NCBI GenBank assembly: GCA_947447525.1
Contig: CANFJL010000002.1
Location: forward strand, 124,001 to 188,000
DNA length: 64,000 bases
Origin: Flavobacteriales bacterium
GTDB taxonomy: Bacteria; Bacteroidota; Bacteroidia; Flavobacteriales_D; Crocinitomicaceae
Direction: 5' to 3'
The notes beneath the pieces were generated by a model. It was not told the origin of the DNA and searched no databases. It worked only from the letters and a program-made list of their open reading frames with translations. The position numbers and the translations under genes are program-made. Positions 1 through 64,000 of this stretch are shown one piece after another; positions within the stretch are counted from its first letter, which is position 1; each line of letters starts with the position of its first letter.

Positions 1-840
1 TTTGTAGGATCACTATCTCAGTTCAAGTTTCAATCCATGTCTAGCATTCGTTATTTAAATTCAGCAGGGCAACAAAAAATAAATCAACAGATTTCATTTG
101 ACTCCTATTCAAGATCATCTAAAGCTGGTTTTGGCTTGGTTAGTAATTACAGTCATTTCGGAAATGGAGTGATTCAAGATTTCAATACAAGTTTAATTTT
201 CTCACCTAAAATTGCAATCAATAGATTCATCACTATTGCCCCATCAGTGAAATACACTATGGGGAAAAAGAAATTAGACAATCAGAAAATTATTAATAAT
301 TCACTTGTTGAATTCGAAACCAATCGAGTAGATACTTTTTCTTATGATATGAATAGCTCCATTGGTAAACATTTATGGTATAGAGATTTAAGCTCAGGAC
401 TCGTAATTAATGCTGGACCTATATATATTGGAGCTCAAGTCAATAACATATTAAAACATCAAGACAATATTTACACCAATGACTATAGTAATATTAATAG
501 AGCTGATCGAACCTACTCTCTAATAGCAGGTACAGACTTTGTTTCAAAAAATCAAAAATTTGCTGCTTCACCTTACTTGTACTTTGAGAAAGGAAAAACC
601 AGAGAAATAATTAATTATGGTTTAAACATTCAGGTGAAGTCCTTTACAATTGGTGGATCTTATCAACAAAATGGTGCGATGAGTGCTATGATCGGATTGC
701 ACACGAATCGCTTATCCCTACTAGGACAGAGTACTTATACTACCAGTTCATTTAACAATCAGAAAAATTTTATTCACCAATTAACACTTAGAATTAATTC
801 TAATATTAGCAGAAAAGCAAGACGTTATTTATATTTGTAA
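1..840 (+). CDS. PorP/SprF-like outer membrane protein, 5' end missing
   Basis: The frame is open from the first base of the window, so the N-terminus lies outside. The visible part (about 279 residues) is rich in short alternating polar and hydrophobic stretches ending in aromatic residues, as in an outer membrane beta-barrel. It sits 2 bases before a full-length PorP/SprF gene on the same strand. PorP/SprF proteins help tether or present T9SS-exported surface adhesins. The family call for this partial copy rests on general barrel character and the tandem arrangement, so it is weaker than for the next gene. An internal ATG at 37 is unlikely to be the true start, because coding sequence continues upstream. 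Confidence 0.6.
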   Translation, partial: FVGSLSQFKFQSMSSIRYLNSAGQQKINQQISFDSYSRSSKAGFGLVSNYSHFGNGVIQDFNTSLIFSPKIAINRFITIAPSVKYTMGKKKLDNQKIINNSLVEFETNRVDTFSYDMNSSIGKHLWYRDLSSGLVINAGPIYIGAQVNNILKHQDNIYTNDYSNINRADRTYSLIAGTDFVSKNQKFAASPYLYFEKGKTREIINYGLNIQVKSFTIGGSYQQNGAMSAMIGLHTNRLSLLGQSTYTTSSFNNQKNFIHQLTLRINSNISRKARRYLYL

Positions 841-842
841 TT

Positions 843-1808
843 ATGAAAATTAAAAATGCACTAGTTTCTTTAGGAATTTTATTGAGTACACAGGTTTTTG
901 CTCAAGACCCAACATTCACTCAATTTTATTCCAATCCAATCTATTTAAACCCTGCTCTAGCGGGCTCAATAGGTTGTCCTCGTGTCTCTATGAACTATAG
1001 AAATGAATGGCCACAATTGACTGGTAATTATGTTACTTACAGCATGGCGTATGATTCTTATGTAAAGAGTATTTCAGGAGGTTTAGGCATTATAGCTACT
1101 CATGATGTTCAAGCAAGGGGAACTATTTCTACAACCATGGTTGGGGGAATCTATTCTTATAATCTAAAAGTGAATAGAAAATTCTCCATTATGTTTGGTG
1201 CAAGAGCTGCTTATTATCAAAAATATTTAGATTGGAGCAAATTAACCTTTGGAGACATGATTGATCCTCGTCGCGGGTTTATCTACCAAACTGGAGATGT
1301 ACCAAGAGGAACAGGAAGAAGAGGTTTCTTTGATGCTTCTGCAGGAATGGTTGCTTACACTAAAAATTTCTACGCAGGTTTAGCAGTACACCATTTGAAC
1401 AGACCTGATGAATCTATGATTTTAGGTCAATCAAGACTGCCTATGCGTTTTACTGCTCATGCTGGAGCCAATATCAAGATTGGTAATAAAGGAAGATACT
1501 CTAATAATACTTCTTTGATGCCTAACATTATTTATCAGTATCAAAATGGTTTCCAAGAATTAAGTATTGGAACCTACTTAAAATATGAAAACTTTACAGT
1601 TGGTGCTTGGTACAGAAACAAAGATGCCTTTATTTTAAGTTTTGGAGTAAATACAGACAACTTTAGAGTTGGATATAGCTACGACATTACAGTTTCTAAA
1701 TTAGGTCAGGGTGTTTCTGGAGGTTCTCATGAAGTATCGTTAGGATTCAATCTTAAATGCAAGAAGAAACCAAGAGACTTTAGAAAAATATCTTGTCCAT
1801 CTTTCTAA
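843..1808 (+). CDS. PorP/SprF family type IX secretion membrane protein
   Basis: A 321-residue protein with a signal peptide ending near VFAQ (about residue 21). The family-typical start of the mature protein follows: QDPTFTQFYSNP, then YLNPALAGS. The rest reads as a beta-barrel of about 14 strands with GGLGI- and YAGLAV-type segments. In gliding and T9SS-positive Bacteroidota, PorP/SprF proteins sit in the outer membrane and serve partner adhesins with a type B (CHU_C) sorting domain. Here it follows another barrel gene by 2 bases, so the two are probably one operon whose adhesin partner lies left of the window. Its end overlaps the convergent amidohydrolase by 4 bases. Confidence 0.9.
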   Translation: MKIKNALVSLGILLSTQVFAQDPTFTQFYSNPIYLNPALAGSIGCPRVSMNYRNEWPQLTGNYVTYSMAYDSYVKSISGGLGIIATHDVQARGTISTTMVGGIYSYNLKVNRKFSIMFGARAAYYQKYLDWSKLTFGDMIDPRRGFIYQTGDVPRGTGRRGFFDASAGMVAYTKNFYAGLAVHHLNRPDESMILGQSRLPMRFTAHAGANIKIGNKGRYSNNTSLMPNIIYQYQNGFQELSIGTYLKYENFTVGAWYRNKDAFILSFGVNTDNFRVGYSYDITVSKLGQGVSGGSHEVSLGFNLKCKKKPRDFRKISCPSF

Positions 1809-3448
1809 TAAGATAACTCTTCTCCGCTGTAAACTTTTTTTCCTTTAATAAAGGTAAAGAAAGAAAAATTGTCGGAAAATTCACTTTGTTCAACTAGATG
1901 TTTTTTAAGCACTACAAAAGTTGCTTCCTTACCTATTTCGATACTTCCTCGTTTATTTTCATCAAAAGCAGCGAAACACGGCCATATCGTCATTCCTTTT
2001 AAAGATTGTTCGAAACTAAGTGATTGATTGATCTCAAAACCATTCAATGGAAGATTGTCCTTCCCTTTTCTTTGATTTGCTGCAAACAAGGTTAAGAATG
2101 GATTTAAAGAGGCAATAGGAAAATCAGTACCCAGTGCCAGCATGCCAAATTGTTCTAGAAGACTTCTATAGGCGTATGCACCATTGAGTCTTTTTCTACC
2201 CAATCTTTTTTCAGCCCATTTAGAATCATCGATTGCATGAATCGGCTGAACAGATGGAAAAATTGCATATTCTGAAAACAATAAGAAATCTTTTGGATCA
2301 ATTACTTGAGCGTGTTCAATTCTCCAACGATGATCTTTTTTGACTTCAAATACATTTCTATATAAGTTCAATACCAAAGCATTGGCTGAATCTCCTATAC
2401 AATGCGCATTTAATTGATAATTCAGTTGAATACATAAACTTGATAAATCTTGCATTTCCTTTAAGGAACTGATCTGAACTCCTCTATGATTCAATTGATC
2501 TTCATAGTCATGTTTTAGAAGTGCGCCTCTAGACCCCAAAGCTCCATCAACAAACATCTTAAAACTTCGAATGGTTAAATTTTTATGATGATATATTCCG
2601 TGTTTGACTGCGAAGTCTCTGTTATTTTTAGCATCTAATAACATGGCATAAACATTCAATTTTAAGGATTCTTGATCCACTAAATCTTGCAGTATCTTTA
2701 TTTCGTCGTAAGAAATTCCAGCTTCATGAACCCCAGTTACGCCATAAGCCAATAATTCCTCTTGAATTTCCAGAATGGCTTTTTTAATTTCATTTGGATT
2801 ATTTTTTGGTAAATACGGATCCACCAAATTCATCGCATTATCAATTAAAATACCCGATGGAATGTCATTTTCATAAACTATCTTCCCACCATCAATTGTT
2901 GTAGGTAGGTTTTTTATTTTTTTTAATAAACAATCATTCACTAAAGCGGCATGTCCATCTACTCGATACAAGCAAACAGGCGTTGATGGAAAAAGTGCAT
3001 TTAATTTTTTGTTATTGGGTAAATCATTTTCACCCCAGAGTGATTGATCCCATCCTGCGCCGACAATAAACTTCTTATTTCCATTTTCTTGATATTTTTC
3101 GGCTCTAACTAAAAGTTCCTCATAGGATTTGCAAGAATTTAGATCAAGTCTCAATTTTTGCTTTGCGTAATACAACATATGACCATGTGCATCGGTAATA
3201 CCTGGCAAAACATCTTTTCCAGCACAATCTATAAATTCATCTGCTTGATATTTATTCATGATCTGTCTATCGGGACCGGTCTCTATAATTTTACCATTTT
3301 TTATAGCCATAGCCTGAACGATATGGTTTCCATCGTCTAGACAATGAATTCTTGCATTATGCAGCACTAAATCAACCTTTTTACCTTTCATACAAGAAGG
3401 TAGTAGCACAAGAGAAAATAAAATAAATGTAATTGCGAAAAATTTCAT
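1805..3448 (-). CDS. YtcJ-like amidohydrolase lipoprotein
   Basis: A 547-residue protein with a lipobox (LPSC, residues 16-19), so it is predicted to be a lipid-anchored envelope protein. After a small beta domain comes the amidohydrolase metal motif DAHGH (H88, H90). Further on are the HCIGD and EHAQVID segments that carry later metal-binding histidines, and a late GTDFPI motif. This is the Amidohydro_3 (YtcJ/LAF3) pattern. Members hydrolyse cyclic or N-acyl amide bonds, but the substrate cannot be read from sequence. It lies 9 bases downstream of tamL on the same strand and is probably co-transcribed with it. It converges on, and overlaps by 4 bases, the PorP/SprF gene. Confidence 0.85.
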   Translation of the reverse strand: MKFFAITFILFSLVLLPSCMKGKKVDLVLHNARIHCLDDGNHIVQAMAIKNGKIIETGPDRQIMNKYQADEFIDCAGKDVLPGITDAHGHMLYYAKQKLRLDLNSCKSYEELLVRAEKYQENGNKKFIVGAGWDQSLWGENDLPNNKKLNALFPSTPVCLYRVDGHAALVNDCLLKKIKNLPTTIDGGKIVYENDIPSGILIDNAMNLVDPYLPKNNPNEIKKAILEIQEELLAYGVTGVHEAGISYDEIKILQDLVDQESLKLNVYAMLLDAKNNRDFAVKHGIYHHKNLTIRSFKMFVDGALGSRGALLKHDYEDQLNHRGVQISSLKEMQDLSSLCIQLNYQLNAHCIGDSANALVLNLYRNVFEVKKDHRWRIEHAQVIDPKDFLLFSEYAIFPSVQPIHAIDDSKWAEKRLGRKRLNGAYAYRSLLEQFGMLALGTDFPIASLNPFLTLFAANQRKGKDNLPLNGFEINQSLSFEQSLKGMTIWPCFAAFDENKRGSIEIGKEATFVVLKKHLVEQSEFSDNFSFFTFIKGKKVYSGEELSY

Positions 3449-3457
3449 GAGAAAAAT

Positions 3458-6214
3458 TTAGAATGGATAACCAATACCAAATTGAATTGACGGCAAGAAA
3501 GGTTTAGGAAGATATTCTAGTGCTCTAGCGCGCTTTTGCGCAGCGGTTTGCCAAGATAAACCATAATAGGATATTCCATCAGCATAGTAAGGCTCTCTAC
3601 TTTGAAAAATCCACCTTGCTTGATCTGGTAAAGCAGGATTGTAAATCGGAAGACCTAAATCAAGTCGAATGATAAAAAAGTCCAAATCTAGTCGGATTCC
3701 AGTACCTAAAGCAACAGCAATTTGCTTGTACCAATTATTGCCGAACTTAGCTCCTGGACGGGCGACATCATCATTATAGGTCCAAACATTTCCAAAGTCT
3801 GAGAAAAAAGCTCCTTTTAACATACTACCCATTGAAAATCGATATTCCAAAGATCCTCCAATTCTGATATCTCCAATTTGCGCTGCAGTACTGGTTGAAT
3901 CTAAATAATATTTATAGGACCCCGGACCTAATGAACGAGCCTTCCACCCTCTATTGTCATTGGAGCCACCGGCGAAAAAGCTATAATCATAAGGCATTGC
4001 TGTTTTAGAGTTACCGAAAGGAATTCCAAATCCAGCTTGTAATTTAAGATTCATTGAAGATTTCGGGTTGAAATTTCTTGCTAGAATATATTGATTATCA
4101 TTTCTAAAAAACTGAGAGTATCCAAGACCAAAAATTTCATATTGACCATTTGCTAGCGTATCTTGATATTTTTGAAATTTAGAAAGTAAATTTCCAGAGG
4201 TTTCTATGGACGATGTGAAATATATTTGGGCATTTAAAAACTTATGCTTTAAAAGAGTCTTTTTAGTGCCGCCGAAATCTTTATCCTTATTATTATATTC
4301 AAAAGAAAATTTAAAATCTTCCCATATAAATTGATTACTGTATGAGTTTTTCAAAAACAAATCATTTAGGGCATTGATCTGACTTTGAAATTCAGGACTA
4401 TTATTAATAGCAACATATTTAATAACAGAAGCAAATGGAAGACCGAGTTGAAAAATTTGAGTTTTAGAAACTAAGAACTTCCAATTGTAATTCATTTGGA
4501 ATACATTTCGGTCAAAAATTGCTCTTTTTTCATAATTATAACCAACAGAAATTAGCGTTCTAGGTTTTTGTCTTTTAGAAAGAAGTGTAACCTTAGTTGG
4601 AAATAATCCTGGGATATCTAATTTAACACTTGGACCAAATTCAAAAGTATTAAAAGAAGTTCCATTTCTTGATCCATCAGCAAATACGGCAGGTTGAGAT
4701 TCGAAACCACCACCTAGTGTCAAGGTTAACTTCTCCGCACCACCAAACAAATTCTTATTGGTATATTTAATAGAGGCTGCAGCACCCAGTAAACCAAAAG
4801 AAGAAGTGAATTTTGGATCAAAAGAGAAAGATTGTTTTTTCGCTGGAGTTAAAAAATAATGAACATCTAAAACATGACCTGGAAGTTCAATAATCATAGG
4901 CTTAATTGTAGTAAAAACTCCCAGTTGATTTAAACTTCTGTAGGATCTTTCTAGATAATCTTCTTTATAAATATTAGACATTTCTAGATAATTCTGTAAC
5001 TCCAGTATATCAGCTGAAACAGATGGTTGCTTTCCATTATAATGAATGTAAACCATTCTTTCAGGATTTAAACTATCCTTAACTAGGATATTTTTTTCTT
5101 CTCTTTTCTTTTTTGTGAAAAAGATTTCTTTATAAAATAAAATATTTTTAGTCTTCAAAAATTGATTGTCTATTGAATCTTTAATCTCCAAGGAAGAATT
5201 ACCTAGATAAGTGGTGAATGGAATTTTCAACATAGCGGTATCTGAAAGATGATAATGTACCTCATGAATCTTTGCAGGAGCTTGTGAAACCGCCACTAAA
5301 CTATCCTTGTTAACTGTACTTGGAATCATCCTAGGACCCAAAATAAGCCCTAAGATTACTTTTTTTGTTGTTTTATTAGTGTCCACTGACATGGTGATGT
5401 TGGTAGCATTAAAGCCATACAATGCTTCATTTCGCATAAATTTGGCAACATCTTCTCTGTACGTTGAAAGGTAATCTAGATCAAACAATTGACCCTTCAG
5501 AGGCTCCACTCCCATAGACTCCTTCTTTTTCCTGAAGAATTTATTATAGGCGCCAATAACACTAGAATTACCGCATTTAACAAATACGGAATCAATTACA
5601 TAAGGTTGACCTGTATATATTGAATAAACAGCGATAGCGGTCTTATTTCTTTTGAAGAGTATTTCACCTTTCACTTCTCCATAATAATAACCTTTCCGTT
5701 TGAGAAATAAACTCATTTGTTCCTTAGACTTTTCATATAAAATACTATCAAAAACAATAGGCTTTTGGCCATATTTATATTTCAACCATTCCCTTAAAAA
5801 TAAACGAGAATCTTCTAGTGTTTGAAGAGGAATGATTTTCTCTGTATAATATTCTTTATGTTTTTTTTGAGCTCGAAGAATTCTTTTTGAATTGATTCGA
5901 TTCATTTTTACAATCTTTTGATCATTATTAGCCTTTATTTCAGAATTTAATCGAATTCTTTTCTTTGAAACTTTGGCCGAATCAATTGCATTAAAGACAA
6001 ATAATTTAATCGGAATTGTAAGTGTTTTTTGATTGGGTTGCTGACGTATTACATAGGATAGATCTGCAGTAGAAAGTGTTGTGTTTTTATCTGAAATAGC
6101 AACTACATTTTTTTTTAATAGAAATTCACCTTGTGGAACATTCTTTGTCAGATGACAAGCTGATAAAAATATCAGGAAGAAAGGTAAAAAAATAAGCTTA
6201 TTCAAAAAGTTCAT
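3458..6214 (-). CDS. tamL: TamL, BamA/TamA-type lipoprotein
   Basis: With the ATG at 6214 the protein is 918 residues. It starts with a signal peptide and lipobox (LSAC), followed by TKNVPQGEFLL, typical of the Bacteroidota TamL family. The N-terminal half has POTRA-like alpha/beta repeats, including FLKRKGYYYGEV and SYRSLNQLGVFTTIKP. The C-terminal half is a 16-strand Omp85 barrel with FFAGGSNDNRGWKAR (the VRGY/F-type loop) and a terminal aromatic residue. TamL pairs with TamB in envelope assembly. A longer reading frame begins at 6262, but it would overlap the divergent methyltransferase start and put 16 odd residues before the signal peptide, so I reject that start. No tamB is in the window. 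Confidence 0.88.
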   Translation of the reverse strand: MNFLNKLIFLPFFLIFLSACHLTKNVPQGEFLLKKNVVAISDKNTTLSTADLSYVIRQQPNQKTLTIPIKLFVFNAIDSAKVSKKRIRLNSEIKANNDQKIVKMNRINSKRILRAQKKHKEYYTEKIIPLQTLEDSRLFLREWLKYKYGQKPIVFDSILYEKSKEQMSLFLKRKGYYYGEVKGEILFKRNKTAIAVYSIYTGQPYVIDSVFVKCGNSSVIGAYNKFFRKKKESMGVEPLKGQLFDLDYLSTYREDVAKFMRNEALYGFNATNITMSVDTNKTTKKVILGLILGPRMIPSTVNKDSLVAVSQAPAKIHEVHYHLSDTAMLKIPFTTYLGNSSLEIKDSIDNQFLKTKNILFYKEIFFTKKKREEKNILVKDSLNPERMVYIHYNGKQPSVSADILELQNYLEMSNIYKEDYLERSYRSLNQLGVFTTIKPMIIELPGHVLDVHYFLTPAKKQSFSFDPKFTSSFGLLGAAASIKYTNKNLFGGAEKLTLTLGGGFESQPAVFADGSRNGTSFNTFEFGPSVKLDIPGLFPTKVTLLSKRQKPRTLISVGYNYEKRAIFDRNVFQMNYNWKFLVSKTQIFQLGLPFASVIKYVAINNSPEFQSQINALNDLFLKNSYSNQFIWEDFKFSFEYNNKDKDFGGTKKTLLKHKFLNAQIYFTSSIETSGNLLSKFQKYQDTLANGQYEIFGLGYSQFFRNDNQYILARNFNPKSSMNLKLQAGFGIPFGNSKTAMPYDYSFFAGGSNDNRGWKARSLGPGSYKYYLDSTSTAAQIGDIRIGGSLEYRFSMGSMLKGAFFSDFGNVWTYNDDVARPGAKFGNNWYKQIAVALGTGIRLDLDFFIIRLDLGLPIYNPALPDQARWIFQSREPYYADGISYYGLSWQTAAQKRARALEYLPKPFLPSIQFGIGYPF

Positions 6215-6224
6215 GTTAGTTTTA

Positions 6225-6232
6225 CAAAAATA
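6225..6232 (-). promoter_or_regulatory. Promoter -7 box of tamL
   Basis: The minus strand reads TATTTTTG, an exact match to the Bacteroidota -7 consensus TAnnTTTG, ten bases before the ATG at 6214. The expected transcript would have a leader of only about 5 bases. No convincing -33 motif was seen. Confidence 0.4.
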
Positions 6233-6246
6233 ACAATATTGACGGA

Positions 6247-6984
6247 GTGGAAAAACTTTCAATAAACAAGATAAAATGGCTGCGCAATCTTCATTCTAAG
6301 AAATTTAGAGCATCTGAAGGATTTTTCATTGTGGAAGGTGAGAAAATGATTGCGGAATTAATTTTAAATCAAGCGGGTGATATTCATTGTTTAGTGCAAA
6401 CAGATAAGTTCTCTCATGTCAAAATAGAAGATTCGAATATAGAGTCTTTCCAAGCTAGCGAGCGCGAATTTGAACGCATCTCTACTTTAAAAAATCCACA
6501 AGGCATACTCGCGGTTGTCAAACAAAATGCTGTCAAAGCCAAAACCTTTGATTTTAAGAAAAACATCTTAATCTTAGATGGAATTCAAGATCCTGGAAAT
6601 TTAGGAACCATTATTCGAAGTGCTGATTGGTTTGGCATTGATCAAATATTTTGTAGTTCAGATACTGTTGAAATTTACAATCCAAAAGTTATTCAAGCAA
6701 GTATGGGTAGTGTTTTTAGAATAAATATAAATTATGGTTCTATTGCTGAATTTATCTCTGTGACTACCCTACCCGTTTTTGGAGCACTACTCAGTGGGGC
6801 TTCTTGTTTTGAAACAAAAATTCCTACACCTGGAATTCTTATTATTGGTAATGAAGGTAATGGTATAAGCCCGAATGTTGCCAAATTAATCACCCATCCA
6901 ATTACCATTCCTAAAATTGGTGCTGCAGAATCATTAAATGCAGGAGTAGCTTGTGGGATTTTATTGTCTATTTGGCGTAAATAA
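6247..6984 (+). CDS. SpoU/TrmH family RNA 2'-O-methyltransferase
   Basis: A 245-residue protein. The N-terminal substrate-binding domain (about 1-95) has the motif FFIVEGEKM. The C-terminal SPOUT domain shows the three family motifs: LDGIQDPGNLGTIIRSADWFG (about 117-137, the N-x-G-x-x-x-R motif), ILIIGNEGNGIS (about 198-209) and SLNAGVACGILL (about 228-239). It transfers methyl from SAM to a ribose in rRNA or tRNA; the exact site is not readable. The start is a GTG with ACGGAG directly against it, too close to be an ordinary Shine-Dalgarno site. It is divergent from tamL, an arrangement I have seen in other Flavobacteriales. Confidence 0.88.
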   Translation: MEKLSINKIKWLRNLHSKKFRASEGFFIVEGEKMIAELILNQAGDIHCLVQTDKFSHVKIEDSNIESFQASEREFERISTLKNPQGILAVVKQNAVKAKTFDFKKNILILDGIQDPGNLGTIIRSADWFGIDQIFCSSDTVEIYNPKVIQASMGSVFRININYGSIAEFISVTTLPVFGALLSGASCFETKIPTPGILIIGNEGNGISPNVAKLITHPITIPKIGAAESLNAGVACGILLSIWRK

Positions 6985-7082
6985 ATAATTTACTATCCAT
7001 CTAAATCAGCTCACTTATTTTTGACAAGAATAATTTTTCTTACAAAAGCACCAACACTTCTAATTTATTAGGAAAAAGAGCG

Positions 7083-7090
7083 TACTTTTG
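7083..7090 (+). promoter_or_regulatory. Promoter -7 box upstream of the DEAH helicase
   Basis: TACTTTTG followed by CAAT, an exact TAnnTTTG match with the common TTTGCA extension. It lies 23 bases before the ATG at 7114. The intergenic region 6985-7113 also holds an imperfect inverted repeat around 7018-7050 (TTTTGaCAAGAA against TTCTTaCAAAA) that could be a weak hairpin. Confidence 0.5.
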
Positions 7091-7113
7091 CAATCTAATT
7101 TTTTTTAGCGCAC

Positions 7114-8622
7114 ATGCTTGATACCGATTTATACGAAGCCAAAAAACTATATCCATTTCAAGAAAAAACTGTTGAAAATGTATTAGGTGAACTTCGAGAC
7201 AACGGCAATAAATTCAACCTACTCTACCAACTACCAACTGGAGGAGGAAAGACCGTAATATTTTCTGCAATTGCTAAAAAATTCATTGAAGAATGGGGCC
7301 AGAAAGTATTGATCCTTACCCACAGAATTGAATTGTCTGTTCAAACCTCTCGCCAACTACAGGCGATTGATGTAAATAATAAAATCATAAATTCAGAAGT
7401 TAAAACATTACCAGATCAAGGAGAATACAATTGTTTTATTGCAATGGTTGAAACGCTAAACAATAGACTTCTAGACGACAAAGACTTTATTAAGAATATT
7501 GGTTTGGTAATAGTCGATGAAGCGCATTACAATAGCTTTAGAAAGATTTTTCAGTATTACGAAAACGCAAATATTCTGGGTGTTACCGCTACACCTTTGA
7601 GCAGTAATCGTGCATTGCCTTTGAAGGACAATTACAATAAACTCATCACTGGAGAAAGTATTTCTGGACTGATCGAAAGTGGTTATTTGTCTGATGCTGA
7701 TACTTATAATTACGATGTCAATTTACATGGATTAAAAATTGGAACTAATGGTGATTTTACTGTAAGCAGTTCTGATGTATTGTATAGTAATTTTTTCATG
7801 CAAGAAAAATTAATTTTCGCATATGAAGAAGTTGCCTTGGGGCAAAAAACATTGATTTTTAATGCAGGAATTGAAACCTCCATGCGTGTATATGAATCAT
7901 TCAAAAAACTCAAGCACAATGTCCGACATTTAGATTCCACTTTTAGCGATAAGGACAGAAAAGATATCTTAACTTGGTTTAGAACGACACCAGACGCTAT
8001 ATTGACCTCTGTTGGCATTTTGACTACAGGATTTGATGAACCAACAGTCAAAACAATTATCTTAAATCGTGCAACAAGATCTTTAACCTTATATCATCAA
8101 ATGATAGGTCGTGGATCGCGAAGATTGCCCAATAAAGATCGTTTCCAAATTGTAGATTTAGGAAATAATGTACGTCGTTTTGGACTGTGGCAAGATTTTA
8201 TAAATTGGCATGATGCATTTCGTTTTCCAGATAGATTCTTAGAATCACGCGTATCTGAGTTAGAAGATATGGAATTTGAGGTGGAGTATGAGTTCCCTAA
8301 AGGATATGATAAAATGGTGAACACTCAAATCCTAGAGAGTTACAGCATTAAGGATGATTATTACGAATGCTTAGATAGAGGTGATAAAGGTAAAAAAGCA
8401 GTTGATAATTCATTAGAAAATCATTTTCAATCCATTATTTCTCATGCAAAGAATTTAGAACATGCTTTAGGTTTAGTTGATCTACTGCAAGACCATATAG
8501 AACACAGATTGAAAAATTATACTCGATGCATTGCAAAATCAACAGATAATTATCTTAAATATCTCTTGGAGACCTATAATCGTCAATTAGGACAAAAACT
8601 ACGCGCTAACATAGAAGATTAG
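7114..8622 (+). CDS. DEAH-box superfamily II helicase
   Basis: A 502-residue ATP-dependent helicase core. The N-terminal Q-like segment LYPFQEKTV is followed by Walker A LPTGGGKT (40-47), a motif Ia-like LILTHR, DEAH (about 134-137), TAT (motif III, GVTATPLS) and the C-terminal motifs TGFDEPTVK and QMIGRGSRR (motif VI with arginine fingers). This resembles the ResIII/YprA-like helicases that unwind nucleic acid. The last about 130 residues look helical and have no family I recognise. No nuclease or methyltransferase partner sits next to it, so I do not call it a restriction subunit. The GWxTD gene begins 22 bases downstream. Confidence 0.85.
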   Translation: MLDTDLYEAKKLYPFQEKTVENVLGELRDNGNKFNLLYQLPTGGGKTVIFSAIAKKFIEEWGQKVLILTHRIELSVQTSRQLQAIDVNNKIINSEVKTLPDQGEYNCFIAMVETLNNRLLDDKDFIKNIGLVIVDEAHYNSFRKIFQYYENANILGVTATPLSSNRALPLKDNYNKLITGESISGLIESGYLSDADTYNYDVNLHGLKIGTNGDFTVSSSDVLYSNFFMQEKLIFAYEEVALGQKTLIFNAGIETSMRVYESFKKLKHNVRHLDSTFSDKDRKDILTWFRTTPDAILTSVGILTTGFDEPTVKTIILNRATRSLTLYHQMIGRGSRRLPNKDRFQIVDLGNNVRRFGLWQDFINWHDAFRFPDRFLESRVSELEDMEFEVEYEFPKGYDKMVNTQILESYSIKDDYYECLDRGDKGKKAVDNSLENHFQSIISHAKNLEHALGLVDLLQDHIEHRLKNYTRCIAKSTDNYLKYLLETYNRQLGQKLRANIED

Positions 8623-8644
8623 GATTATTTCTTAAATTAGTAGT

Positions 8645-10096
8645 ATGAAAACCCTACGCATTATATTCATATTTATTTTTCTATTAAATCAAGGGTTAAC
8701 TTGGTCTCAAAAAAATTCAATGCGTGCCTACATGGACACCAAGCAATTTTATCATCCAAGTGCAGGGAATTATATTGAAATACACTTGCAATTTGTTGGA
8801 TATAGTATTACTCATGAATCAGTCACTGGAGGGTTACAATCAAGGGTTGCAGTTAAATATGAATTAATTTCAACGAGTAGCGACACCATCAGAGATGCTT
8901 ACCTACTAACATCCCCCCTATACAAGGACAGCATTATTGATGATTTTTATGACATTCGTCGCCTGGCAATTAAGCCTGGAAAATATTTAATGAAAATTGA
9001 GTTAGAAGATGTTCTATCCAAGAATAACCCCATTAAGGCGCAACAAGAAATTAGCATCGAAGACTTCGGGTCACAAGCTTCTATATCTGACATTGAAATT
9101 GCAGAATACGCCTATCCAGATACCAATGTGAGTACTTTTCAAAAATCAGGATATTATCTGATACCAAGAATTTCAAATTTCTATCCTTCTCAACTTACTA
9201 AAATTCCAGCTTATTTTGAAATTTACAATTTATCGAGTGCTAAAGATTCCATTGTAGGGGTAAAGCAATCCATAGTCAACGCAGAGACGGGAGCTGTTTT
9301 GGAAAATTTCGAATCCTTTAATAGATTAAAACCTACTTCTGTTACCCCCATGTTTAAATCCATTGACATTACTTATTTACCTTCTGGGAAATATGCTTTA
9401 AATTACACTTTGCTCAACAAAAACATGGAAGATGTCAGTATGCAAAGTTATATTTTTGAGCGCAGCAATGAATTTACAGACAGTATTTATATGGATGATC
9501 TTGTTTTAGATCCAGCATTCCAGGCATCTATAACTGAAGACAGTGTTGCTTTTTATCTAGAATCTTTATTACCAATTTCCAAACCAGCAGAAATTAAAAA
9601 TATTATTCTTTCCTTAAAAGAAAAAAATACGGCTCAGATGCGAAGACATATTCAGGCGTATTGGAAAAAAGTATCCCCTACACAATCGTATGATGAATGG
9701 CTAAAATACAAGGGACAAGTTCAATTAATTGAAAGATTATACTCAAGTAATTTTCAAAATGGCTATGAAACAGATCGAGGACGTGTCTACTTAAAATATG
9801 GGGCTCCTAGTTCAATTAACGCAAGAGAAACTTCACCAAGTGAATACCCATATGAAATTTGGGTATACAATAAAATTGGTGTTTTTAGTAATAAACGATT
9901 TGTATTCTATAATCCTGACCTTGTTAATAATGCCTATCGTTTGCTTCATTCAGATATGCTAGGGGAACTAAAAAACCCAGCTTGGCAACAAATTTTAGTA
10001 AAAAGAAACACCAATAACGGAACAGTGGATGATCCAAATAAGTACAATCAAAAGGCTTGGGGTTCCAATAGTTATGATCTTTTTCGTCAGTATTAA
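8645..10096 (+). CDS. GWxTD domain-containing exported protein
   Basis: A 483-residue protein with an N-terminal signal peptide ending near TWSQ (about residue 22). The first about 300 residues form beta-rich, Ig-like segments. The C-terminal region has the GWxTD signature in the form NGYETDRGRVYLKYG (about 377-391), followed by YEIWVYN and RFVFYNPD. GWxTD proteins are common in Bacteroidota and still have no established biochemical role. They are predicted to be periplasmic or surface-exposed. The gene is followed 2 bases later by a GT2 glycosyltransferase, so the two are probably co-transcribed. Confidence 0.85.
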   Translation: MKTLRIIFIFIFLLNQGLTWSQKNSMRAYMDTKQFYHPSAGNYIEIHLQFVGYSITHESVTGGLQSRVAVKYELISTSSDTIRDAYLLTSPLYKDSIIDDFYDIRRLAIKPGKYLMKIELEDVLSKNNPIKAQQEISIEDFGSQASISDIEIAEYAYPDTNVSTFQKSGYYLIPRISNFYPSQLTKIPAYFEIYNLSSAKDSIVGVKQSIVNAETGAVLENFESFNRLKPTSVTPMFKSIDITYLPSGKYALNYTLLNKNMEDVSMQSYIFERSNEFTDSIYMDDLVLDPAFQASITEDSVAFYLESLLPISKPAEIKNIILSLKEKNTAQMRRHIQAYWKKVSPTQSYDEWLKYKGQVQLIERLYSSNFQNGYETDRGRVYLKYGAPSSINARETSPSEYPYEIWVYNKIGVFSNKRFVFYNPDLVNNAYRLLHSDMLGELKNPAWQQILVKRNTNNGTVDDPNKYNQKAWGSNSYDLFRQY

Positions 10097-10098
10097 AG

Positions 10099-11118
10099 AT
10101 GAAAGCATCATTAGCCATTGTCTTATTGAACTATAACGGTGAAAAACACCTTGCTACCTTTTTGCCTAATCTTGTTAAATATGCTGATGGTCATTCTATA
10201 ATTATCATAGATAATTGTTCAACAGACACCTCCATCAACTTCATTCAAAATAATTATCCGAAGATTGAATTACATATACTTGAAAGAAATTTTGGATTTG
10301 CAGCCGGATATAATGAGGGATTAGCATTAATTAAAGATCGATTCGAGCATTATTTATTATTAAATACTGATGTTCAAGTTAGTGAGCATTTCACTAAGCC
10401 TTTACTTGCTCAGATGCAAAATAAAAATACAGCAGCCTGTCAACCTAAAATATTATCCTACACCAAACCCACTCATTTTGAACATGCAGGTGCCGCTGGT
10501 GGATTTTTAGACATCAATTCTTATCCATTTTGCAGAGGAAGAATAATGGATCAATGTGAAGAAGATAAGGGACAGTATGACGCTATCATCCCTATCCAAT
10601 GGGCCTCTGGAGCAGCTTTACTCCTAAAAGCAGATCTTTTTCATGAAATTGACGGATTTGACGCTGACTTTTTTGCTCACATGGAAGAAATTGATTTGTG
10701 TTGGAGGATTCGAAATTTAGGCTATGAAATAGTATGTGTTCCAGAATCTGTTGTGTATCATTTAGGTGGTGGAACCATGCCCTACGATGCTCCATTGAAA
10801 TTATTTTTAAATTTTAGGAATAACTTATTGATGATTTTAAAAAATCATTATGGATTTTGGGGTCCAAGAATTTTTATTCGTATGTGTCTAGATGGTATTG
10901 CAGGAATACATTTTGTTTTCAAAGGAAAGTTTTCAAGTTGTTGGATGGTATTCTTGGCGCACATGTCATTTTACAGACATTTTAATGAAACACTTTCTAA
11001 ACGAAAAATGATTAAAAGAATGCCTGTTTCAGAAACCATTTATAAAGGCAATATACTTTATGATTATTACATAAAAGGAAATAAATCTTATTCGAAACTC
11101 AATAAAAGACTCTTTTGA
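10099..11118 (+). CDS. Family 2 glycosyltransferase (rhamnosyl/dTDP-sugar type)
   Basis: A 339-residue GT-A enzyme. The N-terminus shows AIVLLNYNGE, then IIIIDNCSTDTS (nucleotide-sugar binding) and FGFAAGYNEGL. The metal/nucleotide motif is LLLNTDVQV, in place of the usual DxD. The acceptor-side motif is HMEEIDLCWRIRNLGY with the ED/EI-D pair. C-terminal hydrophobic segments suggest membrane association. This is the WcaE/rhamnosyltransferase-like group that builds cell-surface polysaccharide. The donor and acceptor are unknown. Its stop overlaps the TTG start of the next gene by 4 bases. Confidence 0.87.
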   Translation: MKASLAIVLLNYNGEKHLATFLPNLVKYADGHSIIIIDNCSTDTSINFIQNNYPKIELHILERNFGFAAGYNEGLALIKDRFEHYLLLNTDVQVSEHFTKPLLAQMQNKNTAACQPKILSYTKPTHFEHAGAAGGFLDINSYPFCRGRIMDQCEEDKGQYDAIIPIQWASGAALLLKADLFHEIDGFDADFFAHMEEIDLCWRIRNLGYEIVCVPESVVYHLGGGTMPYDAPLKLFLNFRNNLLMILKNHYGFWGPRIFIRMCLDGIAGIHFVFKGKFSSCWMVFLAHMSFYRHFNETLSKRKMIKRMPVSETIYKGNILYDYYIKGNKSYSKLNKRLF

Positions 11119-14100
11119 AACCTCTTGAATTTTTAGTTACTGCATTTTTACTTTTTAGCTTTTGGGGTAATGCACAAAAGGATATCACTACCTTACAGCG
11201 CAATAGTGATGCAGCCCAAAACATTTTCAATGTAGGCAGAGGCACTTACAACCATCCAAGCCTTTATGTAAATCCATTTATTGGTACCGGTGGACATGGT
11301 CACACTTACCCCGGTGCAACGGTTCCTTTTGGAATGATTCAAATAAGTCCAGACACAAGATTTGATGGTTGGGATGGTTGTTCAGGGTATCATTATTCAG
11401 ATTCTATAATTTACGGATTTAGTCATACCCATTTGAGTGGAACAGGTGTTCCAGATTATGGAGATGTCTTAATTTGCCCACAAAGTGGAAAAGCAAAAAC
11501 GCAAGCTGGCTATTTAGTTAAAGGAGGATATGGATCTACTTTCAGTCATAAAAAAGAAACGGCTACAGTTGGTTATTATGAAGTTTATTTAGAAGAAGAT
11601 CAAATCAATGTGAAATTATGTGCTAGCGAAAGATCGGGAATACATCAATATACTTTTGAAAAGAAAGAAGGTGAAAAACACATTCTAATTGATCTAGATC
11701 ATAGAGATATGTTGCTTTCTTCAGCTCTGAATTTAATCGATAAAAATACGATTAGTGGCTACAGAGTATCTTCTGCTTGGGCAAAAGAACAACACCTCTA
11801 CTTTTATTTAAAATTAGATACACCTTATAAGAAATCTAAAATAATTTCTAAGAATGGACAACATAAATTATTACTCACATTTCCAGAAGACACTAAGAGT
11901 CTAACCTTAAAAATTGGTATTTCGGCAGTGAACGAAAAAGGCGCCGCAACGAATCTTAATGCTGAAATTCCAGGTTGGAGCATTCAAGAATTAAGATCTG
12001 AAAGTGTAAAAAAATGGAATACAGAATTGAATAAAATTCAAATTGAAGATGAAAATACCACCAATAAAAGCATCTTTTACACGGCACTTTATCATACTTT
12101 AATTTCTCCAAATTTATTTTCAGATGTAGATGGATTGTATCGTGGAAGAGATCAGAAAATTCATCAACTTAAATCTGCAAAGGACCAACAATACACCGTT
12201 TTTTCACTGTGGGACACCTATCGAGCGACGCACCCACTCTACACCATTATCCAACAAGAAAAAACAAATCAATTCATTAATACATTTTTAAGACAATTTG
12301 ATGAGGGAGGAGATTTACCCGTTTGGGAACTAGCGGGAAATGAAACAGAATGTATGATTGCTTACCATAGTGTTTCTGTTATAGCTGATGCCTACCTCAA
12401 AGGAATCAATGGTTTTAATTCTAAAAAGGCTTTAGATGCAATGGTTTTTACAGCCAAAATAAACGAACTGGCCAAACAACAATATGCAGAACAAGGATTC
12501 ATTAGTTCCGATCAAGAACCAGAATCCGTGTCAAAAACATTAGAATATGCCTATGATGATTTTTGTATCAGCGCTATGGCTAAAGCAATGGGTGAAGAAT
12601 TGATTGCTAATGAATTTGAGAAGCGCAGCTATAATTTCCTAAATATTCATGATCCTTCCACAGGATTTATGAGAGCAAAAAGAGGCGCTCAGTGGTACGA
12701 TCCTTTTAATCCATCAGAAGTTAACTTTAATTATACAGAAGCCAACAGTTGGCAATATTCTTTATATGCTCCACAGCATATTGAGACCTTAAGCCAATTA
12801 TTAGGAGGGAAAGATAAATTAGAACTTTGGTTGGACAGTTTATTTCTAAGTACTACAGAATTAGACGGAAGAGAACAAGCTGACATCACAGGACTCATTG
12901 GACAATATGCTCATGGAAATGAACCTTCACATCATATGGCCTATTTGTATAATTATACCAACAATCCATCAAAAACGCAGTTTTTTGTTGACAGCATTCA
13001 GCGCAGCATGTATAGTAATCAAGCAGATGGATTATCTGGAAATGAAGATTGCGGTCAAATGAGCGCCTGGTATGTGATGAGCGCTCTTGGGTTTTACCCT
13101 GTTACTCCTGGAATTCCTAGTTATCAAATTGGTCGACCTTTATTTAATAAAGCAATAATTAATTTAGAAAACGGAAATAAGTTTGAAATTACAACACAAA
13201 ATAACAATGTAAAAAACAAGTATATCGATCATATAGAATTGAACAATGAAATTTTCAGAGGAACAAGTTTAAGCCATGAAAGCATTATGAAAGGTGGATC
13301 TTTGGTGTTTTATATGACCGATAAAGAACCATTGAAGACTATCCTCAATAAAAATATTCGTCCAACAATTGAGGTGCCATTAAATTTCACCCCGGTACCC
13401 TTTATTACTTCTTCGGAGCGTATTTTCGAAGATAGTTTGTCTATTTCCTTTGGAAGTATTAAAATGATACAACCTTGTGATAGTTTAATTTGTTATTATA
13501 GAATCAATAATTCAGAATGGAAGCGGCAAGTGGATCATTTAATACTCAAGGAAAGTTCAACACTCGATATTAAGAATATCAAATACATTACTCCACCGGA
13601 ACAAAAGGAATTTATTAAAACAGCTCTTATTGAAAGTGCAATAGTAAGCAGTTTCTTCATCAAGAGAGATAAAGGCATTTCACTTCACTTGAACACCCCT
13701 TATTCTCCGCAATATGCAGCAGCTGGACCCAACACCCTCATAGATGGAATCACAGGGAGTAGTGAATTTAGAACTGGTGATTGGCAAGGGTTTTATGACA
13801 AAGACGTTGTGGCTACTATTCAATTTGACACTTTAAGAACCTATTCCAATATTGGAATCTCCTATATTCGTGATCAGAGGTCATGGATTTTTTATCCAGA
13901 GCATATTCAAATTGAAGTTTCAACAGATGGAAAACAATACCAGCCATTAAAATTAATCCAGATAGAAGCATCTAAAATTTCGGACCAAAACCCAATGGTA
14001 GCAAAGAGATTTACAAAAGCTCCAAATTTCCCAATTAAAAGCATTCGCTATACCATAAAAAATAGCGGAAATTGTCCCGATTGGCATTTAGGAAAGGGTT

Positions 14101-14144
14101 ACCCTACTTGGTTGTTTATAGATGAATTGATTTTAGAGAAATAA
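11115..14144 (+). CDS. GH92 alpha-mannosidase with C-terminal discoidin-like domain
   Basis: A 1009-residue exported enzyme with a signal peptide ending near GNAQ. The GH92 N-terminal domain begins YVNPFIGTGGHGHTYPGA and includes PFGMIQISPD and the GFSHTHLSG motif. The catalytic (alpha/alpha)6 barrel follows, with WDTYR, GNETE and GNEDCGQMSAWY, which carry the conserved acidic residues. GH92 enzymes are calcium-dependent exo-alpha-mannosidases. After about residue 745 there is a chitobiase-C-like beta domain, then a discoidin (F5/8C-like) domain from about 860 to the end. No T9SS sorting domain is visible. The start is TTG at 11115, overlapping the upstream stop by 4 bases, which suggests translational coupling. 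Confidence 0.92.
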   Translation: MKPLEFLVTAFLLFSFWGNAQKDITTLQRNSDAAQNIFNVGRGTYNHPSLYVNPFIGTGGHGHTYPGATVPFGMIQISPDTRFDGWDGCSGYHYSDSIIYGFSHTHLSGTGVPDYGDVLICPQSGKAKTQAGYLVKGGYGSTFSHKKETATVGYYEVYLEEDQINVKLCASERSGIHQYTFEKKEGEKHILIDLDHRDMLLSSALNLIDKNTISGYRVSSAWAKEQHLYFYLKLDTPYKKSKIISKNGQHKLLLTFPEDTKSLTLKIGISAVNEKGAATNLNAEIPGWSIQELRSESVKKWNTELNKIQIEDENTTNKSIFYTALYHTLISPNLFSDVDGLYRGRDQKIHQLKSAKDQQYTVFSLWDTYRATHPLYTIIQQEKTNQFINTFLRQFDEGGDLPVWELAGNETECMIAYHSVSVIADAYLKGINGFNSKKALDAMVFTAKINELAKQQYAEQGFISSDQEPESVSKTLEYAYDDFCISAMAKAMGEELIANEFEKRSYNFLNIHDPSTGFMRAKRGAQWYDPFNPSEVNFNYTEANSWQYSLYAPQHIETLSQLLGGKDKLELWLDSLFLSTTELDGREQADITGLIGQYAHGNEPSHHMAYLYNYTNNPSKTQFFVDSIQRSMYSNQADGLSGNEDCGQMSAWYVMSALGFYPVTPGIPSYQIGRPLFNKAIINLENGNKFEITTQNNNVKNKYIDHIELNNEIFRGTSLSHESIMKGGSLVFYMTDKEPLKTILNKNIRPTIEVPLNFTPVPFITSSERIFEDSLSISFGSIKMIQPCDSLICYYRINNSEWKRQVDHLILKESSTLDIKNIKYITPPEQKEFIKTALIESAIVSSFFIKRDKGISLHLNTPYSPQYAAAGPNTLIDGITGSSEFRTGDWQGFYDKDVVATIQFDTLRTYSNIGISYIRDQRSWIFYPEHIQIEVSTDGKQYQPLKLIQIEASKISDQNPMVAKRFTKAPNFPIKSIRYTIKNSGNCPDWHLGKGYPTWLFIDELILEK

Positions 14145-14157
14145 GCTTCTAAGAAAA

Positions 14158-14643
14158 TTAATCTGCCCAAATTTTTGCAGTTGTAGCATTATGACAGACA
14201 TTACATTTTCCTGAAACTAATCCGCTAGACATAGATTGTTGTGTACCTGTAGGACCAGTAACTCTTGGGAATAATCCAGCAATGTTCATATCTTCTGTCG
14301 TATAAAAATTACCTTTTGAATCAATTTGCACCGTATACATTAATTGTCCTGAACCGTTAGCTTGCGTAAAAAACTCAACCTTACCGCTTCCAGCAGTTGA
14401 TGTTAGGGCACTATTGTAAACCGTTCCAGCCACAGTAAAACAACCTGACCCTTCACCTCCATTGGTATGACAAACCATACAATTCTGACCTTTATTATGA
14501 CTTTTAGAACCTCCAGATTTACTGATGTTTACCGTTCCACAACCACCTTCTTTCTCGCAGGAGAAAAAAGAAATTGAAAGAACGGTCAGTATAAAAGTAA
14601 TCCCAATTAATCTCTGAACATTCAATTTAGTCTTCATTTTCAT
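14158..14643 (-). CDS. Lipoprotein with two CxxCH heme motifs
   Basis: A 161-residue protein with a lipobox ending FFSC (about residue 29). The mature protein has two CxxCH motifs, CMVCH (about 55-59) and CNVCH near the C-terminus, separated by a beta-rich segment around GTVYNSALT. CxxCH motifs usually bind c-type heme covalently, so this may be a small di-heme lipoprotein; metal binding without heme is possible. It overlaps the end of the membrane fusion gene by 17 bases, which places it in the efflux operon. I do not recognise a named family. It may sense or reduce the exported metal, but that is inference from location only. Confidence 0.65.
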   Translation of the reverse strand: MKMKTKLNVQRLIGITFILTVLSISFFSCEKEGGCGTVNISKSGGSKSHNKGQNCMVCHTNGGEGSGCFTVAGTVYNSALTSTAGSGKVEFFTQANGSGQLMYTVQIDSKGNFYTTEDMNIAGLFPRVTGPTGTQQSMSSGLVSGKCNVCHNATTAKIWAD

Positions 14644-15778
14644 TCATTTTTACAAAAAGTGACAACAACTCAAACACTCCTTTAACAACCACTTGATCGT
14701 TAGATTTTAATGTTGCATTTAAAAACTCAATAGCAGCTTTCTGATCAAACTCCCTTAGCACTTTGATATAATAAGGTTTAAAGGTACCATTTTGTTTTCT
14801 AACAAAGATAGCTGATTTATTTCCTAAAGAAACAATTGCTTCTGAAGGAACTGTATGGTACACTTTAGGGTCAGCCCTAATTTCAGCTTTAAAATAGGCG
14901 CCTGGTGTTAGATTTTCATGTGATCCTTCAAAATGACAATGAAGTCTTACCGTTCTATCTTTGGATATTTCTCGACCAATCAAAAAGACACTAGCGTCCA
15001 TTATTTGCGCATTATTCACAAATGTCAATTTAACTTTTTGACCAATTTTGATACTGTTAAGATATTTTTCATAAACAAGTACTTCAGCATGCGCGTGTTT
15101 CAAATCAATAATTTCCAATAAATTTTCCGTTGGAGCAGCATAAGCACCCACATTAGCCAAAATCTTAGTTACGACGCCATCAAATGGAGCTGTAATTGAC
15201 TGTTGAGCTTGAATCTTCCCTTTATTAAGAATCGAAACCTCTACATTGGCTAAATTCAATTTGGAGAGTAAACCTTCCTTCTTTGCCTTTGCAGTATTAA
15301 GATTGGCCATAGCCTGCTGATAATTTTTAATACTCGCAGCTTCTTGAGAATACATGGTTTTTTGTCTAGCAGCTTCAGCTTCCAAATAATCCATAGATCC
15401 CATAAGCTCCAAATAATCTTGTTGGATTTGCAAAATATCAGGATGTTGTATTTTAAAAAGTACTTGTCCTTTCCTAACCACCGATCCATCTAAGACATTT
15501 AAACTTTTGATAAAACCCCCATAAGGACAAGTGATATAGGATTTATTTTGGGGAGGAACTTCTACCATACCATTTGCTTGAATGGGAATAGAGAGCTCAC
15601 TTTCCTCCATAGTAGCGAATTGTAATTTAAGAGCTTTGAGCTGACTTTTCGTCAATGAAAGCTCTGTTATTTTGTGATTTACTTTTTGTATTTCCACTGT
15701 ATCGCATCCACAACTGTTTAATAAAACAATAGCCATAAGAAGGTAAAGTGGAAGAAGTATTTTTAAATTATTTTTCAT
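14627..15778 (-). CDS. Membrane fusion protein of heavy-metal RND efflux (CusB/CzcB type)
   Basis: A 383-residue lipoprotein (lipobox LNSC, about 20-23). The biotinyl-lipoyl-like half motif GGFIKSLNVLDGSVVRKGQVLFKI (about 87-110) is followed by a coiled-coil hairpin (about 115-180). The second lipoyl half, SITAPFDGVVTKI, comes next, then beta-barrel and membrane-proximal domains. This adaptor links an inner-membrane RND pump to the outer-membrane channel in the periplasm. It lies 26 bases after the CzcA-TolC gene and overlaps the di-heme-motif lipoprotein. CGC and HCHF segments could touch metal, but the ion is not determined. Confidence 0.9.
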   Translation of the reverse strand: MKNNLKILLPLYLLMAIVLLNSCGCDTVEIQKVNHKITELSLTKSQLKALKLQFATMEESELSIPIQANGMVEVPPQNKSYITCPYGGFIKSLNVLDGSVVRKGQVLFKIQHPDILQIQQDYLELMGSMDYLEAEAARQKTMYSQEAASIKNYQQAMANLNTAKAKKEGLLSKLNLANVEVSILNKGKIQAQQSITAPFDGVVTKILANVGAYAAPTENLLEIIDLKHAHAEVLVYEKYLNSIKIGQKVKLTFVNNAQIMDASVFLIGREISKDRTVRLHCHFEGSHENLTPGAYFKAEIRADPKVYHTVPSEAIVSLGNKSAIFVRKQNGTFKPYYIKVLREFDQKAAIEFLNATLKSNDQVVVKGVFELLSLFVKMNENED

Positions 15779-15804
15779 TTTATAAGTTTTTATTTATTTT
15801 TTAA

Positions 15805-18800
15805 TTAATTGTTATTAAACCAGTTAATTAATATTACTTGTCTATTTAATTGATTATTATTTAGTAATGCAGCACGTCTTATTGAATTAATTTCATCCAA
15901 AACTTGCAAGTAACTTATCACTGAAATTTCACCATTTTTCAATAAGATATTATTTTGTTCAAACAGTAAATCTGCTTCAGGAAGTAATTGTTCATCAAAT
16001 AGCAATTGTGTATTTTTAAATCCTTCATATGCAGCATAAATTTGCTCGTAATTCCCTTGCAAATATGACAATTGATCTAATTTCCGTAATTCATTTTGTT
16101 GCAATTCCTGAGCGAGAACATTTTTCTGTGCTTTAAACTGAGCGCTAAAAATGGGTAAATCCAGCCCTATTGAACCTCCTTGAAATCTATCCGACAAATT
16201 GTATTGAACATTCAATCCATTTACTTGCTGCGTTCCTACTAGCGTCTGATTGAAATAAGAAAGAGAAATGTCTGGTAATTGTTTTGCTTTAATAAAATCT
16301 TTTTGTTTTAACAATAAACCTCCTCTTTGCTCAATTGCTAATACAGAAGGGTGTTTGCTAAACAAAGTTGAGTCCTCTTGCACAAGTATTATTCTCGGAA
16401 GATATTCTTCATCACGCAATGAAAATTGATCCTTTTTTAAATTCAATATGTTTCCAATAATTTTTAGTTGTTCCTCTATGAGCACCAAGTTATTTCTCAA
16501 ATCATTTTCTAGTGACATTTTTTTAGATTTCATCAAAGAAAAATCAAGAGCAGTCACATCTTGCAAGGACCTTCTGACAGCTAGTTTTTCCATTTCAATA
16601 GTCAATAAACTATCTCTTACTTTTAAAAGATCAAGATTGTCAAGCAGGTATTGATAGTGATCATAAGACAACTCAATATCTCTTTTAAGAGACAACCAGG
16701 AAGCTTGATTTTCAAATTCAGTTACTTTTTGCTGTTCAATTCCAATGGCCTTCCCTGTAGAAAAAATAGTTGGAAAAGGGATTTTCTGTGCAATTGAAAT
16801 ATTATTATCCTTTTGAAAGTGAGAGTTATACTGTCCCATCATCCCCGTTACAGTAGTTTTAGGAATCTCAACGAGCGATTTGCTTACATTGACTTGTTTA
16901 AGGAGTTCAATTTGATTAATTTGGACACTATAATTCCTTTCTTTTGCAACTTTGAAGCAAGCAGAAAGATCCATATTGTATTGAGCTGACAATTGAAATC
17001 CAATCAAGCAGAGTAAGATCGCAATTCCAGGATTCTTTTTCTTTCTCCAATTAATTTTAAGGTTACTGAGTAAATATAAAATCGGTAAGATAAATAAGGT
17101 AAGTAGTGTTGCTGAGATTAACCCACCAATTACAACAGTTGCCAATGGTTTTTGAACTTCAGCGCCACTTCCATGAGAAAGCGCCATGGGAAGAAATCCT
17201 AAAGAAGCTACCATAGCCGTTAGAAGCACCGGTCTAAATCGCGTTGATGTTCCCATTAATATGATTTTTAAATTAGACTTGATTCCTTTTGCTTTAAGAG
17301 AATTAAACTCTGATAAGAGCACGATTCCATTGAGAACTGCAACACCAAATAAGGCAATAAATCCAACACCTGCTGAAATTGAAAAAGGCATACCTCTTAA
17401 AAATAGAGCAAAAATCCCTCCAATCGCGGCCAAAGGAATAGCAGTGAAGATCAATAAGGCTTGTTTCAAAGATTTAAAGGTCAAGTAAAGCAAAAAGAAG
17501 ATGAGCAACAATGCACTTGGAACCGCAATTAACAAACGAGATCGAGCATGTTCCAGGTTTTTAAAACTTCCTCCAAAAGAAACATGATAACCAGGAAGAA
17601 AAACAACCTTACCATCAATTTTAGATTTCAGTTCCTCAATAATACTTTCGACATCTCTACCTCTGACATTAAATCCTACCATTACCCTTCTTTTGGCATC
17701 ATCACGCTGAATTTGATTAGCTCCAATTTTATAATCAATTTGTGCTAATTCACTGAGTGGTATTTGGTTTCCATCATCATTGGTTACAGCAATTGATGAC
17801 AAATCATCATGCCCTTCCCTACTTGCGCTATCCAATTTCACAATCAGCGAGAACCTTTTTTCACCCTCAAAAACAATTCCAGCCGTTTGCCCTGCAAAAC
17901 TGGTGTTAATTGCCTTATTTACATCATCAATAGAAAGATTATACCTAGCTAGTGCCTCTCTATCATATTTTACAATTAATTGAGGTAAACCTTCCAGTTC
18001 TTCTACATAAACATCTTGAATTCCTTTAATCTTATTTGCAATTCCACCAACTTGCTTTGCATATTGAGATAATTTTGAAAAATCTTCCCCGTAAATCTTC
18101 ACCACAACATCTTGCTTAGCTCCCGTCATCAATTCATTAAAGCGCATTTGAATAGGCTGTTGAAAACCAAAAGAAACACCAGGTAGATTTTCCTCTAATT
18201 TTAGTTTCATTTTTTCAGCAAGTTCATCTTTTGTTACGGCACTAAGCCATTCAGATTTATCTTTTAAAATAATCATTAAATCAGCAGCCTCCATGGGCAT
18301 TGGATCAGTTGGAATTTCTGCTGTTCCAATTTTCCCAATTACTTTTTTAATTTCAGGGAAATTATCTTCCAATATCTTCGATGCAGCCGTAGTGGTTTCA
18401 ATTGTCTTTGATAAACCTGCACCGGTAATTAAGCGCGTTTCAACAGCAAAATCGCCTTCGTCTAAAGAAGGAATAAACTCAGCTCCAAGGCGATTAAAGA
18501 GTAAAATAGCTGCAATGAAAAGTCCGACAATGGTTGACAAAGCTATCTTTTGATTTTTTATAATTCGATGTAAGACAGGACGATATAAACCTGAAATATA
18601 AGCTACCAAACGATCACTAAAATTAATCTTATGACTTACTTTTTTAGATAAAAACAATGAAGTCATCATTGGAACATACGTTAGAGAAAGCATCAAGGCA
18701 CCAAAAACAGCAAACATTACTGTTAAAGCCATAGGTTTAAACATTTTACCTTCGATACCTACCAGCGCTAATATTGGGAGGTAGACCACTAAGATTATAA

Positions 18801-20157
18801 CCTGACCAAAAACCGCACTTTTACTAAATTTAGAAGCCGAATTATACACTAAGCTATTCATATCATCTTGAACAAGAACGCCCTCTTTTCTTCTGTGAAT
18901 AAAATGAAGTGTAGATTCCACAATAATCACTGCACCATCTATGATCAAACCGAAATCCAGAGCACCAAGACTCATAAGATTTCCAGAAACCCCAAAAATC
19001 GACATCAATGTTATAGCAATCAACATGGCAATTGGAATAACAGAAGCAACAATGAGTCCAGCCCTAAAATTTCCAAGTAAGAGCACTAGCACCAAGATTA
19101 CAATAGTAGCTCCTTCCAATAAATTCGTTGAAACCGTTGAAACTGCACGATTTACAAGATTAGTCCGGTCAAGAAAATACTCAACTTTCACCCCTTCAGG
19201 TAAAGTGCTTTCTATTTCTTTCATTTTTTCTTTTACCAAGGCAATTACTTCAGAGGAATTAGATCCTTTTAACATTAACGCTATCCCTCCTACTGCTTCA
19301 CCTTTATCATCGATCGTTAAAGCACCATATCGCACCAAAGAACCAAATTGAACAGTTGCTACATCTCTTATGAAAATTGGAGTTGAGGAGGCATTATGCT
19401 TAATGGAAATAGATTCAATCTCCTTTAAATTAGTCAACAATCCTTCCGAACGAATATAAGTCGTCATTCCATATCTTTCAATATAAGCCCCTCCGGTGTT
19501 TTGATTGTTTTGTTCAACAGCTTTAAAAACATCATTAATAGTAATCCCGAAAGATTTTAATCGGATTGGATCAATAGCTATCTCATATGTTTTCACATTT
19601 CCGCCAAATCCGCTGACATCAGCAACACCTTTAACGCCAAGTAATTGTCGGCGGATGGTCCAATCTTGAATTGTTCTTAATTCAGAGGCTGGAAATTGAG
19701 ATTCATATCCCTTTTTGGGACTTAAAGTATACTGTAATATTTCACCCAAACCAGTACTTAAAGGAGCTAATATTGGTTCGCCAAAACCTGGTGGTATCTG
19801 ATTTTTTGCTTCTGCTAAACGTTCAGCTACTTGTTGACGCAACCAATAAATATCAGCATTTTCATCGAATACGATGGTAACAACACTGAGTCCAAAGCGA
19901 CTAAAGGAACGCATTTCCTCAATTTTAGGAATGCTCGCCATGGTTTGTTCAACAGGAAAAGTTACAAATCGCTCAATATCTTCAGCTCCAGAGGATGGGG
20001 AAACTGTAATAATTTGCACTTGATTATTCGTTATATCAGGGACAGCATCTATTGGCAATTGCTGCAGAGAATAGACACCAATAAGGATTATTATAAAAGT
20101 CAAAACCGCAACAATAAGTTTGTTATGGATAGACCAATGGATTATTTTATTTAACAT
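15805..20157 (-). CDS. CusA/CzcA heavy-metal RND pump fused to TolC-type channel
   Basis: A 1450-residue fusion. Residues 1 to about 1035 form a complete heavy-metal RND permease. It has an N-terminal membrane segment, PIDAVPDITNNQVQI, GLGEILQY in the porter domain, RND helices with GALDFGLIIDGAVIIVES (TM4, with the proton-relay acidic residues) and GVAVLNGIVLLSEF in the second half. From about 1040 there is a signal-peptide-like stretch, IAILLCLIGFQLSAQ. A TolC/OEP outer-membrane efflux protein of about 390 residues follows, with two long coiled-coil repeats. The whole tripartite machine is thus encoded by two genes, this one and the fusion protein downstream. CzcA-TolC fusions occur in other Bacteroidota. 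The substrate is a divalent or monovalent metal. Confidence 0.93.
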   Translation of the reverse strand: MLNKIIHWSIHNKLIVAVLTFIIILIGVYSLQQLPIDAVPDITNNQVQIITVSPSSGAEDIERFVTFPVEQTMASIPKIEEMRSFSRFGLSVVTIVFDENADIYWLRQQVAERLAEAKNQIPPGFGEPILAPLSTGLGEILQYTLSPKKGYESQFPASELRTIQDWTIRRQLLGVKGVADVSGFGGNVKTYEIAIDPIRLKSFGITINDVFKAVEQNNQNTGGAYIERYGMTTYIRSEGLLTNLKEIESISIKHNASSTPIFIRDVATVQFGSLVRYGALTIDDKGEAVGGIALMLKGSNSSEVIALVKEKMKEIESTLPEGVKVEYFLDRTNLVNRAVSTVSTNLLEGATIVILVLVLLLGNFRAGLIVASVIPIAMLIAITLMSIFGVSGNLMSLGALDFGLIIDGAVIIVESTLHFIHRRKEGVLVQDDMNSLVYNSASKFSKSAVFGQVIILVVYLPILALVGIEGKMFKPMALTVMFAVFGALMLSLTYVPMMTSLFLSKKVSHKINFSDRLVAYISGLYRPVLHRIIKNQKIALSTIVGLFIAAILLFNRLGAEFIPSLDEGDFAVETRLITGAGLSKTIETTTAASKILEDNFPEIKKVIGKIGTAEIPTDPMPMEAADLMIILKDKSEWLSAVTKDELAEKMKLKLEENLPGVSFGFQQPIQMRFNELMTGAKQDVVVKIYGEDFSKLSQYAKQVGGIANKIKGIQDVYVEELEGLPQLIVKYDREALARYNLSIDDVNKAINTSFAGQTAGIVFEGEKRFSLIVKLDSASREGHDDLSSIAVTNDDGNQIPLSELAQIDYKIGANQIQRDDAKRRVMVGFNVRGRDVESIIEELKSKIDGKVVFLPGYHVSFGGSFKNLEHARSRLLIAVPSALLLIFFLLYLTFKSLKQALLIFTAIPLAAIGGIFALFLRGMPFSISAGVGFIALFGVAVLNGIVLLSEFNSLKAKGIKSNLKIILMGTSTRFRPVLLTAMVASLGFLPMALSHGSGAEVQKPLATVVIGGLISATLLTLFILPILYLLSNLKINWRKKKNPGIAILLCLIGFQLSAQYNMDLSACFKVAKERNYSVQINQIELLKQVNVSKSLVEIPKTTVTGMMGQYNSHFQKDNNISIAQKIPFPTIFSTGKAIGIEQQKVTEFENQASWLSLKRDIELSYDHYQYLLDNLDLLKVRDSLLTIEMEKLAVRRSLQDVTALDFSLMKSKKMSLENDLRNNLVLIEEQLKIIGNILNLKKDQFSLRDEEYLPRIILVQEDSTLFSKHPSVLAIEQRGGLLLKQKDFIKAKQLPDISLSYFNQTLVGTQQVNGLNVQYNLSDRFQGGSIGLDLPIFSAQFKAQKNVLAQELQQNELRKLDQLSYLQGNYEQIYAAYEGFKNTQLLFDEQLLPEADLLFEQNNILLKNGEISVISYLQVLDEINSIRRAALLNNNQLNRQVILINWFNNN

Positions 20158-20200
20158 AGGTTGACGAAATTAAGATGATATTAGACAGAGATGAATCAAA

Positions 20201-20587
20201 TCAACTTAATTGCGGAGGATGCCAAATAGGTTTAAAATTAGTAAGGGAAAAGGATTGCTTGTAATTAGATGTCATGCGCTTCTTTTCAAATATAGAAGTT
20301 TGTGACATATCAGTTACCTCAATTTGCTCAGGTAAATAAATGAAGACAATTGCTGCATTTTGAACAGATTTAAAGGGTAAATTTTTATGGTCGCTTGAAT
20401 CGTGTTTCTTAGCATTACCATAATGTTCTAAGAGAAAATCTATAAAACCTTCATTCGAATTCGCAATTGAATGTTGCTTAAAATGCGTTAGAAGTTCATT
20501 TACTTTAAAAAATTCAACACCTTGAAAATTAGGTGCGAAAGAAAGCACGAAAAAATAACAAGACAAAAAGAAAACGAATAAACGCAT
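20201..20587 (-). CDS. Small exported protein of the metal-efflux operon
   Basis: A 128-residue protein of unknown family with an N-terminal hydrophobic segment (FFLSCYFFVLSFAP) that looks like a signal peptide. The middle carries a His/Asp-rich patch, KKHDSSDHKNLPFK, which could bind metal. The C-terminus is FKPIWHPPQ. Short proteins of this kind often precede CzcA/CusA genes in Bacteroidota, so a metal-related periplasmic role is likely but unproven. I chose the ATG at 20587 rather than the TTG at 20593, because the -7 promoter box occupies the bases just upstream. The pump gene starts 43 bases further on. Confidence 0.6.
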   Translation of the reverse strand: MRLFVFFLSCYFFVLSFAPNFQGVEFFKVNELLTHFKQHSIANSNEGFIDFLLEHYGNAKKHDSSDHKNLPFKSVQNAAIVFIYLPEQIEVTDMSQTSIFEKKRMTSNYKQSFSLTNFKPIWHPPQLS

Positions 20588-20590
20588 ATG

Positions 20591-20598
20591 CAAATTTA
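20591..20598 (-). promoter_or_regulatory. Promoter -7 box of the metal-efflux operon
   Basis: The minus strand reads TAAATTTG, an exact TAnnTTTG match. It ends only 3 bases before the ATG at 20587, so the transcript is predicted to be leaderless. Confidence 0.5.
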
Positions 20599-20640
20599 GA
20601 ATATATAATTTATTATACCTGTTATATTACTGTTAATGTT

Positions 20641-20648
20641 TATTTTTG
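20641..20648 (+). promoter_or_regulatory. Promoter -7 box of the M1 peptidase
   Basis: TATTTTTG, an exact TAnnTTTG match, 15 bases before the ATG at 20664. It stands in the short divergent region with the metal-efflux operon promoter. Confidence 0.45.
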
Positions 20649-20663
20649 ATAAAAGACTGAACC

Positions 20664-22625
20664 ATGAAAAAAAGTATATTTTTTACAGTATTAATATTAT
20701 TAATTACCAGTTCAATTAGTGCTCAAAATGAAAATAGCACCCAATGTTCCAAAAGAAATAAACATTCAAATTCCTTTAAAAGTGCAACGCTTAGTGTAGC
20801 TCAGATAGCACAAACTGAAAAATACGATGTGAATTTTTATTCTTTAGACTTAAGTCTTACCAATATCTCTACCAACATCTCTGGAACTGGAAGATTTGAT
20901 GCCACAAGTAATCAATTCATAGATACTATTTTATATGAATTGTATCCTAGTCTAGTAATAAGTGACGTCAAAGTAAATGGAATGTCTATGCCTTTCGTCA
21001 GGACGCTCACAGCTGTAAAAGTAGGGGTTAATATTGCTGCCAATGTTTCCTTTTCTGTCATCACTGCCTATAGCGGAACTCCTCCTACAGCTGTTACCAA
21101 TCCACTTGGAGGCGGAGGTATTACCTATGACAATTCGCCAAGTTGGGGGAATCATGTGGTGTGGACTTTATCTGAACCCTTTTCGGCCTATGAATGGTTT
21201 CCTTGTAAACAGAGTTTAACCGATAAGGCAGATTCTTGCGAAGTAAAATTAACAGTTCCCGATACCTGTAAAGCAGGATCTAATGGATTATTAGAACATA
21301 TCGTTCCACTAGGTAACGGATTTACAAGATACGAATGGAAGCACAGACATGCAATTGACTATTATTTAATTTCATTATCAGTTGCCAAATATATTGATTA
21401 CACCATTTATGCAAATCCTGTGGGTGCCCCAAATCCAATCATGATTCAAAATTACATTTATGACAATCCTGCAACCTTACCTAATTTTCAAGCTGATATT
21501 GATGAAACAGCTGCATTTATTGAGTTGTTTTATTCACTTTATGGACCCTATCCATTTGAAGATGAAAAATATGGACATTGCATGGCGCCTATTTCTGGAG
21601 GAATGGAACATCAAACGATGACTACGCAAGGGTTTTTTAGTAATACACTTACTTCTCATGAATTAGCACATCAATGGTTCGGGGACAATGTCACCTGTAA
21701 ATCATGGTGCGATATCTGGTTAAATGAAGGTTTTGCATCTTATTCCGAATATTTAATGTTAGAGAATTTATATGCAGGACAAGAAGTACAATCAATGCTT
21801 GATGTCCATAACAACGTAATGACTCAAAATGGTGGGAGCGTATGGGTTTTGGACAGTTTAAATGAAAATAGAATTTTTAGTGGTCGCTTAACTTATGACA
21901 AAGGTTCCGCAATTATTCATACCATCAGATACATGGTCAATAACGATAGTTTGTTTTTTGCCACACTGCGTGACTTTCAAAATACTTATGCCAACTCAAC
22001 TGCTTACGGAATAGACATTCGAAATATGTTTCAAAGTGCTACCGGAATTGATTTTACTCCATTCTTCGAACAATGGTATTTTGGTGAAGGTTACCCTACC
22101 TACTCTGTCAAATGGGAACAAGCGGGAAATGATGCCTTAGTACAAATCAACCACAGCACCTCGAAACCAAGTATTACGCCAACATTCACCAACCCAATCA
22201 GCTTAAGATTCTTGAGACAAGGAATGCAAGACACTACCCTTACCTTTGACATCAACAGTAATAGTGACAATTTTTACATTAGTAATCTTGGTCCTATCGG
22301 AAATATGATCTATGTAGATCCAGCCAACTGGGTAATAAACAAAGTAGGAACTGTCGTAGAAGACAACTCACTTTCCATTCAAGAGAACGAAACTTTAGAA
22401 TCTATTCAAGTGGTTCCAAATCCAAACAATGGTCAATTTAAACTTGTTGGATTGAAGGAAGATTCACATTTAGAAATCTATTCTATGAATGGTGTTGTGG
22501 TTAAGGAGATGAATTTATCACCTTCTCAAAATATTGATATCAGTTCATTGCCACAGGGAACCTATTTATTATCAATTAGCAATTCAAAGGGAAACAAAAC
22601 ATTAAGATTAGTTACACAAAAGTAA
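20664..22625 (+). CDS. M1 family metallopeptidase with T9SS sorting domain
   Basis: A 653-residue exported protease. The signal peptide ends near SISAQ (residue 21). The M1 zinc site is HELAH (332-336) with the third ligand E355 in WLNEGFASY. The upstream exopeptidase motif GAMEN is changed to GGMEHQ (312-317). In M1 aminopeptidases this motif binds the substrate N-terminus, so its change may alter specificity. The last about 75 residues form a type A T9SS C-terminal domain: VVPNPNNGQFKL, then IDISSLPQGTYLLSI. The enzyme should therefore be exported through the type IX system and attached to the cell surface or released. The gene stands alone, followed by a terminator-like hairpin. Confidence 0.92.
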   Translation: MKKSIFFTVLILLITSSISAQNENSTQCSKRNKHSNSFKSATLSVAQIAQTEKYDVNFYSLDLSLTNISTNISGTGRFDATSNQFIDTILYELYPSLVISDVKVNGMSMPFVRTLTAVKVGVNIAANVSFSVITAYSGTPPTAVTNPLGGGGITYDNSPSWGNHVVWTLSEPFSAYEWFPCKQSLTDKADSCEVKLTVPDTCKAGSNGLLEHIVPLGNGFTRYEWKHRHAIDYYLISLSVAKYIDYTIYANPVGAPNPIMIQNYIYDNPATLPNFQADIDETAAFIELFYSLYGPYPFEDEKYGHCMAPISGGMEHQTMTTQGFFSNTLTSHELAHQWFGDNVTCKSWCDIWLNEGFASYSEYLMLENLYAGQEVQSMLDVHNNVMTQNGGSVWVLDSLNENRIFSGRLTYDKGSAIIHTIRYMVNNDSLFFATLRDFQNTYANSTAYGIDIRNMFQSATGIDFTPFFEQWYFGEGYPTYSVKWEQAGNDALVQINHSTSKPSITPTFTNPISLRFLRQGMQDTTLTFDINSNSDNFYISNLGPIGNMIYVDPANWVINKVGTVVEDNSLSIQENETLESIQVVPNPNNGQFKLVGLKEDSHLEIYSMNGVVVKEMNLSPSQNIDISSLPQGTYLLSISNSKGNKTLRLVTQK

Positions 22626-22633
22626 AAAGCTAG

Positions 22634-22673
22634 TAACAGTTTCGGGTTTGGTTTTTTAACACTGTTATTTTTT
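22634..22673 (+). terminator. Likely intrinsic terminator after the M1 peptidase
   Basis: TAACAGT (22634-22640) pairs with ACTGTTA (22661-22667) across a 20-base loop and is followed by six T. The stem is short and AT-rich, so termination strength is uncertain. Confidence 0.4.
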
Positions 22674-22694
22674 GTTGACTTGCCATCAAAATTG

Positions 22695-23240
22695 TTAGTT
22701 ATGTCCGCTAATATTATGTTCCAATTTTTGTCCCATACCACCTGATAGATAACCAGCAACAAGTTCCTCTTTTTGTAGTCCGTTTGAAAAGTAGTTAACA
22801 CTTATTGAGCAGTCTCCTGTAATATCAACCCAAACAGTTTCGCTTTGTCCGATTTCTAATTTGTCAATATGTCCACCACCACAACCAACAATATTTATAT
22901 TAGTCAAAGTAGTCTGCGTTGAGTTTGTAAATGTTATTCTCATTGTGTCAAGTAGAATTATTGCAACCCAGCAATAAAATAACATCACTGGAATATTAAG
23001 TAACATTATTCCGCAAGTAGTCATTAACCTCTTCCTGTTGTCGATATCTTTAATCGCTTTTAATAAAATTGAAATTAAAATTCCAATATTTATTAGTCCT
23101 GTCAATACGATAAAACCATAACCAACGAAAAGCAATTCAAACGATGAAGAAAGGAAGTAAAGTCCGAAAATAAATGTTCCGAGCAAGAACGAAATTAATG
23201 CTGTTTGTAAACCGAGTTTTATGTATCTTTCAGTCTTCAT
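22695..23240 (-). CDS. Membrane protein of unknown function
   Basis: A 181-residue protein with three hydrophobic segments at about 13-33, 38-60 and 75-98, the last ending VAIILLDTM. A soluble beta-rich C-terminal domain of about 80 residues follows. It has many Thr/Asn residues and the motif VGCGGGHIDKLEIGQSETVWVD, which looks like a small Ig-like or carbohydrate-type fold facing the periplasm. I do not recognise a family. The gene is isolated, with a 98-base AT-rich gap before the endonuclease. An overlapping reading frame at 22562-22801 on the same strand is judged a shadow. Confidence 0.6.
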   Translation of the reverse strand: MKTERYIKLGLQTALISFLLGTFIFGLYFLSSSFELLFVGYGFIVLTGLINIGILISILLKAIKDIDNRKRLMTTCGIMLLNIPVMLFYCWVAIILLDTMRITFTNSTQTTLTNINIVGCGGGHIDKLEIGQSETVWVDITGDCSISVNYFSNGLQKEELVAGYLSGGMGQKLEHNISGHN

Positions 23241-23338
23241 ACACTTGATGTAATTTTTTTGATTGGACTTATTTACCTAATCGAGATTAATAAATTAAAG
23301 ATTTGAGCTTGCCGTTTTAAACAAAAACAAAAACAAAA

Positions 23339-24346
23339 TTAATCATGCTGGTAGCAAAACCCGCTTGGATCTTTGGTCATCCGTTTACAGCGCGCACCTT
23401 TTTTAGTTGTTCCCATGCATTGACTTGAAGTTCCAACATTTTTAGACGAATGATGCGAACGACTTCCAGAACTACTTGATGTCCAAGACCAACAAGCAAT
23501 ACAAACCTCTTTTTCTAAAGCATTTTCTTCTCTATCAACTAACCCAGGGAAAAAATCAATACCAGTAATCCGCTCTAATTCATCTATCGAGACAACATAA
23601 CGGGTCAAAGATTCTTTAGAACCTTGATTAGGAAGAATAAAGGCAATCGCTTTTGGATGTTCATGATGGTCGAGAATTACCTTATAATAATATTTTGGAA
23701 CACTTACATGATTGGGTCCAATAGTTGGCAAACCATCAGTTAAAACTGGACCTGTTACCACATATACTGATTTATAATCTACTGCCCAATCACGAACAAG
23801 TTCCTCAAGTTTCTTCCAAATACCCCTGTTAAAACTTGGATCTTGAGGACTCATATTACTATAATAAAAAGATTCTTGCATGGTATTAGCAGTGGAGGAC
23901 ATATCGGCAGCAGGTGCCAAATGACCTCGATCATATCCAGAACCTTTATAATCACGATCCGTTGCACTTCCTGTACTTACATTTGGATCAGATTCAAAAT
24001 CATTAGATCTTTCATACAAACGATTCGTTTCATCAGCTGTTAACTCGTAAGCCACCCATGCTGCTTGTTCATATGCTTCACTGTAGCGAATAGTATACGC
24101 TAAATGCCTGATGATTTGATCCTTTGAATGAATAAGAGGCAATTCCAAATTTTCTTGTGGAGCCCTTATAGTATCTTCAAGCACCACATTAGAAACTATT
24201 TGTTCTACTTTTGGCTCAACTTTTTTTTCTGTTGGAGACAGGATCTTACTTTCCTCCTTAACCTGATGCTTATTAGATAAGACCTTTACTAAAACTCCTA
24301 TACAGAGGAAGAAAAAAAGTAAAAAAATTATGGTATATTTTTTCAT
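23339..24346 (-). CDS. Exported DNA/RNA non-specific endonuclease with Cys/His tail
   Basis: A 335-residue protein with an N-terminal membrane or signal segment (IIFLLFFFLCIGVLV). The central NUC/Serratia-type nuclease domain carries the catalytic motif GYDRGHLAPAADM (about residues 140-152 from this start), with the later asparagine in FYYSNMSPQ and FNRGIW for the metal. It cleaves DNA and RNA without sequence preference. After a Ser/His-rich linker, the last about 27 residues hold the pattern C-x8-C-x10-C-x2-H, a small zinc-knuckle-like unit. The ATG at 24346 was chosen over a TTG at 24358 that would overlap the upstream stop. It lies 1 base after the propeller gene, so the two are likely co-transcribed. 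Confidence 0.85.
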   Translation of the reverse strand: MKKYTIIFLLFFFLCIGVLVKVLSNKHQVKEESKILSPTEKKVEPKVEQIVSNVVLEDTIRAPQENLELPLIHSKDQIIRHLAYTIRYSEAYEQAAWVAYELTADETNRLYERSNDFESDPNVSTGSATDRDYKGSGYDRGHLAPAADMSSTANTMQESFYYSNMSPQDPSFNRGIWKKLEELVRDWAVDYKSVYVVTGPVLTDGLPTIGPNHVSVPKYYYKVILDHHEHPKAIAFILPNQGSKESLTRYVVSIDELERITGIDFFPGLVDREENALEKEVCIACWSWTSSSSGSRSHHSSKNVGTSSQCMGTTKKGARCKRMTKDPSGFCYQHD

Positions 24347-24347
24347 A

Positions 24348-25991
24348 TCAATTGACAATTATTTTTTGGTTTACCAACAAACCATTTTTAAATGCGACGG
24401 TTACTAAATAAGTACCACAAGACCATAGTGATACATCAACAGAAATGGAATTCGTTAAGGAATTAGTTTGATAATAAAGCTCTTTTCCATTAAGATCAAA
24501 AACCTTCAAATAATCTAACACTTTATCCATTCCAAAGACAACCTTAAAATAAGACTCAGTAGGATTCGGATACATTAAAATTGAATTTTCAGGAATAATA
24601 GGATCTTTAGGAAAATTAATCTTCCAAAGAGCACCACCTCTTTCGATTATATACAGATCGTTTTCAAGCAATTCAGCATCTACAGGCAAATAAAATCCAG
24701 AAACAACACTTCTTGTTACCATTTCATAATTATCAATCGAAGCATTATATTCTAATTTCATTTGAATCAAATCGCGAGAAGGGTCAACAAATGGGCAAGG
24801 ACTACCCCAAGGCGAGATTGGAGAAAATCCAAGACTATCACCCCCGGGCATAAAACTCAAAACAAAACCATCACCTTTATAGGGGAAAGATAAATTACTA
24901 TCTGCATCAAAGACCAATCCTAAAGGGGAACGATGGGCGGTGAAAGAACTTACATAAGTTCCATTTTGACTTGCCTGCAGAACTCCTCCACTTATAGCAT
25001 CACGATAAAAATCTCCAGCAGAACCTAAATTACGAATAGGCTCCATCCAATTTACATTATTAGGAATTGAGGGGAATCCTGAAGTGTAATTAAACCAACC
25101 AGCAGCAACACCACTTCCATTTGGATTTACAAGGGGATCAATATGATAATCATAGTTGGGATATTGTATAGGATTATCATTCCCACCCATTCTCCATGGA
25201 AATCCATAATTCCTACCATGTCTCAACCAATTCAATTCTTCCGGATCATCTCTTTCACCAGAATTATCAATGGCAAAAAGGGTATCCTTGCTATCCCAAG
25301 CCATGTCGTAAGCGTTGCGCGTACCTGATGCAAATAAATACGGACTATTAACAAGAGAAGCTGAATCATTGAGCAATAAAACATTCAAACTGTTTATTGG
25401 AAAACGAAAAATACGAGAAGTCAAAGGCACTTCTCTAGTATTTGGCCAAGCGCCATTATTATCATCTAATTCACCTAAATGAGTCCTTGCACCGCTACTA
25501 ACAAAAACATTTGAACCACTAGGATCAACTGCAACACCTGTAAAACCATGATCACCTGTTGGACTAGCAGTTGGATAAGGGTCCGTACTCACCATGACTT
25601 CCCATGTGCGTTGACCATTAAAGGAAGGCGTTCCTTTGACCACATAGCCAACACCAACGGTTGAAGTCCAATTATTACCAGAAAGATACAGCATGCCATC
25701 ACGAAAACAGAGCCCTTGGAGACAGGTGATGCCATGATCAGCCGACGTAAATCTAAGAGTATCAGTGGCGCCACCTTGTTCATTTAAAAAAATCTCATAG
25801 ATATCACCTGTTATCACAGCATAAAAAAGATGACCGCTTACAACATCATAATCTAATTTTGTTGCATAAGGTTTGGGAGTGAAAATTGAATCAACCGATA
25901 AATCAATGTATAGAGGAAAAACACGATGTTGAGCAATAGCAAGAAAATTTAATCCAATAAATGCAATGATTAAAAAATTTCGAATGAACAT
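24348..25991 (-). CDS. Glucose/sorbosone dehydrogenase-like beta-propeller with T9SS domain
   Basis: A 547-residue exported protein with a signal peptide ending LAIAQ. Most of it is a six-bladed-type propeller with GDHGFTGVAVDPSG, FASGTRNAYDMAWD and NWLRHGRNYGFPWR, the pattern of PQQ-dependent soluble glucose/sorbosone dehydrogenases. The GTRN and HG.NYGWP-like elements are typical. From about 470 a T9SS type A sorting domain follows: LMYPNPTESYFKV, then a GTYLVTVAF strand. It is predicted to act outside the cell on sugars or polyols. PQQ binding is inferred from the family only. The ATG at 25991 is preferred over a TTG nine bases upstream. Confidence 0.82.
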   Translation of the reverse strand: MFIRNFLIIAFIGLNFLAIAQHRVFPLYIDLSVDSIFTPKPYATKLDYDVVSGHLFYAVITGDIYEIFLNEQGGATDTLRFTSADHGITCLQGLCFRDGMLYLSGNNWTSTVGVGYVVKGTPSFNGQRTWEVMVSTDPYPTASPTGDHGFTGVAVDPSGSNVFVSSGARTHLGELDDNNGAWPNTREVPLTSRIFRFPINSLNVLLLNDSASLVNSPYLFASGTRNAYDMAWDSKDTLFAIDNSGERDDPEELNWLRHGRNYGFPWRMGGNDNPIQYPNYDYHIDPLVNPNGSGVAAGWFNYTSGFPSIPNNVNWMEPIRNLGSAGDFYRDAISGGVLQASQNGTYVSSFTAHRSPLGLVFDADSNLSFPYKGDGFVLSFMPGGDSLGFSPISPWGSPCPFVDPSRDLIQMKLEYNASIDNYEMVTRSVVSGFYLPVDAELLENDLYIIERGGALWKINFPKDPIIPENSILMYPNPTESYFKVVFGMDKVLDYLKVFDLNGKELYYQTNSLTNSISVDVSLWSCGTYLVTVAFKNGLLVNQKIIVN

Positions 25992-26067
25992 AAAAATCAA
26001 TTTATACTACGAATATAGTAAAATGAGATGAGCGAATTGCCACTTAAAATTAAAATAACAAAACTGA

Positions 26068-27492
26068 TTAAAGTTTAATATTGTACTTTTCAATTTTACT
26101 AATCAGCGTGTTAATAGCCCATCCAATGGCAATAGACGACTGTCTTTTATTCCCTTTAAAGTACTTAAGAACCCTTTCTATATGTTCTTTTTCAACAAAG
26201 GAAATATGCATTGGTTTTTCCATTGGACCTTGCGATAATCGTTTTGGTAAAACTTCAGCATTGACTAATTCCTCATTAAAAACATACAATCTTGAGATGA
26301 TATTTTCTAGTTCCCTAACATTTCCGGGATAAGAATAATTTAATAGCACCTCCAATGCTTCTTTTTCTAAGATTAATTTTTTGGGACGATTTAATTCTTT
26401 TTTCTTTTGATTTAAAAAATACTCCATCATCGCTTTTATATCTTGTTTACCCCTTTCGACCAATGATGGTAAATCTAATTCTACTACGGACAAGCGATAA
26501 TATAAATCCCATCTAAACTTACCTTCCTCACACAACTTCGTTAGACTTTGATTTGTTGCAGCGATGACCCTAACATTTATTTTCTTAGCTTTTCCTCCAA
26601 GAGGCATAACCTCTTTTTCTTGCAAGACACGCAATAAAGCTTGTTGCATATAAGGAGAAATATCCCCAATTTCATCTAGAAAAATAGTGCCTTCATTAGC
26701 TTCTTCGAATAAACCCGTAGTGTCCTTATCAGCACCGGTGAAGGCGCCTTTTTTATATCCAAACAAGCGAGATTCTAATAATGAATCACTAAATGCAGAG
26801 CAATTAACCGTAACATAAGCTTGTTCTGATCTAATTGAATTTTTGTGAATGTATTTAGCTAAATTTTCTTTTCCCGTTCCACTCGCTCCTAAGATTAATA
26901 CCGTTACTAAATCCGTTTGAGCAACCTTTTCTGCATTGTTATAAATCCACTTTATTTGAGGAGTTATAAAATAATCATCAGACACATTGCTTCTCTTAAC
27001 TTGCTCTTGATGATAAATGGCTGTAACAGGAAGTGATGATTGTTCTAATTCAATCTTAATTAATTCCGGTTTATCTTTCGTTTTAGTATACTTTGCTTCT
27101 CTTGTTTGAAAAAGAGTAGTGTTTAAATTTAATCCAAGGTGACTTAAATACCACACTACTTGCATTGAAGGAGTTCCAGGAGTAATAAAAACATCAATTT
27201 TATCCTCTTTTAGACTTGTTAGTAATGGATCCACTTTTGATTGAATTTCCCGATGATCAATGGGATCATTAATCCCCATATAAATAGGTTCAATGATACG
27301 ATCAGGATAAGTTCTTTTTAAGAAATTCACCAAGAGCTCCGTTCTTAGATCACTTTCTTTTGCACTTGAAAGCAATAAATGTTGATCTTGTTTAAAGAAG
27401 AATTTGTGATAATTTGCCGTTGGTCCATTTTCGAGAACTTTCCCTTCGTAAAAGTCATTGTTATAAGCTACCCAAGAAACCAAAGTCTTCAT
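26068..27492 (-). CDS. RtcR-like regulator: CARF domain plus sigma-54 AAA+ activator
   Basis: A 474-residue protein. Residues 1 to about 165 match the N-terminal Rossmann-like CARF domain of RtcR in order: LLVNFLKRTYPD helix, NDPIDHREI, and the ligand loop VFITPGTPSMQVVWYL (101-116). The AAA+ domain has Walker A GASGTGKE (202-209), the sigma-54 contact loop GAFTGA (249-254), Walker B TIFLDEIGD (269-277) and arginine fingers R327/R333. A Fis-type helix-turn-helix ends the protein (about 434-474, GNKRQSSIAIGWAINTLISKI). It should activate RpoN promoters when an RNA-derived ligand binds the CARF domain. No rtcA or rtcB is nearby. It follows the retron RT by 115 bases on the same strand, which suggests the retron locus is its target. 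Confidence 0.88.
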   Translation of the reverse strand: MKTLVSWVAYNNDFYEGKVLENGPTANYHKFFFKQDQHLLLSSAKESDLRTELLVNFLKRTYPDRIIEPIYMGINDPIDHREIQSKVDPLLTSLKEDKIDVFITPGTPSMQVVWYLSHLGLNLNTTLFQTREAKYTKTKDKPELIKIELEQSSLPVTAIYHQEQVKRSNVSDDYFITPQIKWIYNNAEKVAQTDLVTVLILGASGTGKENLAKYIHKNSIRSEQAYVTVNCSAFSDSLLESRLFGYKKGAFTGADKDTTGLFEEANEGTIFLDEIGDISPYMQQALLRVLQEKEVMPLGGKAKKINVRVIAATNQSLTKLCEEGKFRWDLYYRLSVVELDLPSLVERGKQDIKAMMEYFLNQKKKELNRPKKLILEKEALEVLLNYSYPGNVRELENIISRLYVFNEELVNAEVLPKRLSQGPMEKPMHISFVEKEHIERVLKYFKGNKRQSSIAIGWAINTLISKIEKYNIKL

Positions 27493-27607
27493 ATATCAAT
27501 TTTTGACATAAATATAAGAATATTTAGGTAGTAAATCCATCAACATTAAATTTCATCTTACTTAATTCACTTCAAAACATTATCACAAAGAACCTCAAAC
27601 CTAATGC

Positions 27608-28729
27608 TTATTTTTGTGCCATAGATTGATAAGACAGCCACGGAATCAAATCATTATACATTTTTTGATAAAGAAAATCATCTTTCCCTCTCACTTGACC
27701 AATAAAATTAATGTGTCCAGTTAATGAATTCAAGAATCGAATATTTCGTTGTGTCAATGAATGTGAAAAATCATCTGCATTCCTGCTTGAAGCATGATCA
27801 ATTCCATTAGTATTTAAATCATGGAGCATTGCTCGTACCTTTTTGAGCGTCTTACGATCAACATTTACTTTTTCATTAACAATTATCCCTGTCACCACTT
27901 GTTTTTTATTTTTGGACCTCAATCTAAATTTTTTATCATTCAGAGTAAAACCATGCGTCATAAGTATGTGTTTTAAGTACTGAACTTGAAGTTTAGTGAT
28001 AAATTTATCTGAAGAAAAACTCAAATCATCTGCATATCTTGTGTAAGTTATTCCTTCTTGCTCACAATAATTTAAAAGAGCATTATCGAGAGGTAAACAG
28101 ATTAAATTGGAAAGTACAGGCGAAGTTGCAACACCTTGTGGTAAGACACCATTATAAGTCAAAAGATAGGTTAAGGCTTCAGAAACAGATTCATCAAATC
28201 CAAAGGGAGGAGATCTAAAAAGCGAGTAAACCTTTTGGGCTGGAATTGAACTAAAAAAATCTTTTAAATCTAGATTAAGAAGATACCTCTTACTGACATG
28301 AGGCAAGGCATTCTGAACAATATTTGCATTTTGAGATTTATGTTTTACACTCAAGACAAAACCATGAACAGAGGGGTGTTTTAAACACGAATACACTCCT
28401 TGCAAATGACTATTAATTTTCTTTTGAACTTTATTTAGTTTCCCTTGAGGAGCATTAATAATACGAAAACCTTTTTTCCTTTTTGGAATAGTATAATTTA
28501 AATAATTCGGATAATTCAACATCAATTCCATTTCACTCCAGGAGATTCTTAGAAAAAGACATAAATCTAAGGTTGATTTTATGCCTAACATTCTAAGCGC
28601 ATATTTTTCAGCTGTATTCAAAAAAGTAAATGGAGTGGTGCGTAATGAATTATTAGGATAATAAATAAATTTCCAACATTGATCTTTAAAAATCTCTTTT
28701 TTTATCGACAAATCCTCTATTTTATTCAT
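27608..28729 (-). CDS. Retron reverse transcriptase
   Basis: A 373-residue group of RT fingers, palm and thumb with no maturase or endonuclease domain. Retron-specific features are NALPH (140-144, the NAxxH motif of region X) before motif A (NLDLKDFF, D154), LPQGVATSP (196-204), the catalytic YADD (232-235) and VTG (279-281, region Y). About 50 extra residues precede the usual RT start. The enzyme should prime at the 2'-OH of a guanosine in the RNA just upstream and make msDNA joined to RNA. The ATG lies 18 bases after the a2 repeat of the msr-msd RNA. The retron type is not one I can name. The next gene is the CARF regulator. Confidence 0.95.
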   Translation of the reverse strand: MNKIEDLSIKKEIFKDQCWKFIYYPNNSLRTTPFTFLNTAEKYALRMLGIKSTLDLCLFLRISWSEMELMLNYPNYLNYTIPKRKKGFRIINAPQGKLNKVQKKINSHLQGVYSCLKHPSVHGFVLSVKHKSQNANIVQNALPHVSKRYLLNLDLKDFFSSIPAQKVYSLFRSPPFGFDESVSEALTYLLTYNGVLPQGVATSPVLSNLICLPLDNALLNYCEQEGITYTRYADDLSFSSDKFITKLQVQYLKHILMTHGFTLNDKKFRLRSKNKKQVVTGIIVNEKVNVDRKTLKKVRAMLHDLNTNGIDHASSRNADDFSHSLTQRNIRFLNSLTGHINFIGQVRGKDDFLYQKMYNDLIPWLSYQSMAQK

Positions 28730-28740
28730 AATTATATTTT

Positions 28741-28748
28741 AAAAAAAA
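28741..28748 (-). terminator. U-tract directly after the a1:a2 stem
   Basis: The RNA strand has eight U immediately after the a2 repeat, the first being the last base of a2. A GC-containing closing stem followed by a U-run resembles an intrinsic terminator. The retron RNA might partly end here, with RT made by read-through. This is inferred from the layout only. Confidence 0.35.
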
Positions 28749-28756
28749 GCCGTTGA
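28748..28756 (-). repeat. Retron a2 inverted repeat
   Basis: The minus strand reads TCAACGGCT, the exact reverse complement of a1 at 28892-28900. It closes the 3' end of the msr-msd RNA. Confidence 0.85.
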
Positions 28757-28891
28757 ACCTTATCTCAAATTTGCGTGCATTCTTTCGAGCGAAGCGAGCA
28801 AGAATGGAGGCAAAGCCCCTTAATTCTGCTCAACTTCTAAATGGGTTGCGAGAACACAACCACAAGTCTATTAATGACTCATAAGTTCTAA

Positions 28892-28900
28892 TCAACGGCT
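28892..28900 (-). repeat. Retron a1 inverted repeat
   Basis: The minus strand reads AGCCGTTGA and pairs exactly with a2 at 28748-28756. It starts 10 bases after the last base of the DnaB-like stop codon. Confidence 0.85.
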
Positions 28901-28909
28901 CTTATACTA

Positions 28910-29950
28910 TTAAAAAGGATTTTCCTCCTCATCCAAATTTAGTTTTCGATCTTTTCTAATTTGAAATCTACTTTTTCCTTCTTCAAAAGGAGCCAATTTG
29001 CTCTTTGCGAAATCGACATTGAATTTAAGTGTAGTTAAGGAACCAAATCTATTTTTCGCTAAAATCAATTCCATCATGGCCAACGTAGATTCATTATACT
29101 CATCTATTAACAAGCCATAATATTCAGGCCTATAAACAAAGAACACCTTATCTGCATCCTGTTCAATACCCCCGCTTTCCCTAATGTCACTTAGTACAGG
29201 CCTTCTATCACCTCCCCTCATTTCAACACTTCTGTTTAGTTGACTTGAAGCAATTATACACACCTTCAATTCTAGCGCAATCTTCTTCAAAGTCCGACTA
29301 ATGTAACCCACCTCGAGAACACGACTGTTTCGATAGCGCTTAGAAGATAGCATTTGCAAATAATCAATAATAATTACCTTAACGCCCTTTTCTCTAACCA
29401 TTTTCTCACAATAATGGAACAATTCGGTCATCGATTCGATTTGTCGATCGTAAAATGAAAGATGAAGCGCAGAAAAATACGACTTTAATAATTTCAAATC
29501 ATCCGCATTCACTCTTTTAAAATCAGCTGGATTATGCAGCGGAATCGGTCGCTCTAGAAAACCATTGGCAATCCTATACATCAAAGCAGTACTCGTCAAG
29601 TCAAATGAAAAATAGAGCACCTGAGTTTGCAATGAAATCCTAGTCGCAAGATCTAACAGAACTAGCGATTTGCCCATACCGGGTCTTCCGCCAACTATTA
29701 TATATTCCCCTAGACTGAGTCCACCTAGCTGACTATCATAATTCGACCAACCTGTGGGAATAAGTTCATTAGAATTTCCCTCGCTATCATCAATGGTCTC
29801 CTCTAAACATTTTAATATGGTTCTAGAGGTATAATCATCGGTTTCACTTAAACTAGGTTCCGCTATGAGCTCCTTCAATCTATCGAGTAAAATCCCGTTT
29901 TCTGGAGGGAAATCTATTAATATATTCTGTATTTTATCTTGAATGGTCAT
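28910..29950 (-). CDS. DnaB-like RecA-fold ATPase, short form, retron-linked
   Basis: A 346-residue protein with the DnaB C-terminal ATPase fold. It has the GGLSLGEYIIVGGRPGMGKS Walker A region (76-95), FSFD at 114-117 where DnaB usually has FSLE (catalytic Glu), Walker B IIIDYLQM (193-200), SSQLNR (235-240) and DIRESGGIEQDAD (255-267). The N-terminal primase-binding domain of true DnaB is missing; only about 70 residues precede the core. A replicative helicase is therefore unlikely. The frame is open to 30037, but I chose the ATG at 29950 because the earlier part reads as non-conserved, AT-rich sequence. The stop is 10 bases before the retron a1 repeat, so it is probably co-transcribed with the retron and acts as its partner or effector. 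Confidence 0.82.
   Translation of the reverse strand: MTIQDKIQNILIDFPPENGILLDRLKELIAEPSLSETDDYTSRTILKCLEETIDDSEGNSNELIPTGWSNYDSQLGGLSLGEYIIVGGRPGMGKSLVLLDLATRISLQTQVLYFSFDLTSTALMYRIANGFLERPIPLHNPADFKRVNADDLKLLKSYFSALHLSFYDRQIESMTELFHYCEKMVREKGVKVIIIDYLQMLSSKRYRNSRVLEVGYISRTLKKIALELKVCIIASSQLNRSVEMRGGDRRPVLSDIRESGGIEQDADKVFFVYRPEYYGLLIDEYNESTLAMMELILAKNRFGSLTTLKFNVDFAKSKLAPFEEGKSRFQIRKDRKLNLDEEENPF
28934..28941 (-). promoter_or_regulatory. Possible internal promoter for the retron RNA
   Basis: The minus strand reads TAAATTTG, an exact TAnnTTTG box inside the end of the DnaB-like gene, 33 bases before a1. A start about 4 bases after it would give a retron RNA with a leader of roughly 28 bases. 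No -33 motif is present at the usual distance, so chance is possible. Confidence 0.3.
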
Positions 29951-29972
29951 AAAACTTTGATTTGCACTTGAT

Positions 29973-29990
29973 AGACAATTATGAAGCCAA
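29973..29990 (-). promoter_or_regulatory. Imperfect sigma-54 (-24/-12) element upstream of the DnaB-like gene
   Basis: The minus strand reads TTGGCTTCATAATTGTCT. TGGC and TTG stand with the correct 7-base spacing of the sigma-54 consensus TGGCACG-N4-TTGC, but the -12 C is a T. Transcription would begin about 14 bases before the ATG at 29950. It is of interest because a sigma-54 activator is encoded in the same cluster. Confidence 0.3.
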
Positions 29991-30193
29991 AGTAAAAACA
30001 CCCTATTTATCTCAATATAATTTAAATAATATATCAAATTTTGAAAAACATAATATATTTTGATATTATAAAACCTTTTTTATGAGAACTAAAACACTAC
30101 TTTTTGAATTAATATTTCTAAAATCAATATCTTCCTGATTCACTTTCTAAATAATTAGTATTTTCGTTCTGTTGAATTCATTAATCCATCATC

Positions 30194-31579
30194 ATGTTAT
30201 CAAGTGCTGCTATTGCTTTTTTCAAATCCATTGTTGGTGATGAAATGTCAATTTCCCAGGAAGATCTTTTACATTATGGACATGATGAGACCGAAGATTT
30301 GTCTTTCCCTCCTCATGTAGTATTAAAGCCTGCAAATCCTCAAGAAATATCAAGCATCCTTAAATATTGCAATGAGCATAAAATTCCAGTCACACCAGCA
30401 GGAGCACGAACTGGACTTAGTGGTGGTTCTTTACCGATTTATGGCGGAGTGTTACTCTCCATGGAAAAATTCAATAAAATATTAAATATTGATGAGAAAA
30501 ACCATCAAGTAATTACAGAACCTGGAGTTATCACCGAAGTATTACAGAATACTGTCAAGGAGAAAGGACTCTTTTACCCTCCGGATCCTGCGAGTAAAGG
30601 CTCTTGTTTTATTGGAGGAAATGTCGCCGAAAATTCTGGAGGTCCAAAAGCGGTGAAATACGGAGTAACCAATGAATATGTCCTCAATCTAGAAATTGTG
30701 TTGCCTACAGGAGAAATTATTTGGACAGGCGCTAATGTTTTAAAAAATGCCACAGGATATAATCTCACTCAATTAATTGTAGGTTCTGAGGGCACACTTG
30801 CAGTTGTTACAAAAATTGTCTTAAAACTCTTACCACACCCAACGCACAATCTATTAATGTTAGTTCCATTTTACGATGCAGGTCAAGCGTGTGAGGCAGT
30901 AGCGGCGATATTCCAAGCAGGAATAACCCCAAGTGGTCTAGAATTCATGGAGCGGGACGCATTAATTTGGACTCAGAATTTCATTGGAGAAAGCACAATT
31001 CCCATTGCGGATAACCATGCAGCGCATCTATTGATTGAGGTAGATGGTTTTGATTCTGAAATTTTAATGAGCGACTGCGAAAAAATCATGACCGTGCTAG
31101 AATCCTATTCTCATGATGAAATTTTATTTGCTGAATCAGAGGCTCAAAAAAACACCTTATGGACCTTGCGCAGAAAAGCAGGTGAAGCCGTAAAGTCTCA
31201 ATCTATTTATAAGGAAGAAGATACTGTAGTGCCCCGATATCAATTGCCTGAATTACTTTATCATATAAAAAAAATAGGCGCTAAATATGGATTTCAATCC
31301 GTTTGTTATGGACATGCTGGAGACGGAAATTTACATGTGAATATCATTAAAGGGAATTTAAGCAATGCTTTTTGGAACGATGAATTACCTATTGCTATTA
31401 GAGAATTATTTACAGAAGTTGTTCGTTTAGGCGGAACCATCTCAGGTGAACATGGAATCGGACTTGTACAAAAACCGTATATGGATATTGCTTTTTTAGA
31501 GGTGAGTTTAAATTTAATGCGGGAAATTAAAAAAGTGTTTGACCCGAACAACATCTTGAATCCAGGTAAAATATTCTAA
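30194..31579 (+). CDS. FAD-linked 2-hydroxyacid oxidase (GlcD/D-lactate dehydrogenase type)
   Basis: A 461-residue flavoprotein. The N-terminal FAD-binding type 4 domain has PVTPAGARTGLSGG (about 75-88), ITEPGV and PPDPASKGSCFIGGNVAENSGG (about 129-150). The C-terminal FAD-oxidase domain has CYGHAGDGNLHVN (about 373-385) and GGTISGEHGIG (about 415-425) with the catalytic histidines, and ends IKKVFDPNNILNPGKIF. It oxidises glycolate, D-lactate or a related 2-hydroxyacid to the keto acid. GlcE/GlcF subunits are not adjacent, so it may act alone like D-LDH. It diverges from the retron locus and its end overlaps the SDR gene by 4 bases. Confidence 0.9.
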   Translation: MLSSAAIAFFKSIVGDEMSISQEDLLHYGHDETEDLSFPPHVVLKPANPQEISSILKYCNEHKIPVTPAGARTGLSGGSLPIYGGVLLSMEKFNKILNIDEKNHQVITEPGVITEVLQNTVKEKGLFYPPDPASKGSCFIGGNVAENSGGPKAVKYGVTNEYVLNLEIVLPTGEIIWTGANVLKNATGYNLTQLIVGSEGTLAVVTKIVLKLLPHPTHNLLMLVPFYDAGQACEAVAAIFQAGITPSGLEFMERDALIWTQNFIGESTIPIADNHAAHLLIEVDGFDSEILMSDCEKIMTVLESYSHDEILFAESEAQKNTLWTLRRKAGEAVKSQSIYKEEDTVVPRYQLPELLYHIKKIGAKYGFQSVCYGHAGDGNLHVNIIKGNLSNAFWNDELPIAIRELFTEVVRLGGTISGEHGIGLVQKPYMDIAFLEVSLNLMREIKKVFDPNNILNPGKIF

Positions 31580-32628
31580 TCAATTCCACTGGCTAGGATT
31601 AGATCAATCATTTTGTCGTCCATATCTAGTTGTAATTCCTCACTATCCTTAAGAAGAACTTGTGTGTGACGATCATCAAAACTTTTATCTGTTGCAAGAT
31701 ATGGCTTGTAAATCCAAAGCAATTCATTCAACATACGTTCTTTAATTGTTAAATCATGCATACCAATCAACGGGTCTGTTGTTATTGTTAATTGATCATA
31801 TTGCATTAAAAACTTAATTCTACTTAGAATATATTGATTTGTCGGAGGATTTGGATTCGTAACATGGAAAATCTGTTCATTGTCTCCAAGAGCATGAACT
31901 GCCAAAAGTACTTTTACTACATAATCAATCGGCACCAGATTAGAGGTGCCTTTTGCTGATGCAATAATCCTGAATAATTCATTTGAACAACCATCGCGCA
32001 AAGCCCGTTTTTTGAATACGGATAAGGCTCTTAAGAAACCGTAAATCGCAAAATTAGAATCTGCTCGACCTGTCTTTGAGTCTCCAACAATTATTGAAGG
32101 ACGAACAATATTAACCTTCATTCTATTTTTATATTCCATTACAGCTCGTTCAGCAAAAACCTTTGAAAGTTCGTATGGATTATGACAATCTTGATTTTCA
32201 GAATACAATTCCTCCACTCCATTCATTTCCTTACCTAAAGTATAGGCCGTACTTACTTGAATAAAATGCTTAACACTTAGTTTCTCTGATAATTCTAAGG
32301 TGTTTTTTGTTCCTTCCAAATTAATTTGCATCAATTCCGCCTCTAATTCTTCATCAAATTTAACCATGGCAGCCAAATGATAAACAATATCTATTAATCC
32401 ATTATTTTCATTTATAAAACCAACTGATTGTCCTAGATTTTTGTGCGTAATATCACCTTTAATAATTGTGATTCTTTTGAGTTCTTCGGAATTAAACTTA
32501 GATAGTAGTTGTTTAACTTTTCGGTCACTTCTCGCTAATACCATAACTGAATGACCTTGACGAATCAATTCACTTACGAGAATCCCCCCTAAAAAACCTG
32601 TACCACCTGTGACTAAAAAGCGTTTCAT
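31576..32628 (-). CDS. NAD-dependent epimerase/extended SDR family protein
   Basis: A 350-residue extended short-chain dehydrogenase. The Rossmann motif VTGGTGFLGG lies at about 5-14, the active-site YxxxK at NPYELSKVFAER, and VRPSIIVGD follows. The family includes sugar-nucleotide epimerases, thioester reductases and ketoreductases; the helical C-terminus does not settle which. The ATG at 32628 was preferred to a TTG at 32637. It lies 28 bases downstream of the small membrane protein gene and may be the last gene of the hutH operon. The substrate is unknown. Confidence 0.82.
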   Translation of the reverse strand: MKRFLVTGGTGFLGGILVSELIRQGHSVMVLARSDRKVKQLLSKFNSEELKRITIIKGDITHKNLGQSVGFINENNGLIDIVYHLAAMVKFDEELEAELMQINLEGTKNTLELSEKLSVKHFIQVSTAYTLGKEMNGVEELYSENQDCHNPYELSKVFAERAVMEYKNRMKVNIVRPSIIVGDSKTGRADSNFAIYGFLRALSVFKKRALRDGCSNELFRIIASAKGTSNLVPIDYVVKVLLAVHALGDNEQIFHVTNPNPPTNQYILSRIKFLMQYDQLTITTDPLIGMHDLTIKERMLNELLWIYKPYLATDKSFDDRHTQVLLKDSEELQLDMDDKMIDLILASGID

Positions 32629-32656
32629 AAATTGCAAATTATTTTTCTAAGCTTGA

Positions 32657-33172
32657 TTATTTCAAAAAAGTTAGATTTCTTGAATACATCAAGATAAAAA
32701 TAAATGCAAAAAAAGCATTTATCACCAACATTTCCGTCGGAACAAATGCTGGATTAACAAATAAATAAGTTTGTGCTAAATATACTAAAGAATAAACGAT
32801 ATACAAATGAAAACCCAATCGTTTTCCTTGAAACATAAATAATGCAGCAAGCGAACCTATAGCGGCAACAGATAAAGAAACAAGATGAAAACCAGTGAAA
32901 TTAGCATACATAGCATCAGTTAAATATTGTATTTTTTGCATCAGAGAGGCTAAATAATACATTTTTATTTCTAACATTTGATTCATTGATGTTGCCAGCA
33001 CGACTTTAGATTGCTTAATTTCTTCCACCGAAGGCTTTCCCATCAACAAGGTAAATAAACTACTTGTTATTGTAAGACCTGTATTACACCAAGTTAAAAT
33101 GATTAAAACAAATAAAAATCTAGGAGGCCTCGACTTTACACCTAATTCATCAGATTGTTCTAAATTATTCAT
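32657..33172 (-). CDS. Four-helix membrane protein of unknown function
   Basis: A 171-residue protein. A charged N-terminus is followed by hydrophobic segments at about 19-43, 92-113, 119-138 and 144-165, with a soluble helical loop of about 45 residues after the first. I do not recognise a family. The start overlaps the hutH stop by 4 bases (ATGA type), so it is translated with hutH. A transport or membrane-anchoring role for the ammonia-lyase product cannot be shown from sequence. Confidence 0.7.
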   Translation of the reverse strand: MNNLEQSDELGVKSRPPRFLFVLIILTWCNTGLTITSSLFTLLMGKPSVEEIKQSKVVLATSMNQMLEIKMYYLASLMQKIQYLTDAMYANFTGFHLVSLSVAAIGSLAALFMFQGKRLGFHLYIVYSLVYLAQTYLFVNPAFVPTEMLVINAFFAFIFILMYSRNLTFLK

Positions 33173-34659
33173 ATTTTCATTTTATTAATTACAAAATTTT
33201 TCGCGTTAACCATATCAATATGGCAATTTCGATCAGCCTTTAAAAAACGCACCTCTTTTCTGAATTGCGAGAATAAATCTTCTAATTTAGAAGAAGACGT
33301 CATCGGGCGTCTAAACTCCAATGCTTGCGCAGCATTTATAAGTTCAACCCCCATAATGGCGTAACAATTATCAATAATTCGATGCAGTTTTGTAGCTGCA
33401 TTTGCGCCCATACTCACATGATCTTCTTGTCCATTACTTGAATCTATAGTATCAACAGAGGCCGGAGTACACAATTGTTTATTTTGACTCACCATTGCTG
33501 CACAGGCATAATGTACAATCATTAACCCAGAATTCAAACCAGCATTTTCAATTAAAAAAGCAGGCAATGCTCTGGTTCCAGAAATTAATTTGTAGGTTCT
33601 TCGCTCAGAAATACTCCCCATTTCAGCAAGTGCAATGGCTAAAAAGTCCAAGGACAAAGCCAAAGGTTGTCCATGGAAATTTCCTGCAGACACCACATCA
33701 TCGTCATCAGGAAAAATAGTAGGATTATCCGTTACTGCGTTAATTTCCCTTTCAACTATTTTAGCGCAATGATCAAAAACATCCTTTGAAGCTCCATGAA
33801 CTTGTGGTATGCATCTAAAAGAATATGGGTCCTGAACATGTGCTTTAGATCGATTGAGCAATTCACTTCCGTCCATAATTTGACGGAAATAAGATGCTAC
33901 TTCAATTTGACCCACTTGATTCCTTATTTCGTTAACATTAGATTGAAATGGCTCTTTTCGACCATCAAAGGCATCCAAAGATAATGCCGCAATGTTGTTA
34001 AATTTAAACCACATAGTAGAGCAATGATGCACGGCGTAAGTGGCATAAGCACTCATAAACTGAGTCCCATTCAATAGCGCTAAACCTTCTTTTGACTTTA
34101 AAACTAAAGGAGAAATCCCCAATTTAAGATGTAAATCTTTAGCTGACATTTTCTGGCCCTTGTAATATATTTCGCCCTCACCAATCAAACCTAAAGATAT
34201 ATGCGCTAAAGGCGCTAAATCACCCGAGGCTCCTAAACTTCCTAACTCGAATACTAAAGGTAAAATGTCATTATTATAAAAAAACAAGAGGCGCTCAACT
34301 GTCAATAGATCAACCCCAGAATTTCCATGCGCTAAGCCTATAGCTTTAAGCAGTAAAATACGTTTAATCATTTCATGTGGGATTTCAGCGCCCATTCCGC
34401 ACGCATGAGAAACAACTAGATTTCTTTGAAGTTCACCTAAATCAACCGCTGAAATAGCCGTATTACATAAGGATCCAAACCCTGTATTAATACCATAAAT
34501 TAACTGATCTGAATTGGCTATTTTTTCATCTAAATAAGAGCGACACTTATTAATCGCCTCCTTAGCTGACTCATTTAATTCAACTTGGCAATTAGACGCT
34601 AAAATCTCTTCAAATTTATTTAGACTTATCCATTGATTATTAATGTAGTAAATAGACAT
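33169..34659 (-). CDS. hutH: Histidine ammonia-lyase
   Basis: A 496-residue MIO-type lyase. The ASG tripeptide that forms the MIO prosthetic group is A144-S145-G146 in GSLGASGDLAPL. Other family marks are YGINTGFGSL (about 55-64), SHACGMG (84-90), QDPYSFRCIPQVHG and GNFHGQPLAL, plus the C-terminal DTIDSSNGQEDHVSMGANA. The sequence fits HutH better than Flavobacterium tyrosine ammonia-lyase, which has different residues at these motifs. The enzyme deaminates L-histidine to urocanate. No hutU, hutI or hutG is nearby, so either the pathway is split or the product has another use. It is downstream of hemB by 10 bases. Confidence 0.9.
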   Translation of the reverse strand: MSIYYINNQWISLNKFEEILASNCQVELNESAKEAINKCRSYLDEKIANSDQLIYGINTGFGSLCNTAISAVDLGELQRNLVVSHACGMGAEIPHEMIKRILLLKAIGLAHGNSGVDLLTVERLLFFYNNDILPLVFELGSLGASGDLAPLAHISLGLIGEGEIYYKGQKMSAKDLHLKLGISPLVLKSKEGLALLNGTQFMSAYATYAVHHCSTMWFKFNNIAALSLDAFDGRKEPFQSNVNEIRNQVGQIEVASYFRQIMDGSELLNRSKAHVQDPYSFRCIPQVHGASKDVFDHCAKIVEREINAVTDNPTIFPDDDDVVSAGNFHGQPLALSLDFLAIALAEMGSISERRTYKLISGTRALPAFLIENAGLNSGLMIVHYACAAMVSQNKQLCTPASVDTIDSSNGQEDHVSMGANAATKLHRIIDNCYAIMGVELINAAQALEFRRPMTSSSKLEDLFSQFRKEVRFLKADRNCHIDMVNAKNFVINKMKI

Positions 34660-34669
34660 ATTTAATGTA

Positions 34670-35641
34670 TTACTTTTTATTAAATTTAGCGAAATCTTTA
34701 GCGAAATAGGTCAGAATACCATCAGCTCCTGCCCTTCTTATACTCAACAATATTTCAGCAACTGCTAATTCATAATTCAACCAGCCTTTTTCAGCGGCTG
34801 CAATTACCATAGCGCATTCTCCGCTAACATTATAGGCGGTAATTGGAATTGGAAAATTTTCTTTCATCAAGTGAATTATATCCAAATAGGCTAAAGCTGG
34901 TTTAACCATTAACATATCTGCACCTTCTTCCATATCCAATTGACCTTCAAGAAGTGCTTCCCTTTTATTCGCTGGATTCATTTGATATGTTTTTTTATCT
35001 CCTGATTTTGGCGCAGAATTTAAAGCATCTCTGAAAGGACCATAAAAAGCACTTGCATATTTTGCCGTGTAAGACATAATACTTGTATCTGTATGTCCCG
35101 CTATATCTAGCGCTTCACGAATTACACCAACCCTGCCATCCATCATGTCTGAAGGACCAATAATATCAACTCCTGCTTGTGCTTGAGCAACTGCCATTTT
35201 AGCTAAAATGCTCAGTGTTTCATCATTAACTATTTTTCCATCAATCACAAGGCCATCATGTCCATCAGATGAATAAGGATCCATAGCGACATCACTCATA
35301 ATGACCATTTCAGGAAATCTTTCTTTAAGTTCACGAATAGCATTCAGATAGAAATTATCTTGTGCATAGCTATAACTGGCTATCTTATCTTTTAAAGATT
35401 CATCAACTGCAGGAAATAGATCATAACTATAAATACCTAAATTCATACAAGCTTCCACTTCTGGAATTAGCGTATCTATGGACCACCTGAAATTGTTAGG
35501 CAAAGAACCTATCTCTTCCTTTATCCCAATTCCATCTTTTAAGAAAATAGGATAAATAAGATGTTGAACTCCTAATTGAGTTTCCTCTAACATATTACGA
35601 ATAGCGCGGGACTTTCGGTTTCTTCTCGGACGAATATTCAT
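34670..35641 (-). CDS. hemB: Delta-aminolevulinic acid dehydratase (porphobilinogen synthase)
   Basis: A 323-residue enzyme of normal length. It joins two 5-aminolevulinate molecules to porphobilinogen in tetrapyrrole synthesis. Motifs are RPRRNRKS at the N-terminus, YPIFLKDG, YSSDGHDGLV for the metal-site region, and the two Schiff-base lysines in YTAKYASAFYGPFRDA and MVKPALAYLD. The usual triple-cysteine zinc site is replaced by DVAMDPYSSDGHDG, which suggests a magnesium-dependent type. The gene lies 8 bases after fabG and 10 before hutH. Heme synthesis is also represented by hemF at the far end of the window. Confidence 0.95.
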   Translation of the reverse strand: MNIRPRRNRKSRAIRNMLEETQLGVQHLIYPIFLKDGIGIKEEIGSLPNNFRWSIDTLIPEVEACMNLGIYSYDLFPAVDESLKDKIASYSYAQDNFYLNAIRELKERFPEMVIMSDVAMDPYSSDGHDGLVIDGKIVNDETLSILAKMAVAQAQAGVDIIGPSDMMDGRVGVIREALDIAGHTDTSIMSYTAKYASAFYGPFRDALNSAPKSGDKKTYQMNPANKREALLEGQLDMEEGADMLMVKPALAYLDIIHLMKENFPIPITAYNVSGECAMVIAAAEKGWLNYELAVAEILLSIRRAGADGILTYFAKDFAKFNKK

Positions 35642-35649
35642 TTCAAAAA

Positions 35650-36396
35650 TTACATTAACATCCCACCACAGACATGAAGGGTTTGACCCGTAATATACGC
35701 AGACATATCAGAAGCTAGAAAAACAGTAGCATTAGCAACATCTATTGGTTGCCCACCTCTTTTTAATGGAATTGAATTTCTCCAAGTTTCTACCACTGCT
35801 TGATCTAACACTTCCGTCATTTCCGTTTCAATAAACCCAGGTGCGATAGCATTACATCTAATATTTCTAGAACCTAATTCAGCAGCAATAGACTTAGTAA
35901 ATCCGATTAATCCTGCTTTTGAAGCCGCATAATTTGATTGACCTGCATTTCCTTTAACACCAACTACAGATGACATATTGATAATAGAACCACTTCTTGC
36001 TTTGAGCATAGGTCTTTGGACCGCCTTTGTCATGTTAAAAGCTGATTTCAAATTGGTGTTGATTACTTCATCCCATTGCTCTTCAGTCATGCGCATCAGC
36101 AAAGTGTCTCTTGTTATTCCTGCATTATTAACGAGAACATCAATAGTTCCATATTCCGCAACAATATCATCAACCAATTTTTGCGCATCATCATATTTAG
36201 AAGCATCAGATTTAAATCCTTTTGCTTTACCACCGTTTGCCGTAAGTTCATTTACTAAAGCATTTGCTTTTTCTTCTGAAGAAAGATAAGTAAATATTAC
36301 TGTAGCTCCTTGTTGAACACATTCCGTAGCAATAGCTTTTCCAATGCCTCTTGATGCACCGGTTATCAATACAATTTTATTGTCTAAAAGTCCCAT
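35650..36396 (-). CDS. fabG: 3-oxoacyl-[ACP] reductase
   Basis: A 248-residue SDR. The motifs are LITGASRGIGKAIA (cofactor binding, about 10-23), DVLVNNAGIT (about 86-95), catalytic serine in NMSSVVG, and YAASKAG (YxxxK). The end is ITGQTLHVCGGMLM, typical of FabG. It reduces beta-ketoacyl-ACP with NADPH in fatty acid synthesis. The ATG at 36396 was chosen, because the upstream frame to 36411 begins with a GTG and five residues with no family match. It has its own -7 promoter box and heads the group with hemB and hutH. Confidence 0.92.
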   Translation of the reverse strand: MGLLDNKIVLITGASRGIGKAIATECVQQGATVIFTYLSSEEKANALVNELTANGGKAKGFKSDASKYDDAQKLVDDIVAEYGTIDVLVNNAGITRDTLLMRMTEEQWDEVINTNLKSAFNMTKAVQRPMLKARSGSIINMSSVVGVKGNAGQSNYAASKAGLIGFTKSIAAELGSRNIRCNAIAPGFIETEMTEVLDQAVVETWRNSIPLKRGGQPIDVANATVFLASDMSAYITGQTLHVCGGMLM

Positions 36397-36413
36397 ATTT
36401 ATATTTTTCACTA

Positions 36414-36421
36414 CAAAGATA
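36414..36421 (-). promoter_or_regulatory. Promoter -7 box of fabG
   Basis: The minus strand reads TATCTTTG, an exact TAnnTTTG match 17 bases before the ATG at 36396. Confidence 0.5.
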
Positions 36422-36452
36422 AAGATAATGTTATTTAGCAGCAGTAATTCCT

Positions 36453-36460
36453 TATTTTTG
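36453..36460 (+). promoter_or_regulatory. Promoter -7 box of the papain-like hydrolase
   Basis: TATTTTTG, an exact TAnnTTTG match that ends 5 bases before the ATG at 36466. It predicts a leaderless or nearly leaderless mRNA and lies divergent to the fabG promoter. Confidence 0.45.
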
Positions 36461-36465
36461 ATCTT

Positions 36466-37164
36466 ATGATTTTCGGTCCAAAAGATATAAATTTCAAATT
36501 TTACAAAGTGATTTTCTTTGTAATCATCATAACTGGCTTAGTTTACAGCTTTTCATTTGTTTTCAAGAACAACAAACAAAAACAAGAATTATTTTCTAAA
36601 AATAAAATAAGTAATTTGTTTGTTCAAGATGGAGACCTTATTTTTCAATCCTCCTATTCGAAACAAAGTCAAGCAGTTGAAATTGCCACCAATTCAAAAT
36701 ATTCCCATTGTGGAATAATATTTATTGAAAATAATGTCCCTTATGTATACGAAGCAGTTCAACCGGTTGGTAAAAGAAAGCTTTTAGACTGGATTAGTAG
36801 TGGTGTAGATCAAACTTGTGTTATCAAGAGATTTAAAGGTCTTGATACACTAGACAAAAATTCAATTTTAAGAATGAAAGAATACGCAGCCTCTCAATTT
36901 GGAAAAAATTATGACGGCTATTTCTCATGGTCGGACAAAGAAATGTATTGTTCCGAACTGGTGTACAAGACTTATAAAAACTGCATTAACTTCGTTTTAG
37001 CCCAACCGAAAACACTTAGAGATTTTAATATTGATGCACCAGTAGTTCGAAAAATAATGAAAGATCGGTATGGTGATGATATTCCTTATGACGAATTAAT
37101 GATATCTCCCGGTCAATTATACGATGCTCCTTCTTTATTCACAGTATACAGCAATGAAAAATAA
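36466..37164 (+). CDS. YiiX/YebB-like permuted papain hydrolase
   Basis: A 232-residue protein with an N-terminal membrane segment (about 12-29, VIFFVIIITGLVYSFSF), so the enzyme domain should face the periplasm. The domain has LFVQDGDLIFQ, then YSHCGIIF with the catalytic histidine, and later MYCSELVYK with the catalytic cysteine. That circularly permuted order defines the YiiX (DUF830/NlpC-like) family, which cleaves amide or ester bonds in lipids or peptidoglycan. The substrate is not known. Its end overlaps the start of cysC. Confidence 0.85.
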   Translation: MIFGPKDINFKFYKVIFFVIIITGLVYSFSFVFKNNKQKQELFSKNKISNLFVQDGDLIFQSSYSKQSQAVEIATNSKYSHCGIIFIENNVPYVYEAVQPVGKRKLLDWISSGVDQTCVIKRFKGLDTLDKNSILRMKEYAASQFGKNYDGYFSWSDKEMYCSELVYKTYKNCINFVLAQPKTLRDFNIDAPVVRKIMKDRYGDDIPYDELMISPGQLYDAPSLFTVYSNEK

Positions 37165-37702
37165 TAGCGCATCTTTCACTATTTGGTTTACAGGTATTTC
37201 TGGCTCAGGCAAGACAACACTCGCCAATGCTCTTCAAAATAAATTTAAAGAAAATAACATTACTAGTTTTTGCATAGATGGTGATGTACTAAGAAATGGA
37301 CTTTGTAAAGACTTAGGTTTTTCAGATTCCGATCGAAAAGAGAACATGCGTAGAGCCTCTTGTTTAGCAAAAATGATCAATGATCAAGATCACACCGCTT
37401 TAGTTTCCTTAATTTCACCTTTTAAAGCAGAAAGAGAAATAGCACAGCATTATATTGGCAAAAATAAATTTCTAGAAGTTTTTGTTGACTGTTCCTATGA
37501 AGAATGTGCCAAACGCGATGTTAAAGGATTATATAAAAAATTTGAATCAGGGTTACTTAATCAATTTACTGGAAAAGATAGCATCTATGAGGCACCTGAA
37601 AATCCTAAGGTTCATATAAAAACAAATGAGCTTGATCTTGAAGCATGTTTACAAACAATCGTTTCTGAAATTGAAACAAGGTTTCAACTTATTTTGTCTT
37701 AA
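37154..37702 (+). CDS. cysC: Adenylylsulfate (APS) kinase
   Basis: A 182-residue kinase. The P-loop is FTGISGSGKTT (about 13-23). DGDVLRNGLCKDLGFSDSDR (about 42-61) is the APS-binding motif, followed by NMRRAS and FVDCSYEECAKRDVKGLYKK. It phosphorylates adenylylsulfate to PAPS. No cysD, cysN or cysQ lies nearby, so sulfate activation genes are elsewhere. I chose the ATG at 37154, which overlaps the previous gene by 11 bases. An ATG at 37124 would add ten residues unlike the family and a 41-base overlap. Confidence 0.92.
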   Translation: MKNNSASFTIWFTGISGSGKTTLANALQNKFKENNITSFCIDGDVLRNGLCKDLGFSDSDRKENMRRASCLAKMINDQDHTALVSLISPFKAEREIAQHYIGKNKFLEVFVDCSYEECAKRDVKGLYKKFESGLLNQFTGKDSIYEAPENPKVHIKTNELDLEACLQTIVSEIETRFQLILS

Positions 37703-37707
37703 TTTAT

Positions 37708-37715
37708 TAACTTTG
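37708..37715 (+). promoter_or_regulatory. Promoter -7 box before the rhodanese gene
   Basis: TAACTTTG, an exact TAnnTTTG match, ends 4 bases before the ATG at 37720. Leaderless transcription is predicted, although the gene may also be read from upstream. Confidence 0.4.
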
Positions 37716-37719
37716 TATC

Positions 37720-38043
37720 ATGTCCATTCAACAATTAACTCCAGCTATCTGTAGTGAAATAATCGCTAAAGACTCAAGAACACAATGTATTGATGTTCGT
37801 GAACCATACGAATATGAATTAGGAAATATAGGATTTGTCAACATTCCAATGGGCGAAACCCCAATGATCAGTGAGCAATTTGACAAGGAAAAACAGACAA
37901 TAATCTTGTGCAGGAGTGGCAAAAGAGCTGAGGCAGTAGCCAATTTACTGTTAACTGAATATAATTTCACTTCAATTATTATCGTCGAAGGTGGTATCAC
38001 CGCTTGGAAAGAATCAATTGACGAGACAATTCAACTGGACTAA
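37720..38043 (+). CDS. Single-domain rhodanese (sulfurtransferase)
   Basis: A 107-residue rhodanese. It has CIDVREPYEYELGNIG (about 23-38), PMGE, then the active-site loop ILCRSGKRAE with the catalytic cysteine at about 65, and EGGITAWKES at the C-terminus. Such proteins carry persulfide sulfur for tRNA modification, cofactor synthesis or cyanide removal. It is cytoplasmic with no signal peptide. The stop codon overlaps the ATG of the DedA gene by one base (TAATG). Confidence 0.9.
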   Translation: MSIQQLTPAICSEIIAKDSRTQCIDVREPYEYELGNIGFVNIPMGETPMISEQFDKEKQTIILCRSGKRAEAVANLLLTEYNFTSIIIVEGGITAWKESIDETIQLD

Positions 38044-38708
38044 TGGAATTAATTAAAGATTTTTTAGATTTCTTTTTGCACTTAGACAAGCATCTATTTA
38101 CCTTGATTCAAGAGTACGGCACTTGGATTTATGTGATTTTATTTCTAATCATATTTACTGAAACAGGCTTGGTAGTGATTCCTTTTCTACCGGGCGACTC
38201 CTTACTTTTTGCAGCTGGAACTTTTTGCGCAGGTGTTACTACAGATGGACAGCACGCAGAATTGAACCTATTTATTGTTCTCGTTTTATTAATTATAGCA
38301 GCTATCTCAGGAGATGCATTGAATTATTTTATTGGAAAAACGATTGGAGCTAAAGTAATTCGTTGGAGAATTGGTAATAGACAACTCTTAAAGCAAAAAT
38401 ATATCGATCAAACGCATGATTTTTTCAACAAACATGGATCCAAAGCAATTGTAATTGCTCGATTCGTTCCAATTGTTAGAACTTTTGCGCCTTTCGTAGC
38501 AGGAATTGGAAACATGAAATATTTCACCTTTTTACGATTCAACATCATTGGTGGATTTGCTTGGGTATTAGGTTTAACTTTACTCGGATATTTCTTTGGT
38601 AATTTAGAAATCGTTAAAAAGAATTTTGAAATTGTGATTTTCGGAATTATCTTTTTATCACTTCTTCCCATGCTTTTTGAATTTATTAAAGCTAGAAAAA
38701 AAATATAA
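38043..38708 (+). CDS. DedA family membrane protein
   Basis: A 221-residue inner-membrane protein. It has the DedA marks ETGLVVIPFLPGDSLLF (about 40-56), ISGDALNYFIGKTIG, HGSKAIVIARFVPIVRTFAPFVAG (about 134-157) with the conserved arginines, and GGFAWVLGL. DedA proteins help move lipid carriers such as undecaprenyl phosphate and phosphatidylethanolamine across the membrane and support proton-motive force homeostasis. It begins on the last base of the rhodanese stop codon. Confidence 0.9.
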   Translation: MELIKDFLDFFLHLDKHLFTLIQEYGTWIYVILFLIIFTETGLVVIPFLPGDSLLFAAGTFCAGVTTDGQHAELNLFIVLVLLIIAAISGDALNYFIGKTIGAKVIRWRIGNRQLLKQKYIDQTHDFFNKHGSKAIVIARFVPIVRTFAPFVAGIGNMKYFTFLRFNIIGGFAWVLGLTLLGYFFGNLEIVKKNFEIVIFGIIFLSLLPMLFEFIKARKKI

Positions 38709-38778
38709 TTGACTTATTTAAGTTTAATTAAATTCCTAAAAATTTTTGCCTTCGTGCAATTTTAATTAAATTTATGCC

Positions 38779-38792
38779 GTCACTAATGTGAC
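38779..38792 (+). repeat. Short perfect dyad upstream of the CHU_C adhesin
   Basis: GTCAC-TAAT-GTGAC, a 5-base perfect inverted repeat in the 107-base gap, 23 bases before the ATG at 38816. It could be an operator, but chance occurrence is possible. Confidence 0.25.
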
Positions 38793-38815
38793 TAATAAAA
38801 TAAACAACCAACTGA

Positions 38816-41200
38816 ATGAAAAATACCATCAAATTATTACTCGTTTTAGCCTTGACTTTCAGTGCAAATAATCTTTTTTCTCAAGGATGTTTCAACGCTA
38901 ACTTCTCCGATAATTCATTTTTAAATTGGCAAGGTTTCACAGGGACATGTTGCGGAATCAATACTCCAAACGTAGGAATTGTCCCAGGACAGCATACCAT
39001 AATGACAGGAACAGGAGTTGATCCTTGGGCATGTACACCAATAACGGTAGTTGCACCAGGAGAAACCTACTCTGCGATGTTAGGAAATAGTGGGACAGGA
39101 GCTCAAGCTGAACGCTTACGTTATGTTTTCAACATTACGCCTTCATCGAATATGATTATCTTTAAATATGCAGTAGTCCTGGAAGATCCAGGGCATACTA
39201 TTGCACAGCAACCTAGATTTGAAGCTCAATTAAGTGACTCTATAGGTAATCCAATTCCTTGTACCTTCTATCAAGTTACCTCTGGAAATGGAATTCCTGG
39301 TTTCCAAGCTTGTGGTCAAATTCGTTCAAAAGATTGGACTACGATTGGTGTAAATGTTTCAGGTTATTTAGGTCAACAAATTATTCTTGACGTCGCTACT
39401 GGTGACTGTTCTTTAGGGGGGCATTTCGGTTATGCATATGTAGTCGCTGATTGTGCATCACTTTATATAGAATCTAGATATTGCGAAAACAGTTTATCTC
39501 AAACAGTTGAATTAGAAGCCCCAGATGGGTTTGCTAATTACGTATGGACAGATAGTACAGGAACAGTTGTCGGAAATGGTCAAATTATTACTTTGAATAC
39601 TACCAACCAACAAACCATCACTTGTGCAATCACCTCCGTAAATGGATGTACAGCTACCTTATCCACAGAGATTTTGCCTTCGAATGTTGTAGCTCTTTAT
39701 ACAATGGATTCAGTTTGTGCAGGTGGTGTTATTGATTTAAATAATATTTCTGTATTTACCAACGCTATCCAAGATACCGTAACTTGGAGTTCATCTGATG
39801 GTTATTCTGTTCTTGGAAATACCTTTAGCCATACCTTCCCTGGTCCTGGCGATTATACAGTTCAAATGATTGTAGAATCAGATGCTAATTGTCAAGATAC
39901 TGTTACCAATACTATTCATGTTTACAACATTCCAGTTTCAGATTTCAATTTTGCAAACGTTTGTCTTGGAGAGGAAGCTCAATTAAATTCAATTAGTTCC
40001 ATTGCCTCCCTAGATTCCTTAACCAATTTATGGGTCATCAATGTTCAAGACACTTTAATTGGAGATACTACTGTTTACGATTTCACCCAACCAGGACTCT
40101 ACAATATTGATTTAATAACTACTTCTCAATTTGGATGTGCTGATACGAGCTCACAATCCATTACAGTATTTAATAATCCAACCGCCAATTTTACCTTCAC
40201 AGAACAATGTATTGATGTTGCTGTGCCATTCACCAATACTACGTCAAATGTTTCCCCTATCACATCCTTTGAGTGGTACCAAAACGGTACTTTTTTAGAT
40301 ACAACAATTAATATAAGTTATCTATACAATGCTCCTGGATTAAATACTATGACATTGATTGCACTAGACAGTTTTCCTAATAATGTGGTATGTGACGATA
40401 CTTTAACCTTAACTTTATTTGTTCATGACAATCCTGTTTTAGCTTATGCAGCAGACACAGTGCTTTGTGAGGATGTTCCATTTACCATTACTTCAAATTC
40501 TACTGTTACTACAACTGAGGTATTGAGCTACAATTGGACTACTGCAGGGAATTCAATAGGAAATAATAGCAATTTAAACTATGTAATCACCACTCCAGGT
40601 ATCAGTCCAATTAATTATACTGCCACAACTGCCTTTGGTTGTGCGACTGACACCACTTTCAACTTGTATGTGATGACTACACCAAATGAACCTATACTCT
40701 CCATCACAACACCAGATTGTCCTGGCGATCCAATTTTCATTACCGCATTAGGAGAATCAAATTCAACGATTAACTGGACAGGTCCAAACAATTTTACTTC
40801 CACTTCATTTAATGTAATGATGCCTATTACTCAAACAGGAATGGGTGCCTATATTTCCTACCTTGTTTCTCAATACGGTTGTATTTCAGACACTGCTTCA
40901 ATCATTGCTGACATTGCAAACATTGGAACATTAAACGATTTTGATTTCCCGAATGTAATTACAGCAAACAATGACAACACTAATGATGTATTGGATTTGA
41001 AATCTTATTTCTCAACCTGTGATGCTTATACTTGTTATATTTTCAATCGATGGGGACAGTTATTGTTTGAGCAAGGTCAAGACACTCCACAATTTATGGG
41101 TAAAACTCAAGACGGTGAAGAATTGGTTCCTGGGGTTTATTTCTACAAATTAGTTTTCCAAGATTTTGAAAAACAAGGTTATATTCATGTAATTAGATAA
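38816..41200 (+). CDS. Secreted PKD-domain adhesin with CHU_C sorting domain
   Basis: A 794-residue protein with a signal peptide ending FSQ (about residue 23). The N-terminal about 200 residues are beta-rich with Cys pairs. Three or more PKD-like domains follow, recognised by HTFPGPGDYTVQM and DFTQPGLYNIDL strands, and an Ig-like domain before the end. The last about 90 residues are a gliding motility-associated (type B, CHU_C) T9SS domain: NVITANNDNTND, then YIFNRWGQLLF and ELVPGVYFYKL. It is therefore exported by the type IX system and exposed at the surface. A terminator follows. The ligand is unknown. Confidence 0.9.
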   Translation: MKNTIKLLLVLALTFSANNLFSQGCFNANFSDNSFLNWQGFTGTCCGINTPNVGIVPGQHTIMTGTGVDPWACTPITVVAPGETYSAMLGNSGTGAQAERLRYVFNITPSSNMIIFKYAVVLEDPGHTIAQQPRFEAQLSDSIGNPIPCTFYQVTSGNGIPGFQACGQIRSKDWTTIGVNVSGYLGQQIILDVATGDCSLGGHFGYAYVVADCASLYIESRYCENSLSQTVELEAPDGFANYVWTDSTGTVVGNGQIITLNTTNQQTITCAITSVNGCTATLSTEILPSNVVALYTMDSVCAGGVIDLNNISVFTNAIQDTVTWSSSDGYSVLGNTFSHTFPGPGDYTVQMIVESDANCQDTVTNTIHVYNIPVSDFNFANVCLGEEAQLNSISSIASLDSLTNLWVINVQDTLIGDTTVYDFTQPGLYNIDLITTSQFGCADTSSQSITVFNNPTANFTFTEQCIDVAVPFTNTTSNVSPITSFEWYQNGTFLDTTINISYLYNAPGLNTMTLIALDSFPNNVVCDDTLTLTLFVHDNPVLAYAADTVLCEDVPFTITSNSTVTTTEVLSYNWTTAGNSIGNNSNLNYVITTPGISPINYTATTAFGCATDTTFNLYVMTTPNEPILSITTPDCPGDPIFITALGESNSTINWTGPNNFTSTSFNVMMPITQTGMGAYISYLVSQYGCISDTASIIADIANIGTLNDFDFPNVITANNDNTNDVLDLKSYFSTCDAYTCYIFNRWGQLLFEQGQDTPQFMGKTQDGEELVPGVYFYKLVFQDFEKQGYIHVIR

Positions 41201-41220
41201 GTTAATTCTGAATTGACATA

Positions 41221-41253
41221 AAAAAAGGAGCAGTTTAACTTGCTCCTTTTTTT
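41221..41253. terminator. Bidirectional intrinsic terminator
   Basis: A perfect 12-base inverted repeat, AAAAAAGGAGCA with TGCTCCTTTTTT, around the 8-base loop GTTTAACT. It ends both the CHU_C adhesin and the convergent DUF-type gene. Confidence 0.85.
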
Positions 41254-41276
41254 ATGCTTAATATTTTGGCTAAACC

Positions 41277-41798
41277 TTAAAAAAGTGTTTGTAATTCCTC
41301 TTTAAGAAACTCAACAGCGATTTCTGCAGGCAATACCCCTACTTCATTGGTAAGATTTAAAATTGCTGCACTTAGCATCATTGAATTTGAATCAGCATCC
41401 AAAGAACCGCTAGCAACATTAATAAGTTTGATGGTTTCTTCTTTTGCATCCTTTAGCATTTTCCATCCTTTAGGAGAAATAAACATTTGTTGGGCGACAT
41501 TATGTTCATACTCATCGCGAATTGTTTTTAATAAAAGCGCTTGAAACGCAACACTTCCCAGAGCAGGTTGTTGCATGCGCATAATTAAACTATTGGGGTG
41601 GATGCGCTCTAAAAATAGGATGGCGCGCTGATAAGCATCTGCCCTATTGGGTAAGAAAAACTCTTGTCTCTGTTTTTTTAATTCCGAAAAAAGGATTCGA
41701 TCTTGATCAGTCTTGGTTTTTTTGATAAATATAACAACGACATAAACAAGTGCACCAGTAGAAATTAGCAATGCAATAAGGTAAGTAAGGTCTTTCAT
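41277..41798 (-). CDS. Conserved hypothetical protein with N-terminal membrane anchor
   Basis: A 173-residue protein. One N-terminal membrane helix (about 5-26) is followed by a charged soluble helical domain with ADAYQRAILFLERIHP, MRMQQPAL and WKMLKDAKEETIKLIN. Proteins of this look are widespread in Bacteroidota without assigned function. It probably hangs from the inner membrane into the cytoplasm, given KKTKTDQ directly after the helix. It stands alone, with its own -7 promoter and a shared terminator. Confidence 0.75.
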   Translation of the reverse strand: MKDLTYLIALLISTGALVYVVVIFIKKTKTDQDRILFSELKKQRQEFFLPNRADAYQRAILFLERIHPNSLIMRMQQPALGSVAFQALLLKTIRDEYEHNVAQQMFISPKGWKMLKDAKEETIKLINVASGSLDADSNSMMLSAAILNLTNEVGVLPAEIAVEFLKEELQTLF

Positions 41799-41814
41799 AA
41801 ATTAAACTTTGATG

Positions 41815-41822
41815 CAAATATA
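41815..41822 (-). promoter_or_regulatory. Promoter -7 box of the hypothetical membrane-anchored protein
   Basis: The minus strand reads TATATTTG followed by CA, an exact TAnnTTTG match 16 bases before the ATG at 41798. Confidence 0.5.
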
Positions 41823-41952
41823 AACACCTCGCCAAATAAAATAGTGAATTTGCTATTTAATCTTGATCATCAAAACTCATTTATTCTCCTTAAAAACTTA
41901 ATAATTTACATGCAATCACTTTTTTAATATCTTTACACTACTAACATAAAGC

Positions 41953-43404
41953 ATGACTTCAATTATTATAGCCTGTGTACTCATTGCCTACTTTGGTGTA
42001 TTATTAACCATTGCCTATCTCACCTCTCGGAATGCAAGCGCTCATAGTTTTTTTACTGGAGACAAAAAAAGCCCATGGTATTTAGTTGCTTTCGGAATGA
42101 TTGGAACTTCACTTTCAGGGGTTACTTTCATTTCAGTTCCAGGATCTGTTGGTGCCGGAGGTTGGTATTATTATCAAATGGTGATTGGATTTTTTATCGG
42201 CTATTTCGTCGTTGCTTATGTACTTTTACCTTTATATTATAAATATAACCTTACCTCAATCTACAGGTATTTAGAATATCGATTAGGATTTAGTGCCTAT
42301 AAATGGGGAGCTGGATACTTTATTTTATCAAGAACCTTAGGAGCGACTGTCAGGTTGTATCTTGTAATAAATGTATTACAGTTGTTTGTTTTTGACCCGC
42401 TTGGTATTCCATTTTGGCTTGCGACTGTATTAATCATTGGAATGATCATAGCTTATACTTTACAAGGTGGCGTAAAAACAATCGTTTGGACAGATACTTT
42501 ACAAACTGTATTTATGCTTTTAGCATTGGTGGTTTGTATTTACTCTATTCAGTCTGCCTTACATTTAAATTGGTCTAATATATGGCATCAATTAGAAGCA
42601 AAAGACATGACGAAATTATGGAACACCGATCCACTCAAGAAAGATTTTTTTCTTAAACACATCATTGGAGGAGCATTTATAACCATTGCAATGACAGGCA
42701 TGGATCAAGAAATGATGCAAAAAAACATTAGTGTTAAAACTTTGAAGGATGCTCAAAAAAACATGGTGATATTCAGTGTTATTTTACTTTTCGTTAATGC
42801 ACTATTTCTATTTTTAGGCGGTATGTTGCACCTTTATGCAAAACAAAAAGGTCTTGACTTACTTCCCGATGACGTATTTCCTACCATAGTTCAAAAACAT
42901 CTTCCTTTTGGTATATTTATTATCTTCATTATCGGATTGATTTCAGCATTATTTCCTTCTGTTGATGGTGCAATAACTGCATTAACATCTTCCTTCTGTA
43001 TTGATATTTTAGGATTCGAAAGAAGAAAAGATTTAAGTGAAATTCAACAGCGCAAATTGCGTAAATTGATTCATCTTTCGTTCGCCTTAATTTTCTTGGT
43101 ACTCGTTTTCTATTTTAAATGGATGAATAGCAAGACTATTGTTTCCTTAATATTTGAAATTGCAGGTTATACTTACGGACCTTTATTGGGATTGTTTTCA
43201 TTTGGTATTTTAACCAAAAGAGTGCTAAAAAACTATATGGTGCCTATTGTGTGCATTGCAGCTCCATTAATCTGTTATTTCTTAAATTATTATGCAGCGA
43301 CCTTTAAAGATGGATATACCTTTGGACTAGAAATGCTTATTATAAATGGAGCCATCACCTTTAGTTTACTATTTGCCACCAGCACAAAATCTATTAATAA
43401 TTAA
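41953..43404 (+). CDS. Sodium:solute symporter family protein
   Basis: A 483-residue LeuT-fold transporter with about 13 membrane segments. The start matches the family: AHSFFTGDKKSPWYLVAFGMIGTSLSGVTFISVPG (residues about 31-65), including the sodium-binding loop of TM1. YTLQGGVKTIVWTDTLQT and SALFPSVDGAITALTSSF follow in later helices. The solute may be a sugar, an organic acid or an ion; sequence alone does not say. A weaker -7 box (TATCTTTA) lies just upstream. The GlmU-like gene follows after 2 bases. Confidence 0.9.
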   Translation: MTSIIIACVLIAYFGVLLTIAYLTSRNASAHSFFTGDKKSPWYLVAFGMIGTSLSGVTFISVPGSVGAGGWYYYQMVIGFFIGYFVVAYVLLPLYYKYNLTSIYRYLEYRLGFSAYKWGAGYFILSRTLGATVRLYLVINVLQLFVFDPLGIPFWLATVLIIGMIIAYTLQGGVKTIVWTDTLQTVFMLLALVVCIYSIQSALHLNWSNIWHQLEAKDMTKLWNTDPLKKDFFLKHIIGGAFITIAMTGMDQEMMQKNISVKTLKDAQKNMVIFSVILLFVNALFLFLGGMLHLYAKQKGLDLLPDDVFPTIVQKHLPFGIFIIFIIGLISALFPSVDGAITALTSSFCIDILGFERRKDLSEIQQRKLRKLIHLSFALIFLVLVFYFKWMNSKTIVSLIFEIAGYTYGPLLGLFSFGILTKRVLKNYMVPIVCIAAPLICYFLNYYAATFKDGYTFGLEMLIINGAITFSLLFATSTKSINN

Positions 43405-43406
43405 TT

Positions 43407-44534
43407 ATGAAAATTAACTTATCTGATTCTGGATTTCATCTATCATGTGCTCCTTTAAGTCTAACAAGACCAATTGGAAGTTTGCGCTGTGGAGTGTTTA
43501 CCAATTCAGAACGTTGGAATTTTATCTTTCCAGAGGCTCAAATTGGTTTTGAAACACAAGATTATCTTTCTTCTAAATTCAAAGCTTTGGATGATGCCAT
43601 AGTAATTAATGGAAGTGTAATTCCTAATGCTGAATTAGCTGCTGCTATTCTCCATTTAGAAGAGAATTCAACACTCTTTTTAGGAGAAGAAACGCTAGCT
43701 AAAAAAGGAAATGGACATCAAATCATTCAATATATAGGAAACAAACCTTTACAATTTAAAAATTGGTGGAACCTATTATCCTTAAATGGCGATGCTATAA
43801 GAAATGATTTTGAATTGCTTAGAGTCTCAACTCATTCGAATGATTTATCTTCTAGCAATTCTGTAATTGGTTCTTCGGAATGGATTATTGTAGAAGATGG
43901 GGCAAGAATAGAAGGCTGTATTTTCAACACTAATGATGGACCAATATATATTGGAAAAGGCGTTGAGATTATGGAAGGGACTTGCATTCGCGGACCTTTT
44001 GCAGCCTGTGAAAATAGTGTTGTAAAGATGGGGTCTAAAATTTACGGTCCAACTACTATTGGCCCCTATTCTAAGGTTGGGGGCGAATTGAATAATGTCA
44101 TATTTCAATCCTATTCAAACAAGGCTCATGATGGTTTTTTAGGGAATTCATGTATAGGTGAATGGTGCAATCTTGGTGCTGACAGTAATAATTCGAATCT
44201 TAAAAACAATTATGGCTTGGTCTCGATTTATGACTACGCTGCAAAAGACATGATTTCTACTGGATTACAATTTTTAGGTTTGTGCATGGGAGATCATTCA
44301 AAATGTGGCATCAATACCATGTTCAATACTGGAACTATCATTGGTGTTTCCTGTAATCTCTTTGGACCAGGATTTTTCCCTAAACATATCCCTTCCTTTT
44401 CTTGGGGCGAAACTGATAATTTAGTTCGATACAAAATGGATAAGGCTGTGGAACATTCCAATAAGATGATGGAAAGAAGAAACACTAAGCTTCAAAAAGA
44501 AGATTTAGACATTCTTCAAGCCATTCAGGACTAA
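43407..44534 (+). CDS. GlmU-family putative sugar nucleotidyltransferase/acetyltransferase
   Basis: A 375-residue protein of the alternative bacterial GlmU group. The N-terminal domain (to about 130) has FHLSCAPLSLTRPIGSLRCG, related to nucleotidyltransferases but with a degraded active site. From about 150 there is a left-handed beta-helix of hexapeptide repeats: EDGARIEGCIFN, YIGKGVEIMEGTCIRGP, KMGSKIYGPTTIGP. The GADSNNSNLKNNYG and CGINTMFNTGTIIG segments resemble acetyl-CoA-binding coils. It may make UDP-GlcNAc or a related sugar. The gene is coupled with the symporter upstream. Confidence 0.8.
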   Translation: MKINLSDSGFHLSCAPLSLTRPIGSLRCGVFTNSERWNFIFPEAQIGFETQDYLSSKFKALDDAIVINGSVIPNAELAAAILHLEENSTLFLGEETLAKKGNGHQIIQYIGNKPLQFKNWWNLLSLNGDAIRNDFELLRVSTHSNDLSSSNSVIGSSEWIIVEDGARIEGCIFNTNDGPIYIGKGVEIMEGTCIRGPFAACENSVVKMGSKIYGPTTIGPYSKVGGELNNVIFQSYSNKAHDGFLGNSCIGEWCNLGADSNNSNLKNNYGLVSIYDYAAKDMISTGLQFLGLCMGDHSKCGINTMFNTGTIIGVSCNLFGPGFFPKHIPSFSWGETDNLVRYKMDKAVEHSNKMMERRNTKLQKEDLDILQAIQD

Positions 44535-44537
44535 TAT

Positions 44538-46250
44538 TTATTTGGCTTTAAAGAACTTTAAGATAGGTAGTTTCATATAACTAGGTTCAAAATAAGCACT
44601 GTGCTCATAAATAAAGTTGAGTTGAAGCGTTTCTGATTCTCTAAATTCCTGATTATTTTTTTTCTTTTCTTCATATATTTGTTTTAAAGAAGGATTTTTC
44701 TCTAATATTTCTGCAATTTTATCAATGAATACATAACTTGAAAAATACTCTTTTTGCTGTAAATAAGAATCGAAAAAATTCCAGGAAAAATAGCTATCTT
44801 CAGCTAAAGGCTCTAAAACAGAGCAAATAAAAAGTCTTTTGTTTTGCTGGGTTGAAATTACATAATCTCCTTCAGAAACACCTCCAAGTATTAATTTTGA
44901 ATCCACTTCAATAGTATGGTGTTTAAAATGTCCTTCATAAGGCTTGTTGTAACTTTGAAATGATTTAATCTCAACATCCCGAAAATAATTTCGATCCAAC
45001 CATGCACTTCCTTTAATAATTCTTTCCATTGCTACCTCATTTTGCTGGAGACGATTAATAACTTCTAATTCTGATCCTTTTATGATATAAAAATCTGGTA
45101 TGCGAATGGAATCTTTTGGAAAATGAGTATTATAGTAAGGAATAAACCGCTCATACCTCTGGTTTCTATCATAGTTCAATCTTGGTAATTGCGTTACTGG
45201 ATGTACTGGATAAGTAGCCTTATAACCTTTAAAAAGAATGGAATCTGCTACACTAGATAAGGTATAATTAAACTTGAAATATTCTTGTTGCTTGTGAAAT
45301 AAGAAAGCATGCTCTCGGGCTAATTCGACTTTTTTTGAATTTAATTTTAACCACAAATGCAATTCATTAATAAAGTCATAAGTTGACAGAACTCTTTCGG
45401 GAAATGGTTTTAACATGTGTGTTTCAACGGTAAAACTAATAGCATTGAATAAGTTGGCATATCCCATCGCATAGCGCGGCAAATCATTAAAAGCAACAAT
45501 ACCATCCTCAGGAGTCCTACCTTTTAATTCCACATAAGGATAAAGAGCTAATTTTTGATTCAATTCCGGCAAAAGCGCTTCATAGGTTATTTCTTTAATA
45601 CTGGGTGCCATGCGCTCTTTCATTGAAGAGATGTATGTTAACGTATAGGTATAATCAGCACCATTTGAGACATGCGTATCGACAAAAACATCGGGGTCAA
45701 GTGTATGAAATATTTTAGCAAAGGTAAAAGTGTTTTGAGCATCCATTTTAATAAAATCACGATTCAAATCGTAGTTCCTTGCACTACCTCGAAAACCATA
45801 AACTTCTGGTCCATCTTGATTGGCTCTTGAAGTTGAATTCCTATTCAACATTCCACCGACATTGTAGGCTGGAATTATTGCAATTAAAGGATCATTTGTG
45901 TTTGACTTCTGATGCATCAAGTTTAAAAGCCACATCGCACTCGCATTTACCCCATCAGGTTCTCCCGCATGAATCGCATTGTTCACCAAAAGAGTTGTTG
46001 ATTTTCTTGCTTTTTGGAAGGTTTTAAGGGAATCCCCTGCCCCATTATAAATACATAAATAAATAGGGATTCCAGCATCCGAATTTCCCATATTATACAA
46101 CTCAACTGATTTATTTTCCTTTGCACATTTCTTATAAAATTCAATTAATTCAACATATGAAGGTGAAGTATTCGACTTCCAATCAAAATCTTGAGCAGTA
46201 CAATTAATGCAAAGGTTTAGAAGTAAAATAAATATAAGGTAGTGTCTCAT
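44538..46250 (-). CDS. M14 zinc carboxypeptidase-like exported protein
   Basis: With the ATG at 46250 the protein is 570 residues with a signal peptide ending CTAQ. The M14 zinc site starts with HAGEPDG (H and E), and further on come [11 protein letters not shown] and [13 protein letters not shown] with the third histidine. A later ETHMLKPF may hold the catalytic glutamate. It removes C-terminal residues from peptides or trims cell-wall peptides outside the cell. The reading frame extends upstream to 46421, but those 57 residues overlap trmD and its promoter, so I reject that start. Confidence 0.87.
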
Positions 46251-46268
46251 GAAATTATATTTAGGTAG

Positions 46269-46276
46269 CAAAACTA
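46269..46276 (-). promoter_or_regulatory. Promoter -7 box of the M14 peptidase
   Basis: The minus strand reads TAGTTTTG, an exact TAnnTTTG match 18 bases before the ATG at 46250. Confidence 0.45.
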
Positions 46277-46299
46277 CACGAAATGTTCCTAAATCGATG

Positions 46300-46307
46300 T
46301 ATTTTTG
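46300..46307 (+). promoter_or_regulatory. Promoter -7 box of trmD
   Basis: TATTTTTG, an exact TAnnTTTG match that ends 4 bases before the ATG at 46312, which predicts a leaderless trmD mRNA. It supports the shorter trmD start. Confidence 0.5.
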
Positions 46308-46311
46308 TGAA

Positions 46312-47001
46312 ATGAGAATTGATATCCTAAGTCTATTACCTGAATTAATGCACAGTGCATTTTCTGCTTCCATAATGAAAAGAGCACAAGACAAAGGACT
46401 CGTTGAGATACATCTGCACAATATCAGAGATTATTCTGATAATAAGCACAAAAATGTAGATGATTATCAATATGGTGGCGGCGCTGGAATGGTAATGCGA
46501 ATTGAGCCCATAGCGACCTTAATGGATAAATTAATGTCCGAAAGAAACTACGATGAAATTATTTTCATGACACCCGATGGTGCTATATTAGAACAAGGAA
46601 CTGTAAATTATTTATCCCTAAAAGGTAATGTAATGATTCTTTGTGGCCATTATAAAGGAGTTGATAATCGCATAAGAGAACATTATATCACCAAAGAGAT
46701 TTCTATTGGATCCTATGTCTTATCGGGAGGTGAATTGGCTGCAGCTGTTTTGGTTGATGGAATAGTGCGTCTACTTCCTGGAGTTTTAAATGATGAAACC
46801 TCTGCTTTAACAGATAGTTTTCAGGATGATTTATTAGCGCCTCCTGTTTACACAAGACCTCCTGTTTACAAAGGATGGACCGTCCCAGAAGTTTTACTTT
46901 CTGGAAATCAACAAAAAATAGATCAATGGCGTGAAGAGCAATCCCTTGAACGCACGAAAATCAGAAGACCAGATCTAATAAAAAAGCAAAACGAAGGGTA
47001 A
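46312..47001 (+). CDS. trmD: tRNA (guanine-37-N1)-methyltransferase
   Basis: A 229-residue SPOUT enzyme that methylates G37 of tRNAs to prevent frameshifting. The start [12 protein letters not shown] fits the family. Other motifs are [15 protein letters not shown] (about 57-71), [14 protein letters not shown] (about 108-121), [14 protein letters not shown] (about 129-142), [10 protein letters not shown] and [21 protein letters not shown]. The frame extends to 46249 with 21 residues foreign to TrmD, and the promoter box lies within it, so 46312 is the likely start. The gene is divergent from the M14 peptidase. Confidence 0.95.
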
Positions 47002-47058
47002 AACCGAGCTTTTGATTGGATTTATTTGGTTAATTTTATCCCTTTAAAAACCAATACA

Positions 47059-48252
47059 ATGATTGAAATATCTAATCGACTGAATGCAATGGTTGAATCG
47101 GCAACTTTAGCCATGTCAAGAATTAGTCGTGAATTAAAAGCTCAAGGAAAAGATGTTATTTCTTTATCACTAGGAGAACCTGATTTTAACACCCCTCAAT
47201 TCATCAAAGACGCTGCACTTGAGGCAATGAATAATAATTTTACACAATATACACCGGTTTCTGGATATGATGATTTAAGAGAAGCGATTTCTTTTAAATT
47301 CGAAAGAGACAATCATTTAAAATATTCCAAGGAACAAATTGTTGTTTCGACAGGTGCCAAGCAATCCATAGCTAATGTTGTTCTTAGTCTAGTCAATCCT
47401 GGAGATGAAGTGATTATTCCTGCTCCATATTGGGTTTCATATATTGAAATTGTTAAGATGGCTGAGGGAATTCCCGTAATCATTGAAGCGAATATTGATC
47501 AAAATTTTAAAATTACAGCGGAACAATTTGAGAATGCAATCACCAGCAAAACAAAACTGATGATTTTCTCCACTCCATGTAATCCAACAGGTTCTGTATA
47601 TTCAAAAGAAGAATTATCAGGTTTAGCAGATGTTCTCAAAAGACACCAACAAGTAGTTGTTTTGTGTGATGAAATTTATGAGCACATTAATTTTATTGGA
47701 AAACACGAAAGTTTAGCACAATTTGATGCTATTTATGATCAAGTTGTCACCGTAAATGGAGTGTCAAAAGCTTGGGCAATGACTGGATGGCGCTTAGGGT
47801 ATATTGGGGCATCAAAAAAAATTGCAGACGCTTGTAATAAAATTCAGGGACAATTTACTTCTGGAACTTGTTCTATAACTCAAAAAGCTGTTATTCCTGC
47901 TATGTATGCTGACCCAAGTGAATTAAATGAAATGGTCCATGCCTTTCACAAGCGCAGGGATTTAGTGGTGAGTGCTTTAGAAACTATGCCAGGAGTACGA
48001 AGTAATGTACCTGAAGGTGCTTTCTACTTATTTCCGGATGTATCGAGTTTCTTTGGAAAACAATATTTAGAATATAAAATTGAAGACGCTCAAGATCTAT
48101 GTATGTATTTACTAAGTGAAGCTCAAATTGCTTTGGTAAGTGGTGAAGGCTTTGGTAGTCCTAATTGTATTCGTATATCTTATGCAGCAGCAGAAGATAC
48201 TCTAATAGAAGCAATGAAACGCATGAAAGAAGCGCTTGCAAAACTCAACTAA
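47059..48252 (+). CDS. Class I aspartate/aromatic aminotransferase
   Basis: A 397-residue PLP enzyme of fold type I. It has SLSLGEPDFNTP (about 36-47), YTPVSGYDDLREAI, the CNPTGSVYSKEEL segment, CDEIYEHINF with the PLP aspartate, and VNGVSKAWAMTGWRLGYIG with the Schiff-base lysine (about 235-253). IRISYA near the end supplies the substrate arginine. This pattern fits AspB/AspC-type transaminases. The ATG at 47059 was chosen over a TTG at 47026. Its stop directly touches the next start (48253), so the two are translated together. Confidence 0.9.
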   Translation: MIEISNRLNAMVESATLAMSRISRELKAQGKDVISLSLGEPDFNTPQFIKDAALEAMNNNFTQYTPVSGYDDLREAISFKFERDNHLKYSKEQIVVSTGAKQSIANVVLSLVNPGDEVIIPAPYWVSYIEIVKMAEGIPVIIEANIDQNFKITAEQFENAITSKTKLMIFSTPCNPTGSVYSKEELSGLADVLKRHQQVVVLCDEIYEHINFIGKHESLAQFDAIYDQVVTVNGVSKAWAMTGWRLGYIGASKKIADACNKIQGQFTSGTCSITQKAVIPAMYADPSELNEMVHAFHKRRDLVVSALETMPGVRSNVPEGAFYLFPDVSSFFGKQYLEYKIEDAQDLCMYLLSEAQIALVSGEGFGSPNCIRISYAAAEDTLIEAMKRMKEALAKLN

Positions 48253-49242
48253 ATGAAATACGACAAAGCATTCGATAAATTCTCATCTTTTCATGTTCTC
48301 GTGATTGGAGATGTAATGTTAGATGCCTACCGAATTGGTAAGGTAAGTAGAATAAGTCCTGAAGCTCCGGTTCCTGTAGTATTGCTTGAAGAAGAAGACA
48401 ATAGAATTGGTGGCGCTGGAAATGTTGCCTTAAATCTTATAGCGCTTGGTGCCAAAGCAACTGTTTGCTCTATCATTGGAGATGACGAGGCAGGAAAGAC
48501 CTTGATTCAATTATTTGAAAAAAATACCATTTCTACAAAAGGTATTAAAGCAAGTAAAAATAGGAAAACAACGGTTAAAACACGCGTAATAGCCAACCAT
48601 CAGCAGCTGCTTAGAATTGATGCAGAATCAACTGAAGCCATCAATGATGAAGATTCAAAAATGCTTTTAAGGCACATTACTGATTTGATTCATGAAGGCG
48701 TTGATGCTATTATATTTGAAGATTACAATAAAGGTATCTTAAGTGAAAATACGATTGGGAAAATAATTTCGTTGGCCAAAGAACATCATATACCCACTTG
48801 TGTTGATCCGAAAAAAGATAATTTCCTTTCGTATAAAGGAGTGGATTTATTCAAACCGAACCTTAAAGAATTAAAGGAAGGATTGAATATTGATTTTGAT
48901 TTTAATAAAGATGCACCTGAATTTATTAATGCCGTCAAGTCTTTAGAAGACATTCTTCAAAATAACATATCACTTATTACACTTTCTGAAAACGGTGTTT
49001 TTATAAAAAATGCAACTGCGCAACATTTTCTTCCTGCACACATCAGAAATATTAGTGATGTAAGCGGCGCTGGAGATACCGTAATTTCTGTTGCTTGTCT
49101 TTGCTTGCTTGCAGAAATGCCTATTGAAGATATAGCTGCTATTTCAAATATTGCTGGTGGTATGGTCTGTGAATACTCAGGAGTGGTGAGTATTAAAAAA
49201 GAATCATTATTGAATGAAATTCACGAACTTTTAGGTGAATAA
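48253..49242 (+). CDS. PfkB kinase, D-glycero-beta-D-manno-heptose-7-phosphate kinase type
   Basis: A 329-residue kinase matching the kinase half of HldE (RfaE domain I). It has VIGDVMLDAYRIGKVSRISPEAPVPVV (about 17-43), RIGGAGNVALNL, FEDYNKGIL and the PfkB ATP motif DVSGAGDTVI (about 269-278). It phosphorylates heptose-7-phosphate to the 1,7-bisphosphate for lipopolysaccharide core. The nucleotidyltransferase half of HldE is absent and must be a separate gene if the pathway is complete. The gene starts right at the end of the aminotransferase. Confidence 0.88.
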   Translation: MKYDKAFDKFSSFHVLVIGDVMLDAYRIGKVSRISPEAPVPVVLLEEEDNRIGGAGNVALNLIALGAKATVCSIIGDDEAGKTLIQLFEKNTISTKGIKASKNRKTTVKTRVIANHQQLLRIDAESTEAINDEDSKMLLRHITDLIHEGVDAIIFEDYNKGILSENTIGKIISLAKEHHIPTCVDPKKDNFLSYKGVDLFKPNLKELKEGLNIDFDFNKDAPEFINAVKSLEDILQNNISLITLSENGVFIKNATAQHFLPAHIRNISDVSGAGDTVISVACLCLLAEMPIEDIAAISNIAGGMVCEYSGVVSIKKESLLNEIHELLGE

Positions 49243-49259
49243 AATGTTGGAAGTATAGT

Positions 49260-49991
49260 ATGGAACAAAAAATAGTTAAGCCTTATTATTCGGAAGATAA
49301 AAGCAAGAAAGAAGAAGTTGCAGAAATGTTTAATAATATATCTGTTAACTACGATTTTCTGAATCACTTTTTATCTTTAGGAATAGATCATATTTGGAGA
49401 AGAAAAGCAATTCGTCAATTAAAAGAAATAGAACCAAAAAAAATCCTGGATATTGCAACGGGTACAGGTGACTTTGCCATTGCTGCCCTAAAATTAAATC
49501 CTACTGAAATTGTTGGACTTGATATTTCATCAGGTATGTTAGAAGTTGGTAAAAAGAAAATGATTCACAAGAAAATTGACCATATCATTAATATGCAACT
49601 GGGTGATTCTGAGAGCATTCCTTTTGAAACTGATTATTTTGATGCTTTAACAGTTGGTTTTGGCGTAAGGAATTTTGAAAATTTGGAAAAAGGTTTAACT
49701 GAAATGCTTAGAGTAGTTCGAAAAGATGGTAAAATCGTCATATTAGAATTTTCGAAACCTAAGTACTTCCCGATTAAACAATTGTTTACTTTTTACTCTA
49801 AATATTTTATACCATTTTTCGGAAAAAGAATCTCGAAAGATGCAAAAGCATATAGTTATCTTCCAGAAAGTGTCGCTGCATTTCCTGAAGGAAAAGGATT
49901 TGAAGATATTTTAAGAAGCTTAGGATATAGAGAGGTAAAATCCAAATTGGTGAGCGGTGGTATAGCATCCATATATAGTGGAATAAAATAA
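49260..49991 (+). CDS. ubiE: Demethylmenaquinone methyltransferase
   Basis: A 243-residue class I SAM methyltransferase. The UbiE/MenG marks are EMFNNISVNYDFLNHFLSLGID (about 22-43), ILDIATGTGDFA (motif I, about 61-72), GLDISSGML, LTVGFGVRNFENL (about 133-145) and AYSYLPESVAAFPEG. It methylates demethylmenaquinone to menaquinone in the respiratory quinone pathway. It starts 17 bases after the heptose kinase and precedes porT, an association often seen in Flavobacteriales. Confidence 0.94.
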   Translation: MEQKIVKPYYSEDKSKKEEVAEMFNNISVNYDFLNHFLSLGIDHIWRRKAIRQLKEIEPKKILDIATGTGDFAIAALKLNPTEIVGLDISSGMLEVGKKKMIHKKIDHIINMQLGDSESIPFETDYFDALTVGFGVRNFENLEKGLTEMLRVVRKDGKIVILEFSKPKYFPIKQLFTFYSKYFIPFFGKRISKDAKAYSYLPESVAAFPEGKGFEDILRSLGYREVKSKLVSGGIASIYSGIK

Positions 49992-50032
49992 AATTGCAAC
50001 TTTCAAGTTAGGTTATCGTTTTCAAAATAGAT

Positions 50033-50746
50033 ATGAAAAAACATTTGTCTTTCCTCTTATTGATTTTACTTCCGATAATGGCTAGTAGTCAGCGCTTTAG
50101 ACAAGAAAGATACAAGAATTTTGATAAGCGATTATTTCATTTTGGTTTTATGTTAGGTTATAACAAAGCAGATTTCACAGTTTATCAAGAGGTAGATGCT
50201 TATGCAAAATATGGTTTAAAAACTTTATCTAATGAAGGCCAACCAGGAGGACAACTAGGAATTTTAACCACTATGCGACTGGGGACACCCGTTTTAAGAT
50301 TGAGATTTATCCCTACCCTTTCCTTTCAAGAAAGACTTTTAACCTATAGCTTTATTGATCCAAATGGTGGTAAAGATAAAATCAATGAAGAAAGGGTTAA
50401 TTCAACCAATCTTGATTTTCCTCTGATGTTACAATTTAGAACAAAACGATATAATAATTTCACCGCCTACACCCTACTTGGAGCTCAATATTCGCTAGAT
50501 CTTCAGTCACAAGAAAAAGCATCTCAAAATTATATTGATCCTTATGTAAAAATTAAAAGAAATGATTTTCAAGGTCAAATTGGCGGAGGTGTTGAATTCT
50601 TTGCTCCCTATTTTAAGTTTGGACTTGAATTAAAATATTCCCAAGGAATATCAAATAGTTTTATTCAAGACAATACTTTCGTTGCCAAACCAATTAATTC
50701 ACTTTTCAATAAGGTATGGTCTGTTTCCATTATCTTTGAAGGATGA
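50033..50746 (+). CDS. porT: PorT family outer membrane protein (T9SS)
   Basis: A 237-residue protein with a signal peptide ending SSQ (about residue 19). An eight-stranded barrel pattern follows: HFGFMLGYNKADF, GGQLGILTTMRLG, LRLRFIPTLSFQ, YTLLGAQYSLDL, then GGGVEFFAPYFKFGLELKYSQG. PorT is a component needed for type IX secretion. It follows ubiE by 41 bases and overlaps the next gene by 4 bases. The family call rests on its length, strand layout and ubiE neighbour. Confidence 0.88.
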   Translation: MKKHLSFLLLILLPIMASSQRFRQERYKNFDKRLFHFGFMLGYNKADFTVYQEVDAYAKYGLKTLSNEGQPGGQLGILTTMRLGTPVLRLRFIPTLSFQERLLTYSFIDPNGGKDKINEERVNSTNLDFPLMLQFRTKRYNNFTAYTLLGAQYSLDLQSQEKASQNYIDPYVKIKRNDFQGQIGGGVEFFAPYFKFGLELKYSQGISNSFIQDNTFVAKPINSLFNKVWSVSIIFEG

Positions 50747-52293
50747 TGCAACTTGTTACTTTCACCTGTTCTCCTGAACAAGCATTGGATGAATCTTATC
50801 TACTGCTCGAAATCAAAAAACACCTTAATTTTTCTTCAAAGAAACAATTATTCTTCCGTTGGAAAAAAAGAAGCTTGGATGCGCGCAATAGAACCATAAA
50901 AGTAAACTGCAGTTTTGAAGTATCTGAAGAGGTTCTTCCCAATCTACTTCCTGATTTCGACTTTAAAAATGTGGGAAATGAAAAACCTATACACATTATC
51001 GGTGCAGGACCCGCCGGACTTTTCGCAGCTTTAGAATGCCTTTTATTAGGATTAAAACCTGTGCTTTTTGAAAGAGGAAAAGAAGTCCGAGCAAGACGAA
51101 GAGACTTAGCCCAATTGAACAAAGAAGGATTGGTGAATCCAGAGTCTAATTATTGTTTTGGTGAAGGTGGAGCAGGAACCTATTCAGATGGCAAACTATA
51201 CACAAGATCGAAAAAAAGAGGAGATGTCGATCGGATTTTGCAATTGCTCGTTTATTTTGGGGCACATGAAAATATTTTAGTCGAAGCACATCCACATATT
51301 GGAACCAATAAACTACCTCAAATCATTGAAAAAATAAGGCAATTTATTATCGAAAAAGGCGGTGAAGTTCACTTTGAATCTAAATTAACAGATTTAAAAG
51401 TCGATTCGAAAACAATAACAAGTTTTGAAATTAACGCAAGTCAATGGATCGAAACTGATTCCCTTATTTTAGCTACAGGACATTCCGCTAGAGATATCTT
51501 TTACCTTCTTCAAAAACATAAGATAAGAATTGAAGCAAAACCATTTGCCATTGGAGTTCGAGTTGAACATCAACAGTCCTTTATTGATCAACTACAATAT
51601 CACAATCAATTAAGTGGTGAATTATTACCCCCAGCTTCCTATAGTTTAGTAAGTCAAATAGATGGACGAGGTGTTTATTCTTTTTGCATGTGCCCTGGAG
51701 GAATCATTGCACCTTGTGCGACAAATGATGGTGAGGTGGTTACCAATGGTTGGTCGCCTTCCAAACGTAATAATCCGTATGCTAATTCTGGAATTGTAGT
51801 AAGTATTGATCCGAGTGATTTTCCCAATTTTAAAACAAATCCATTGGTTTGTCTTGAATTTCAAAAAATGATCGAAGAAAAAGCTTGGGCCGCAGCAGGA
51901 AAAAATCAGAAAGTTCCTGCACAAACATTAAAAGATTTTATTGATCGAAAAAAATCAACTCTTTTCCCTGAAAGTTCCTATTATGTTGGACTAACAAGTG
52001 TTGAAATGGATGACATCTTTCCCGCCTTTGTAGTAGATCGATTAAGAAAAGGATTTAAGGAATTTGATAAGAAAATGCCCGGATTTATAAGTCAACAAGC
52101 CATAGTACATGCTCCAGAATCTAGGACATCTTCCCCTGTATTAATCCCTCGAAATCATGAAACAATGGAACATGTTGACATCAATGGTTTATATCCGTGT
52201 GCAGAAGGGGCTGGTTATGCTGGAGGAATTGTTTCTGCAGCTATTGATGGCGCTAAATGTGTCCAAGCCATACACAACAAGATTTCAAAATAA
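50743..52293 (+). CDS. FAD-dependent oxidoreductase of unknown role
   Basis: A 516-residue flavoprotein. An N-terminal about 80-residue domain precedes the dinucleotide fold HIIGAGPAGLFAALECLL (about 85-102). NYCFGEGGAGTYSDGKLYTR (about 131-150), LILATGHSARDIF and SCPGG-like FCMCPGG follow, then APESRTSSPVLIPR and YPCAEGAGYAGGIVSAAIDG at the end. The same layout is found in a family of uncharacterised NAD(FAD)-utilising dehydrogenases widespread in bacteria. Its substrate is not known. The ATG overlaps the porT stop by 4 bases. Confidence 0.85.
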   Translation: MMQLVTFTCSPEQALDESYLLLEIKKHLNFSSKKQLFFRWKKRSLDARNRTIKVNCSFEVSEEVLPNLLPDFDFKNVGNEKPIHIIGAGPAGLFAALECLLLGLKPVLFERGKEVRARRRDLAQLNKEGLVNPESNYCFGEGGAGTYSDGKLYTRSKKRGDVDRILQLLVYFGAHENILVEAHPHIGTNKLPQIIEKIRQFIIEKGGEVHFESKLTDLKVDSKTITSFEINASQWIETDSLILATGHSARDIFYLLQKHKIRIEAKPFAIGVRVEHQQSFIDQLQYHNQLSGELLPPASYSLVSQIDGRGVYSFCMCPGGIIAPCATNDGEVVTNGWSPSKRNNPYANSGIVVSIDPSDFPNFKTNPLVCLEFQKMIEEKAWAAAGKNQKVPAQTLKDFIDRKKSTLFPESSYYVGLTSVEMDDIFPAFVVDRLRKGFKEFDKKMPGFISQQAIVHAPESRTSSPVLIPRNHETMEHVDINGLYPCAEGAGYAGGIVSAAIDGAKCVQAIHNKISK

Positions 52294-52328
52294 GAGCCTT
52301 TCCCTCTTCCTATTACTTCCATTATTAA

Positions 52329-52336
52329 TACCTTTG
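52329..52336 (+). promoter_or_regulatory. Promoter -7 box of mnmA
   Basis: TACCTTTG followed by CAAT, an exact TAnnTTTG match ending 4 bases before the ATG at 52341. Leaderless transcription is predicted. Confidence 0.5.
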
Positions 52337-52340
52337 CAAT

Positions 52341-53519
52341 ATGAAAAGGGTTGTAGTTGGACTTTCTGGTGGTGTAGATTCAAGTGTTGCAGCATATCAA
52401 TTGATTCAAGAAGGATATGAGGTGATAGGAATGTTTATGCGAAATTGGCATGATGAATCTGTTACTCTCTCCGATGAATGTCCCTGGATAGATGATTCTA
52501 ATGATGCACTATTGATTGCCAATCAATTAGGAATTCCATTTCAAGTGATTGATTTAAGTGCTGAATATAAAGAAAGAATCATTGATTATATGTTTACTGC
52601 TTATGAGAATGGTACGACACCCAATCCTGATGTACTGTGTAATAGGGAAATTAAATTTGATGTTTTTCTTAAAGCCGCCATGGACTTAGGAGCTGATTAT
52701 GTAGCAACAGGACATTATTGCAGAAAAAAAGCTAATGAAGATGGAACATACTCCTTATTGGCTGGTTTAGACAAAACAAAAGATCAATCCTATTTCTTAT
52801 GTCAAATTCGGCAAGAACAATTAGCAAAAGCTTTATTTCCGATAGGTAATTTAGAAAAATCAGAGGTACGTGAAATCGCAAAAAAACTAGATTTAGTTAC
52901 CGCAGATAAAAAAGATTCACAAGGATTATGTTTTGTAGGGAAGATTAGTTTACCTGAATTTTTACAGCAAAAACTTAAAGCCAAAACAGGAAATGTTCTG
53001 GAGGTATCACCAAAAGAAGAGCAATACAAAACCTATGATGCTATCTCTCCAATTTTAGAAAATGTCGTAGCACTTTCAGAAGCTTATAATTATGAACCTA
53101 ATATGGGGATAAAAGTTGCAGAACATCAAGGAGCGCATTTTTATACCATAGGTCAAAGAAAAGGTTTGCACGTTGGAGGAAGACCATTACCAAGTTTTGT
53201 TATTGCTACTGACACAGTAAACAATCTTGTATATACGGGTCAGACCGATCAACACCCTGGATTAAATAAATACGCATTGAAACTTGAAGCTTCAAGCATG
53301 AATTGGTTGCGACCTGAACTTAAGTTCAATCTAGAAAATGGATTTCAATTTGATGTTCGAATTCGCTACAGACAAGCACTTAGGCCTGCTATTTTAATCA
53401 AAAAAGAAGAGGGTTATTTTTTATTTTTCTCTCAAAAAGAAAAAGGAATTACGCCTGGACAATTTGCTGCTTGGTATATTGGAGATGATTTGATAGGATC
53501 TGCAGCAATTATGAATTAA
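52341..53519 (+). CDS. mnmA: tRNA-specific 2-thiouridylase
   Basis: A 392-residue enzyme that thiolates U34 of Lys, Glu and Gln tRNAs. The PP-loop is [12 protein letters not shown] (about 7-18), then GMFMRNWHDE, the first catalytic cysteine in TPNPDVLCNREIKFD (about 93-107), and the second in DSQGLCFVGKI (about 194-204). HFYTIGQRKGLHVGG and a C-terminal beta-barrel with RYRQ follow. Sulfur donors such as the rhodanese at 37720 could feed it, but this is not shown. Its end overlaps a small convergent ORF by 4 bases. Confidence 0.95.
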   Translation: MKRVVVGLSGGVDSSVAAYQLIQEGYEVIGMFMRNWHDESVTLSDECPWIDDSNDALLIANQLGIPFQVIDLSAEYKERIIDYMFTAYENGTTPNPDVLCNREIKFDVFLKAAMDLGADYVATGHYCRKKANEDGTYSLLAGLDKTKDQSYFLCQIRQEQLAKALFPIGNLEKSEVREIAKKLDLVTADKKDSQGLCFVGKISLPEFLQQKLKAKTGNVLEVSPKEEQYKTYDAISPILENVVALSEAYNYEPNMGIKVAEHQGAHFYTIGQRKGLHVGGRPLPSFVIATDTVNNLVYTGQTDQHPGLNKYALKLEASSMNWLRPELKFNLENGFQFDVRIRYRQALRPAILIKKEEGYFLFFSQKEKGITPGQFAAWYIGDDLIGSAAIMN

Positions 53520-53710
53520 TTCATATTTACTGAAAAGAAAAGAGAATTTTCCTCTACTTCTTTAGAATTCGCTTTTCTTATCTTATCTAATAAATCTGCT
53601 ACTTCAAATACATTTAAATTGCTTAATTCACCCAGTTCACGGTGTTTTGATAATTTTAATTGTGCCTGATGAATCGTTTTGGTTCTAAGTGATTGCATAT
53701 AAATTGTCAT
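53516..53710 (-). CDS. Small hypothetical protein
   Basis: A 64-residue ORF with a helical, Lys/Glu-rich composition (HQAQLKLSKHRELG, VADLLDKIRKA). The frame extends to 53743, but the ATG at 53710 or 53698 fits better because the upstream part is hydrophobic and unlike the rest. I do not recognise a family. It converges with mnmA. It may be spurious: the evidence is only length, composition and an ATG. Confidence 0.35.
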   Translation of the reverse strand: MTIYMQSLRTKTIHQAQLKLSKHRELGELSNLNVFEVADLLDKIRKANSKEVEENSLFFSVNMN

Positions 53711-53860
53711 TATAATTAAATTAACTATGCACTGATACGGCATGCAAGCAAAAAGAGTTTCATTTATAACTATTAATGCAAATCAAATTTTTAAGTGACT
53801 TCTTTATTTAATTGTATATCAATAGATTAAAAATAAATATTCGAAAAATTGAATCAAAAA

Positions 53861-53884
53861 AAAAGGCGCTGATAGCGCCTTTTT
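53861..53884. terminator. Intrinsic terminator after the PorE-like gene
   Basis: AAAAGGCGCT (53861-53870), loop GAT, then AGCGCCTTTT (53874-53883 and on) form a GC-rich stem flanked by A and T runs. It ends the minus-strand T9SS cluster and would also work in the plus direction. The rest of the gap 53744-53860 is AT-rich and shows nothing else. Confidence 0.85.
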
Positions 53885-53899
53885 AAGTAAGTTTAATTA

Positions 53900-56152
53900 T
53901 TAATTATCCAATTGATTATTATTCAACTCCTCATTCGTAGGGGTTAATAATTTTAATTCAGTTCTACGATTTGCTTGATGATCAACTATTGAACAAGGAA
54001 CATTATCGGAACAATTATTTAAAAGTTTAGTTTCACCATAACCTTTGGCAACAATCATCTTTTTATTAATTCCTTTGCTAATGATGTAATTAACACAACT
54101 TTGAGATCGATTGTTTGATAAAGTTATGTTATAGGCAAATGAACCTCTAGAATCTGTATGAGAAGACAATTCAACGCGCAATTCAGGTCTTTCCTTCATA
54201 TATGTTACCAATTTATCCAATTCTACCATTCCTTCTGGACGAAGCGTAGATTTATCAAAATTATAAAGTACCATATCTAGACGAATAAATTCATCACCTA
54301 TTTTTGTTTTCATTTGAACAGGAAGCGCAACGGTATCAACACAATTACCTGTTAATTTATTCTCAATAAATAAGAATCCATCTTCATGATTTATAAGATT
54401 CATACGAACTGAATCAATCAAATCAGCACCTTCATTTCTCCAAGAATAAGATCCATTTGCATCAGTTAGATATTTAAAAATCGAACCATCATGCTTATAA
54501 AGATTCATCATTACTCCAGATAAACTTTGACCTGTTTCATCTTGAGCAATTAATTTACTTACATTTTTCTTAAAGTAAGAAGTTAAATCAATCTTAAATT
54601 CACCATCTGTCTCAGCGGTAAAGAAAGCAGAATCTCCAACATTAACATCGTCACCTTTATAGAATATTTTATACTTTCTACCTTTAGTTAAGATATAACT
54701 AGTTGTCTCTCCTTTTGCATTTGTTTTTAATGCTTCAATTTTCTTTTTCTTGATATCTAAAATATAAACCTTTTGACCTTTCATCGGAGTCCCTTTACAT
54801 GACTTAAGATTTACGATTAATTGTCCATCATAAACAGGAGCATCAAAAGAATAAATTTGATCTACCCAATTTTCTCTATTAGAAGAAAAATAACCTTTCG
54901 CAGTTTCTTCATTTACATAATAAGCAAAATCGTCGCTATTTGAATTCAATGGAACTCCAAGATGTATGGGTGCTTCATCATCAAATTCAGTAGCAAAAAT
55001 ATCCAAACCACCTAATCCGTACCAACCATTAGAGGAGAAATACAAAATTCCTTTAGAAGAAATAAAAGGGAAAGATTCATCCCCTGAACTGTTAACATTT
55101 CCGTCTAAATGAACCAATTCAGACCATTCACCATCAATATAAGTTGTTTTATAAATATCTGTACTATACACCTTACCTCCTACTGTATAAGGAATACTTT
55201 CTGGTCGATTAGAAACAAAATAGACAGTTCCAGTAGAATCCATTGTTGCATGTCCAGTTGAATAAGAAGGGCTATTGAATGGGAAATCAATTTCCGTCCA
55301 AGTATCTCCTGATATTTGATAAACAGATATTTTTAATTTAGAAAATTTTGTTTTGTCAATCGTATCCACTTCACTTTGATTCGTGGTTAGAAATGCTAAT
55401 GATTTATCTGCATTAAATGAAATCGGTCCGTCGTGAACGGAATTTTGCTTAAATTCTCTAAATTTTCCTTTATAAAAGAAGTCTACCCAGAAAGGTTTTT
55501 GATAAAACTTAGGTTTAACTTTATCAGGATTAGCGTCAAAATAAGCTAATTCAGTAAAATTCTGATTGGTTCTATCATATTCCCTTGTGCGTGCACCATG
55601 CATATAACCAGTGGAAACATATAAAATTCCACTTTTATAAGGAACTGCACCAAACTCTTCAGCTTTATGGGCTTGCTTAAATATTTTAATTTTATAATCT
55701 GTACTGAAGGTAGTTCTGAAATTAATTGTTTCAATGTTTTTCTTAAAAGACATTAAGTTTTCATTTCCAGGAAAACGCATTAAAGCAGTATCCGTTAAAT
55801 TATCCAAACGCGCATATTGTTTGGTCATACATAGCAAATTCAAAGCGTTGATAAAATCTTTTTCAGTTGCTGTATTTTTATTAATCTTCACTTGATTCCA
55901 ATATAAGGAACGTTCATAATGCTCAGAATAAAAAGCAGCTTCAGCAGCATTAGAAACATAAGACCAATCACCTATATTTTTGGATTTTTTCTTTGGATTA
56001 ACAAAAGAACTTGCTAATTCATCCCAAACAGGAAATGCATCTGCATACTTTAATTGGCTGGACAATTTGGTAGCGTAAACAACTTTTCCACTTTGAGAAA
56101 AACCTAAAGCAGAAATGAATACGGTTGAAATAAAGGAAAATAGTATTTTCAT
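53900..56152 (-). CDS. PorE-like OmpA family protein
   Basis: A 750-residue exported protein with a signal peptide ending GFSQ (about residue 20). TPR-like helices come first (about 25-130), then a WD40/PD40-type propeller with VYFVSNRPES and GYFSSNREN repeats (about 150-420). A carboxypeptidase regulatory-like beta domain follows (about 440-600). The C-terminal OmpA domain (about 625-735) has YNFDKSTLRPEG, SSHTDSRGS and NNRSQSCVNYIISKG, plus NRRTEL. This order matches PorE, which anchors T9SS parts to peptidoglycan. It lies 1 base after PorP/SprF in one operon. Some propeller-OmpA proteins in gliding clusters share the layout, so PorE itself is not certain. Confidence 0.85.
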   Translation of the reverse strand: MKILFSFISTVFISALGFSQSGKVVYATKLSSQLKYADAFPVWDELASSFVNPKKKSKNIGDWSYVSNAAEAAFYSEHYERSLYWNQVKINKNTATEKDFINALNLLCMTKQYARLDNLTDTALMRFPGNENLMSFKKNIETINFRTTFSTDYKIKIFKQAHKAEEFGAVPYKSGILYVSTGYMHGARTREYDRTNQNFTELAYFDANPDKVKPKFYQKPFWVDFFYKGKFREFKQNSVHDGPISFNADKSLAFLTTNQSEVDTIDKTKFSKLKISVYQISGDTWTEIDFPFNSPSYSTGHATMDSTGTVYFVSNRPESIPYTVGGKVYSTDIYKTTYIDGEWSELVHLDGNVNSSGDESFPFISSKGILYFSSNGWYGLGGLDIFATEFDDEAPIHLGVPLNSNSDDFAYYVNEETAKGYFSSNRENWVDQIYSFDAPVYDGQLIVNLKSCKGTPMKGQKVYILDIKKKKIEALKTNAKGETTSYILTKGRKYKIFYKGDDVNVGDSAFFTAETDGEFKIDLTSYFKKNVSKLIAQDETGQSLSGVMMNLYKHDGSIFKYLTDANGSYSWRNEGADLIDSVRMNLINHEDGFLFIENKLTGNCVDTVALPVQMKTKIGDEFIRLDMVLYNFDKSTLRPEGMVELDKLVTYMKERPELRVELSSHTDSRGSFAYNITLSNNRSQSCVNYIISKGINKKMIVAKGYGETKLLNNCSDNVPCSIVDHQANRRTELKLLTPTNEELNNNQLDN

Positions 56153-56153
56153 C

Positions 56154-57065
56154 TTAAAAATATCTTGGGCTTAAATAAGCGTTATTTTTTGTTCTAATAT
56201 CGAATCTTAACATAAACTCGTGACTTCCCCATTGATTAACTAATTTTCCATTCATAGGAAAATCGTAAGCATAACCAATCATGCAGAAGTCTTTTACTTG
56301 ATAAGAAGCGTTAAATCCTACCGCATCATTGATACGGTAAAGTACACCAAACCAAATTTGATTATACAAATGAGCAGATACATTTACATCAAGTACAAGT
56401 GGTCCATTTGCAGTATATTTTAAAAGCAAAGATGGTTTAAGATCTAAAACACTATTTACTTTATGAACATAACCAGCCATAGCATATAAATGGCGCTGAG
56501 CAACTGAATTCCCTGTATTGTTGTCGATAGATCTTTTAACGAGTTGCGGCACTGAAACTCCAGCGTAAAATCGTTTAGCATATAAATAAGCACCAAAACC
56601 AAAATTAGCTTTCAAGGTAGAATTAGATTGCAAAAAGTTAGGATCCGTATTATCCGTAACATTTAGACCAGAAAAATTATACTGATTTTGTTGAATTCCT
56701 GCTGAAGCTCCAAGAGATAATCTCATGTCATCATCATTCAATTGAATATGATAAGCAAAAGTACCCATTGCATTTACTCCAGAACGAGAACCAATGCGGT
56801 CATAACTTAAATTTCCTCCAACACCAATATGCTTTTGCGCTATTGGAGCGTGAATTGAAAAGAACTGCGTTTTTGGCGCTCCTTCCCATCCTACCCATTG
56901 TGCTCGAGTAACTCCTGTGATGGTTAAATTATTAGTACTTCCCGCATACCCCGCATTAAATTGCAAAGGATTGAAAAAATACATGGATGTTTGCGCATCT
57001 TGCTGCGCCATTAATGGCAGCGCTGACAAACAAATTATTGCTATTAAATTAATCGTCCTCATCAT
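56154..57065 (-). CDS. PorP/SprF family type IX secretion membrane protein
   Basis: A 303-residue protein with a signal peptide ending LMAQQ. The family start QDAQTSMYFFNPLQFNAGYAGS (about 21-42) is clear, then WVGWEGAPKTQFFSIHAPI and about 14 strands. The end is HEFMLRFDI. It is expected to sit in the outer membrane and to support export or anchoring of the adhesin encoded 5 bases upstream. It stands between that adhesin and the PorE-like gene, the usual sprB-sprF-like order. Confidence 0.92.
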   Translation of the reverse strand: MMRTINLIAIICLSALPLMAQQDAQTSMYFFNPLQFNAGYAGSTNNLTITGVTRAQWVGWEGAPKTQFFSIHAPIAQKHIGVGGNLSYDRIGSRSGVNAMGTFAYHIQLNDDDMRLSLGASAGIQQNQYNFSGLNVTDNTDPNFLQSNSTLKANFGFGAYLYAKRFYAGVSVPQLVKRSIDNNTGNSVAQRHLYAMAGYVHKVNSVLDLKPSLLLKYTANGPLVLDVNVSAHLYNQIWFGVLYRINDAVGFNASYQVKDFCMIGYAYDFPMNGKLVNQWGSHEFMLRFDIRTKNNAYLSPRYF

Positions 57066-57070
57066 ATCTA

Positions 57071-60000
57071 TTAAGGTTGAATTTCTAGGTATCCTGTGTA
57101 AGGATCTTGTGACTTTTTATTGGTATCTATTACATAAAAATAAGTAGAAGCAGGTAATGAATTTGCTGCAGTTCCCTTATAGTGACCATTCCAATCATTT
57201 TGATAAGGTTGCGCTTCAAATACAACACTTCCCCATCTATTATAAACGGTAACATGAATGTCTGGATATTGAGAAAGTAAATAATCAATTACCCACAGTT
57301 CATTTTTACCATCATTATTTGGGGATAAAAATTGATTGATTACCACTGGAATCAATTCTGTACATCCTAAATCAAAGGTAGCTGAAACCACACATCCTGC
57401 AGCATCTGTAACTTGAACTGTATGATTTCCGGCATCAATATTGTGAGCTACCGCACCATTTTCTCCAGTTTCCCAAACATAAGAATAGGCAGCTTGACCA
57501 CCTTGAGCTATAACAGATAGACTTCCATTAAATTCTTTACATTCTGATCCAACTGAATCAACCTGAGCGACAGTTAAAGGAAGTGGTTGTGTAATGGTAA
57601 TACTCGTATCCGCTGTACAACCATCATTATTTACCACTTGAACTGAATAATTTCCAATTGACAATCCAGAAACTGAAGGAGAATTTAATTGACTAGGTGA
57701 CCAATTGTAGGTCAATACACCTGAATTATCAGTTGTAATTGATATAACTCCATTAGAACCACCATAACAAGAAACATTTGTTACACTAACACCTGTTATA
57801 TTAATTGGTGTTGGAGGATCAATTTGAACCATGTCAGTGGTAATACAACCATTAACGTTATCGGTAACCGTAACAAAATATTGACCTGGACCACCAACCA
57901 CTGGTGACAGCGTATTAGCCCCAGAAACAATTGTGGGACCAGACCAACTAACTGAAGAATTCACCGGATTTACCGTTCCTAAAATAACACCAGTATTGGT
58001 AATACAATCTAATCCTGTTGAAGGAGAAAGTGTGTAATTAAATACAGGAGAAGGTAATATATTAACAACAAATTGATCTTGAACACCTGGACAAGCACCT
58101 AATTGCGCAGAAACGTCAATAGTACCAGAGATCGTTGCACCTGTTGTATTCGAAGCTCCATTCCATGTAGGAATTTGTCCGTTACCTGAACTTCCAATTC
58201 CAATATTAGTATTGTTATTCGTCCAAGAGATGGTTGCTCCAGTTGGGGTTGTAATATAATCATTTGGATTAATCTGTGTACCCGGACAAACAGTGAAATC
58301 AGTATTACTATTCATTGTAATTTGCGGTTGAACAGCAACATTTACGATAATGTCAGGACCTGGACATAAAACTGTACCAATTGAAATCGTATAAACTACA
58401 GTATCTACTGTTGTTCCTGTATTGGTCAATACCTGTGCAATTGAATTTCCTGAACCAGCACTTTCACCTCCAATAGTTGAAGGAGCCGAAGCGGTCCAAG
58501 TAAAAGTTGCATTACTAAGGTTAGAACTAATAGCTATACTTGTTGCATCTCCACTACAAATAGTTTGAGCAGTAGGATCTACATTTAAATTTCCTTGTGG
58601 ATTAACCGTAATCGTATGCACCACTGGCGCAACATTCGTACATCCAACACTTGCGCTGATTTCTACAGTACCCGCTTGCGTAGTTGTATTAAATAAAGTA
58701 AGTGGATTAAAGGTTACTGGACTTACACCCGAACCTGTCATGGTAGTTACACCCGTTACATTGGTTGTGTCTGTGATTTCCCATGTAATAACATATCCAG
58801 GAACCGTGGATGTCATAATGAATAATGCTGATGAATCACCTGAACAAATCATCTGATTATAAAAAGTCATATTAACAGATGCAGTAGGATTTATAGTTAC
58901 TACTTGCATAATAGAATCTACACCACAAAAATTCGCTGCATACATCCAAACATTATAAGATCCTGGAACAGAAAAAGTTAATTCCATATTATCAGTTCCA
59001 TTAGTCCATTGCGTATAATCGTATAAATTTCCAACAAAACCATTATTTGAACCTAAACTGCCAGCTGTAACAGTATAACCGGTGGTTTGATCTACTTGCC
59101 AGTAATAAGAATAAGTTGAATCACATCCAGTTGAAGTTACATTTTGTCCACCTGATGATTGATTATCAAAAGTAACTGGCTCCCCTTGACAAATTGGAGA
59201 ATTAGGATTATAATCAAATGCAGCAGAAGCTCCTGTGTTAATAGTGATAGGCCCAACAGTAACTACTGTAGGTAAACCATTATTAGAACAAATATTCTGT
59301 GCAATTATAGTTGCAGAGAAAGCATTTTGAATTGGAGGAAAACCAGGCGCGAAAACATAATCAACACCACAAGAGGAGCTTACAAAAATATGTGAGATGG
59401 TAGTATCATTATCAGTTGTAAAAACAAGAGATGGAGAACCATCAGAAAAATTAACCGTGTAGTTAATTGGAACATCGTTAGAAAGAATATCTATGGAGTA
59501 AGGTGAAGGCAAACAAGTAGTTTGACCAGAACCAGATACCGTTACAACAGGAGCATTACCATTGAATACAATATAATTCTTTGAAGTTGAACAACCATTG
59601 ATAGTTACTGTATGCGTAAGCGTATACTGACCTAAAGGATAAATATGACTAATTTGAGAACCTGTCATATTAGTTTGATTCGAAGTTGCTCCATCCCCCC
59701 AAGTAAAGGTTTGTGTTACACCACTATTATAAGTCGAATTGAAATTAAATAAGGAGGAATCAATAGCTCCACAATTTTTAAAGAAAATTAAGCCATTTTG
59801 AGTGGTTGTACCGTAACCTCCACCAACACTAGCGAGGGTAAGATTTGAAATCGGCGTAGCATTTACATCAATAGTAACCATACTAACCGATGGTGCTTGA
59901 CCATTATTATTATTAACAGTTAACATCGCTGATGTAGTTGGTGCAGTAGCTGTCGAATAAGTCACAACATGAGGTCCAATTCCTGTTGCAATAGCAGGAG

Positions 60001-60205
60001 AGGCGCCAGTACCGAAAGTCCAAGTATAAGTTGCACCTGCAGTAGTCTGTGAAGAAGTGTTATTGAAAGTAACAGTACTTCCTTGACAAATTGTTATTAA
60101 ACCACCAGAAACACTTGGAGATGTATTGAAACTTGCCGTTGGCGCCTGAGCATAAACCATATTGGTAAGGATCAAAAGCGCGAATGCGTAAATAATTTTA
60201 GACAT
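57071..60205 (-). CDS. Large secreted PKD adhesin with CHU_C (gliding) domain
   Basis: A 1044-residue protein with a signal peptide ending VYAQ. About eight beta-sandwich units follow, Thr/Ser/Asn/Gly-rich and mostly PKD- or Ig-like: TVTFNNTSSQTTAGATYTW, then FSVPGSYNVWMYA and YSVQVVNNDGC. Near the end are SprB-repeat-type units with ITQPLPLTV and IDPPTPINITG. The last about 90 residues are the type B sorting domain: LSPNNDGKNELW, VTVYNRWGSVVFE and LPASTYFYVID. It is exported by T9SS and its partner SprF-like gene follows by 5 bases. It resembles gliding adhesins but is much shorter than SprB. Confidence 0.9.
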   Translation of the reverse strand: MSKIIYAFALLILTNMVYAQAPTASFNTSPSVSGGLITICQGSTVTFNNTSSQTTAGATYTWTFGTGASPAIATGIGPHVVTYSTATAPTTSAMLTVNNNNGQAPSVSMVTIDVNATPISNLTLASVGGGYGTTTQNGLIFFKNCGAIDSSLFNFNSTYNSGVTQTFTWGDGATSNQTNMTGSQISHIYPLGQYTLTHTVTINGCSTSKNYIVFNGNAPVVTVSGSGQTTCLPSPYSIDILSNDVPINYTVNFSDGSPSLVFTTDNDTTISHIFVSSSCGVDYVFAPGFPPIQNAFSATIIAQNICSNNGLPTVVTVGPITINTGASAAFDYNPNSPICQGEPVTFDNQSSGGQNVTSTGCDSTYSYYWQVDQTTGYTVTAGSLGSNNGFVGNLYDYTQWTNGTDNMELTFSVPGSYNVWMYAANFCGVDSIMQVVTINPTASVNMTFYNQMICSGDSSALFIMTSTVPGYVITWEITDTTNVTGVTTMTGSGVSPVTFNPLTLFNTTTQAGTVEISASVGCTNVAPVVHTITVNPQGNLNVDPTAQTICSGDATSIAISSNLSNATFTWTASAPSTIGGESAGSGNSIAQVLTNTGTTVDTVVYTISIGTVLCPGPDIIVNVAVQPQITMNSNTDFTVCPGTQINPNDYITTPTGATISWTNNNTNIGIGSSGNGQIPTWNGASNTTGATISGTIDVSAQLGACPGVQDQFVVNILPSPVFNYTLSPSTGLDCITNTGVILGTVNPVNSSVSWSGPTIVSGANTLSPVVGGPGQYFVTVTDNVNGCITTDMVQIDPPTPINITGVSVTNVSCYGGSNGVISITTDNSGVLTYNWSPSQLNSPSVSGLSIGNYSVQVVNNDGCTADTSITITQPLPLTVAQVDSVGSECKEFNGSLSVIAQGGQAAYSYVWETGENGAVAHNIDAGNHTVQVTDAAGCVVSATFDLGCTELIPVVINQFLSPNNDGKNELWVIDYLLSQYPDIHVTVYNRWGSVVFEAQPYQNDWNGHYKGTAANSLPASTYFYVIDTNKKSQDPYTGYLEIQP

Positions 60206-60273
60206 ATAGTAGTAATTAAAAACTCTAATTATGTGTATTAAAGTACAAAATTAAGGAAAAATTATTGAATATT

Positions 60274-61167
60274 TTAATCAATCCAATTTATACCCTTTAG
60301 TAGTTTTTTTTGGGTTCGAATTGCATTTGAATCATCATTGGGTTGAAAATCGTATTCCCAAGAAGCCATTGGAGGCATACTCATTAAAATAGATTCCGTC
60401 CTGCCATTGGAATAGATACCGAATTTGGTGCCCCGATCGTGCAACAAATTAAATTCAACATAACGCGACCGTCTGTGTAACTGCCATTTTTTTTCCTTTT
60501 CATTAGGGGCATACAGCTCTTGTAGATCAACTTGTTTTTTGTAAATATCAGGGAATGAAAGTGCTAATTCCTCACAAAAAGAAAAGAGTTGTTGCTTTGA
60601 AATTCCAGATGATTCATTTTGATGATCAAAAAATACTCCACCTACACCTCTAGTTTCATTTCGATGTGGTAAGTAAAAATAATCATCCGCCCAATCTTTA
60701 AATTTTTGATAAAAATCAGGGTGGTATTTATCATTAATTTTTTTTAGGTCTTTATGAAATTCAGAGGCTAATGAATCATTAATATAATGTGGCGTTAAAT
60801 CAATTCCTCCACCAAACCAATAGCTATTAACATCGATTTCGAAATATCGGACATTCATATGAATAATAGGATGTAAAGGATGTTTAGGGTGCAAAACAAT
60901 TGAAACGCCAGTAGCATAAAAAGAATCACCTTCCAGTTGAAGCTGTTTTCTCATCGCAGCACTTACTTTTCCATGAACGGCAGAAAATGCAACACCACCT
61001 TTTTCAATAATAGTTCCATCTTTAATGGTCCTTGTGTAACCTCCACCACCTTCTTCTCTTTCCCATGCATCTTCTTGAAAAGAAGCGCCTCCATCCCATT
61101 CCTCTAATTCTTTAGTGATGAATTGTTGACAGGCACGAAAAGCATCACTAATTTCCTTGGCCTTCAT
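60274..61167 (-). CDS. hemF: Coproporphyrinogen III oxidase, oxygen-dependent
   Basis: A 297-residue enzyme that turns coproporphyrinogen III to protoporphyrinogen IX using oxygen. It has WEREEGGGGYTR (about 36-47), the VFSAVHG-like AFSAVHGK, HPIIHMNVRYFE (about 96-107), WFGGGIDLTPHY, and RGVGGVFFDH near 178. The end has RGTKFGIYSNGRTESILMS (about 247-265) and WEYDF. The start is the ATG at 61167; a TTG at 61188 is possible but would add seven residues. It overlaps the end of the LysM gene by 20 bases. Aerobic heme synthesis is indicated. Confidence 0.95.
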   Translation of the reverse strand: MKAKEISDAFRACQQFITKELEEWDGGASFQEDAWEREEGGGGYTRTIKDGTIIEKGGVAFSAVHGKVSAAMRKQLQLEGDSFYATGVSIVLHPKHPLHPIIHMNVRYFEIDVNSYWFGGGIDLTPHYINDSLASEFHKDLKKINDKYHPDFYQKFKDWADDYFYLPHRNETRGVGGVFFDHQNESSGISKQQLFSFCEELALSFPDIYKKQVDLQELYAPNEKEKKWQLHRRSRYVEFNLLHDRGTKFGIYSNGRTESILMSMPPMASWEYDFQPNDDSNAIRTQKKLLKGINWID

Positions 61168-62911
61168 TGTTGTAAATGGTTGATTCAAAATCTTGATATC
61201 TGATCATATAAAAAGCACTATTTTCTTTCATCGGAAGGGAATTTGTGATGATTGAAAAATTAATTTTAGTCATAACACCTTCTGCACTTCCATTAGAGAT
61301 AAAAATTAATTTAGGAACTACTGAAAGCATATCATAGCCCAAACAGGCCATTTTTGTAATATCAGCATTGTATTTTAAACGATATTTTTTATGTAAATTA
61401 ATTACAGGCTGAGAATGATAGTTGAAACAACTTGAACTTAAATAATTAAACGAAAATCCATTAGAAGTAATCAAATTTAATTCTTTAAATTCCAACCAAT
61501 CTTTTATTCCATATAATTCAACGTTCTCACGATCCACCAATTTAGATAGTATTTTTATTACCTCATCCTTTGAAGTGGAGAAACTAAGATATCTTGTTTT
61601 CTTTTCCGACTTACTGAATAAAATGAAATCATTTGAATTACTTTCAATTATTTTTGGAGACTGGGCTTTTGAAATATTCCTGTATTGAGCCAAAAATGAC
61701 TCTTCCATTTCTAAATCCACTTTATTTTTAGATCTAATGAAAACAATTTGTTCATTAGAATTATTTAATTTAAGGTAGTTCGCCATTTCTACAGCAACGA
61801 GTGCATTTGAGCTTGGAACTTGATACACATATGGATTTTGCTTTAAAAGCTCTGAATTTAAATTGACAGGAACAACATCTATAATTTCATGCAGCGCGCA
61901 AAATTTAGCAACTTCTTCTGCTTGTTGTTTGTGCAAAGGGGAAATTATTAAATTGACATTTAAGAGTTCTTTACTTGCTAAAATTGAAGTTAAACTTTTA
62001 CTAGCACTCGAATAATCATAAAAAGTTACCTCACCTTCCAAGCCCCATTTCTTTAAAGAATCAATTGCTAGTAAAGCACCCATGTAATATTCCGTTGAAA
62101 TCTTGGACATTCCTCTGAGTGGATATTTTACAGTATCTAATCCAAAAGGAAGGAACACCGCTATGTTTATGTTTTTATTTGGAGTGAGCGCAAGCTTTGT
62201 TGTGAATTTAAATGGTTCAGATAACTTTGATGGGATTTCACGATTTAGTTCTACCGCATCATTCGAATTATTCAATGGGATTTTAATTATGGTTCCGGTT
62301 TTTAGCGATCCACTTTTTAGTTTATTAATTTCTTTTAATTGCTCCGCTGGAACCATAAATCTTTTGGCAATGGTATATATGGTTTCGCCACCCTTTACTG
62401 TATAGTTAAGAACTGAATCTGAAAACTCAAAACTTCTAAGAATAATAACGGAGTCTTTTGGAGGAATCACTATTTCATTTTGGGGCTTTTCATCCCAAAT
62501 CGGCAATCTTAAGGCTGCATTTTTTATGGTCAAAATCTGCCCAATTTTGATTCCCAAGTCAACACCAGGATTCTCAATAATTAATGAATCAACTTTAACA
62601 AAATACTGCCTTGCGATGCTAAACAAAGTTTCCTTTGCAATAACTGTGTGTTTAATTGTTCCTCTCTTAATGGGTAAATATAACTTCTGGCCAATAGCTA
62701 AGGAAAAATTATTACTTAAAGAATTTCTTTTTGCAATTTCTTCACTGCTGTAATTTGTTTTTTGAGCTATAGAATACAGCGTCATTCCAGAGGTAACCTC
62801 AACAACATGACACAATACCTTTTCATGTTCTAACACAGGAATCAACTGTTGAGCACTTAAAAAATGGGTCAACATTAAGGTGAGCGCTAGAAAGGTATTT
62901 TTAATTCTCAT
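61148..62911 (-). CDS. LysM protein with periplasmic-binding-like domain
   Basis: A 587-residue exported protein with a signal peptide ending LSAQ. Three LysM units can be seen at about 34-82, 88-131 and 168-214 (EVTSGMTLYSIAQKTN; IAKETLFSIARQY; VKGGETIYTIAKRF), which bind peptidoglycan. From about 245 a type I periplasmic-binding-like fold starts with INIAVFLPFGLD, and continues with ASKSLTSILAS and VVPVNLNSELLKQNPYVYQVPSS. Its ligand is not known. It lies between guaA (3 bases upstream) and hemF, which it overlaps. Confidence 0.85.
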   Translation of the reverse strand: MRIKNTFLALTLMLTHFLSAQQLIPVLEHEKVLCHVVEVTSGMTLYSIAQKTNYSSEEIAKRNSLSNNFSLAIGQKLYLPIKRGTIKHTVIAKETLFSIARQYFVKVDSLIIENPGVDLGIKIGQILTIKNAALRLPIWDEKPQNEIVIPPKDSVIILRSFEFSDSVLNYTVKGGETIYTIAKRFMVPAEQLKEINKLKSGSLKTGTIIKIPLNNSNDAVELNREIPSKLSEPFKFTTKLALTPNKNINIAVFLPFGLDTVKYPLRGMSKISTEYYMGALLAIDSLKKWGLEGEVTFYDYSSASKSLTSILASKELLNVNLIISPLHKQQAEEVAKFCALHEIIDVVPVNLNSELLKQNPYVYQVPSSNALVAVEMANYLKLNNSNEQIVFIRSKNKVDLEMEESFLAQYRNISKAQSPKIIESNSNDFILFSKSEKKTRYLSFSTSKDEVIKILSKLVDRENVELYGIKDWLEFKELNLITSNGFSFNYLSSSCFNYHSQPVINLHKKYRLKYNADITKMACLGYDMLSVVPKLIFISNGSAEGVMTKINFSIITNSLPMKENSAFYMIRYQDFESTIYNNEGQGN

Positions 62912-62914
62912 ATT

Positions 62915-64000
62915 TTATTCCCATTCAATAGTAGCTGGAGGTTTTGAACTTATATCATAAGTAACTCTATTGATACCTTTAACTTGATTGATGATTTTAT
63001 TAGAAATAGAGGCAAGGAAATCATAAGGAAGATGGCACCAATCCGCTGTCATTCCATCGGTTGAAGTCACGGCTCTAAGCGCTACAGCATTTTCATAAGT
63101 GCGTTCATCTCCCATTACCCCTACAGTCTGAACAGGAAGGAAAATACTTCCGGCTTGCCAAACATCTTTATACAAATTAGCTTCTTTCAAGCCATTAATA
63201 AATATGGAATCTACTTCTTGCAGTATGGCAACTTTTTCTTTGGTCACTTCTCCCAAAATTCTTATTCCTAATCCAGGACCTGGAAATGGGTGTCTGCTTA
63301 ATATTTTATCATCAATGTTTAATGCTGTACCAATTCTTCTTACTTCATCCTTAAACAACAAACGCAAAGGCTCGACTACGCTTAATTTCATATAATCAGG
63401 TAATCCACCGACATTATGGTGCGACTTTATGGTTTGTGATGGACCTCCAGTACCTGAAACGGACTCAATTACATCTGGATAAATCGTACCTTGACCCAGC
63501 CATTTTGCGTTTTCTACTTCTTTTGATGCTTCATTAAAAACATCTATAAATACTTTTCCAATTGCTTTCCTTTTTAATTCAGGATCTGTCAAGCCTTTCA
63601 ATTCGGCATAAAACAATTCAGAAGCATTAATACCTTTAACATTTAATCCCATTCCTTGGTAGGATTCTAATACTTCTGCGTACTCATTCTTTCTTAGCAA
63701 TCCATTATCTACAAAAATACAATGTAAATTTTCTCCAATTGCTTTATGAAGAAGAACCGCAGCAACAGAAGAATCTACACCTCCAGATAGACCTAAAATA
63801 ACACGGTCGTTTCCTAGTTGTTCTTTCAATTTAGCTACACTTTCATCGACAAATAAAGCTGGCGTCCAATCTGCTGAGCAAGAGCATACATTGTAAATAA
63901 AATTCTTTAACAATTGTGTGCCTTCTAAGGAATGATAAACTTCCGGGTGAAATTGCACCCCAAAAGTATCCTCTCCTAATATTTCATATGCTGCAATGGC
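62915..64000 (-). CDS. guaA: GMP synthase (glutamine-hydrolysing), N-terminus outside the window
   Basis: The frame is open to the last base of the window, so the 5' part is missing. The visible 361 residues hold the end of the glutamine amidotransferase domain ([11 protein letters not shown] with the catalytic His and Glu), then the ATP-PPase P-loop [44 protein letters not shown] and the dimerisation domain ending PPATIEWE. It aminates XMP to GMP with glutamine. The frame begins before the in-window GTG at 63958, so that is not the true start. Confidence 0.96.

Follow-up and report, generated by a model that had tools for sequence, protein, structure and literature searches.

What kind of retron occupies this locus, and do the genes beside it belong to it? 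By the window we mean the whole stretch of DNA analysed here, 64,000 nucleotides long, and features within it lie on the minus strand unless stated otherwise. The reverse transcriptase (RT) gene (27608..28729) encodes a protein of 373 aa in which NALPH, YADD and VTG can be read, bearing out the NAxxH, YADD and VTG motifs given in a preliminary description of this DNA; we take these to be the motifs of retron-clade RTs. The Pfam scan returns RVT_1 alone (1.5e-22), with no fused effector domain before the protein ends at residue 373. PADLOC and NCBIfam retron models match the RT, and the best PADLOC models (RT-Protease_XI, 307.6 bits; RT-Toprim_I-C, 300.7 bits; RT-TIR_XII, 290.1 bits) do so over their RT part only, in contrast to L238 and L240, two other loci whose matches to I-C (542 bits) and XI (662 bits) cover almost the whole model. 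The closest solved structures in a PDB search are the Ec67 and Ec86 RTs (E ~6e-37), with the Ec86 RT only distantly alike at 130 bits. Among named records the nearest is a contig of a Flavobacteriales MAG, with an RT that is 98% identical.

Placing the RT in a tree had been proposed as a check on its identity. In a 62-row RT tree, which has long branches and samples a subset of retron diversity rather than the full retron tree, 30 of the 31 DnaB-linked RTs and the contig-cut RT of L182 form one group (support 88/97), separate from the I-C, XI and Ec67 rows, although its neighbours include Ec67-family, I-C and XI rows. The 31st comes from another family of the order and sits outside the main group on a long branch. 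Judged by its family scores, this tree and the covarying RNA described next, the RT is a retron RT. On the sequence we would call the retron complete in a structural sense only, and we are nearly certain that it has a DnaB-like partner.

The non-coding msr-msd RNA spans 28746..28902 and is delimited by a covariance model match and by its fold. Within it, a region of 153 nt is bounded, exactly as first described, by a perfect 9-bp inverted repeat, a1 (AGCCGTTGA, 28892..28900, read 28900-28892) pairing with a2 (TCAACGGCT, 28748..28756, read 28756-28748), with 18 nt between the end of a2 and the RT start. An inner helix formed by CUUAU (28881..28885) and AUAAG (28759..28763), likewise conserved, extends the closing stem beyond a1/a2. 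Sequence, fold and family consensus agree on two msr hairpins, likewise noted before: AGTC/GACT at 28865..28879 (28879-28876/28868-28865) and GGTTGTG/CGCAACC at 28844..28861 (28861-28855/28850-28844). The whole RNA folds to -53.7 kcal/mol, compared with -37.1 +/- 3.9 kcal/mol in 200 shuffles (z -4.24, 0/200 as good). An a1/a2 script run over the DnaB-like loci (33 rows, one contig appearing twice) found a pair in every gap, a result that is weak alone because the script always picks some best pair.

An RNAalifold consensus of 25 of the 33 DnaB-like loci, picked for diversity, contains 25 pairs. Across these relatives 97.2% of cells in the family helices are paired, and 17 of the 25 pairs change on both sides, in 66 cells; the observed covariation is equalled in 0/500 shuffles, and sliding the partner side lowers pairing to 30-48%. 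The a1/a2 family helix accounts for 11 pairs, 10 of them changed on both sides, and msr hairpin 2 for 6 pairs, with 96.7% of cells paired, so that the covariance check suggested at the outset comes out in favour of the RNA. The msd fares differently: its hairpin (approximately 28764..28842, limits inferred) appears in the single-sequence fold and contributes zero pairs to the family consensus, which leaves position, and not covariation, as its support. The branch point originally placed at G28888 is not supported, as this base is not conserved in the RNA family; the guanosine that immediately follows the inner helix, G28880, is invariant across 25/25 sequences. Because the branch G of Ec86 directly follows its a1 stem, G28880 is by analogy the better candidate for the guanosine of a 2'-5' linked msDNA. 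Rfam has no family at gathering threshold within the window; our own covariance model (R1) scores 112.4 bits there (E 1.7e-19), the window sequence being one of its training members.

Upstream of the RNA lies a short DnaB-like gene (28910..29950), which together with the CARF gene had at first been treated as mere setting. For the DnaB-like gene that view does not stand, as it is a member of the cassette; the CARF gene is its probable regulator. Among the window's own genome and 59 relatives, close RTs occur in 5 relatives at 41-94% identity, each with a short DnaB-like gene directly upstream, and DnaB-like matches of at least 215 bits are found in exactly the 6 genomes with a close RT. All 60 genomes have some DnaB-like match, mostly to a replicative gene of ~520 aa, and other short DnaB-like frames (e.g. 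in G011 and G049) are low-scoring pieces. An RT profile search of 399 genomes of the same order at 1e-30 gave 67 RT rows in 58 genomes; surroundings were covered for 53 of these rows, the other 14 all scoring at most 178 bits. Of rows at or above 300 bits, 31/32 have a DnaB-like gene directly upstream, the exception (G398:C6) being cut by a contig end, and among the examined rows below 300 bits only G128 and the fragment G398:C32 do. Counting one contig once (L021 = L157), the DnaB-retron loci other than G398:C32 number 32, in 31 genomes.

The RNA leads to the same gene. The covariance model, built from 25 training sequences, has 37 matches in 36 of the 399 genomes of the order, and a DnaB-like gene precedes 37/37 of them, 25 having trained the model and 12 not. 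Thirty-two are the known DnaB-retron loci; the five further matches (G188, G335, G360, G365 and G398:C32) lie near contig ends, have a DnaB-like gene upstream in 5/5 cases and an RT remnant in three, and comprise four with no RT row in the order-wide profile search and one with an RT fragment. Against 50 chosen loci the model recovers six held-out relatives and the training locus L161 at E <=1e-12, L080 at E 0.0066, and every other source at 0.29 or above. These counts exclude chance adjacency of RT and DnaB-like gene. The two proteins also diverge together (Mantel r 0.94, 0/2000 permutations, 31 pairs), with the caveat that shared host ancestry inflates both the co-occurrence and this co-divergence. 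Of the RNA matches, 36/37 fall in one family, and the partner is constant in 8 genera. Host genus and RT lineage are interleaved in the RT tree, which suggests that the cassette has been transferred as a unit.

A single RT query of a viral collection gave 2 stretches and no relative. Queries with alignments covered the 80 best of 390 relatives in one case and the 80 best of 230 in the other. Among 181 loci checked from the viral, phylum and plasmid/phage sets only L080 and L265, which are the same contig, have a DnaB-like gene before the RT. A phylum-wide RT search found 12/395 genomes at 1e-60 (the window's own and 11 others), and within 1.5-kb flanks a DnaB-like gene was absent from 12/12 loci checked from this search, one of which is the own genome's second RT. 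In the viral-collection contig, the DnaB-like member (L080 4937-5815, plus strand) has its Walker A Lys changed to Arg and an altered Walker B, beside retron RNA and RT.

The DnaB-like protein has 346 aa from ATG 29950. A longer reading frame from TTG 30037 was rejected, as it overruns the promoter described below, and the shorter form agrees with the 306-380 aa of relatives (some contig-cut or overextended). Pfam DnaB_C matches it at 1.5e-59, and a profile search with the family profile matches DnaB in the PDB at 1.7e-60, beginning at residue 133 of 2vye; the C-terminal ATPase domain of DnaB is thus present, and the N-terminal primase-binding domain is absent, as judged by the length of 346 aa and by alignment with the host DnaB. 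The Walker A Lys is kept in 31/32 aligned members and the Walker B Asp in 32/32. The strength of the ATPase is doubtful, since Asp replaces the catalytic Glu of DnaB in 23/32 members, the trans Lys/Arg motif, kept in 30/32, is altered in 2, and one aligned member has Arg for the Walker A Lys. In a quick tree the DnaB-like proteins are set off from seven replicative DnaBs (SH-aLRT 99), and against the PADLOC retron effectors those of the window, L162, L180 and L080 match only mad8, at no more than 25 bits. The AlphaFold model of the protein is poor (pLDDT 63). An acidic stretch with a PF end, seen in most DnaB-like proteins, was considered as a mimic of the SSB tail and set aside: the host's own replicative DnaB ends alike, so the tail is inherited.

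A single-domain beta-clamp-like protein is encoded in some relatives (L169 7101-7664, plus strand), standing after the RT also in L162, L164, L167, L168 and L170, and a seventh locus has one near its DnaB retron (L181 9121-9711, minus strand); the gene is absent from the window's neighbourhood.

Downstream of the RT gene lies the probable regulator (26068..27492), a sigma-54 activator with a CARF, sigma-54 AAA and HTH layout that matches PADLOC RtcR_PspF2 at 438.1 bits over 1-473. It has a match at 1e-90 in 26/32 retron genomes and occurs in 41/399 genomes of the order. The six retron genomes without such a match, among them G395 with an 86-aa piece near a contig end, imply that the regulator is not essential. 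Conversely, 15/41 CARF carriers lack a DnaB-retron RT, and three of these (G188, G335 and G365) have the RNA and the DnaB-like gene. CARF gene and retron fall within the same examined stretch in 17/32 loci (one being the 86-aa piece), on either side and either strand, and in several genomes the CARF gene stands divergent to an operon that has a sigma-54 promoter. One such operon (L028 4822-6426, plus strand) encodes a 157-aa protein, a 153-aa protein and a vWA protein, followed in the same direction by the DnaB retron; the 157-aa protein, product of the first gene divergent from CARF, belongs to a cluster that covers 12 loci and has no Pfam match. Two genes downstream of CARF, the window also encodes a DNA/RNA non-specific endonuclease that carries a DUF5763-like stretch at its C-terminus (23339-24358).

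What would connect this activator with the retron is the sequence before the DnaB-like gene, where motif patterns place a sigma-54-type promoter (TTGGCTTCATAATTGTC, 29974..29990) and a UAS palindrome (TCAAAATTTGATA, 30032..30044). The only other fit to the UAS pattern in the 64 kb, not assigned to a strand, lies directly before the CARF gene (27494..27508) and may reflect autoregulation of that gene. The upstreams of DnaB-like genes revealed the pattern TTGG-N8-TTG and the palindrome TCAAWWWTTGAYA, and RpoN is present in 32/32 retron genomes. Thirty upstreams are full (2/32 being too short), 26 of them from CARF carriers including G395; the sigma-54 pattern occurs in 17/26 of the latter against 0.83 expected and the palindrome in 14/26 against 0.47, counts that near-copies among the 26 inflate, and both motifs are found in 0/4 full upstreams from genomes without CARF. 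The palindrome starts 54-55 or 73-76 bp from the start of the promoter, and 74-75 bp from it at CARF's own divergent promoters. Nine of the 26 lack the sigma-54 pattern; in three (L028, L029 and L159) the retron stands behind other genes, which in L028 and L029 follow the CARF-divergent promoter, and the remaining six have no such explanation.

These counts need to be read with care. A strict sigma-54 consensus found few sites and the pattern was re-set from CARF-divergent promoters and DnaB-like upstreams, making the upstream count partly circular; each single motif is weak evidence, matching 20/282 other genes near the loci. Because the motif was partly derived from these loci, its genome-wide uniqueness carries the weight rather than its count, and counting the composite over whole genomes is the better test, though this pattern too was shaped on these loci. 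In nine genomes the exact composite occurs once each in the window's own (29974-30044), in G094, where it precedes the retron, and in G291, where it is CARF's own promoter. It is narrow, being missed in G003 and G030 (retron and CARF), G002 and G005 (CARF only) and G020 and G022 (neither). The reversed-pattern control gave 0 matches, as did 8 genome-sized sequences simulated from a Markov model trained on the window, for which the expectation is 0.008 per genome. We consider it likely that the CARF-sigma-54 activator controls the retron.

With somewhat better than even confidence, we interpret the locus as a tripartite retron with a DnaB-like ATPase that would be kept inactive and then stall replication, under CARF induction. 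Its unit would consist of the DnaB-like ATPase, the msr-msd RNA and the RT. The RT would copy the msd into msDNA, and RT, RNA and msDNA together would hold the DnaB-like protein inactive until a phage disturbed the msDNA or the RT complex and so released or activated it. The freed protein would target the replication fork, and most likely it would do so as a headless DnaB, an ATPase ring without the primase-binding N-terminal domain, which may mix or compete with DnaB on single-stranded DNA and lead to a replication stall and abortive infection. The activator would probably bind the UAS and induce transcription from the sigma-54 promoter, arming the retron upon RNA-end damage or a similar oligonucleotide signal. 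That the DnaB-like protein serves as the toxic effector, with replication as its target, is to us about as likely as not. What the computation shows is the conserved cassette, the covarying RNA, the joint divergence of the two proteins and the promoter motif with its link to CARF carriers; formation of msDNA, neutralisation, toxicity, the replication target, the CARF ligand and its binding, and phage defence are inferred. A more specific picture is offered tentatively and with more doubt than belief: a replisome mimic, in which a headless DnaB, joined in some relatives by the single-domain beta clamp, is quieted by the msDNA complex and, once released, jams the fork, and the unit as a whole is turned on by the CARF activator, which senses broken RNA or a cyclic oligonucleotide formed during phage attack.

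The DnaB-like protein may instead be a helper or sensor, processing or unwinding msDNA or RNA, or a decoy for DnaB-seizing phage proteins, with the RT complex or another gene as effector. ATPase motifs kept in nearly all aligned members would suit such a role, Pfam shows no nuclease or other toxic domain in the RT or the DnaB-like protein, and a replisome decoy would accord with the clamp-like gene that directly follows the RT in 6 loci. Yet no other gene is as constant as the DnaB-like one: clustering of genes across the loci places the RT in 51, the DnaB-like gene in 33 and CARF next with 18 (L021 and L157 being one contig, and 1/18 CARF genes standing beside another kind of RT). Known retrons, moreover, typically pair an RT with a toxic effector (PMC12548924), and we regard a helper or sensor as somewhat unlikely. 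Still more improbable, to a degree that we give it very little credence, is a degenerate RT-protease, RT-Toprim or RT-TIR fusion retron that has lost its fused effector and has a DnaB duplicate adjacent by chance. The best RT models are indeed those of types XI, I-C and XII, but the DnaB-linked RTs group apart from the I-C/XI/Ec67 rows, at the 88/97 support given above, and a partner constant in 8 genera speaks against a chance neighbour.

The CARF gene may be a mere neighbour in a shared defence hotspot without control of the retron. Its side and strand vary between loci, it lies on another contig in several genomes, and 15 of 41 carriers lack a DnaB-retron RT. Against this, the composite promoter occurs once in the whole genome, before the retron, where ~0.008 is expected, and both motifs are missing from all four full upstreams of CARF-less genomes; a mere neighbour is an unlikely reading to us, and control of the retron by the activator the preferred one.

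In short, a freshwater bacterium carries a retron with a probable role against phages, paired with a shortened DnaB and placed behind a switch that is predicted to respond to a CARF-type sensor. The locus adds a retron type with a partner from the replication machinery, in 37 instances among 399 genomes and one viral-collection contig, and makes the regulated transcription of a retron open to test; the covariance model and the promoter motif provide the means to find more. The clamp-like gene of some relatives suggests that replication parts have been recruited more than once, and the replisome-mimic picture, if true, would make RNA-damage sensing, reverse transcription and replication arrest parts of a single defence circuit.

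Other RT systems were observed in the course of these searches. The window's own genome has a second one on contig C13 (L033 3142-5532, plus strand), in which an RT of 796 aa carries a fused histidine-kinase-like 'conflict' domain. This RT gene is divergent from a WYL regulator, and after it comes a helicase that has a TOTE TBP-like domain; this helicase family occurs in 9 clustered loci. A relative (G025) encodes a 1443-aa protein with an RT domain (L034 5402-9733, minus strand), and RT-domain frames of 1443 and 1452 aa are found also in G007 and G004. On a Haliscomenobacter plasmid, a retron-like RT adjoins cas1, cas2 and type III-B genes (L245 2414-3406, plus strand).

How, then, does this retron relate to described systems? 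The impression that it matches no described type holds against the PADLOC models, the best of which are fused-effector types matching in their RT part only, and the effector gene of any PADLOC-named retron type was not found in the cassette. In the open-access literature searched for retrons together with DnaB, sigma54, a sliding clamp or a replicative helicase, no paper, judged by its title and abstract start, deals with such a system. To us it is a retron type without counterpart in the PADLOC models or in that literature, judged without the 2020 type set. Having an ATPase as partner is not in itself new, since a 2026 preprint on a type IX retron lists ATPases among known retron effectors (PMC13405049). 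The nearest RT models belong to types XI (RT-protease), I-C (RT-Toprim, Ec67/Eco2) and XII (RT-TIR), from which the window RT differs in ending at 373 aa with no Toprim, protease or TIR domain found at its C-terminus and in that its partner is encoded separately, by a DnaB-like gene upstream of the RNA. With Ec86/Eco1 (type II-A) and other separate-effector retrons it shares the layout of a separate partner gene, msr-msd and RT; the Ec86 RT is also among the closest solved RTs, whereas the partner family differs and the RTs are only distantly alike. Retron-Eco8 has an OLD nuclease effector triggered by phage SSB (PMC12887533), and resembles the present system in an ATP-binding effector and a replication-linked trigger, with a DnaB-family ATPase here in place of the OLD nuclease. 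The activator shares its CARF-AAA-HTH layout with the RNA-repair activator RtcR, whose CARF domain binds 5' tRNA fragments ending in a cyclic phosphate (PMC7790460), and differs in belonging to another PADLOC subgroup (RtcR_PspF2) and in its predicted target, the retron operon. Replicative DnaB, finally, has in common with the partner protein the C-terminal RecA-like ATPase, the trans Lys/Arg motif (30/32) and the acidic PF tail, as in the host's DnaB; what distinguishes the DnaB-like proteins is that they lack the N-terminal domain and stand as a separate branch from the seven replicative DnaBs.
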